IMG/VR virus record: IMGVR_UViG_3300025118_000086
Location: 1-30,699 of that record
From: a virus
DNA length: 30,699 nucleotides
Reading direction: 5' to 3' (one strand)
This document shows, piece after piece, positions 1 to 30,699 of this stretch (the first letter of the stretch is position 1; each line of letters opens with the position of its first letter). The notes below the pieces were generated by a model that saw nothing but the letters and a program-made list of their open reading frames with translations, was not told the DNA's origin and made no database searches. Both the position numbers and the translations under genes were made by a program.

Positions 1-2450
1 GTTTCCCCATCAAAAAGATTGGTATCAAAGCCGAGAATATCCCAAGCTTCTGTCCCATGAAGTGCTGGCTTTGCCCCGGTGTATGGCACCCCGGAGCCCG
101 CGACCCCTTCTGCCCCATGAGAAAGCATTTTAACGCTCTGCCTCCACTTCTCATGCTCGCCAAGGAAGTCACCTCCCCAGGTGCTCTTGATTCCTTCCGC
201 GAAGCGCGCCTTGTCTGCGCTGTTCATGTAGGACCACATTCGGTGTACTTGGCCTCTTCTGTCTTGCTCGAAGATGTACATGTGGCCAATGAGGTTCTTT
301 ACGCTGAATGTTCCTGGGTTTGTTGGGTTAACAATTTCTCGCCAGAACTTCTGCTCCCACTCACTCAGGTTACCAGTGTCAAATCCTCTGGCCATATACT
401 GACCAATGATTTGAGACTGCATGTGCAAGCTTTTCCAGATTTGATATTCATCGCTTTCCATATCAAACTTGTCAGTCAGGTCGCTGACCGCCATGGTAAG
501 GAACTGCTCAAGGGTTCCTGGATTGTCTTGGGTTATATCTATCAACTGCCTGAGTGTTGACTTGAACTTGTTGGTAGCATCGAGCACCTTAGTTCGAGCC
601 TCAACAACATCCTCGCTAAACTCTGGCTTTGGTGCGACCTCCTTCGAGTTCTCAGCCGCTTGCCTATAGGCGAGGATAGATTGCATCTTAGCTATGTCAG
701 CATGTGTCTTCTGGTTGTAGTAGGACTGAGCTGCATCACCTGTCTTGGCATTAAGCTCTGCCTCGGTCATGACGATATTCATAAGCTCTCGCTTAGACTG
801 CTCTTTCTTCTCAAGGTGCTTCTGTTGCAGTTCAAGATGTGCAATCTGGTAAGCGTTTGCCTTTACCTCGTCTTTGCCCCTGTGCTCTGCTGCCAGCTGT
901 TCAAAATGCTTTGCAGCCTTTTCGTAGGCCTTTAACTCCATCTGACCGATGGCCGCTCTTCTGCTGCCAAGGATACTCTCCATCCTCCCGATGATAGTGT
1001 TTGCAGCATCAGCCTGCCTGTACCCGGTCATCATCCCTTCGGATGCTTTATCGAGCGCGAGCTGGAACAACGGCAATCCGAAGTTAGGGATCTTTCCTTG
1101 AGAAATAACGTTGAGAGCTGTTCCCCCAATAAGGGTTGCAAGAGATGTCAGGGCTAGGCCAACTCTCCCAATATTTCCCCAGTCAGCCTCACCCTCCCAT
1201 CCGTCAGGGAATGGGTCGAATTGCTGCCAGAAGCTCTGACCTGTTGACTGAATCTCTTCCAGTGCGGAATCCAGAAAAGCCTCGCCCCTCTCAAGCTTTC
1301 CGCCCGGTCCAGCGTAATCTTTCCAGAGGTTCCTTGTCTCAGCGGCGATAACGTTAGAGATTACTTTTTCAGATCTGGCCTTCTCTACTTCATGGAGAGC
1401 TAGGTCAGAATCTAGCAGATTCTTTTCATGCTTAGCCGCCTCAAGCTGGCCCATGACCCCCATGTATTCAGGGTTCTTCTTGCCGTCTATCTCCTGGGGT
1501 GCCTCCTTGTTTCCAAAGAGAGTCCTTGCAACACCCTTGTACTGCTCCTTAATCGTATTGAATTCACCTTCGCGAGTAGCAAGGTTTTGAACACCCTGAA
1601 AAGCCTGCCCCGACAGAATCTTGTAATCCTCAAATGGCTTGTTGAGCTCAAAGGCATTCATCAGCGCGTTCCACTGATCGTCGCCCATATTCGCGAAGTC
1701 CATATAGCCCGCGCTAGGGTATTCCGTAGACTCTGCTTGCACTGACCCAGGCTCTTTTTCTTCGCCATTAATCTGAGCTAAGGCATCTCTTGCAACCTCT
1801 TCACTTAGACCGGTCTGCTGCATTAGCGACTGAATCTGCTCAGTGGGCATTATGGACATAGGTCCTGATGGGTCTTCTTCTGGCAACACCCCCCTTGACT
1901 GCCAGCTCTCACCTGGCGGACCATAGCTCTCGTGTACTAATGGGATATCGCCGAGCATCATGTCAGAACCGGTTGCATCAAAGAATGCAGATACCGATGA
2001 TGACCCCAGCTCGGCGGCTTCCTCGGCATCAGTATATCGCTTGTCCGCTTCTTCGGGGTCATAGTAGACCGGGCTGCCCGGGGTATCCGGCTCCCTTGAC
2101 ATATCCAGACTAAAGTCATGACCAGGTTTCTCGTAGCTCATCTCACCCGGAAAGGTCTGAGAAAGCATTAAGCTTGTGTCAGCCTCAAACAGCTTTCGAT
2201 CACCAGGGGCCTTTTTGAAGTAAGCCTCTCGGGAGTCTGGGTCCATTGCCCATATGCGAGACATCTTATCAGACTGGGCCTTGGACGTTGCAGGGAGGGC
2301 CATAGTGGGCTTACCCCCTGTTGCCTTCTCGTGCGCCTCCCTGAGTAGCGATGGAGAAGAAACACCTGGGCTCTTACCTGTCATCCAGTCCACAAAGTCC
2401 TGGTCAGGAAGCATCGATGATGTCAGTGAGAGGTCTTCATTATCAGCCAT
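1..2450 (-). CDS. Large virion protein, probable ejection/internal protein (3' end outside window)
   Basis: An uninterrupted minus-strand frame starts at the ATG at 2450-2448 and runs off the left edge, giving at least 816 codons. The start follows GGAGG about 8 nt upstream, right after the stop of the preceding gene. The protein is mostly acidic or charged helix. Around residues 203-231 there is a UBA/TS-N-like segment (IQSLMQQTGLSEEVARDALA). Around residues 428-450 there is one hydrophobic, glycine-containing segment (GLALTSLATLIGGTALNVI), followed by long Gln/Lys/Glu-rich predicted coiled coil to about residue 640. Last in the morphogenesis operon, large, helical and with one membrane-like segment, it resembles podovirus internal or DNA-ejection proteins. 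That role is inferred from position and composition, not from a recognised family. Confidence 0.75.
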   Translation of the reverse strand, partial: MADNEDLSLTSSMLPDQDFVDWMTGKSPGVSSPSLLREAHEKATGGKPTMALPATSKAQSDKMSRIWAMDPDSREAYFKKAPGDRKLFEADTSLMLSQTFPGEMSYEKPGHDFSLDMSREPDTPGSPVYYDPEEADKRYTDAEEAAELGSSSVSAFFDATGSDMMLGDIPLVHESYGPPGESWQSRGVLPEEDPSGPMSIMPTEQIQSLMQQTGLSEEVARDALAQINGEEKEPGSVQAESTEYPSAGYMDFANMGDDQWNALMNAFELNKPFEDYKILSGQAFQGVQNLATREGEFNTIKEQYKGVARTLFGNKEAPQEIDGKKNPEYMGVMGQLEAAKHEKNLLDSDLALHEVEKARSEKVISNVIAAETRNLWKDYAGPGGKLERGEAFLDSALEEIQSTGQSFWQQFDPFPDGWEGEADWGNIGRVGLALTSLATLIGGTALNVISQGKIPNFGLPLFQLALDKASEGMMTGYRQADAANTIIGRMESILGSRRAAIGQMELKAYEKAAKHFEQLAAEHRGKDEVKANAYQIAHLELQQKHLEKKEQSKRELMNIVMTEAELNAKTGDAAQSYYNQKTHADIAKMQSILAYRQAAENSKEVAPKPEFSEDVVEARTKVLDATNKFKSTLRQLIDITQDNPGTLEQFLTMAVSDLTDKFDMESDEYQIWKSLHMQSQIIGQYMARGFDTGNLSEWEQKFWREIVNPTNPGTFSVKNLIGHMYIFEQDRRGQVHRMWSYMNSADKARFAEGIKSTWGGDFLGEHEKWRQSVKMLSHGAEGVAGSGVPYTGAKPALHGTEAWDILGFDTNLFDGE

Positions 2451-2451
2451 T

Positions 2452-5373
2452 TCAGCCAGCCTCCATCCGCAAGACTCGGTCCATCAGTTCTTTGATGGTC
2501 AGGGCCTGTTCGTCAATGAGTCTTTGTTGATTAGCAGTAGATGCCATGTTTACCATGGTGGCTTTGCCTGTATCTATAACGTGAGTCCCATCTGCCGCTT
2601 GCTTCACAAATGACTGACCAGCCGGATGCCTTTGAGCGTCCTGGGCAATGATCCCATACTGGCCTGTCTCACCACCAAACTCGGGTCGGTAGTCATACTT
2701 CACAGGATTGAGTGTCCGGTTGAACTCAGAGAGCTCATCCCCGGAGGCCCCTATCCCAGACTTCGACATTTCATCACTTCGCAGAAGTCCCGGTTTGCTG
2801 AGAGATATTGGTTCGGAGTACGGGTCTAATCCTTCCACGAACTGCTTTGTTTCGAGTCCTGAGTATACTGCTCCTGGGTCCTGGATCTCCATAGCCCCTG
2901 GCTGAATTGACCTGGGGTCAATCGGAGGAGGCTTGGGCTTACCCATCCCCATTGCAGACGTTGCTACATTTGATGCCGCAGACGCGATTGCTCCACCAAT
3001 CGGACCACCAATAGCCGACCCTAGTGCCGTTGCACCTGTGTCAATTGCACCTTTAAGGCTGGGGTCTCTTGCTAGCTGAAGACCACCCGCTGCCGCAGCT
3101 GCCCAGGGGTTGGACTTGGTTGCCTCCGAGAGGCCTTCGTTTACGCCTTGCTCAAGAACCTTGCTTTCGGCGGCAGTAAGGGCTGCCTTTTGGCCTGACT
3201 CGGACACCGCTGTTTCGATGTGTGAGCCAATCTCATCAGCAGTAAGCGCCGAGAGTTCTTCTTCCGTAGCCCCTATGGCAGAGGCACCTTCTGCAAGCTT
3301 AGACAAACCAGCTTCAATCGCCTTGTTTACCCCTGTCCCAATAATCCCCTGTACAGCTTCGCCTCGCTCTTCCCTGTTCCCAAACATGGCGGCTGTTCCA
3401 AGTCGTCCAAGGCTCCCATAAGCCCTGGCGTCACTGATGTCCCCGTAGGATGAAACAACGTCTCTTCCAAAGTTTGAAGGAGCCCCTGGAACTGGCCTTG
3501 TCCGACTTCCTTGCTTTAGAGGGTCTGTCACAGATGGTGCCGTGTTGAACTCCAAGGGCATTGGCTGGCCCATTCTCATCTGAGGCTCTCTTAGGCGGAA
3601 GTATTCATCCGGTCTATTCATCGCCGATGAAGGTGCACCGATATTCTGGACATTCTGCTTGGTCTCTATCCCACTCCAGAAACTATCTTCGTCATGTTGT
3701 CCAAACCAGTCTCCAGGATTCCACCAGTCATAATCATCGTAGGTTCCTGCGGCCTCACCACCTTCACCACCTTCTCCGGTTCCGGTGAGAATTCCGCCAC
3801 CTGAGTCTGGATGCCCAGGCAGTTCGCTGTGCGTATCAAAAGTCAGGTGCCTTCTTCCTGCCTCATCTGTCCAGTATCGTGGGAAGACTTGTCTCCCGAG
3901 AGCATCAGTCATGCCGCCTGCTTGACCCGACTCTACTGCACGGTCACTAAGCTCCCATTCGCCTGACTCTGTATTCCATGTCCATTGACCGCCACCAGGA
4001 CCCCCTTGCTGCCCTCCGACAATCTGACTCATTAGCTGGTTTGAGACTGCATCCTCATCCCCAGTAACGAGTCTTTGCCATGGCGACTCAAACCCTGCCG
4101 CAGCAGGAGCCCCTGACATCATATTAATAAGCGCTGCGTTTTCGGCGACTGCTTCTGGCGATGAGGTTAGGAGTCCACCTTCAGCCATTGCTGAAGACAT
4201 CATCTGTGTTTGAGAGCCAAGTCTTCCGGCCCATGTCTTGTACGTTAGCTCGTCATGGAGCTGAGCCATCTGGGCATCAACCTGCATGAGGGCAACGTTT
4301 CTAGATACGCCTTGCCCAATCAGTTCCGTGATCATTTGATCGCGTTGAGCTTCTAGCTGGGCATTAACCTGAGCCTCTACCGTAGCCATCTCATTCTGCA
4401 TTTGAGCATTTGATAGGCCTAGTTGGTTAGAGAATTGGGTCTGCATTTGCTCAAGACTCATGTCTTGATCTCGCATCTGAGCAGCCATCTGGTTTACCTG
4501 TGCAGCTGCCGCAGTTTGCTGACCAGCTATTGCTTCAGATACCCCACGATCTACCTCCGCCATCTGCTGAGTCATGGCTCTTTGAACTGCTGCCGCAGGC
4601 GCTCCTCTTGAAGATGCTGCTGCCGCCATTGCTTGCTGCATGCCTCTTTCTCTTTGAGCACGCATTGCTGGCGATTCTCCACCAGCCGCAAGATCTAGCA
4701 TGGATTGGAGCCCTGTGTCCTGTGCATCGCGAGCTCTTTCTGCCTGCCCAATATCTATATCCCTGCCCGTAGCTGTCTCTGCACCAAGGTTCTGGTAGTC
4801 CCTTGCCATTGCATCGAAGATGTAGGGATCCATCCATTCTTGCTCAAATGTCTGGGGACGTTGCCTCCACTCGTTAGCCCCTGCATACGGATTTACTGGC
4901 AAGTTACCTGGCATCTCCTGCTTCCCCTGCGGGTAGGGCGAATAGTCACCCGTCGGAGTCGGCTCATAATCGATAGGTTTGGTTCCCGTATCCAGCATTG
5001 GTCCGGATGGGCTAGGCGGTTGATAGTCAATTGGCTTCGACCCAGGAGGGGTGAGCGGCGTGTCTCCACCTGTGTTGTCTCCACCTGTGTTCGAGAACTC
5101 ATTTTCCCATCTAGGGTTCCAGTCAGGATCACCCGTAGGAGTTGGGGCAATTCCGCCGCTATAAACGGTTGATTGCGGAGGAGGTGTTTGCGGTGGATTT
5201 GACTCCGACATATCCGCATTAGGCCTGCTCTCTTGTGGGGGCGCAGCATCGGCTCCCGATGCGTCAGGAATGCTGCCTTTCATCCGACCAAGAAGATCGC
5301 CCTTCTGCCTCTTTCTAGCCTCTTCATCGTCCATGCCCGCATACTGGGATTGGCTTGCTGATATAAGCGCCAT
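2452..5373 (-). CDS. Virion protein with C-terminal S74 intramolecular chaperone domain
   Basis: 973 residues; its ATG overlaps the stop of the upstream gene (TAATG). Residues 1-170 are Pro/Gly/Thr-rich and disordered-looking, with repeated KPIDY(Q/E)P. Residues of about 185-400 are Ala/Gln/Met-rich helix with coiled-coil character, as in phage ejection-type proteins. Residues 779-809 form a hydrophobic Gly-Ala stretch with GxxxG spacing (GGPIGGAIASAA). The last 108 residues match the peptidase S74/endosialidase chaperone pattern: SDEMSK at 866-871, then LNPVKYDY, YGIIAQDAQ and a terminal helix. In S74 proteins a Ser-(x4)-Lys dyad at this spot cleaves the chaperone off after folding. Ser866 and Lys871 keep that spacing, so autocleavage before Ser866 is predicted. 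S74 is usual on tail fibres or spikes, but the rest looks like an internal or ejection protein, so the exact virion role is open. Confidence 0.8.
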   Translation of the reverse strand: MALISASQSQYAGMDDEEARKRQKGDLLGRMKGSIPDASGADAAPPQESRPNADMSESNPPQTPPPQSTVYSGGIAPTPTGDPDWNPRWENEFSNTGGDNTGGDTPLTPPGSKPIDYQPPSPSGPMLDTGTKPIDYEPTPTGDYSPYPQGKQEMPGNLPVNPYAGANEWRQRPQTFEQEWMDPYIFDAMARDYQNLGAETATGRDIDIGQAERARDAQDTGLQSMLDLAAGGESPAMRAQRERGMQQAMAAAASSRGAPAAAVQRAMTQQMAEVDRGVSEAIAGQQTAAAAQVNQMAAQMRDQDMSLEQMQTQFSNQLGLSNAQMQNEMATVEAQVNAQLEAQRDQMITELIGQGVSRNVALMQVDAQMAQLHDELTYKTWAGRLGSQTQMMSSAMAEGGLLTSSPEAVAENAALINMMSGAPAAAGFESPWQRLVTGDEDAVSNQLMSQIVGGQQGGPGGGQWTWNTESGEWELSDRAVESGQAGGMTDALGRQVFPRYWTDEAGRRHLTFDTHSELPGHPDSGGGILTGTGEGGEGGEAAGTYDDYDWWNPGDWFGQHDEDSFWSGIETKQNVQNIGAPSSAMNRPDEYFRLREPQMRMGQPMPLEFNTAPSVTDPLKQGSRTRPVPGAPSNFGRDVVSSYGDISDARAYGSLGRLGTAAMFGNREERGEAVQGIIGTGVNKAIEAGLSKLAEGASAIGATEEELSALTADEIGSHIETAVSESGQKAALTAAESKVLEQGVNEGLSEATKSNPWAAAAAGGLQLARDPSLKGAIDTGATALGSAIGGPIGGAIASAASNVATSAMGMGKPKPPPIDPRSIQPGAMEIQDPGAVYSGLETKQFVEGLDPYSEPISLSKPGLLRSDEMSKSGIGASGDELSEFNRTLNPVKYDYRPEFGGETGQYGIIAQDAQRHPAGQSFVKQAADGTHVIDTGKATMVNMASTANQQRLIDEQALTIKELMDRVLRMEAG
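5061..5090. repeat. Perfect 15-bp tandem duplication inside the S74 protein gene
   Basis: The 15-mer TGTCTCCACCTGTGT occurs twice back to back (5061-5075 and 5076-5090). It encodes a repeated Asn-Thr-Gly-Gly-Asp unit in the disordered N-terminal region of the S74-domain protein. An in-frame duplication in a low-complexity linker is likely a slippage or recombination product. Confidence 0.85.
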
Positions 5374-8300
5374 TAGCTTGCTCCTATCGTGTTCGCTTCG
5401 GTTGTTCGGAAGATGCCCTTCTTCGTTCCAACCTCAATCGTAATCTGGTCAATCGCAAACCCGTCACCCACAGAGGCGCTATTGTCTGCATCGTAAATCT
5501 CGAACTTCACAGCCTGACACTTCTGTTTAGAAAGATGGGCCCTAAACTGGAGGACGGCATCAGTCGCAGAGCTGGTCGTAAATGTGTAGGTGTCCACCGA
5601 GGCACTGTCATCATAGTCATAATAAACCTTAACAGTGAGCACATGCTTGTCTCGGCTTTCGCCTAGAATGGCAAATCGATAAGCTCTGCCAAAGCCCTGA
5701 ATTTGGTTGAATGATATCCAGCCAGTTTTCATTTTAAGGGGAATGTAAGACGTTGAGCCGTTATTACTAACCTTATAGCTTGAGTCTTCAATTAAGACGT
5801 AATCATTGTCTGTTGCGATATAGATGACATCATCAACGTTTTCGATGCCAACGATGTCCTGATCTTCAGCAAGCTCATACTTGTGATTAGACCATGAGTT
5901 ATATCTGTAGCTATAAGAAAGAACCTTATCAGGTAGAGCGAACCGAAGAGTCTCTGTTTTTTGGTGATGCCTAATTCCTACAACGCGTTGAGAGCCAAGC
6001 AGATCTTCAACAGGCGCCCCTATGTACTCAATGCCTTGCTGACCTATTCTGAAAATGCCTCTAGGGGATTGAAAGTAAATTCCAGAATCAGTGTGAAGCG
6101 TAGGGCTGCCCATAAGAGCCCCGACTATGGAGCTTATTTTCCGGGGATTATAGAATTCACCAACCCCTGTCTTGCTTGGACCTTCCCCAGAAAGAGTCCA
6201 TATGGATTTTTCTTTAAAAATATAAAGCTCATCGCCAGCACTACACAGGGCGGTTGGACGGTCACTATAGCTTCTATTCATAACAACTTCCAAGGCATCA
6301 CTAAAGGATACCCCAAAACCCGTTTCCGCCTCTTTTGAAAACCAGATTCGGTCATCCTCAGATATGACAAATAAGCGATTACGATGAGACTCTACATACC
6401 TTGAAGCAGGTGCGGCTGTGTTAACTAGTTCCCCACCTTCCGTGTAGAGGAAGGCGCCAGTAGCAGCGTTAGCATCCGATACCTTATCTACATGAGTAAT
6501 AAGGCCGGTTGGACTCATATCTGTTCCGAAGTTTTCAACCTCAATTGTCCCGACCTTGTTGTAAATACTTCCCCCGTTTTGAGTTCTGTAAATAACAAGG
6601 TTGAGACTGCCCGCACTAGACTTGCTCGTGGCGGATAGCCCATCGCAAGTAATGGTTACTCCGGTATTGGTGCTGGTGAGGGTAAGCGTTTCTGGGTCGG
6701 ATGGTTCAGACCGGTGAAGGTCTCCGTTGCCATCTATCCACTCCCACACGCCCTTATACTTATACACGCCACTTGAATCCAAGCTCCCAGCCGCTGTTTC
6801 GGCAACTGATAGGCCCGGCTTTTGAGAAAAGCCAACCTCGGACCACCAGTTGAACGGGTTCGAAACAAGCCCACCGCCAGCAAGGTACGAGGTGCTTGCA
6901 AGCTGCGCTCTTGGGGTTTCGTAAACAGGGTCATCCGTGGTTATTCTGACAACGTGACAAGAGCTGTTTATTGCGGTTGAAACATTCCCAGACCCGTCAA
7001 CAAATGTCTGAATGTTTGTTGCCCTTGGAAGAACGGTGTAGTGCTTTCCTCCGGACGAAATGATTCTAGGAGAAATACCCTCAAGGTGATTCCTCACAAG
7101 TTCCTGACGAAAACAAAGGCCGACCAAGCCCCTAAACCAGTTATTGTAATACGACCCAAGCGCAGCAGTAATGCTGCTGGGGGTAGCGTAAATGTTCATA
7201 TACGGAAGGACCGAATGAAGAACCAGATCTTGATCTTCCGTGTTCCTGGTCTCTTGGGCCATCAAAGTAATGAGACTTTCGGAGGAGGTCATTGGCCCAG
7301 TTACGCCCCATACGTGCGCCCGCTGAGGGTTCCCATAAACGTTTAAAGTAGCCGAGCCAGGGGTTATCTGTATCCTTGAAACATAAGAATATTTCGTAGA
7401 GGCTGTTGTTCCGTAAGTTGCAACATAGTCAATCGTGTCAGTATTGTATGCTTTGCAAAATCCGCCAGACTGAACAATGCTCAAGCTGCTGCCGAGCGCA
7501 TGGGTGGATGCAATGGTTCCAGAGCTAGAGTCATCAGCGTCATGGTGTCTTAAATGTAGCGTTGTCCCGACGCTAAACCCAAAGTAGAATCTATCAGTTC
7601 CGCCAGCATCACTTCTAAAGCAAGTTAATTGCGTCATTGCGGCGGACTGGTTGTGGCTAACTGAGCCAGAAAGAGTCCCCCTGTTATCTAGCTTGTAGGT
7701 AACTTTGTGCTGAGAGCCAGACGTATCGTACTCGGTAAAGACAATGTGAACCTTGTTCCAGTCAGCAGAGGTCGTAGCGCTTGGCTGTTTATACTCCACA
7801 ACGTCAAAAGATGCCTCGGCAGCTGTTTGCCTGTAAACAGAAGAGCTTGCAATGGCAGTTATTGGGAACAAGGTAAGATTTGTAAGATCAATCGCCCCGT
7901 TGTAAACGCTTCTTTTAAATAAAGATAAATTGCCACCTGAATCCACATACTCATAGTAAACACCAAAATGATTTGCGGTTGCATTCACAGTGTTGCTTTG
8001 TGCTACAATTTTAATCTTTCCGCGATTTACCTTATCAGCCCTCGCATCACCGATAAGCGGTATATCACTACTGAGAGGAGTCATTGTATCTGCGTCAAGA
8101 AAGCTTATGCGGTATTCGTAGTTTATGTTTCCGGTAGATGAGTTCCAGTAAGCCTGTGTCCATGCGACCCCTATTATTGTTCCATCTTGAGACACGGCTA
8201 TTGAGGGAGACTCCTGATGGTGGCCATCTCCGTTTGTCACTGAAAAGAGCTCTGTTTTAAAGTGGGTCCTTTTTCCTTGCTGCATGCCTGAACCAGACGT

Positions 8301-8561
8301 TCCAGTTTTTGGGAACGTGTAGTTATACCCACTTTTTTGGAACAAATAATAATTGCCCTTCATTGTGGCTGATCCAACAGCGTCAGTTGATCCACCCAGG
8401 GTAGACCCAGAGCACCCCTTTCGTTTTTCAATCCTGCCGGTCTTTTCAAAGACAGCATTCTCAAGGACTTCGAGCTGCCCTGGCTGCATGACAATATCGG
8501 AGGTCTTAGTGTCTGCACCGGATGAAAAAGGAATGCTAACTAGTTTCTTATCGAGAGCCAT
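5373..8561 (-). CDS. Large beta-rich tail protein, probable tail nozzle/hub
   Basis: 1062 residues from the ATG at 8561, which overlaps the upstream stop as TAATG. An in-frame GTG four codons upstream is a weaker alternative. The N-terminus (QPGQLEVLENAVFEKTGRIEKRKG) is the pattern of large podovirus tail proteins that open with a short strand naming a list of variables. The bulk is Ser/Thr/Gly-rich beta sequence. The stretch of about residues 735-860, with ESHRNRLFVISEDDRIWFSK, DELYIFKEKSIWTLSG and IYFQSPRGIFRIG, looks like propeller blades. Position after the adaptor and before the giant ejection-type proteins matches the T7 gp12 nozzle or P22 gp10 hub. Family assignment is by architecture and position, not by a diagnostic motif. 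It should form the distal tail tube. Confidence 0.6.
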   Translation of the reverse strand: MALDKKLVSIPFSSGADTKTSDIVMQPGQLEVLENAVFEKTGRIEKRKGCSGSTLGGSTDAVGSATMKGNYYLFQKSGYNYTFPKTGTSGSGMQQGKRTHFKTELFSVTNGDGHHQESPSIAVSQDGTIIGVAWTQAYWNSSTGNINYEYRISFLDADTMTPLSSDIPLIGDARADKVNRGKIKIVAQSNTVNATANHFGVYYEYVDSGGNLSLFKRSVYNGAIDLTNLTLFPITAIASSSVYRQTAAEASFDVVEYKQPSATTSADWNKVHIVFTEYDTSGSQHKVTYKLDNRGTLSGSVSHNQSAAMTQLTCFRSDAGGTDRFYFGFSVGTTLHLRHHDADDSSSGTIASTHALGSSLSIVQSGGFCKAYNTDTIDYVATYGTTASTKYSYVSRIQITPGSATLNVYGNPQRAHVWGVTGPMTSSESLITLMAQETRNTEDQDLVLHSVLPYMNIYATPSSITAALGSYYNNWFRGLVGLCFRQELVRNHLEGISPRIISSGGKHYTVLPRATNIQTFVDGSGNVSTAINSSCHVVRITTDDPVYETPRAQLASTSYLAGGGLVSNPFNWWSEVGFSQKPGLSVAETAAGSLDSSGVYKYKGVWEWIDGNGDLHRSEPSDPETLTLTSTNTGVTITCDGLSATSKSSAGSLNLVIYRTQNGGSIYNKVGTIEVENFGTDMSPTGLITHVDKVSDANAATGAFLYTEGGELVNTAAPASRYVESHRNRLFVISEDDRIWFSKEAETGFGVSFSDALEVVMNRSYSDRPTALCSAGDELYIFKEKSIWTLSGEGPSKTGVGEFYNPRKISSIVGALMGSPTLHTDSGIYFQSPRGIFRIGQQGIEYIGAPVEDLLGSQRVVGIRHHQKTETLRFALPDKVLSYSYRYNSWSNHKYELAEDQDIVGIENVDDVIYIATDNDYVLIEDSSYKVSNNGSTSYIPLKMKTGWISFNQIQGFGRAYRFAILGESRDKHVLTVKVYYDYDDSASVDTYTFTTSSATDAVLQFRAHLSKQKCQAVKFEIYDADNSASVGDGFAIDQITIEVGTKKGIFRTTEANTIGAS

Positions 8562-8878
8562 TAGAACACCCACAGATCTACGGTAACTGTGCCGCCAGCA
8601 GTGAGGTAAAGGAATTTATCCGGATTGTCATTTGAGGACTGAACGTCATAGACGTGCTGAGCCGCGTTTTTGCCAACAACAATCCAGCCTTTAATTTTTC
8701 GACCAAGGCCATGAGAGATAATTGATGTTGTCCCAGAGGCCAGTGCCTGGTCAGTAATAAGAAGACCGTCAATGATTGAGGAATCCATAACGGGCATAAG
8801 CGTGTCTTGGAGTCTTGACTGGACCCGGTTCAGGTCAGGGTCAGGCACTTGAATTCGCTCAAATCTTCGGAGAGTCAT
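8561..8878 (-). CDS. Conserved-type phage structural protein, small beta domain
   Basis: 105 residues. The start overlaps the upstream stop (TGATG at 8880-8876). The C-terminal half (GLGRKIKGWIVVGKNAA, then FLYLTAGGTVTVDLWVF) is the signature of a small beta-sandwich protein often found among head-tail or tail genes of podoviruses and siphoviruses: a Gly-Arg-Lys strand, a WIVV strand and a final aromatic VDLWVF strand. Lying between the adaptor and the nozzle-like gene, it is probably a minor virion or assembly component. No enzymatic residues are evident. The function is unknown. Confidence 0.65.
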   Translation of the reverse strand: MTLRRFERIQVPDPDLNRVQSRLQDTLMPVMDSSIIDGLLITDQALASGTTSIISHGLGRKIKGWIVVGKNAAQHVYDVQSSNDNPDKFLYLTAGGTVTVDLWVF

Positions 8879-9570
8879 CAGAGTCCCCAGCGATAGTAAG
8901 GCATTACGCCTGACGTTTCATCCGTAATCCCAAAGGGTTCTGCTGCGTCTCTGTTTCGGGCCGCTTCTTCGATGCGTGCTGTGATTCTTTCGAGGTCGCG
9001 CTCTAGTGCTCCAGTGGATGTCTCTTCCTTCTGTCTCATTTTAATTGCTGCAACCAGGACAGCGTATTCTTCCCAGTTGAGTTCAATACTGTTTGATACA
9101 GTTGCGCTATCTGAGGTCAGCTTTGTGCAGGAAGGAACATACCAGACCTTAATGCTGTCTGTAGAAGTGGGCTTAGGGATGAACTCGATGGATTCACCTC
9201 TGATTGCGTACTCATAGTCCGCATAACCCTTACTACTATAGATAGACACATCGGCCTGGTAGCGGTTCCTGTCTGCAAAATTAAACTTCTTGACCCTAAC
9301 GGTATCGTTGCCCTGAACAGCGTCAACGCCAAGAAGCTTGTAGAAGTCTGTAAGACTTATTGCAGAGAAAGCATAAGTCGATGTTCCCGATGTCAGACTA
9401 AACGAAACGCTGCTGACGTAATAATCTTCATACTTCGACACGAGTAAATCGTGCAGCTCGCCTAAGCCAATATTAATGTAGTCATTAATCTCAGCGTCAG
9501 CGAAGAAGTTATTCCCAACAGCGTCTGCCCTTCTGCGGGCTCTCGTCCTTAGCTCTGACAAGGTAGACAT
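8878..9570 (-). CDS. Probable head-tail adaptor protein
   Basis: 230 residues. The N-terminal helical motif (ELRTRARRRAD, NNFFADAEINDYINIGLGELHDLL) is typical of phage adaptor-like proteins in which Asp-Ala-Glu and Asn-x-Gly-Leu-x-Glu-Leu helices assemble a ring under the portal. The middle is beta-rich (VSFSLTSGTSTYAF), and a C-terminal amphipathic helix (ERDLERITARIEEAARNRDA) closes the protein. It lies between the capsid genes and the tail genes and overlaps both neighbours by 1 nt. T7 gp11 and P22 gp4 fill the same slot, so a dodecameric adaptor or gatekeeper is the best guess. The family call rests on motif shape and gene order. Confidence 0.6.
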   Translation of the reverse strand: MSTLSELRTRARRRADAVGNNFFADAEINDYINIGLGELHDLLVSKYEDYYVSSVSFSLTSGTSTYAFSAISLTDFYKLLGVDAVQGNDTVRVKKFNFADRNRYQADVSIYSSKGYADYEYAIRGESIEFIPKPTSTDSIKVWYVPSCTKLTSDSATVSNSIELNWEEYAVLVAAIKMRQKEETSTGALERDLERITARIEEAARNRDAAEPFGITDETSGVMPYYRWGL

Positions 9571-9794
9571 CAGTACTCTTCTTCCTCTACAGGTCCTGGG
9601 TTATGCTCCAGGCAGATATGGATGGCGTCCTTCAGATGCTCTGAGAACGCCCCCTTATCTCCTGACTTCAGGGCACTGAACGCTGCATCAGCAGCATCAG
9701 CGAAAGCTGCATCATAATCATCGCCACCCTCATCGAGGGATTCCATTTCTGGACCCCCGAGAAGCAGGGCTAGATCTGCACCTTTGTCAGCCAT
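9570..9794 (-). CDS. Small acidic hypothetical protein
   Basis: 74 residues, rich in Asp, Glu and Ala. It begins MADKGADLALLLGG and ends PVEEEEY. The central part (FADAADAAFSALKSGDKGAFSEHLKDAIHICLE) reads as an amphipathic helix pair. Its stop overlaps the adaptor start (TGATG), so translation is probably coupled. A small acidic protein between capsid and adaptor genes is common in marine-type podoviruses, but its role is unknown. It may be an assembly factor or a minor head protein. Confidence 0.65.
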   Translation of the reverse strand: MADKGADLALLLGGPEMESLDEGGDDYDAAFADAADAAFSALKSGDKGAFSEHLKDAIHICLEHNPGPVEEEEY

Positions 9795-9806
9795 AACGAC
9801 CCCCTA

Positions 9807-10139
9807 TCAGGTATCAACTTCCCAAACAGTGATGAAGTCAAAGATGATGTCCTTGGCAGTTGTGCCGTCAGTGGCATCAAACCCCAAGAAAGTGATAACC
9901 GGCCCAATTGTCCCATCAGTGTGAGTGATGGTGCTAACCAGGGCGATAGAGTCAGCAGTCTCGCTGCTAACAACAACTGAGACCAGCTTGTCATAAGCGC
10001 GATGGAAGGTGATATCGTAATCACCCGTACCATCATCATCCAACGAGAAGCCTTCACCAGCCTGAATAGCCGCAGTGCCAGTGCCGTTGACACGACCAGC
10101 GACGATTACCAGCTCTTTGCTTGAACTTGTAGCTAACAT
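9807..10139 (-). CDS. Probable capsid decoration or minor head protein
   Basis: 110 residues from the ATG at 10139, chosen because a strong AGGGAGGGTG lies 3-5 nt upstream. An in-frame start further up would overlap the capsid gene and lacks a site. The sequence is beta-rich with alternating hydrophobics (KELVIVAGRVNGTG, DYDITFHRAYDKLVSVVVSS, PVITFLGFDATDGTTAKDIIFDFITVWEV). It directly follows the major capsid gene, the usual place for a decoration protein. It shows no transmembrane segment and no catalytic motif. The assignment is by position and fold-like pattern only. Confidence 0.55.
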   Translation of the reverse strand: MLATSSSKELVIVAGRVNGTGTAAIQAGEGFSLDDDGTGDYDITFHRAYDKLVSVVVSSETADSIALVSTITHTDGTIGPVITFLGFDATDGTTAKDIIFDFITVWEVDT

Positions 10140-10150
10140 TTCACCCTCCC

Positions 10151-11437
10151 TTAGAGCGAGCCAAGACCGGTAACAACAGCGTTGTAACCAGGTGCCTTGC
10201 ACAAGATGTTACCATACCAACCCCATCGGTACTCTACTCCGTCAGCGTTCTGCTCACGAAGACCAGAGAGGCCGTCGAAGTCGAGAATACGAGGAGCACT
10301 TCCGAGGGTTCGGAACTCCCAAGTATCCATCTGAAGAACCCATGCAACTCCTGGCTGGCAGTTGTGGTCGGCATAAACCGGAATCACACCGCTAGGTCCA
10401 GCGAGCTCAATGGCGCTAAAGCCAACTACGCCCGATGTATCATTGGGTCCGTATCGACGACGAGAGTCACCCGCGGTCGATGTTCCTGATGAAAGCGGAG
10501 ACCCCACCATGTCGTTTGCTAGATTCAGCCAGAGGTCTGGCGGAAGGAAGCAGTGAGACGGCATTCCGCCTTCACGGTGGATGGTAACCATTGCATCAAG
10601 GAGAGACTCTTTGATGGAGCTGGCACCCGTGATTCTCTGGCCACCCAAACGAGTGGTGTCCTGAGATCGGTCAACTCCGAAGTATGCAGTAGAGCCAGGA
10701 GCCGACTGAGGGCACCATGCTTCTAGACCTGCAAGACGCTTGAAGTTGCTTGTTCCAGGAGACGCGTTGTTAGTTGCATCGCCTTCGAGATACAGCTTGT
10801 CATTCGCCTGACCGCTAGGCCATACAACGTTTGAGTTTGCATGAATCGTAAAACGACCATTGGTCCGATCAACGTTGACGATCTCAGCGGCTGCACCGTT
10901 GTCACGAAGACTATCGCCTGCCGTTGAAGTACCGCGAACGACTCGCATGCCGACTTCGAAGTTTCGAACATCTGCTGCGTTTTCGAGCACGATAATTGTG
11001 TCGCCACCAGTTACGTCGGTAGAGCCGATGTATCCAGTACCGTCACGGTAAATCGCCTGACCCATTGAGCGAGCAAGTGCATGAAGAGCTGAGTCAGTCT
11101 TCGCCTTTGCAACGTCAAGCAACGAGCCTTCGCTACCGTCAGCGGCCAGCAGGGTTTCGTTGTCGAGGCTAACTACCGCGTAGTCCTTTACTCGTGTGAC
11201 AACGAAGTCTTCGAGCTTAGTTCCACCACGGTTTGTTTGCGCCGTCAGGAAGTTGGCAGATCGTCCAGGTGTTTGCCCGTACTCAACTGCGTAGGTTACG
11301 TTACGACCTGCAAATGAGGTCACTTTCGGCATCATCGAAAGCAGAGGATTGTTCTTGTAAACAAGATTCTCGACCTTCTTGATGGGGTACATGTGCTTCA
11401 TGGCCGCATCGAAGTTGGTCAAATTAAAAGAAGCCAT
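10151..11437 (-). CDS. Major capsid protein
   Basis: 428 residues, with a strong AGGAGGGAGCT immediately before the ATG. Features seen in HK97-fold capsid proteins include an N-terminal helix region (NLTNFDAAMKHMYPIKKVENLVYKNNPLLSMMPK), an E-loop-like strand pair (RNVTYAVEYGQTPG, TKLEDFVVTRVKDYAVVSLDNETL), a long spine helix (LLDVAKAKTDSALHALARSMGQAIYRDG) and a P-domain/A-domain part with a WLNLANDMVG helix and the final EYRWGWYGNILCKAPGYNAVV. It follows scaffold and portal in the standard order and has the best ribosome binding site in the operon, as expected for the most abundant virion protein. Confidence 0.85.
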   Translation of the reverse strand: MASFNLTNFDAAMKHMYPIKKVENLVYKNNPLLSMMPKVTSFAGRNVTYAVEYGQTPGRSANFLTAQTNRGGTKLEDFVVTRVKDYAVVSLDNETLLAADGSEGSLLDVAKAKTDSALHALARSMGQAIYRDGTGYIGSTDVTGGDTIIVLENAADVRNFEVGMRVVRGTSTAGDSLRDNGAAAEIVNVDRTNGRFTIHANSNVVWPSGQANDKLYLEGDATNNASPGTSNFKRLAGLEAWCPQSAPGSTAYFGVDRSQDTTRLGGQRITGASSIKESLLDAMVTIHREGGMPSHCFLPPDLWLNLANDMVGSPLSSGTSTAGDSRRRYGPNDTSGVVGFSAIELAGPSGVIPVYADHNCQPGVAWVLQMDTWEFRTLGSAPRILDFDGLSGLREQNADGVEYRWGWYGNILCKAPGYNAVVTGLGSL

Positions 11438-11452
11438 AGCTCCCTCCTATAA

Positions 11453-12343
11453 TTACGTAAAGAGTTTGCCCTTATACATCTCCTTGAGATCCTCAAGGCT
11501 CATGTCGTCGGACTCAGTCCTAGTAGTTTGTTCTCTCCAACGGGATGAAAGTGTAGCTTGTGATCCCTTCACTCTTTTCGTTGCGCCTGGATAATACTTT
11601 TCGAGTCTCGCCAAAACTTTTGGGTCTTGGTAAAACTCCTCTTCACGCTTCCGGAGTCCGGCTTCAATCTTCTCAAATGCTTCTTTTATTTCGAGTTGCT
11701 CGCCTGTTTGGCGGTAATAAGTAATCATACCATTAACTACGTCTTGTGCGCTACAAGACTCCTTAATGTGCTCAAATCCCTCGCTACTGGTTGCAAACTG
11801 CTCAACCTCGCCAACGAGTGATTGATACGCCCGATTACTCTGGGCCTTCTTCGCATTCTCCTGGGCAGCTTGATCTCTTCTAGCAATCTCAGCCTTTAAG
11901 GCCTCGACTTCTTTGGAGTTTTTGCCAATCTGCTGCTCTGGAGAGAGGCTTGGGTTATCACCCTGAATCATTCGATGGGTCCAGTCCTTATAGACTCCCA
12001 TCGGATCCATGCCCTGAGACCTAAAGAATTCAGAAGGATTTTCTTCCATAAGCTTCTTGGCAGCCTGGAACTTCTCAAACTCTTCTCTTTGAGCCCGGAT
12101 ACTATTCTCTTGTTCCTTTAAGCCGATCTCACGCTTCCTGAGCTCCTTGTCTCGTCGGACATTCTCAAGAAACTCCTTGCTCTTCATCCTCTCCTGGACG
12201 GGCTCGGCCTGAGTCGGCTCCATTATCGGGGACGGCTCTTCACTGTAGATGTTGTAAGACTCTGGCTGGCTTGGCTCTGCCTCATGGGCAGGTTCCGGTG
12301 ATGACTCACTAACCATTGGCTCTGATACTTGCTCTTCACTCAT
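11453..12343 (-). CDS. Scaffold protein
   Basis: 296 residues. Residues 1-50 are acidic and Pro/Glu/Ser-rich. Residues of about 50-100 are a highly charged helix (KSKEFLENVRRDKELRKREIGLKEQENSIRAQREEFEKF), and the C-terminal third is again charged and ends with a basic/acidic helical region. Low hydrophobicity, coiled-coil character and position between portal and major capsid protein are the hallmarks of phage scaffolding proteins, which shape the procapsid and then leave. The ATG is preceded by AGGAG. No protease domain or cleavage motif is visible. Confidence 0.8.
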   Translation of the reverse strand: MSEEQVSEPMVSESSPEPAHEAEPSQPESYNIYSEEPSPIMEPTQAEPVQERMKSKEFLENVRRDKELRKREIGLKEQENSIRAQREEFEKFQAAKKLMEENPSEFFRSQGMDPMGVYKDWTHRMIQGDNPSLSPEQQIGKNSKEVEALKAEIARRDQAAQENAKKAQSNRAYQSLVGEVEQFATSSEGFEHIKESCSAQDVVNGMITYYRQTGEQLEIKEAFEKIEAGLRKREEEFYQDPKVLARLEKYYPGATKRVKGSQATLSSRWREQTTRTESDDMSLEDLKEMYKGKLFT

Positions 12344-12353
12344 TAAAACGCTC

Positions 12354-14273
12354 CTATGCTATGCCCGGTAATGGGGCTGCTATTCCTGGCTCTGGTGGTG
12401 CTGGTGGACCTGGCGGTAGTCCGGGGGGAAGCCCAGGTGGCCCCGCCATTCCCGGTGGCAATCCGGGAGGCATCGGTCCCGGCATCGGTCCTGGCGGAGG
12501 CCCTGCCATTGGCCCGCTCATTGGGGATGGGGCGGGTCCTTGTGGCATTGCTGGTGGCGGCGCCATCATCGAATCGGCTTGCGCGAGCCATCTTCGAAGT
12601 AATTCCCGCCTATCTTCCGGCTCATCATTAATAATCGCGAGGTTGTATGCTTGCTGGATTCTACTGATTCCGTACTCAAGAGCCATGTATGGTTCGGGCG
12701 GAATATACTCGCCGTCCTCAAGCATTCTCTCAATAGCCAAATCAATCACTTCGATATGGGCCGTCTTGAGTTTGTTGGCTGTCTCGAGATCAGGGAAGTC
12801 GAGGAGCTGGTGCGCCTCTTCTTTTGAGAACATGCCGTTAAGCATCATCTCATTTACCGATGCAAGCTTGGCTGCTGGGGTTTGAGGCAGTGAGCCGATT
12901 GGCTTCACTTGCATGATGTATTGATCCTCATCGAGGTCGATCTCATCCCAATCAATCTGCTCTAGGCCGCCTTTTCTGTCGAAACTTGCTACCGTGTACG
13001 GATTGCCGTCGTCGTGCAAATCCTTGATCATCTCAATGGCTTGCTCGGCAACATCGACAAACAGTCGCTCATAGGCTTGGCCTACGACCATAAATCTCTC
13101 AGATTCTATGTCAGAAAACTCCCTGAGAGCGCGTCCTGATTCTAGACCAACGGGTTTTTTGCTCTGAGCCGCAAGCTGGGAGATACCCGTCATTTCGTAG
13201 GCTCTCTCAACCAGTCGGTCCAGGTGGGAGAACATCTCACCCGATACAGCCCTTGGAACAAAGAACTGTGGTGGCGTTCCTCTGTAGGTGATGGCTCCCC
13301 ATACCTTATTGCTAAGATGGGTCTGGACTATCTTCGAGGTGTCCTCAATGAAGACCTTCGGGGTTGCCAGGTGCATCTGCTCTTGGATTCTTGCCAGGAG
13401 CTTGTTGATTTCAATCTGGATTCCCTTCACCTCTTTGGTGAGACCATTGCCCCAGAAGGACATAGGGTTCTCGCTCCATTTAAGGAAGGCGAACGGGAAG
13501 TGATCTTTCGACCACTCTTCATCGAGGAGAGTAACATCATGAACGCAGATAACATGTCGTCCGTCAGTGGCTTCTGGCCCTGAAGGCAGGTGCCATGCCT
13601 CGTGACATTCGATCATGTCAGAGTCTCGACCGTTGTCGTATCCCTCGTCTGTCTTAGAGGACACGTCCAGAATCTGCTGCCTTTTCTCCGGAAACATTTC
13701 CGCAAGCATGTGTCTTGAGACTTTCTTAGTCTGGAAGAGCTGGCGAGGCATGTTCCCGTTCTCTGCCTCAACAGGATCTAGCGTAAGCTCCCAGATAGGG
13801 ACACGCTCAACCTTCACCTTGCCATGCTCAGCAAAGATCTTCATTACACCAGTTCCCGTGATGCAGCAGTCCAAGAAGACTCTTTGGGCAATTGAGTAAA
13901 TGTTCAGGGAATAGAACAGGCCTTGCATGAGTTTGGTAAACTGCTTGGCTTTTCTCTGCTGAGAGAACGCCCCGCCCTCGGTGAGGAAGTTTACGGCTGG
14001 TCTATGTTTGGCGATTTTAGCCGTGGCGGCCTGGCAGATGGAGTGGATAATATTGAAGGTCAGTCTGGGCTGACGCATCGAGGCATATCCCTGCATGCCA
14101 TACATAAACCTACTGTGTGTCGGACGACCGTTGTAAAGTCCCGAGTGGACGGCTGTCTCAGTGTAGTACTGATCCTGCTCTTCTCGGAGTGTTCTGACAA
14201 ATGAAGCGATGTCGGAGTGAGGTTCACTCTCTGACTTCCACCAGAAATTGTTGTCAAACACTCCGTTATTCAT
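12354..14273 (-). CDS. Portal protein
   Basis: 639 residues; its ATG overlaps the stop of the upstream gene (ATGA). The N-terminal part (HSGLYNGRPTHSRFMYGMQGYASMRQPRL) precedes the typical portal core: TFNIIHSICQAATAKIAKHRPAVNFL, then KLMQGLFYSLNIYSIAQRVFLDCCITGTGVMKIF. The wing and clip region holds VPIWELTLDPVEAENGNMPRQLFQ, and a long helical segment (EINKLLARIQEQMHLATPKVFI, later SGRALREFSDIESERF) follows. This fits the 12-subunit portal of podoviruses, the vertex through which DNA is packaged and ejected. The last 50 or so residues are almost only Pro, Gly, Met, Ala and Leu (12357-12530), unlike the helical barrel seen in P22. Confidence 0.85.
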   Translation of the reverse strand: MNNGVFDNNFWWKSESEPHSDIASFVRTLREEQDQYYTETAVHSGLYNGRPTHSRFMYGMQGYASMRQPRLTFNIIHSICQAATAKIAKHRPAVNFLTEGGAFSQQRKAKQFTKLMQGLFYSLNIYSIAQRVFLDCCITGTGVMKIFAEHGKVKVERVPIWELTLDPVEAENGNMPRQLFQTKKVSRHMLAEMFPEKRQQILDVSSKTDEGYDNGRDSDMIECHEAWHLPSGPEATDGRHVICVHDVTLLDEEWSKDHFPFAFLKWSENPMSFWGNGLTKEVKGIQIEINKLLARIQEQMHLATPKVFIEDTSKIVQTHLSNKVWGAITYRGTPPQFFVPRAVSGEMFSHLDRLVERAYEMTGISQLAAQSKKPVGLESGRALREFSDIESERFMVVGQAYERLFVDVAEQAIEMIKDLHDDGNPYTVASFDRKGGLEQIDWDEIDLDEDQYIMQVKPIGSLPQTPAAKLASVNEMMLNGMFSKEEAHQLLDFPDLETANKLKTAHIEVIDLAIERMLEDGEYIPPEPYMALEYGISRIQQAYNLAIINDEPEDRRELLRRWLAQADSMMAPPPAMPQGPAPSPMSGPMAGPPPGPMPGPMPPGLPPGMAGPPGLPPGLPPGPPAPPEPGIAAPLPGIA

Positions 14274-14557
14274 CCTTCAGCACTCCAGTAAAGATAGTCT
14301 TCTTCGCTATTACCTAGATCATCAACGGGTTCGAGGCGAACATTTTGAGTTGCATCACCGGTTAACGGTGCAGACTCTTGGTCATAGTCGTTAAAATCAA
14401 ACTTCTTTGACTGTGCCATCGCCACCATAGGCGAGCCACCTAGCTCAATCTCAACTTCAGCGTCCTTGTAACGAACTACACCATACTCAAGAAGCATCTT
14501 AAGCATGCTCTTTAGCTTCTTGGTTGTTGGTACTGATGCGTTAAATACCTTTGTCAT
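14270..14557 (-). CDS. Small hypothetical protein between terminase and portal
   Basis: 95 residues. The N-terminal half is basic and helical (TTKKLKSMLKMLLEYGVVRYKDAEVEIELGG). The C-terminal half is acidic and probably disordered (PVDDLGNSEEDYLYWSAEG). The stop overlaps the portal start (ATGA), so it is likely translated at a fixed ratio to the portal. I do not recognise a family. The position suggests a packaging or portal-assembly accessory protein. Confidence 0.65.
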   Translation of the reverse strand: MTKVFNASVPTTKKLKSMLKMLLEYGVVRYKDAEVEIELGGSPMVAMAQSKKFDFNDYDQESAPLTGDATQNVRLEPVDDLGNSEEDYLYWSAEG

Positions 14558-14566
14558 TCCCTGCTC

Positions 14567-16072
14567 CTAATTAATCCAGAGGTCTGATTCGTTGTAACCT
14601 TCCCCCCATAGGTCTTTATCGTAACTCTCCTGGTGCTGTTCATCAAGTAGTCGTTGCTCGATCTTGTCTTCAAGTTGCTTGTAGTACTCCTCAGAGCCCG
14701 GAATGACGCCCGGAACCTTCGCTTCATACAAATAGTGCCTACATTCAACCCAGGCATAGAGGGCGGCATCGGATAAGTGGTTGTCATATCTACGATCTTC
14801 GGCAGTTCCTGCCCGGTTAAATTGCAACTTATCCCACTCCTCAAGCAGCTCCATCCCCCTCCGAACCTTCAAAACACTGCCTTTTAAGTCCGAATTCATC
14901 ATTTTGATGAGACCAACTTTATCCCCTGTTTTTCTTGCTGGTTTTACCGGCAGCCTGCTTCTTTCCTTGAATGTCTCAAGAACCATTCGAGACGCACCAC
15001 CCCCGGTATCCATGACAATGGATGTGAAGTCATAGTCAGCCATGAATCTCTTGATTTTGTCCTCTACGTCAGAGGTGAGCATTTGCCTCTCCTTGTACTC
15101 GTCGACAAGATAGAGGTGTGGGTGGTCTGGAGACCAAGCAGCAACAACGAAAGCGGTAGCGTCATGATAACCAAGGTCGACTCCGAGAACGTATTCCCAG
15201 TCATTACTGTCGGGGGTCTTCTCAAACAGATTATGATCAGCGTAGGAATAGACGACCTCTTGATCATCGCGGACCCAGAGTCCCAGGTATTCTCGTTTGA
15301 AGGAAGCGTCGTTTGGGTCGAGGATCCCATTGTCGATATCCTGCTGGATAGCCCTCATTGCATGTCTCATGTGAGGGTTGTCTTTTACTGTCCACCTGTG
15401 AATTGAGAAGTTGTAAGCCCCTTTTTCAGTAATATCGTAGAAAAATCCAGAACATGCGCTGTTCGGGGTAGAGATCATAACCAGTGAGCCATCCCTATCG
15501 AGAAGGGCTGGGGTCAATACTTCGTTAACCAGCTCCTTCAAGTCGATATTGAAGAAAGCGGCTTCATCAAGAACAGCGAGAGAAAAGGCTGCACCACGGA
15601 GCTTATCCACATCGGAAGCATCGTTAGCGCCCGTGAATATAATCTGACTCGTGTTCTTAAGCGTGGCAATGAGGTCGGCGTTGTTAAACCTAATCCCAAG
15701 GCGGAATTTTTGATTGAGCTCTTTTAGGGATGTCCAAAGGATACGCTTAGCAGCTTCTCGGGTTCGTGCGATGTATACACAGGTAGATCCATCGCTCTCC
15801 ATCGCCTCCTGAACCAGGTAACGACCAGCAGCGTAACTCTTTCCGCTTCGACGGCTGCATATAGCCGCCTTTCTCTTGGAGTCGTCTTCGATAAAATCCA
15901 GCTGCTCCCGGAAGAGCATCTTGCGCAAGTTAAGGATATTACTCCTTCTGCTTCTTAGTTGAGCCTCGTTTGGCTTTTTCTTTCCGCCAAATCTGACGGC
16001 CATTGCCTCAAGAACCTCTCGATCGGTGAGGGTCATCTCAGGGAGAGCCCTGTCTTTCTTCTTACGAGGCAT
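14567..16072 (-). CDS. terL: Terminase large subunit
   Basis: 501 residues from the ATG at 16072, with GGTGGAG 6-10 nt upstream; an in-frame GTG four codons earlier is less likely. The ATPase domain has Walker A CSRRSGKS at 72-79, Walker B SLAVLDEAAF at 164-173 (Asp169, Glu170) and the coupling motif ISTPN at 200-204. The RNase H-like nuclease domain has acidic residues at Asp299 (GVDLGYHD), Asp355 (VMDTGGG) and Asp435 (LSDAALYA). This is the motor that packages DNA through the portal and cuts concatemers. It overlaps the upstream gene by 11 nt. All key residues are present, so it should be active. Confidence 0.95.
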   Translation of the reverse strand: MPRKKKDRALPEMTLTDREVLEAMAVRFGGKKKPNEAQLRSRRSNILNLRKMLFREQLDFIEDDSKRKAAICSRRSGKSYAAGRYLVQEAMESDGSTCVYIARTREAAKRILWTSLKELNQKFRLGIRFNNADLIATLKNTSQIIFTGANDASDVDKLRGAAFSLAVLDEAAFFNIDLKELVNEVLTPALLDRDGSLVMISTPNSACSGFFYDITEKGAYNFSIHRWTVKDNPHMRHAMRAIQQDIDNGILDPNDASFKREYLGLWVRDDQEVVYSYADHNLFEKTPDSNDWEYVLGVDLGYHDATAFVVAAWSPDHPHLYLVDEYKERQMLTSDVEDKIKRFMADYDFTSIVMDTGGGASRMVLETFKERSRLPVKPARKTGDKVGLIKMMNSDLKGSVLKVRRGMELLEEWDKLQFNRAGTAEDRRYDNHLSDAALYAWVECRHYLYEAKVPGVIPGSEEYYKQLEDKIEQRLLDEQHQESYDKDLWGEGYNESDLWIN

Positions 16073-16505
16073 AAGCGGCTCCACCTTCTTCGGGGTGAAG
16101 GATGGTGTAAATCACAGAGGGCAAAAGGCTCCCGATATACTTGGCGTTCCATTTGTCACGAGCGTCGAGCTGCTGCATGTGCCACGACCAGAAAGTACAG
16201 AAGATCGGAGAGTCATCTGGGTAGACATGACGCAGTAGGTCATTGGCAACACCATTCCTTCGGAAGTTCTTCTTCACGAAGATGTAGTGCAGCATGTTGG
16301 TGTCTTCGAGCTTCCCATGAGCAATCCATCCGATGATGTGGTTCGGGTCATCGTCTGGGCACCATATGGAGACAGTCTTCTCCTTGATTACATTATCTAT
16401 GAGGCAGCGCGTCATCTTGGTGACAGCCCGTGTGGGACACTTCACCGAGTGGAGCCATGAGTGGTACACAAAATCTTCGTCTAGTGGTCTAACTTCCCGA
16501 ATCAT
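16062..16505 (-). CDS. GNAT-like acetyltransferase-fold protein
   Basis: 147 residues. The centre has a GNAT motif A pattern: strand MLHYIFVKKNF followed by RRNGVANDLLRHV (residues 71-94). The R-R-N-G-V-A turn is where acetyl-CoA pyrophosphate normally binds. It is preceded by two strands (TVSIWCP and HIIGWIAHG). Such proteins are commonly found near the packaging genes of podoviruses, where they are often annotated as acetyltransferase or internal virion protein without a known substrate. It overlaps the next gene and the large terminase at its ends, so it is part of the same transcript. Catalytic competence is not certain. Confidence 0.7.
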   Translation of the reverse strand: MIREVRPLDEDFVYHSWLHSVKCPTRAVTKMTRCLIDNVIKEKTVSIWCPDDDPNHIIGWIAHGKLEDTNMLHYIFVKKNFRRNGVANDLLRHVYPDDSPIFCTFWSWHMQQLDARDKWNAKYIGSLLPSVIYTILHPEEGGAAYAS

Positions 16506-16827
16506 CTAACTTCGGCCTTTCTCTAATAATCTTGCGGCTAATCTTGAGAAGGTCGTCATTGGACATTGAAGCTATTGCGTCGGACTTTAAGACGGCCTCT
16601 ATCTCGAGTAATTTCTTCATCCCTGAGTAACAGGAGTCTAATTTCTGAAAGTCTTTGTTGTCGAGCTCGTTACCAGAGTCCACCTTGTCCTTGAGGGCGG
16701 AAATCTGGCTCTCGGTGATGTAGAAGAGGTCAGCCCAAAGCTTGTGCTTGTCTTTAGTGTAGAGAACTTTGACCTTCTGGCCCTGGACATTGTAGGCACC
16801 TGCGGCGCGCTTAGTTGCTTCAGACAT
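16489..16827 (-). CDS. Hypothetical protein, candidate small terminase
   Basis: 112 residues; first gene of the leftward operon, with GGGAGGAAAGA right before the ATG. The sequence is helical and charged. KVKVLYTKDKHKLWADLFYITESQISALKDKV is followed by a Lys/Asp/Leu-rich helix (LDSCYSGMKKLLEIEAVL) and a C-terminal helix (DDLLKISRKIIRERPKL). Size, helicity and position ahead of the large terminase fit a small terminase subunit, which would recognise the packaging site. No clear helix-turn-helix is visible, so this is only a candidate. Confidence 0.6.
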   Translation of the reverse strand: MSEATKRAAGAYNVQGQKVKVLYTKDKHKLWADLFYITESQISALKDKVDSGNELDNKDFQKLDSCYSGMKKLLEIEAVLKSDAIASMSNDDLLKISRKIIRERPKLDDSGS

Positions 16828-17344
16828 TCTTTCCTCCCGGCTACAGTAAAAAGTCTAAACGATCGATTGCACTGAGAGCAAGAGGTCGGTACCATGGAAG
16901 GACCCCACAAGCTACGGAGTAGACGCCAGTGACCACCCCGGTCACCCTTTAGGCGGACGCGCAACCCCTGTCGCCCTTCGGCTTTCAATGATTATCTAGA
17001 CATTCAAGGCTTACCCAAGTTGGATATCGGCAGGGGCAACGGACGTAGCTTCCCGTTGATGCACAATACAAGTAACCAACCTTGCGGGCTTTTTCTAGAT
17101 TAATCCGAGGGGGGGTGCTTCAATAGGGATCTGCTGATAACGCACTGCGCTACACTGAAAACGGGGAAAAATTCATGGAGGGTGTTTGGCTTGCCTGGAC
17201 TAGAATTCAAAGAGGGGGTACCCCCATCGAGATATGAGCCACAGGCGTAAGAAAAGCACTATCTCACACCAGCCCACCGTCAGCTATCACTCTCACCATA
17301 CACTCGGCACGCTACGGTTTCTAACACACCACCGGTATAATACA
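16828..17344. other. Divergent non-coding region with hairpins; candidate packaging or promoter region
   Basis: No credible gene lies here. Visible structure includes a hairpin at 16924-16955 (GTGACC/GGTCAC inside CGCC/GGCG), a longer pairing CCCCTG 16965-16970 with CAGGGG 17031-17036, a CCCG/CGGG pairing followed by five T at about 17053-17092 (a weak rightward terminator at best), a run of seven G at 17109-17115, and a perfect 12-bp palindrome GGGGGTACCCCC at 17214-17225. The leftward promoter for the morphogenesis operon must be in or near this segment, but I see no convincing -35/-10 pair. Being next to the possible small terminase, the region could also hold the packaging site. Confidence 0.5.
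17313..17341 (+). promoter_or_regulatory. Candidate promoter for the large RNA / downstream operon
   Basis: A perfect sigma-70 -10 hexamer TATAAT sits at 17336-17341 on the plus strand, upstream of the structured RNA region. No good -35 box lies 15-18 bp upstream (17313-17318 reads TACGGT), and no TGn extension is present. Transcription would start near 17348. One such hexamer in a region this size can arise by chance. Confidence 0.3.
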
Positions 17345-17385
17345 CCCTTACACCACCTAACTCACTGGAATCACGTAGCTCACAT

Positions 17386-17432
17386 GTACAGATCTAGTAC
17401 AAAAAGTGTACCCTATCGCTCCTTCCTGGTAC
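17386..17432. repeat. GTAC sites phased by about one helical turn
   Basis: Self-complementary GTAC tetramers begin at 17386, 17397, 17408 and 17429, that is 11, 11 and 21 bp apart. They would lie on one face of the helix. GTAC also recurs through the rest of the region (for example 17551, 17692 and within 17922-18003). This could be a protein-binding array near the start of the putative RNA, or a by-product of hairpin structure (TGTAC/GTACA can pair). Confidence 0.4.
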
Positions 17433-17519
17433 CAAACCGTGCACCGACGAGCCCAAAACAGCACTCGTTAGCACGTAATACCTCACGCCCCACCCCCCTA
17501 GAGAACCCGCAACTCTCGT

Positions 17520-17582
17520 GCAGGACTACCGACACTCCCGCAGCCATGGAGTACCATGTCCGCGACAGCTTACGAGTCCTGC
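17520..17582 (+). repeat. Structured RNA motif, copy C
   Basis: The helix GCAGGACT (17520-17527) pairs perfectly with AGTCCTGC (17575-17582). The internal loop is ACCGAC (17528-17533) opposite TTACG (17570-17574). The inner arm is longer than in the other copies and contains CATGG-AGTA-CCATG (17545-17558). It shares the loop sequences and ACT/AGT closing pairs with copies A and B while the flanking helix differs. Confidence 0.65.
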
Positions 17583-17663
17583 GCTCGGTCACACGTTCTC
17601 TCCACCGCAAGTCCGAGAACCTTGGCGACACTCTTCGCTGATACCTAGAGCACTAGTCGATAG

Positions 17664-17715
17664 GCCCGCTCAATGGACTAACGACGCCTGAGTACAGGCT
17701 TACGAGTCCATGGGC
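17664..17715 (+). repeat. Structured RNA motif, copy A
   Basis: The outer pairs are GCCC (17664-17667)/GGGC (17712-17715). The main helix is ATGGACT (17673-17679)/AGTCCAT (17705-17711). The internal loop is AACGAC (17680-17685) opposite TTACG (17700-17704), and the inner hairpin is GCCTG-AGTA-CAGGC (17686-17699). CTAACGACGCC at 17678-17688 is exactly complementary to part of the leader of the gene at 21168. Confidence 0.7.
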
Positions 17716-17762
17716 AGCTACATGTGTCTCTCCGGGATGCTATCAAGCTGAATGACCCGCTA

Positions 17763-17811
17763 GAATCAGAGCCACTAACGACGCCTCCGGCTTACGAGTG
17801 GCCCTAGATTC
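17763..17811 (+). repeat. Structured RNA motif, copy B
   Basis: The outer pairs are GAATC (17763-17767)/GATTC (17807-17811). The main helix is GCCACT (17771-17776)/AGTGGC (17797-17802). The internal loop AACGAC (17777-17782) opposite TTACG (17792-17796) is identical to copy A, with a short inner hairpin GCC-TCC-GGC. Relative to copy A, the two pairs next to ACT/AGT change from GG/CC to CC/GG, a covariation that supports base pairing. Confidence 0.7.
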
Positions 17812-17845
17812 GCTACCGACTCAGAGCATCACCTCGGAATCGGAC

Positions 17846-17885
17846 GTAGGGTTGTGACAGGAAGGTCTAGTCCTACACTCCTGTG
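17846..17885 (+). promoter_or_regulatory. Pseudoknot-like element containing an anti-Shine-Dalgarno sequence
   Basis: GTAGG (17846-17850) can pair with CCTAC (17872-17876), and ACAGG (17857-17861) with CCTGT (17880-17884). The order of the four strands is that of an H-type pseudoknot. The same 3' strand lies within ACTCCTGTG (17877-17885), which is perfectly complementary to CACAGGAGT (18090-18098), the ribosome binding site of the next gene. The two pairings exclude each other, the layout of an on/off switch. An identical site precedes the gene at 20449. This is a proposal from complementarity only. Confidence 0.4.
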
Positions 17886-18103
17886 CTATATCTATCTCTC
17901 TCTCGAATTAAGCCAACGTAACGGTACCAACCGTCGTCGGGCGCTCAAGGACGGACGAGTACGCCCGCCAGCCCCTACGAATAGACACAAAAGTACGGAG
18001 TACCGGACTTTCGCATCGATTCTTGCGTCTGGTTTACAATCCTTGACCGTCCTCCTCCGTCTGGATTTCTACGCCCTTACTTAATTCAACACAGGAGTCC
18101 ATC

Positions 18104-18565
18104 GTGACCAAGCAGACAACATCACCAAAGCAGCTCATCATCATCACCACCGGAGACTCAGGCGAGCCAATGACACAGGCCCTCAACTCCATCAAGGCGA
18201 AGTACCCAGAAGCACGCATCTACCTCATCTCCTCCAACCAGACCAAGGCAGACCGTGCGGCTCATGACTGGGCATTCAGCAACGCAGACCGCTACCACAG
18301 CATCTCGCCCTGTACCAAGCCACTCAGTGGGGGCAACGCCGGCCTGGTCATGCAATCAAGTCGAGTCAAAAGAACCAAGGACGTTCTGCGCGTCATCATC
18401 GCGGCCCCAGGCCAAGAAGGGCGCACTAAGGACCTCATCGAGCGGGCCAACGAAATGACCAAGCCCGGTAGCTTCAAGGTGTGGCGTCTCAAGCCAGTAG
18501 CCAAGTTGCCCGACGCAGCAGCCCGTGCCATCGTCGGTGGCTCAGCCGCATGCCTCGTGAAGTAG
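18104..18565 (+). CDS. Unknown Rossmann-like protein downstream of the large RNA
   Basis: 153 residues starting with GTG at 18104, with AGGAG (18093-18097) 6 nt before it. The N-terminus has a strand-loop-helix (QLIIITTGDSGEPMTQALNSI, residues 10-30) and a second strand (ARIYLISSNQT). Later come SGGNAGLVMQSS and VLRVIIAAPGQEGRTKDLI, a pattern compatible with a small alpha/beta Rossmann-like fold. The TGD and GGNAG pieces faintly recall SLOG-type nucleotide-binding proteins, but the order and spacing do not allow that claim. The C-terminus ends hydrophobic (AIVGGSAACLVK). Codons are strongly biased to C/G endings, unlike the replication genes, suggesting high expression. It forms an operon with the next gene. 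Confidence 0.75.
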   Translation: MTKQTTSPKQLIIITTGDSGEPMTQALNSIKAKYPEARIYLISSNQTKADRAAHDWAFSNADRYHSISPCTKPLSGGNAGLVMQSSRVKRTKDVLRVIIAAPGQEGRTKDLIERANEMTKPGSFKVWRLKPVAKLPDAAARAIVGGSAACLVK

Positions 18566-18662
18566 ACCTAACGCGTCCTGAGCATGACCATAAACTGCTC
18601 GAACCAACCTAACGTCCTATCAATGGACATTCAGGCCCCTAGCGGGTCAACGGAGTTTTATC
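18566..18662 (+). other. Spacer with repeated CCTAACG and a small hairpin
   Basis: This 97-bp spacer holds CCTAACG twice (18567-18573 and 18608-18614), each soon followed by GTCC. GTCC/GGAC flanking TATCAAT forms a small hairpin near 18613-18627. CTAACG is also the core of the motif in the upstream RNA (copies A and B). CGGAG at about 18650 serves as the ribosome binding site of the next gene. Confidence 0.4.
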
Positions 18663-19856
18663 ATGACAAGTTCACCAATCACATCTAACAGCACCATGTT
18701 GGCCATCGAAACTCAGCTGCAAGCCGCCGAAGCCGTCATCCGACAGGCCCAAGAGGCTGCGGCAGCCGCCCAACTCGCAGCGGACCCCATGGCGAACTAC
18801 CGCTCAATTTCAGACCTCAATGCCGTGCAGATCCACCACGTAGCACTCAACCTCCAGCAGATGCACAAGAACGTCCTCAAGACGGTCCCAGCGGAGTGCC
18901 TCGCCACCATACCAGTCTTGGAAGCCGCCAAGCTAAACCTGGAGAACGAGTACAGCAAGGCGATGACCGGGTCGGGTGATTACGCCAACATGCCCGCTAC
19001 TCAGGTGGACATGACAGCAGCCGGTTACCTCCAGAAGCTCAACCTCATCTCCATGAACCTCAAGAGCCTCGAACAACTGTGGAACAAGGCCTTCTTTGCC
19101 GCGAAGAGTCAAATCCAGGAGAAGCTCTGGCAATCAGTCGGCGTAATTCCTGGGGGACGAGCACCGGTGGATCGAGCCAAGTCAGCAGTCAATGCGGTAG
19201 AGGAGCACCTGATGAGCCTGCCCGACACCAAGACCATCACCAAGCCAAAGAAAGTGACTCCTGAGTTCCCTCAAGGCGGAGTTTGGGTGAATCTCGACTA
19301 CAAGAGCGTCACCGAGGCCCACTGGATCACAGTCCTGGCTACCCTCAAGGAAGCTCGGCTACAGATGGAGTTCACTGCCAAGGATGCCGATGCAACGGTT
19401 GAATACGTCGGCGGAACGGACGACAAGGACACTGCCTTCAAAGTCAAGGTGGGCGAAATGATGGCCGGTGGCATCTCGGAAGCAGCGGCTATCGTGGCCC
19501 TGACATCCATTGCACCGAACCTGGTTGACCGTTCCGACGAGCAACTCTCAGAACCTACCGAGTTCGAAGGGTTCGACAACGTCAAGGCAGCCGGTGAGAT
19601 GGCGCGTCACCTGGGGGAGATGCAGAAGCGAAGGGCGGGTGCTCAGGCACTGGCGCGCTCGGCCAAGCTGGAACGTTCCCCTGAGAAGTTTACGTCGGAA
19701 CTCCTCACTAAGGAGAACAAGCAGGCACTCATCGCAATTGCGAAGAACCTTCACGAATGCGGTTACATGGTGCCCACGCAGGCATTCAAGCCACGCACGG
19801 CAAAGGCCGACCTGGTAGCCGACATCCAGGCAGCATACACCGGCGGCGCCCTATAA
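18663..19856 (+). CDS. Unknown helical protein with SAP/Rho_N-like C-terminus
   Basis: 397 residues. The N-terminal 45 residues are Ala/Gln-rich helix (QLQAAEAVIRQAQEAAAAAQL). The middle is mainly helical with a beta-containing part near 205-215 (GGVWVNLDYKSV). The last 50 residues (SELLTKENKQALIAIAKNL ... RTAKADLVADIQAAY) resemble SAP or Rho N-terminal-type helix-extended-loop-helix domains that bind nucleic acid: leucine-rich helix, polar turn, then a Lys-Ala-Asp-Leu-Val helix. No enzyme motif is seen. Codon use is strongly C/G-ending like the preceding gene, suggesting abundant product. A strong terminator follows at once. Association with the upstream RNA is an attractive guess but unproven. 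Confidence 0.75.
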   Translation: MTSSPITSNSTMLAIETQLQAAEAVIRQAQEAAAAAQLAADPMANYRSISDLNAVQIHHVALNLQQMHKNVLKTVPAECLATIPVLEAAKLNLENEYSKAMTGSGDYANMPATQVDMTAAGYLQKLNLISMNLKSLEQLWNKAFFAAKSQIQEKLWQSVGVIPGGRAPVDRAKSAVNAVEEHLMSLPDTKTITKPKKVTPEFPQGGVWVNLDYKSVTEAHWITVLATLKEARLQMEFTAKDADATVEYVGGTDDKDTAFKVKVGEMMAGGISEAAAIVALTSIAPNLVDRSDEQLSEPTEFEGFDNVKAAGEMARHLGEMQKRRAGAQALARSAKLERSPEKFTSELLTKENKQALIAIAKNLHECGYMVPTQAFKPRTAKADLVADIQAAYTGGAL

Positions 19857-19871
19857 GCGTAAACCACTAAC

Positions 19872-19918
19872 TGCCCGGTGCCACCAACAACACGGTGGTG
19901 CCGGGCATCGCTTTTTTT
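19872..19918 (+). terminator. Strong rho-independent terminator
   Basis: A 14-bp stem (TGCCCGGTGCCACC 19872-19885 with GGTGGTGCCGGGCA 19894-19907, including G-T pairs) and an 8-nt loop are followed by TCGC and seven T (19912-19918). It closes the two-gene operon. Confidence 0.9.
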
Positions 19919-20386
19919 GATCGCTCACGGGGCTCCCATGCAGCAAACATCCCGTGCCCAACAGGGTGCGCGGATATGCTCACTTGTGCCCCACCCACCC
20001 ACCACAAAAAACGCAGCGCTCACGATCCACCCACGACAATCGTGACACCCCCTGAGAAGGGGGAGGCGGGGACGCTCCGTCTCATCATCAATATACGCGC
20101 TAAATCGGATTTCAGATTTCAACCAGGAGAAAATTCTTCTCTCTCGATGACTAATACAAAACAATCGCCCTAGCCCAAGGGGTAACCAGTCTACCTTGGT
20201 ACGGGCACAGGGTCGGGGGAAATCGCGATACCCCCTGGCCCGACTTTCGACGCACTCTATCATGGGACCAGGTTTTCCAAACAGAAGAGGATGTCAGTCA
20301 GTGAAACCCATAAGAACTTCCAAAGGACTGAGCCTACCTCAAGCAGCTGACCTTAGGATCCTAGGTAGAGTGCATCTTTCGAATTT
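19919..20386. other. Second hairpin-rich non-coding region
   Basis: No credible gene. A series of perfect hairpins is visible: CACGGG/CCCGTG (19927-19956), CACGAT/ATCGTG (20021-20044), CCCCCT-GAGA-AGGGGG (20048-20063, a GNRA-type loop), GGGACG-CTC-CGTCTC (20069-20083), GAGAA/TTCTC (20127-20141) and CGGG..CAGGG/CCCTG.CCCG (about 20202-20242). A 10-bp palindrome TAGGATCCTA lies at 20354-20363. This could be a second non-coding RNA, an untranslated leader of the gene at 20449, or an origin-like region. The strand is not established. Confidence 0.45.
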
Positions 20387-20427
20387 TTTCTAACTCACTT
20401 AGAGTTCTTTCTAACAAGGCGTAGTAT
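20387..20427 (+). promoter_or_regulatory. Direct repeats and candidate -10 ahead of an early gene
   Basis: TTTCTAAC occurs at 20387-20394 and again at 20408-20415, 21 bp apart (two helical turns). Between them AACTC/GAGTT (20392-20406) forms an inverted repeat. TAGTAT at 20422-20427 could serve as -10, but no good -35 is present. The arrangement looks like an operator or activator site for the early transcript. Confidence 0.35.
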
Positions 20428-20448
20428 CGCCACACACAGGAGTCACTT

Positions 20449-21045
20449 ATGACAACAACACTTACCACTTCAGAAATTCTTGTGATCGCAGTACAGAGTA
20501 CAATCAAGTATGACCCCAATCACCTCGACAGCCTTTTCAATCGCGAGCGTGGATCCAAATGGGGACGAGACCTTAAGGTTGCTGACCTTGTTTCAGACAA
20601 GTGGAAGAAGCTCCCACGCAGCCAGTACCAAGGGTCCGTCCATCTTGAATCGTGCCACTACTTCTACCTTGATGCAGAAGGTGTCGCCGAGATGTTCCCC
20701 GATGCAAGAGAGTGCGTTGCTTCCAGCGCAGACATGGACCCAAGTGACATGCAGTCTCTCACGGCTCAGCATCTAGACACTGGTGCTCGAACCAAAGAGC
20801 TCGTCAGTGACAAGATTGAGCGCAAGATCCCAACGCAAGCCTGCCTTATCGTCGGACCTGCCTCGACTCAAGACCCCGATGATCCAACCAAGCGCAAGAC
20901 CATCCACGGTGAGGTTATGGTGTGGACGCTCTATCCCGGACGAGACTTTGTTCCACTGCCAAAGGACTGGGATGGTAACATTGAGAGTCTGGACCTCAGC
21001 GTTGGCTATGCCGTCAAAGGGATGGCCTCTGTATCCGGTGAATAA
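20449..21045 (+). CDS. Hypothetical early protein
   Basis: 198 residues. The ATG follows AGGAG (20438-20442) in an 11-nt context (ACACAGGAGTC) identical to that of the gene at 18104. The C-terminal part (HGEVMVWTLYPGRDFVPLPKDWDGNIESLDLSVGYAVKG) is a recognisable compact alpha/beta segment with a conserved-looking YPGRDFVP core. The N-terminal part includes LVSDKWKKLPRSQYQGSVHLESCHYFYLDAEGVAEMF. I do not recognise the family. Being first after the second non-coding region and with its own ribosome binding site, it is likely an early host-takeover or regulatory gene. Confidence 0.7.
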   Translation: MTTTLTTSEILVIAVQSTIKYDPNHLDSLFNRERGSKWGRDLKVADLVSDKWKKLPRSQYQGSVHLESCHYFYLDAEGVAEMFPDARECVASSADMDPSDMQSLTAQHLDTGARTKELVSDKIERKIPTQACLIVGPASTQDPDDPTKRKTIHGEVMVWTLYPGRDFVPLPKDWDGNIESLDLSVGYAVKGMASVSGE

Positions 21046-21167
21046 GCTCGAGCTTCTGGAAAGAATACCAGGGTAAAAAACTAGCCCTCTGAGGTGGGGG
21101 CCAACTGGCGTCGTTAGACCAGGAAGAATACCACCTCACTCTTCAACCTTAAAACTATGGGGACAGT
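21046..21167 (+). promoter_or_regulatory. Structured leader complementary to the large RNA
   Basis: A 122-nt gap with three nested or serial hairpins: CTGG/CCAG around AAAGAATA (near 21056-21071), AGGG/CCCT (21070-21090), and TGAGGTGG/CCACCTCA (21089-21138) enclosing CTGG-CGTCGTTAGA-CCAG (21105-21122). AAGAATACCA occurs twice (near 21060 and 21123). GGCGTCGTTAG (21107-21117), mostly in the hairpin loop, is exactly complementary to CTAACGACGCC in copies A and B of the RNA motif. Extended to 14 nt, it matches copy A at 13 positions. GGGGA before 21168 is the ribosome binding site. Confidence 0.5.
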
Positions 21168-21428
21168 ATGGATTACAAGAATTTGATCGTTAAAACTATC
21201 GCGAATTCCGGTCTTGCAGATTACGCCAAGGAGACGCTTGATAAGCAGGTGGGCATGACGCGAGATGATTTAGACAAAGTTATTGAGCGAGCTGCCTCTC
21301 TCGATATCCCTGTCGAGGAATTGATTTTCCTGATTTCAAAACACTACAGTGACACACATGTTCACTTCCTTGATGAGGACATCACTGATCTTGATTGCGT
21401 CGACATCGAGGCAGTCACTGATGATTGA
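21168..21428 (+). CDS. Small acidic hypothetical protein
   Basis: 86 residues, helical and acidic. It begins MDYKNLIVKTIANSGLADYAKETLDKQVG, and the middle (RDDLDKVIERAASLDIPVEELIFLIS) reads as a helical repeat. The C-terminus is Asp/Glu-rich (DEDITDLDCVDIEAVTDD), reminiscent of DNA-mimic or protein-binding tails, but no family is recognised. It is preceded by the long structured leader, so it is a candidate for post-transcriptional control. The stop overlaps the start of the next gene by 8 nt. Confidence 0.65.
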   Translation: MDYKNLIVKTIANSGLADYAKETLDKQVGMTRDDLDKVIERAASLDIPVEELIFLISKHYSDTHVHFLDEDITDLDCVDIEAVTDD

Positions 21429-21588
21429 GTTTTTCCTGCTACCGTTCATGGTGCTGGCCCTTTGTTGGGTCAGCTCCTTCCTTTCAATTACTGCACTGAA
21501 GCTTATCAAAAGAAAGAAGACTAGATCATGGCTAGAAGAGCAAAGAATACTGCATCGTTATCCTCAGCAGAGGCCGGAGGAATCCTAA
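21421..21588 (+). CDS. Small single-pass membrane protein
   Basis: 55 residues from the ATG at 21421, with GAGG about 9 nt upstream. Residues 3-27 are a strong transmembrane segment (EFFLLPFMVLALCWVSSFLS), followed by Lys/Arg residues (KLIKRKKTR) and a short polar tail, so the N-terminus should face the periplasm. It overlaps the preceding gene by 8 nt and the next one by 61 nt in another frame. Such small phage membrane proteins often act in superinfection exclusion or host takeover. The function is unknown here. Confidence 0.6.
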   Translation: MIEFFLLPFMVLALCWVSSFLSITALKLIKRKKTRSWLEEQRILHRYPQQRPEES

Positions 21589-21776
21589 GACAGCGTTCTG
21601 AAAAGGTGTCACTCCAACTGGAGATTGCCAACCTGCGAGAGCGTCGTGAGTTCTACTCAGGCATCGTCGCCGTGGCTAAGGCGAAGGGTGAAGACTACCT
21701 AGACTTGTGCTCAGAGGTAGATGAAATCAATGGTGAGCTCCAAGGACTCAATGCAAGGCTTAGACGAATAAGCTAA
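21528..21776 (+). CDS. Small coiled-coil hypothetical protein
   Basis: 82 residues. A basic N-terminus (MARRAKNTASL) is followed by an uninterrupted charged helix with heptad-like leucines (KVSLQLEIANLRERREFYSG, then LCSEVDEINGELQGLNARLRRI). It is probably a dimeric or trimeric coiled coil. It starts inside the preceding membrane-protein gene, and AAGAAGA provides a weak ribosome binding site. No recognised family. Confidence 0.6.
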   Translation: MARRAKNTASLSSAEAGGILRQRSEKVSLQLEIANLRERREFYSGIVAVAKAKGEDYLDLCSEVDEINGELQGLNARLRRIS

Positions 21777-21791
21777 TCGGTTGTCCCTCCC

Positions 21792-21827
21792 GGCGCCCAG
21801 GTCGACGTTTGGCCTGCGGCGCCTTTT
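21792..21827 (+). terminator. Terminator-like hairpin between early genes
   Basis: The stem GGCGCC-CAGG (21792-21801) pairs with CCTG-C-GGCGCC (21813-21823), one unpaired C. TTTT (21824-21827) follows. The short T-run makes it a partial terminator or attenuator rather than a full stop; the next gene has its own strong AAAGGAGGTG site. Confidence 0.55.
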
Positions 21828-21849
21828 CCTGTGTGAAAGGAGGTGCACC

Positions 21850-22218
21850 ATGGTTCAAGTAGGTGACATCATTACATCCCGAGGGGGATCTGAGTACGAG
21901 TGCATTGAGATTGATGAAGACGGCAACTACTTTATTCGACGCGGCAGCACGTCTGTCGTTGTTAAGATAACAGCCAGATCTATCCAGAAACTCAAGACCC
22001 GCATTATGAATGGCGAGACTTTCAAGTTTCAGAAGTCTCCCACTAAGGGCGGAATTTCAAACACCATTGCATACGAGGCAGTGCTTGCTGCCATCTGTGG
22101 TCTAGCCCCTAATTTCGAGGACAAGGTTTACGAGTGGCGGTTAAGCCACCAGCCATGTCCGTCCTGTGAACAAGTCATCAATCTCTATGAGAAGGAATGC
22201 GAGGATTGTAATGCGTAG
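21850..22218 (+). CDS. Zinc-ribbon hypothetical protein
   Basis: 122 residues from the ATG at 21850, chosen for the near-perfect AAAGGAGGTG upstream; an earlier in-frame ATG at 21781 would run through the hairpin. The N-terminus is a small beta unit (VGDIITSRGGSEYECIEIDEDGNYFIRR) like SH3-type barrels. The C-terminus has Cys103, Cys106, Cys117 and Cys120 (CPSC...CEDC), a likely zinc ribbon. This suggests a nucleic-acid- or protein-binding early regulator. The specific function is not recognised. The stop overlaps the next start. Confidence 0.65.
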   Translation: MVQVGDIITSRGGSEYECIEIDEDGNYFIRRGSTSVVVKITARSIQKLKTRIMNGETFKFQKSPTKGGISNTIAYEAVLAAICGLAPNFEDKVYEWRLSHQPCPSCEQVINLYEKECEDCNA

Positions 22219-22597
22219 ATATGCAACGACCAACGGTCAAGACCCTAACGGGAACTACTTCAACGGCAAGCTGAAGCATGCTGCTAGGGTCAAGACATCC
22301 TTCAGAGGAGCTGACTTCTGGCTGGTCCGGAAGGGTGGCATTAACAAAGTCGGTGAGCCTACTCGGGAGTACAGCCCTGAGCACATAGGCATCAAGGCGA
22401 ACGAGAAGTTCAACCCGTCGTTCTTGTTCTACTTGATGCAGTTCCTTTTCAACGAAGGGGCCTTCAGACCACTGGCCATAGGTACCACCGACCTTCAAAG
22501 CATCCGGGTTGAAGACGTAAAGAAGATGTCCATTCTTAATGGGCTCATTAACCTTTCAGATGGAGTAAACAATGACAGTTCAGACACAGATTCTTAA
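22211..22597 (+). CDS. HsdS-like target-recognition-domain fragment
   Basis: 128 residues from the ATG at 22211 (GAGG 7 nt upstream). Residues 33-107 follow the order typical of the target recognition domain of type I restriction specificity subunits (HsdS): strand GADFWLVRKGG, INKVGEPTREYSPEHIGIKA, NPSFLFYLMQFLF, then GTTDLQSIRVEDVKKMSI. A complete HsdS has two such domains plus conserved helices and is three to four times longer. Only one domain is present, with a polar tail. No methylase or nuclease gene is nearby. It might interfere with host type I systems or bind DNA on its own. The domain call rests on pattern similarity. Confidence 0.6.
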   Translation: MRRYATTNGQDPNGNYFNGKLKHAARVKTSFRGADFWLVRKGGINKVGEPTREYSPEHIGIKANEKFNPSFLFYLMQFLFNEGAFRPLAIGTTDLQSIRVEDVKKMSILNGLINLSDGVNNDSSDTDS

Positions 22598-22988
22598 CGC
22601 GGGTCACCTTGTCAAGCTGGGTCAGCGCAAGGTTGAATCAGAGGATTGTGAACCACACTGGGTTCTCGAGATCGTGGTCGAGGATGCCAGAGGTGAGCCT
22701 CTTCACATACTGGAGCTATGGTCAGAGGGCAGACCATTGCAGATGTTCCGGGTTACCGACCGCTCATACATGAACATGCGAAAACCAGCCGTCGCTTTGA
22801 TGGAGGCAGGTATGCTCGTCCGCCAGGTTGATTCTCTTTCGCCCGTGGTGATGAGTCCTTTACCCGTTGAGGGCTGTGAGGACTACCAGGTCCCAGCAGT
22901 CTACGGTCACCCTGGTATCGGGAAGACCTGTATCAATGACCAGACCCAAGTAGAGCTGGATGAGATAGCACACAACCCTAACAAGTAA
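22572..22988 (+). CDS. Hypothetical protein with C-terminal P-loop-like motif
   Basis: 138 residues; the ATG at 22572 has GGAG 6 nt upstream and lies inside the previous gene. Residues 29-62 are a beta-rich unit (HWVLEIVVEDARGEPLHILELW, LQMFRVTDRS). Near the end GHPGIGKT (112-119) matches the Walker A consensus GxxxxGK(T), but only 19 residues follow and no Walker B is present. It cannot be a complete ATPase. The motif may be chance or a remnant. The rest is unrecognised. Confidence 0.6.
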   Translation: MTVQTQILNAGHLVKLGQRKVESEDCEPHWVLEIVVEDARGEPLHILELWSEGRPLQMFRVTDRSYMNMRKPAVALMEAGMLVRQVDSLSPVVMSPLPVEGCEDYQVPAVYGHPGIGKTCINDQTQVELDEIAHNPNK

Positions 22989-22996
22989 ATTGCTCA

Positions 22997-23016
22997 CACT
23001 CGTAACTATCGAGGAG
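22997..23016 (+). promoter_or_regulatory. Leader segment complementary to the RNA motif, plus ribosome binding site
   Basis: CACTCGTAA (22997-23005) is the exact complement of TTACGAGTG in copy B of the structured RNA, and its 8-nt core also matches copies A and C. It lies just before GAGGAG (23011-23016), the ribosome binding site of the gene at 23022. RNA pairing here could affect translation. It is a short match and could be coincidence. Confidence 0.35.
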
Positions 23017-23021
23017 TACTC

Positions 23022-23780
23022 ATGCCTGCAGTTAGAAACAGTATCTACCACTCTATCGTCCGAGATAAGTGGGGGACCTACATCCCCCTCCATGCTGATA
23101 CAGAGTTCTATGACGAGGAGTTCGGAGACCAGCACTACATTCAGATCTATGACTCTGAGATGGGGGAAAGGTTTGCCGGTGTAGGCAGGGGAGGGATTGG
23201 TCCATTCAATAACGTGGACTGGTGCCTAAAGCACATTGAGAACACAGCCCATTCCCCAGAGCGATGGCCTACATGGCAGGGAGTTCAGGGATGGCTGGCT
23301 CACAATGGTCCAGTTATCTTCAAGCAGTACATGCCACCTGGCCTATTCGGCAAAGGTTGCTACCGGTTTTCATACTTCAACTCATGGGAAGCAGACTCGG
23401 GCACACTGCTCAGGTACCGACTCAATGCGTTGAAGAGGACTCACTGGAAGGGCTCGGAGAATACGTGGCACTACTGCACCAACTCCATCGAAGAGTGGGA
23501 GGACAACGTTTACTTTGTGCGCTCACAGCTAGGCGCAGCAGCTAGTCATATTGGGAGACGAATGGACTCTCCTCAAGTTCTACCAATCGCCGAAGACATC
23601 CAGCTCTATGCTCGAATCTTCTATATCTTAAACAAAAGGATTAAGGACCTGAAGGTGCAACAAGGTCTCCTGAAGTGTCCCGATCCTGACCAATACTTTT
23701 GGGTCGAAGACTTTACGCGTCCCAAGGAAGGAGGATATACTGACAAACAAGAACAGACTGACCTGCAACAGGCCAGCTAG
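23022..23780 (+). CDS. Hypothetical protein
   Basis: 252 residues, strong GAGGAG site. It is aromatic-rich (many Trp, Tyr, His). Segments such as HYIQIYDSEMGERFAGVGRGGIGPFNNVDWCLKHI and RWPTWQGVQGWLAHNG suggest a compact folded N-terminal domain of about 125 residues. A helical middle part (IQLYARIFYILNKRIKDLKV) and a polar tail (GGYTDKQEQTDLQQAS) follow. No family is recognised, and I see no catalytic motif. It sits in the run of early genes ahead of the replication and recombination cluster. Confidence 0.7.
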   Translation: MPAVRNSIYHSIVRDKWGTYIPLHADTEFYDEEFGDQHYIQIYDSEMGERFAGVGRGGIGPFNNVDWCLKHIENTAHSPERWPTWQGVQGWLAHNGPVIFKQYMPPGLFGKGCYRFSYFNSWEADSGTLLRYRLNALKRTHWKGSENTWHYCTNSIEEWEDNVYFVRSQLGAAASHIGRRMDSPQVLPIAEDIQLYARIFYILNKRIKDLKVQQGLLKCPDPDQYFWVEDFTRPKEGGYTDKQEQTDLQQAS

Positions 23781-23807
23781 CACCGACACATTCCCAGAGG
23801 ATGTACG

Positions 23808-23828
23808 ATGGGCACAACCAACCTATGA
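23808..23828 (+). other. Possible six-codon leader cistron
   Basis: ATG at 23808, 7 nt after AGAGG, opens a frame of six sense codons (MGTTNL) ending in TGA that overlaps the ATG at 23825 as ATGA. Translation of the next gene could be coupled through this minicistron. The alternative is simply an upstream start at 23801 for the next gene, but that one has no spacing to AGAGG. Confidence 0.3.
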
Positions 23829-24085
23829 GGAGAACTGCCTTGAACATAAGACAGATGCACAAAGAGATGAACAACGTATTGGGAATGCTCCATGGAACAG
23901 TGGGGAAAGAAAACCGACTCGTTCAGTTCCTGGAAATAACAGCACTGCTGTTAGATGCACTAGCGATTCGCTACCCCGATCAAGAACCACCCCAGGTGAT
24001 CGATGCGCTTCATGATGAAGCATATGAGAAGTGGGAGAAAACCGAGAAAGCCAAGGAGACTATGAGGGATGACACGGCTCACTAG
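23825..24085 (+). CDS. Small helical hypothetical protein
   Basis: 86 residues from the ATG at 23825; 23801 (94 residues) and a TTG at 23840 with AGGAG upstream are alternatives. The sequence is helical (IRQMHKEMNNVLGMLHG, RLVQFLEITALLLDALAIRY) with an acidic/basic C-terminal helix (DALHDEAYEKWEKTEKAKETM). It overlaps the nuclease gene that follows, so it may be a partner of it. No family recognised. Confidence 0.55.
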   Translation: MRRTALNIRQMHKEMNNVLGMLHGTVGKENRLVQFLEITALLLDALAIRYPDQEPPQVIDALHDEAYEKWEKTEKAKETMRDDTAH

Positions 24086-25073
24086 CGTAGGGACTCAAAT
24101 GTCCGCAACTTCGCTCACTACCGCACAACAGTGTGAACAACTGTACTACTGGCAGTACGATAAGAACTTTAGAGAAGTCTGGAAAAGTGTTGGTCTTAGT
24201 ACCGGGACAATCATGCATGTAGGTGAAGAGTCTTACATGCGAGGACACTCTCTGGAAAAAGCCATTGAGGCTATGGAAGGCGAAGCAGCAGAGGAGGGAT
24301 TCGATGAAGACCCTCTCTTCAATATTCGCAATAGAGCATACATCAAAGGCTACTATGCTCAATGGGAAGACGCAGACGCACAGCTCTTTGCAGAGAAGCG
24401 ATACGAGGTTCTTGGCATTGAGGAAGAGTTTGCCTTTGATTACGTCATAGATGGTGTTGGCACCAGATTCGTTGGGAAGATGGATGCTGTAGTTAAGGAC
24501 AATGTGACTGGTGAGATTATCCTTTGGGAGCATAAGAATGTCTCCAACAAGGATGCTATGGATCCATCATCCCTCTACTACAGACTGCTTCCGATGAATA
24601 ATCAGCTAGCAATCTACGTGTCTTACCTTCAGCAGAAATTCAATTCTCCTGTTTCGGTCATGTACGACGTTGTTGTTACATCCCCAAGAATGAAGCCAGG
24701 CCAAGTCAAGAAAGGCTTAAAGCGTCGCAAGGATGAAAGCCTGGAGGATTGGGAGACACGTAAAGCAAACAACATGGAAACACTTCCCCAGTTTGCTGAG
24801 CGTATTGAGCAGCTCTACTTAGATAGCGGTGAGCGTTATATGCGCTTTCCAGTCCAGATCATGAACAGCCAAGTAGAGTCTCGAATGAGTGAGCTCTGTA
24901 GATTGGCCCAAAGAATAGATGTGATGGACGAGCCAATAAGAAACACTCATCGATGCTCAAGCTACGGTGGGTGTGCATTTGTTAATTCCTGTCTGGGCAT
25001 TGAGGATCCAGCAACGTCACCAAGGTTTGAAATAAAAGAAAGAACTCACATTGAGTTAAGCAAGAAGGAGTAA
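24069..25073 (+). CDS. PD-(D/E)XK exonuclease, Cas4/RecB-like, with Fe-S cysteines
   Basis: 334 residues; AAGGAG 9 nt before the ATG. The order of motifs matches the Cas4/AddB/RecB nuclease family: His50 (GTIMH), Asp139 (GKMDAVV), Glu154-x-Lys156 (LWEHKN) and Gln179 with Tyr183 (NNQLAIY). Cys22 near the N-terminus and Cys296, Cys302 and Cys308 near the C-terminus occupy the places that hold a [4Fe-4S] cluster in Cas4 and AddB. It likely resects DNA ends to make single strands for the Sak4-like and SSB-like proteins encoded just downstream, i.e. recombination-dependent replication. All catalytic residues appear intact. Confidence 0.8.
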   Translation: MTRLTSVGTQMSATSLTTAQQCEQLYYWQYDKNFREVWKSVGLSTGTIMHVGEESYMRGHSLEKAIEAMEGEAAEEGFDEDPLFNIRNRAYIKGYYAQWEDADAQLFAEKRYEVLGIEEEFAFDYVIDGVGTRFVGKMDAVVKDNVTGEIILWEHKNVSNKDAMDPSSLYYRLLPMNNQLAIYVSYLQQKFNSPVSVMYDVVVTSPRMKPGQVKKGLKRRKDESLEDWETRKANNMETLPQFAERIEQLYLDSGERYMRFPVQIMNSQVESRMSELCRLAQRIDVMDEPIRNTHRCSSYGGCAFVNSCLGIEDPATSPRFEIKERTHIELSKKE

Positions 25074-25075
25074 GG

Positions 25076-25843
25076 ATGAGCGATCGCTTTGTAATCAGTC
25101 AGCCATCAGAGAAATTCAGGCTACCGCCTCCGCGTTTAGTTATCTACGGTCAACCCAAAATCGGGAAGACTACCTTTGGATCTCAAGCACCAGCACCACT
25201 GTTCCTTCAAACAGAAGATGGTTGCGCAGGAGTTAACGTTCCAAAGATTCCACAAACACCATGCGAGACATGGGACGAGCTAATGACTTGTCTCCGTACA
25301 ATCGCATCCAGTGAGCATGATCGCAAAACGCTTGTGCTTGATACCGTTGATAGGGCGGAGAAGCTTTCTCAGGACTGGGTTCTGAAGACGGTATTCCGTG
25401 GAAACCATGACAAGTACATGAGTTACTACAAGGGTCCAATAATGGCTGGTGAGAAAATGGCTGAGCTGCTCAATGCTCTCGACCATATTCGAGACCGGCG
25501 CAATATGAACATCGTTCTCATCTCCCACGATGGTCTCCAAAAGGGACCGTCTACACTGGGTGATGACTTTAAGAAGCTTGGGGGCAATGTCTCCAGCTAT
25601 GCTTGGACACGCTTGCGTGACTGGGCAGATCAAATTGGACACTGCACCATGGACTTTCGAGTCGTGGATGCAACCGCGATGAAGGCCGGTAAGGCTAAGC
25701 GGGTTGGGAAGCAACGATGGATCTACTTCGAGGGTGAGCCTGGAAGAGATGCCGGATGTCGCGCAGGTTATGAACTGCCTGAGCGGATTGAACTGAACTG
25801 GTCAACGTACCAGGAAGCAATGGGAGATAGACTCAATGGCTAA
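25076..25843 (+). CDS. Sak4-like RecA-fold ATPase
   Basis: 255 residues. Walker A GQPKIGKT is at 25-32 and Walker B TLVLDTVD at 85-92. NIVLISHDG (145-153) fits the sensor strand of phage Sak4/AAA_24 recombinases, short RecA-like proteins that anneal single strands together with a phage SSB. The flanking genes support this: exonuclease upstream (2-nt gap) and SSB-like protein downstream (8-nt overlap). Residues after 155 (GDDFKKLGGNVSSYAWTRLRDWAD) are typical of the family. It should act in recombination and repair of replicating phage DNA. Confidence 0.8.
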   Translation: MSDRFVISQPSEKFRLPPPRLVIYGQPKIGKTTFGSQAPAPLFLQTEDGCAGVNVPKIPQTPCETWDELMTCLRTIASSEHDRKTLVLDTVDRAEKLSQDWVLKTVFRGNHDKYMSYYKGPIMAGEKMAELLNALDHIRDRRNMNIVLISHDGLQKGPSTLGDDFKKLGGNVSSYAWTRLRDWADQIGHCTMDFRVVDATAMKAGKAKRVGKQRWIYFEGEPGRDAGCRAGYELPERIELNWSTYQEAMGDRLNG

Positions 25844-26276
25844 AATCAACATGAACATTTCCTCCGAAGAGGAGTCTCGTCACGCCGGAACTAAGGGCGG
25901 TTACGAGCCAGGTGATTACTCGTTTCAGATTGTAAAGGTGGAAGATGCCACTGCGCCGTCTGGCAACGAGGGGATCAACATGACCTTTAAGGCTATTAGC
26001 GGAACAATACAGTTTACGGTGTATGACACTATCTGGCTCACAGAGCGGGCTAAGTGGAAGTATGTCCAGTTCTGCCACTGCCTTGGGCTTGACCCAAAGG
26101 CCGAGCTGGATAGCGACCAGTGGTTTGGCATGAAGGGTGGCTTCGACCTGCACCATAAGCCAGGTAAGACACACCTTACTCCAAAGAAGTATTACACCCC
26201 GCAGGTGGCTACGGACTTGGGCATCGACATTACGGCTGAGGCAAACTCGTTCGAAGCCGATGATGTTCCTTTCTGA
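25836..26276 (+). CDS. Single-stranded DNA-binding protein (phage type)
   Basis: 146 residues. The C-terminus ends EADDVPF, the acidic tip with terminal Pro-Phe used by SSBs to recruit partner proteins. The body (YEPGDYSFQIVKVEDATAPSGNEGINMTFKAI, TVYDTIWLTERAKWKYVQFCHCLGL) matches the beta-barrel pattern of DUF669-like phage SSBs, which are paired with Sak4 recombinases. It overlaps the Sak4-like gene, consistent with a functional pair. Its start is fixed by the overlap with the upstream stop. Confidence 0.75.
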   Translation: MAKINMNISSEEESRHAGTKGGYEPGDYSFQIVKVEDATAPSGNEGINMTFKAISGTIQFTVYDTIWLTERAKWKYVQFCHCLGLDPKAELDSDQWFGMKGGFDLHHKPGKTHLTPKKYYTPQVATDLGIDITAEANSFEADDVPF

Positions 26277-26290
26277 AAAACCCCAGCATC

Positions 26291-26332
26291 GGGACGGTCT
26301 CGCAATCACGCGGGGCCGTCTCGGTCACCGAG
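26291..26332 (+). promoter_or_regulatory. Two mutually exclusive hairpins before the replication gene
   Basis: Hairpin 1: GGGACGG-T-CTCGC (26291-26303) pairs with GCGGG-G-CCGTCTC (26310-26322) around AATCAC. Hairpin 2: CTCGG-TCA-CCGAG (26320-26332). They share CTC at 26320-26322, so only one can fully form. There is no T-run. Hairpin 2 ends next to GAGGT, the ribosome binding site of the gene at 26343. CTCGGTCAC also occurs at 17584 in the large RNA. Confidence 0.45.
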
Positions 26333-26342
26333 CGAGGTGCGC

Positions 26343-26840
26343 ATGGCTACATTTGAAATCGATGGCCGTAAGCTGGGTAAAATCATACGACTACTCAAAG
26401 AACTTACGGATGACTTAGAGGCTATCAGCGGTGAAAAGCCAAAGAAGCCAAAAGTAGTAAAGCAAGTTGATGCTGCGCTCCTCGATAAAGTGCAGAATGT
26501 CGTTAACTTCTACCGCCAAATCCACCCAAACAGAGGCAAGACAATCAAGCCAGGGGATAGGCTCTGGAAGATTATTGAGGCTCGCATTAACCAGGGCTAC
26601 ACAGCAGAGCAGTGTCGCATGGCAATTGTCGGCAACAATCACGATGACTGGTACAAGAAGCGTGGTCGGCACAGCATTCAAAACATATTCTCCAACGATA
26701 GCCACTTTGAGAGATTCATTGAGCTTCCCAAGCAGTTAACCAGGAACGCTGAATCCGAGAAGAAAGAGAAGGCCAGCTCTTATGGGTACAACGGGGGAAG
26801 TGAGGAGTTCTCAGATGGACATGTCGACTTCGGGGATTGA
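26343..26840 (+). CDS. DnaD-like replication initiation protein
   Basis: 165 residues from the ATG at 26343 (GAGGT upstream). Residues 45-125 match the C-terminal domain of phage replication proteins of the DnaD/replisome-organiser type: VVNFYRQIHPNRGKTIKPGDRLWKIIEARINQGYT, then MAIVGNNHDDWY and SIQNIFSNDSHFERFIE, where many relatives have LRPETLF..NFE.YL. Residues 1-40 hold a charged helix, and the tail is disordered. With the helicase loader right after it (26-nt overlap), it probably marks the origin or helps loading. The winged-helix N-terminal domain of full-length DnaD is absent. Confidence 0.7.
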   Translation: MATFEIDGRKLGKIIRLLKELTDDLEAISGEKPKKPKVVKQVDAALLDKVQNVVNFYRQIHPNRGKTIKPGDRLWKIIEARINQGYTAEQCRMAIVGNNHDDWYKKRGRHSIQNIFSNDSHFERFIELPKQLTRNAESEKKEKASSYGYNGGSEEFSDGHVDFGD

Positions 26841-27498
26841 GTCAACCTACATGGCAAGGGCTAAGCAAATTGCAGCTCGAGCAAAAGAGATAGGCTTAAC
26901 TGATGAAGACAAGGAAGTTATTGAATTAGAAAGCAAGGAGGGTCAGGCCCATGCTGTTCGTGATTCTCTTAAGCAACAGTTTATTCCCAATAGGATACTT
27001 GAAACAATCAAGGGAGACCTGAGCGCTACACCTGCAATGCAGGCTGCTGCAAAGTTCTTAAAGGCTCCTAAAGATGCTTGGTGTCTTGTTCTTGCTGGCC
27101 CCAAGGGGTGTGGGAAGAGTACGGCTGCTGGGTGGTATCTGTCACAGAAGACATGGGGACAGGTCTCATGTCCTCCTAAGACTAGGAGATGGTGGACGGC
27201 AGCGCGTCTTGTTCGGATAAGCGGATTCAACAACGAGTTTGAGCCACTTATCCAGGTTCCAACCATGGTCATAGATGACCTGGGCCTGGAGTACATGGAC
27301 AAGAATGGGCACTTCAATAGCCGCCTAGATGAGATTATCGATGAGCGTTACTCCAACTACAGGCCCACTGTGATCACCACGAACCTGAATGCACAAGCAT
27401 TCAAAGAGCGGTATGGCGCTAGGGTCATTGATAGGATCAGGGAGGGGTTCCGCCATGGTGGCGCTTTCATTGAAATCAACCACGGTAGTCTGAGGTGA
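26815..27498 (+). CDS. DnaC-like helicase loader ATPase
   Basis: 227 residues from the ATG at 26815 (GGAG 7 nt upstream); an in-frame start at 26782 is less well placed. The AAA+ motifs are Walker A GPKGCGKS (95-102), Walker B MVIDDLG (151-157), sensor I ITTN (187-190) and an arginine-finger region DRIREG (206-211). The N-terminal 90 residues are helical and would contact the helicase. This is the classic DnaC/DnaI layout, which loads the host replicative helicase. No phage helicase is seen in this window, so host DnaB is the probable partner. Confidence 0.8.
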   Translation: MDMSTSGIESTYMARAKQIAARAKEIGLTDEDKEVIELESKEGQAHAVRDSLKQQFIPNRILETIKGDLSATPAMQAAAKFLKAPKDAWCLVLAGPKGCGKSTAAGWYLSQKTWGQVSCPPKTRRWWTAARLVRISGFNNEFEPLIQVPTMVIDDLGLEYMDKNGHFNSRLDEIIDERYSNYRPTVITTNLNAQAFKERYGARVIDRIREGFRHGGAFIEINHGSLR

Positions 27499-27502
27499 GG
27501 GG

Positions 27503-27673
27503 ATGAGTGACGATGTAGGATGGCTTTCTGTAGAGTTCAGAATGCCAGGTGATAAGATCTGGATGAAGATGCTCTCGCAAAAGCCAATTTCGAGGGAGAA
27601 GCAAAAGGAAGTGTTGAGGAGAAAATGGGGAAACACAGTAGAGATAAAGGAGCTAGGTTCGAAAGATTCGTAG
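27503..27673 (+). CDS. Small basic hypothetical protein
   Basis: 56 residues; the ATG at 27503 follows GAGGTGAGGGG, a good ribosome binding site, 4 nt after the helicase loader stop. The sequence starts MSDDVGWLSVEFRMPG, and its C-terminal half is basic (ISREKQKEVLRRKWG). It overlaps the start of the next gene by 49 nt. Good site and tight packing argue it is real. The function is unknown. Confidence 0.55.
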   Translation: MSDDVGWLSVEFRMPGDKIWMKMLSQKPISREKQKEVLRRKWGNTVEIKELGSKDS

Positions 27674-28011
27674 CCAATGCACTTAAGCCAGTCTTTGGGC
27701 CAGGTGTAACCAGGAGTTCGGGGCAATGTTTTAAGGGAGACACCCGAGCAGACGTGGACTGTCCAACGCTATGGGTCGAGTGCAAGGTGGGCAAGAGACC
27801 CAACATTAAAGCAGCACTTGAGCAAGCCGAAGAGGCAGCGAGCAGCAGCAATAGCAATAAGAAATGTGTCGCCATCTGTAAGTGGGACAGAGAGGCACCA
27901 ATAGCAACCATGCGGCTAGATGACTTTATAGAGATTCTACGCTGCGCAATTGAGGGGGGTTATGATGGAGGCTTGGAAACTCGCTTACGTCGGGAGGAAG
28001 ATGGAGGCTAA
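27625..28011 (+). CDS. Holliday-junction-resolvase-like nuclease
   Basis: 128 residues, GAGGAGAAA upstream. The motif order fits small PD-(D/E)XK nucleases of the archaeal Hjc/VRR-NUC kind: KGARFERFVANAL with Glu13, Asp43/Asp45 (ADVDC), Glu52-x-Lys54 (VECKVGK) and Gln67 (EQAEEA). Enzymes of this group cut branched DNA. In a phage they resolve recombination junctions before packaging. Location at the end of the replication cluster fits. Which of the two subfamilies applies cannot be told by eye. Confidence 0.7.
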   Translation: MGKHSRDKGARFERFVANALKPVFGPGVTRSSGQCFKGDTRADVDCPTLWVECKVGKRPNIKAALEQAEEAASSSNSNKKCVAICKWDREAPIATMRLDDFIEILRCAIEGGYDGGLETRLRREEDGG

Positions 28012-28258
28012 GCCGGCCGGGGAGCCTGTTACGCAATCCAGTACAATCACAATAACGCAGTATGGCAAGTCGCAGGAAGAGGCGTGGGATCGTTACAACG
28101 AAACGGTTAACCATGAGCTCACTGTTGGTAGCGCTATACCTGAGAGCAGGGCGGGGAGGCATCGAATTCGATGGAAGGAGAAGCTCAACCCCGATGGTAA
28201 CTGTAAGTCTTGGTATCAGAAGCATAGAGAAAGAAAGGCAAAGGCAAATGGCGGATGA
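27962..28258 (+). CDS. Small basic hypothetical protein
   Basis: 98 residues from the ATG at 27962 (GAGGGGGG upstream), overlapping the end of the nuclease gene by 50 nt. It has a mixed N-terminal part (STITITQYGKSQEEAWDRYNETVNHELTVGS) and a basic C-terminus (WYQKHRERKAKANGG). No known motif. The next gene starts inside its 3' end. Confidence 0.55.
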   Translation: MMEAWKLAYVGRKMEAKPAGEPVTQSSTITITQYGKSQEEAWDRYNETVNHELTVGSAIPESRAGRHRIRWKEKLNPDGNCKSWYQKHRERKAKANGG

Positions 28259-28784
28259 AGAACAGGAAGCAACAGAGGAAAAGGGGCCGGGCTATTTCCA
28301 GATCGCAATCATGTGGTGGTTTCACCCAATCAATGGTCTCATCTATATTCTTCTTTTCGTTATCGGCATGCTGGCTAGCGGTGCTTTCTCTTATGCAGTT
28401 CAGCTTGAACGCACTGCGTTACGGAATGTCCTCGGCAAGGAGCTTGCTATCTCCCATAAGGACGTACTCTTCGAGGGGTACGGCTACCGTATCGTTAGAG
28501 AGCGAGCCAATCCAACAGGCAAATATTCCCCTGGAGAAATCCTTATCAATCGAGAGTCTAGACAAGGAGTTGATGAGGTTCTTGAAGGGGAACGGTTTGA
28601 GCGAGCGGCACGAATTGGGGCAATTAAAGCTAAGGCCTACCGCTACAGCCATAGAAAAGAATATACAGACAGATCCATGGACCATCTCGATGACGAGGGA
28701 CTTGCGTCAGCGGATGGACAGGCACTAGACCTTGGTGGCGGACTTAACCTCGACTGGGAAAACCAGGTCGATTACGAGGATTAG
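28248..28784 (+). CDS. Single-pass membrane protein of unknown function
   Basis: 178 residues from the ATG at 28248; longer in-frame starts would overlap two other genes. Residues 1-15 are acidic. Residues of about 20-48 form a transmembrane helix (FHPINGLIYILLFVIGMLAS), followed by a soluble domain of 130 residues (ALRNVLGKELAISHKDVLFEGYGYRIVRER, then a charged helix) and an acidic tail. It is the last gene of the rightward cluster and converges on the lysis genes 40 bp away. It could help lysis, or shield the infected cell; nothing specific is visible. Confidence 0.6.
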   Translation: MADEEQEATEEKGPGYFQIAIMWWFHPINGLIYILLFVIGMLASGAFSYAVQLERTALRNVLGKELAISHKDVLFEGYGYRIVRERANPTGKYSPGEILINRESRQGVDEVLEGERFERAARIGAIKAKAYRYSHRKEYTDRSMDHLDDEGLASADGQALDLGGGLNLDWENQVDYED

Positions 28785-28824
28785 ACAATAGCGCACCAGT
28801 AACCCGAGCAGATGAAGTAGTAAG

Positions 28825-29244
28825 CTAGCGGGGCCATGGATAGTTGTCCCATCGCGCCATTGGCTTACCTGCTTCACCTCGGGTATCGAAGTGAACAAAG
28901 GTTCCATAGAGCCCTAACCCGTAACCCATGCCCTCGTACCTCCTGGCTATCCCTTCAAGCGTCACGTAGAGCTTGAGGATGTGTTCTCCGTGGCGTTTCC
29001 CCACATCTGAATAGGTAACGTCAGCAGCATAGACAAGACCCCCTATGGGCAGGTGGAGGCTTTGGTTCTTTCCACCCACTTCAGCGTTATGCTTTGGGCA
29101 ACGGTACCCACTATTGATTCGGAGTGGTCCCAGCTGAGCTCGGGCTGCATCAAGGATACCTACAAGCCTTCGACTCGGTGCTGTCTTCTTGCAACACGGA
29201 CACTCAAACTCTTTGGCTTTAAAGTATTTACCCACTTGCCCCAT
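28825..29244 (-). CDS. M15-family peptidase, endolysin
   Basis: 139 residues, ATG directly after the upstream stop and GGAGATGG. The N-terminal FECPCCKK (13-20) is the usual start of M15_3 peptidases, followed by a helix (RLVGILDAARAQLG) and LRINSGYRCPKHNAEVGG (41-58). Putative zinc ligands are His64 (SLHLP), Asp75 (YAADV) and His118 (FVHFD), with Asp120 nearby. Such D-Ala-D-Ala-type carboxypeptidases or endopeptidases cut the peptide stems of peptidoglycan. The spacing between His64 and Asp75 is 11, longer than the usual SxHxxGxAxD, so a short insertion is present. With the holin two genes upstream it completes a lysis cassette. Confidence 0.8.
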   Translation of the reverse strand: MGQVGKYFKAKEFECPCCKKTAPSRRLVGILDAARAQLGPLRINSGYRCPKHNAEVGGKNQSLHLPIGGLVYAADVTYSDVGKRHGEHILKLYVTLEGIARRYEGMGYGLGLYGTFVHFDTRGEAGKPMARWDNYPWPR

Positions 29245-29457
29245 TCACCATCTCCACTTTAAGCCAGCAGTTGCCTGCCAATCCAACGACTCGTTCAGTT
29301 CTACGCCCGCATCAATGAACGCGCTTAGTCCTTCAGAAATCTCGCCACTAACTGACGCAAAGGCCTCGGCCCCCACTTCAGAATCAGAAGCGCCGAGAAC
29401 ACGTAGGCCGAGGTCAAGAGCACTGCCAGACGCGTGGTGCCCCGCGACGACATTCAT
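29245..29457 (-). CDS. Small protein between holin and endolysin
   Basis: 70 residues from the ATG at 29457, which overlaps the holin stop as TGATG. The sequence is Gly/Ala/Ser-rich with alternating polarity (VGAEAFASVSGEISEGLSAFIDAGVEL) and ends WQATAGLKWRW, an aromatic-basic end like an outer-membrane beta strand. No lipobox is present, so it is not a typical outer spanin. The location says lysis, the function is unknown. Confidence 0.55.
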   Translation of the reverse strand: MNVVAGHHASGSALDLGLRVLGASDSEVGAEAFASVSGEISEGLSAFIDAGVELNESLDWQATAGLKWRW

Positions 29458-29690
29458 CAATCCTCTGCCGGCTTTCCCACGGAAGACACAGCCTCCGCCG
29501 AAGCAAGAGCTCGCTTCACCGTCGCTCTGGACTGAGAATAGCTGGCCCCGCAAACAGCAGCAAGGATAGGCCCACCGACTTGTGCCCACTGAGAGTCGGA
29601 GAAGATGGCACAAAGACATCCGCCAATCATGCCCAGCAAAGTCATCAGGAACTCACTCGACTTCAACCCGTTTGTCTTGCCCTTAATCAT
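29457..29690 (-). CDS. Holin
   Basis: 77 residues. A basic N-terminus (MIKGKTNGLKSSEF), two transmembrane helices (about 14-30, FLMTLLGMIGGCLCAIF; about 37-52, QVGGPILAAVCGASY) and a charged or polar tail make a class II-like two-helix holin. The KSSEF start is common in phage holins of this size. It sits two genes ahead of the M15 endolysin and overlaps the upstream gene as ATGA. It should form the membrane holes that release the endolysin. Confidence 0.7.
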   Translation of the reverse strand: MIKGKTNGLKSSEFLMTLLGMIGGCLCAIFSDSQWAQVGGPILAAVCGASYSQSRATVKRALASAEAVSSVGKPAED

Positions 29691-30025
29691 TGGTCCCCTG
29701 TCCTCTCTCTTGCTTCAGCCCTAGCTTCCCGCCGGGCCTCTGCTTTTGCTACTTCAACTCTTTGCCGTTCTCTTATCTCGAATATTACCGAACCTGTTTC
29801 TCGTGTCCGTCTGTCTATTTCGTCAAGCTTATCGTTCGAGCGCTCAAGCGTTTGAGCTATGGCATTCTGGGTCTCGATGATCTCACCCAAGCCCTCTTGC
29901 TTCAGGTCAACCTGAACAGATGGCGCAGGCTTCGCCAGCTTTTGATCGACAAGCTTCTCGATTACCTTGAGGCAACCCATGAGTGCAGCAAACAACGCCC
30001 CAGCTTCGATGAGTTGCGTGTCCAT
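29687..30025 (-). CDS. Membrane-anchored coiled-coil protein (spanin-like or holin accessory)
   Basis: 112 residues. Residues 7-22 form one hydrophobic helix (EAGALFAALMGCLKVI), and residues 45-112 form a charged coiled coil (ETQNAIAQTLERSNDKLDEIDRRTRETG, then a Glu/Arg/Ala-rich helix). An N-terminal anchor with a long periplasmic-type coiled coil is the shape of inner-membrane spanins, but these usually come after the endolysin. It overlaps the holin start (ATGA) and shares its transcript. Confidence 0.6.
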   Translation of the reverse strand: MDTQLIEAGALFAALMGCLKVIEKLVDQKLAKPAPSVQVDLKQEGLGEIIETQNAIAQTLERSNDKLDEIDRRTRETGSVIFEIRERQRVEVAKAEARREARAEARERTGDQ

Positions 30026-30026
30026 C

Positions 30027-30311
30027 TCAACCAGCCGGTCCGAATTCAGGATCGAAGTCGATGCCTGCTAGCGCCTTAGCGATGATGGCTTTGATTTCAT
30101 CAACCTGCTCATCACTGAGAGAAATGACCCCCTCGGCAATGCTGCCATCTTCGTTCTCTTGGGGGAGTTGCAATGTACTTGATTTCCTGAACCGAGGATC
30201 GGCAATAGCCGAATATCCAAACCGCATTTCATTGCGGTCAGTCTCAAAACCGGATTCGGTGAATTTTCCGCCATACAAAAACTGTACGTCTGTTACTTTG
30301 ATGTCTGCCAT
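30027..30311 (-). CDS. Hypothetical protein, likely virion-associated
   Basis: 94 residues. The N-terminal part is beta-like (IKVTDVQFLYGGKF, MRFGYSAIADPRF). The C-terminal part is an acidic region and helix (LSDEQVDEIKAIIAKALAGIDFDPEFG). AAGGAT upstream of the ATG is a usable ribosome binding site. The gene is immediately upstream of the lysis cassette and follows a partial virion-like gene, so it may be a small tail or capsid component. No family recognised. Confidence 0.6.
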   Translation of the reverse strand: MADIKVTDVQFLYGGKFTESGFETDRNEMRFGYSAIADPRFRKSSTLQLPQENEDGSIAEGVISLSDEQVDEIKAIIAKALAGIDFDPEFGPAG

Positions 30312-30323
30312 CGTCTTATCCTT

Positions 30324-30699
30324 TTAGTTTTTGCCTATGCATCGGACCATGTGGACCTGATTACTTACGCCTGTTCCACCGATGCGAACCGTCTCAATCT
30401 TAAAACGGGCAATTTTACCAGGGCCGCATGTGTAGCCAGTACCATCTGTTAGGTTTGTGGCGTCAGAGTCGAAAGGTGCAACAGTGCCATTGCCTGATTT
30501 TACGTTGAATTTGAAAATGAAATCGTGGGTTGCGTTGCTGTTTGCAACCGTGATGCTTGATTCGTGCGTGGCTTGAACTTCGGTGGTGTAGAGATTGGAT
30601 ACTGTAAGAAAATCAGCATCAACTGTTACGTCGCCGCTTGGACCAGAAGCGGCCAGCTCATACGTCCGATTCCACTTCAGGATCTCGTCGCCTTCGCTG
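30324..30699 (-). CDS. Beta-rich virion-type protein (5' end outside window)
   Basis: An open minus-strand frame enters at the right edge and ends with TAA at 30324-30326, giving 124 codons. The sequence is Ser/Thr/Asn-rich with alternating hydrophobics (DVTVDADFLTVSNLYTTEVQ, DFIFKFNVKSGNG, CGPGKIARFKIETVRIGG), typical of phage tail or head surface beta-sandwiches. The start is not visible, so length and role are unknown. Confidence 0.65.
   Translation of the reverse strand, partial: SEGDEILKWNRTYELAASGPSGDVTVDADFLTVSNLYTTEVQATHESSITVANSNATHDFIFKFNVKSGNGTVAPFDSDATNLTDGTGYTCGPGKIARFKIETVRIGGTGVSNQVHMVRCIGKN

What the first reader, a model, noticed from the sequence alone, without database searches (positions are those of the whole stretch)
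17345..18089. Probable large structured non-coding RNA with a three-copy covarying motif
About 750 nt of phage DNA, normally gene-dense, holds no credible gene but contains three copies of one architecture: a helix ending ACT/AGT, an asymmetric loop A(A/C)CGAC opposite TTACG, and a variable inner hairpin. The loops are conserved while the outer helices differ with compensatory changes (GG/CC in A and C, CC/GG in B), and inner arms differ in length. This is the mark of a conserved RNA element, perhaps a repeated protein- or RNA-docking module. Large phage RNAs (GOLLD, ROOL) are known, but I do not recognise this one.
Basis: partly seen in the sequence, partly recalled or inferred. Interest (0 to 1): 0.85.

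Follow-up and report, generated by a model that had tools for sequence, protein, structure and literature searches.

The report
Two new structured phage RNAs
The gene-free stretch between the two gene blocks of an uncultured phage appears to encode two unknown folded RNAs facing each other: one shared by about two dozen related phages, the other (the reported finding, probably on the opposite strand from the one read) a cassette with three copies of one module; their function is unknown.

Summary
Three copies of one helix/internal-loop/hairpin module lie at 17520-17582, 17673-17711 and 17771-17802, in non-coding DNA, with compensating outer helices. No 10-mer occurs three times in 1,000 shuffles. 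The interpretation (large structured RNA) is supported, with three corrections. (1) The RNA strand is most likely MINUS: variable base pairs become G-U there and A-C mismatches on plus, and minus folds better in most segments. (2) The conserved unit is a cassette at 17498-18089 ('RNA2'). Its 5' junction domain, with covarying helices, recurs in five phage lineages; the three-copy part in three. It is 89% identical between two phages whose terminase genes are 67% identical and whose flanks do not align, so it is probably exchanged as a unit. It has about 24 relatives, always beside the terminase genes, 27 of 37 tested pairs with double-sided changes, a covarying loop-loop pairing, and a sigma70-type promoter in all 23 members tested. 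Neither RNA matches any Rfam family. Function is unknown. My best guess is that RNA2 is a trans-acting scaffold presenting repeated docking sites. Alternatives are leader/antitermination RNAs or ssDNA hairpins.

The parts
17498..18089 (-). RNA2 cassette: conserved unit containing the finding; probable minus-strand structured RNA, 5' end near 18089-18049, 3' end near 17498
   Evidence: 89% nt identity to L031 over 562 aligned nt versus 67% for TerL, 45% for the gap and 47% for the right flank; strand from G-U/A-C counts and folding z-scores
17520..17582 (-). Module A: outer helix GCAGGACU/AGUCCUGC, internal loop CGUAA opposite GUCGGU, inner arm ending in a gUACUc hairpin
17673..17711 (-). Module B: outer helix AUGGACU/AGUCCAU, internal loop CGUAA opposite GUCGUU, inner hairpin GCCUG-UACU-CAGGC
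17771..17802 (-). Module C: outer helix GCCACU/AGUGGC, same internal loop, 3-bp inner hairpin
17945..18046 (-). RNA2 5' junction domain, closed by P1 UCAAGGA (18046-18040) / UCCUUGA (17951-17945); P1 is UCAAGAA/UUCUUUA in L047
   Evidence: homologous in window, L031/L024, L019/L053, L047 and L056
17978..18023 (-). P3 hairpin with invariant tandem U-G/G-U pairs and covarying stem pairs
   Evidence: the count of structure pairs 99.1% paired, 4 pairs changed on both sides, slid controls 34-51%; 11 G-U and 0 A-C when read on minus
17953..17966 (-). Accessory hairpin GGGCG-UACU-CGUCC (GGGCG-UACU-CGCCC in L031)
   Evidence: six such gUACUc hairpins in L031, 0 of 500 shuffles exceed 3 of any tetraloop
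18075..18089 (-). TTGAATTAAGTAAGG box at the 5' edge of the cassette; candidate non-sigma70 promoter (inference)
   Evidence: same box in L031; TTGAA 41 nt upstream of P1 in window, L031, L047, L056; no sigma70 promoter common to the five lineages found there
16867..16895 (+). Promoter of RNA1: TTGCAC-17 nt-TACCAT
   Evidence: TTGnnn-N17-TAnnnT at the same place in all 23 true members
16902..17225 (+). RNA1: about 320-nt structured RNA, universal in this phage clade
   Evidence: nhmmer family of about 24 distinct sequences; the count of structure pairs 92.6% paired versus 33-43% slid, 27 of 37 pairs changed on both sides
16994..17000 (+). RNA1 loop K1 (AUCUAGA), pairs with K2
17094..17100 (+). 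RNA1 loop K2 (UCUAGAU), pairs with K1 (kissing loops, within or between molecules)

Best explanation
Between its divergent gene blocks the phage encodes two convergent structured RNAs. RNA1 (plus, about 16902-17225) is transcribed rightward from a sigma70-type promoter. RNA2 (probably minus, about 18089 to 17498) contains the reported motif: a conserved 5' junction domain (P1-P3), then a run of three near-identical helix/internal-loop modules and several gUACUc hairpins. Shown computationally: conservation, helices, RNA1 strand and promoter. Strongly indicated: RNA2 strand, and exchange of RNA2 as a cassette between phages. Inferred: RNA2 acts in trans as a modular scaffold whose repeated internal loop (CGUAA opposite GUCGKU) and repeated gUACUc hairpins each bind a copy of the same partner, a protein or another RNA. 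This docking role is the least certain step (about 0.35 on its own); the stated confidence is for the two-RNA reading as a whole.
For: Three copies beyond chance, same place in L003/L004, L005 and L024/L031. Helices keep pairing through double changes. The cassette is far more alike than its flanks. Strand: 16 G-U to 1 A-C on minus over listed helices, 11 to 0 in P3, 18 to 6 in helices shared by both strand folds; the same test puts RNA1 on plus (160 to 7). Minus folds better in five of six segments, z -2.6 to -6.2. A terminator-like hairpin plus U run follows RNA2 on minus in L053. The gUACUc hairpin occurs six times in L031, all inside the cassette. RNA1.
Against: No transcript data. No clear sigma70 promoter for RNA2 on either strand, and no terminator at its 3' end in the window or L031. 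Modules A-C come from three lineages only, so their own covariation is thin. One of six segments (modules B and C) folds better on plus. RNA2 was not found in nine other lineages with enough sequence. In the two-sequence window/L024 comparison alone, double changes barely exceed column shuffles. No binding partner is known.
Confidence: 0.7

Rival explanations
1. Leader model: RNA1 (and possibly the whole 1.2 kb on plus) is the 5' leader of the rightward early operon and acts in cis on RNA polymerase, as put RNA does in phage HK022; RNA2 would be the matching leader of a leftward transcript.
For: RNA1 starts right behind a conserved sigma70-type promoter and reads into the early genes; no plus-strand terminator clearly ends it and no better promoter precedes the right genes. 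HK022 put lies just downstream of early promoters (PMC9378689).
Against: put RNAs are about 70 nt with two stem-loops; RNA1 is about 320 nt with many conserved positions and a loop-loop pairing. Distance to the next gene and the genes themselves vary widely. RNA2's strand signal is opposite to the early operon.
Confidence: 0.25
2. ssDNA element: the hairpins act as single-stranded DNA (origin or priming site recognised by a replication protein), exchanged as a cassette.
For: G-T tolerance on one strand would look the same; noncoding, repeated hairpins, exchanged as a unit; the phage has DnaC-like and Sak4-like genes.
Against: The neighbouring RNA1 is clearly promoter-driven; RNA2 has a U-run terminator in L053; the GC-skew minimum lies near 21 kb rather than here.
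Confidence: 0.1
3. Member of a known large phage RNA family (GOLLD, ROOL) or phi29-type packaging RNA.
For: Noncoding, large, phage-encoded; one conserved and one variable region, as described for GOLLD; RNA1 lies beside the packaging genes.
Against: No Rfam match for window or relatives, even at E up to 5-10 beyond chance-level hits; no tRNA in the window.
Confidence: 0.03
4. Decayed coding DNA or chance repeats.
For: Short ORFs overlap.
Against: No codon periodicity, frame-breaking indels, high conservation, compensated helices.
Confidence: 0.02

Closest known systems
GOLLD RNA
   Same: Large phage-encoded noncoding RNA with one universally conserved and one variable part; kissing loops (PMC12286853)
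   Different: No Rfam match, no tRNA association, RNA2 shorter (about 0.55-0.65 kb), different architecture
ROOL RNA
   Same: Elaborate phage RNA of unknown function, pseudoknots and kissing loops (PMC12286853)
   Different: No sequence or structure match; located between terminase and early genes, not beside tRNAs
HK022 put RNA
   Same: Structured RNA directly behind an early sigma70 promoter (applies to RNA1)
   Different: About 70 nt and two stem-loops (PMC9378689) versus about 320 nt with eight or more helices; antitermination not tested
phi29 prohead/packaging RNA (pRNA)
   Same: Encoded beside packaging genes; covarying loop pair that could act between molecules (RNA1)
   Different: Longer, different fold, no Rfam match; the terminase is an ordinary TerL (PHROG 2) with a possible small subunit

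Membership tests
GOLLD | Match to the Rfam covariance models | tested here: not met
GOLLD | Encoded near tRNA genes (often) | tested here: not met
   no tRNA in the window
GOLLD | Forms a homo-oligomeric RNA cage | not testable with these tools
   needs cryo-EM
ROOL | Match to the Rfam covariance model | tested here: not met
HK022 put RNA (for RNA1) | About 70 nt, two stem-loops | tested here: not met
   RNA1 is about 320 nt with many helices; put description from PMC9378689
HK022 put RNA (for RNA1) | Lies downstream of an early promoter on the same strand | tested here: met
   promoter in 23 of 23 members; that it is an early promoter is inferred from the early-type genes to the right
HK022 put RNA (for RNA1) | Antitermination activity | not testable with these tools
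   needs a reporter assay
phi29 pRNA (for RNA1) | pRNA sequence/structure model | tested here: not met
   no Rfam match at E up to 10
phi29 pRNA (for RNA1) | Required for genome packaging | not testable with these tools
   needs an infection system

The most novel reading that the evidence does not exclude
A two-RNA system unlike known ones: a promoter-driven universal RNA1 with a covarying loop-loop contact, facing an exchangeable RNA2 cassette built from a conserved core plus interchangeable repeats of one docking module and one tetraloop. Together they would form an RNA-based or RNA-protein assembly used in infection, with different phages swapping the RNA2 slot.
Probability: 0.25. Interest if true: 0.88.

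Novelty: new variant of a known kind. Interest (0 to 1): 0.72.

Why it matters
Large structured phage RNAs are few and mostly of unknown function. This locus adds two families with no Rfam relative. One has deep covariation and a conserved promoter. The other behaves as a cassette moving between phages while genes around it diverge, so selection on the RNA itself can be studied. The repeated module gives a small, defined piece that can be used as bait for a partner and for structure determination.

Tried and rejected
Rfam at gathering and permissive thresholds: nothing beyond chance. Similarity in cultured phage records: none for the region; TerL relatives there are under 30% identical in the best rows. 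RNA1 pattern in 84,980 species genomes: 38 hits, none extends into RNA1, all consistent with chance; L054 likewise. P3 pattern in viral contigs gave two chance hits, L096/L097. Plus-strand promoter TTGACC before the right gene: no -10 at the right spacing. A kink-turn reading of the module was considered by eye and dropped. Window/L024 double changes alone are weak against column shuffles. The 112-aa neighbour was modelled (pLDDT 73) but no confident structural match was found, so 'small terminase' is only positional. The MAFFT alignment of the whole RNA2 core misplaces the P1 3' arms, so no covariance model was built.

Full report
The window is an IMG/VR virus record of 30,699 bases with divergent gene blocks. 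Leftward genes include a capsid protein, portal and TerL. Rightward genes include an exonuclease, a Sak4-like protein and a DnaC-like loader. Between them, 16828-18103 holds no credible gene. TerL has under 30% identity to the best cultured-phage matches, and all close relatives are uncultured contigs.

Observation. The three copies exist as described. No 9-mer or 10-mer occurs three times in 1,000 dinucleotide shuffles of 17345-18089, while one 10-mer does in the real sequence. The full motif is found in viral contigs only in close relatives of this phage: L003/L030 and L004 (near-identical), L005/L034 (two copies before the contig ends) and L024/L031 (three copies), always in the same place. 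A looser descriptor over all loci then held adds one unconvincing hit. Substitutions show no codon periodicity and indels break frame.

The conserved unit. Comparing window and L031, the unit 17498-18089 is 89% identical over 562 aligned nt. TerL genes are 67% identical, the neighbouring RNA1 73%, the gap to the left 45%, and the DNA to the right 47%. The simplest reading is that the unit moves between phages as a cassette under selection; strong constraint alone would not explain the sharp edges. L031 carries extra whole hairpins. Six of its hairpins share one loop, gUACUc on minus, all inside the cassette; 500 shuffles never gave more than three of any tetraloop.

Strand. Listed helices read on minus give 246 Watson-Crick, 16 G-U, 1 A-C and 5 other cells. 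On plus those G-U cells would be A-C mismatches. Ten of the 16 are one invariant tandem in P3; variable sites alone favour minus about five to one. A strand-neutral count on helices predicted on both strands gives 18 to 6 for minus. The same approach puts RNA1 on plus (160 to 7 for plus-fold pairs). Minus folds are better relative to shuffles in five of six 150-nt segments and over the whole module. One segment, covering modules B and C, favours plus.

RNA2 5' domain. On minus, the right end of the unit has homologues in L019/L053, L047 and L056, which lack modules A-C. They share P1 (UCAAGGA/UCCUUGA; UCAAGAA/UUCUUUA in L047), a variable arm that is unrelated in sequence but paired in each phage that has it, CCAG/CUGG changing to CCAC/GUGG, and the P3 hairpin. 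P3 counts: 99.1% of cells paired, four pairs changed on both sides, slid controls 34-51%. RNA2 was seen in five lineages plus L005 by its modules, and not by a P3 descriptor in nine others with enough sequence. On the TerL tree its presence needs three changes, at least two forced by well-supported branches. L053 has a hairpin with a U run behind RNA2 on minus. A shared TTGAA box lies 41 nt before P1 in four lineages, but no sigma70-type promoter common to the five lineages was found.

Plus 16902-17225 aligns in about 24 distinct relatives, always upstream of and divergent from a 112-aa gene, a GNAT-like gene and TerL. Seven helices counted on the alignment of 18 sequences: 92.6% of cells paired, 27 of 37 pairs changed on both sides, 89 double-changed cells against 25 +/- 4 shuffled; slid controls pair 33-43%. 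Two loops, K1 and K2, pair with each other and change together: AUCUAGA/UCUAGAU in the window, ACCUAA/UUAGGU in L024, ACAUAG/CUAUGU in L049, AUGCAG/CUGCAU in L019. An alignment-free swap test on nine divergent sequences gives p = 0.0002. All 23 true members tested have TTGnnn-17 nt-TAnnnT once, 11 to 27 nt before the conserved ACGGAGUAGACG; the one chance pattern hit, L054, has none. The helix arms were picked by eye, so the tool count is the safer figure.

Known families. Nothing in Rfam matches at gathering or permissive thresholds, in the window or in relatives. GOLLD and ROOL resemble it only in being large phage RNAs of unknown function. put RNA resembles RNA1 only in position. Four literature searches found no description of this locus in the open-access library; subscription papers were not searchable.

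Mechanism. Two RNA genes face each other between the gene blocks. Shown by computation: RNA1 promoter, strand and fold; RNA2 conservation and core fold. Strongly indicated: RNA2 minus strand and cassette exchange. Inferred: repeated modules and repeated gUACUc hairpins mean repeated binding of one partner, so RNA2 is a scaffold. The leader/antitermination model remains open, above all for RNA1, because no terminator or second promoter clearly separates RNA1 from the early genes. No transcription data were available.

Noticed in passing
16902-17225: A second, more widely conserved structured RNA (RNA1) on plus with its own promoter; treated here as part of the result.
   Followed up: yes
L017 159-585: RNA1 carries a hairpin insertion of roughly 80 nt (GUGUAGCAG...CUGCUAC) at a site where L047 also has an AU-rich hairpin insertion.
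   Followed up: partly
L011 and L012, between RNA1 and the right-hand genes: A different repeated motif (two copies of GCGTCGGCGGAACC inside paired arms) occupies the place where the window has RNA2.
   Followed up: no
L006, L010, L012 near the right-hand genes: Shared element GAGGTTGGCCA(A/T)GACA...GTGTCGGACAA, apparently a hairpin with an internal loop; a possible third RNA in lineages lacking RNA2.
   Followed up: no
17397-17411: Inverted repeat GTACA-AAAAG-TGTAC in the gap between the RNAs; related sequences (ACAAAA..GTACC) appear in L005, L011 and L022 gaps. Possible operator.
   Followed up: no
16062-16505: GNAT-like acetyltransferase gene always sits between a conserved 112-aa gene (16489-16827, unidentified) and TerL in this clade.
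   Followed up: partly
18104-18565: First right-hand gene is a weak SLOG/YspA-like match (Pfam YAcAr, below cut-off); L031 and L047 have a different first gene (209-210 aa, shared APLDQSR).
   Followed up: no
17227-17484: The gap on plus is C-rich and G-poor (34% C, 16% G), as expected of a Rho-utilisation site; not seen in the L047 gap.
   Followed up: partly
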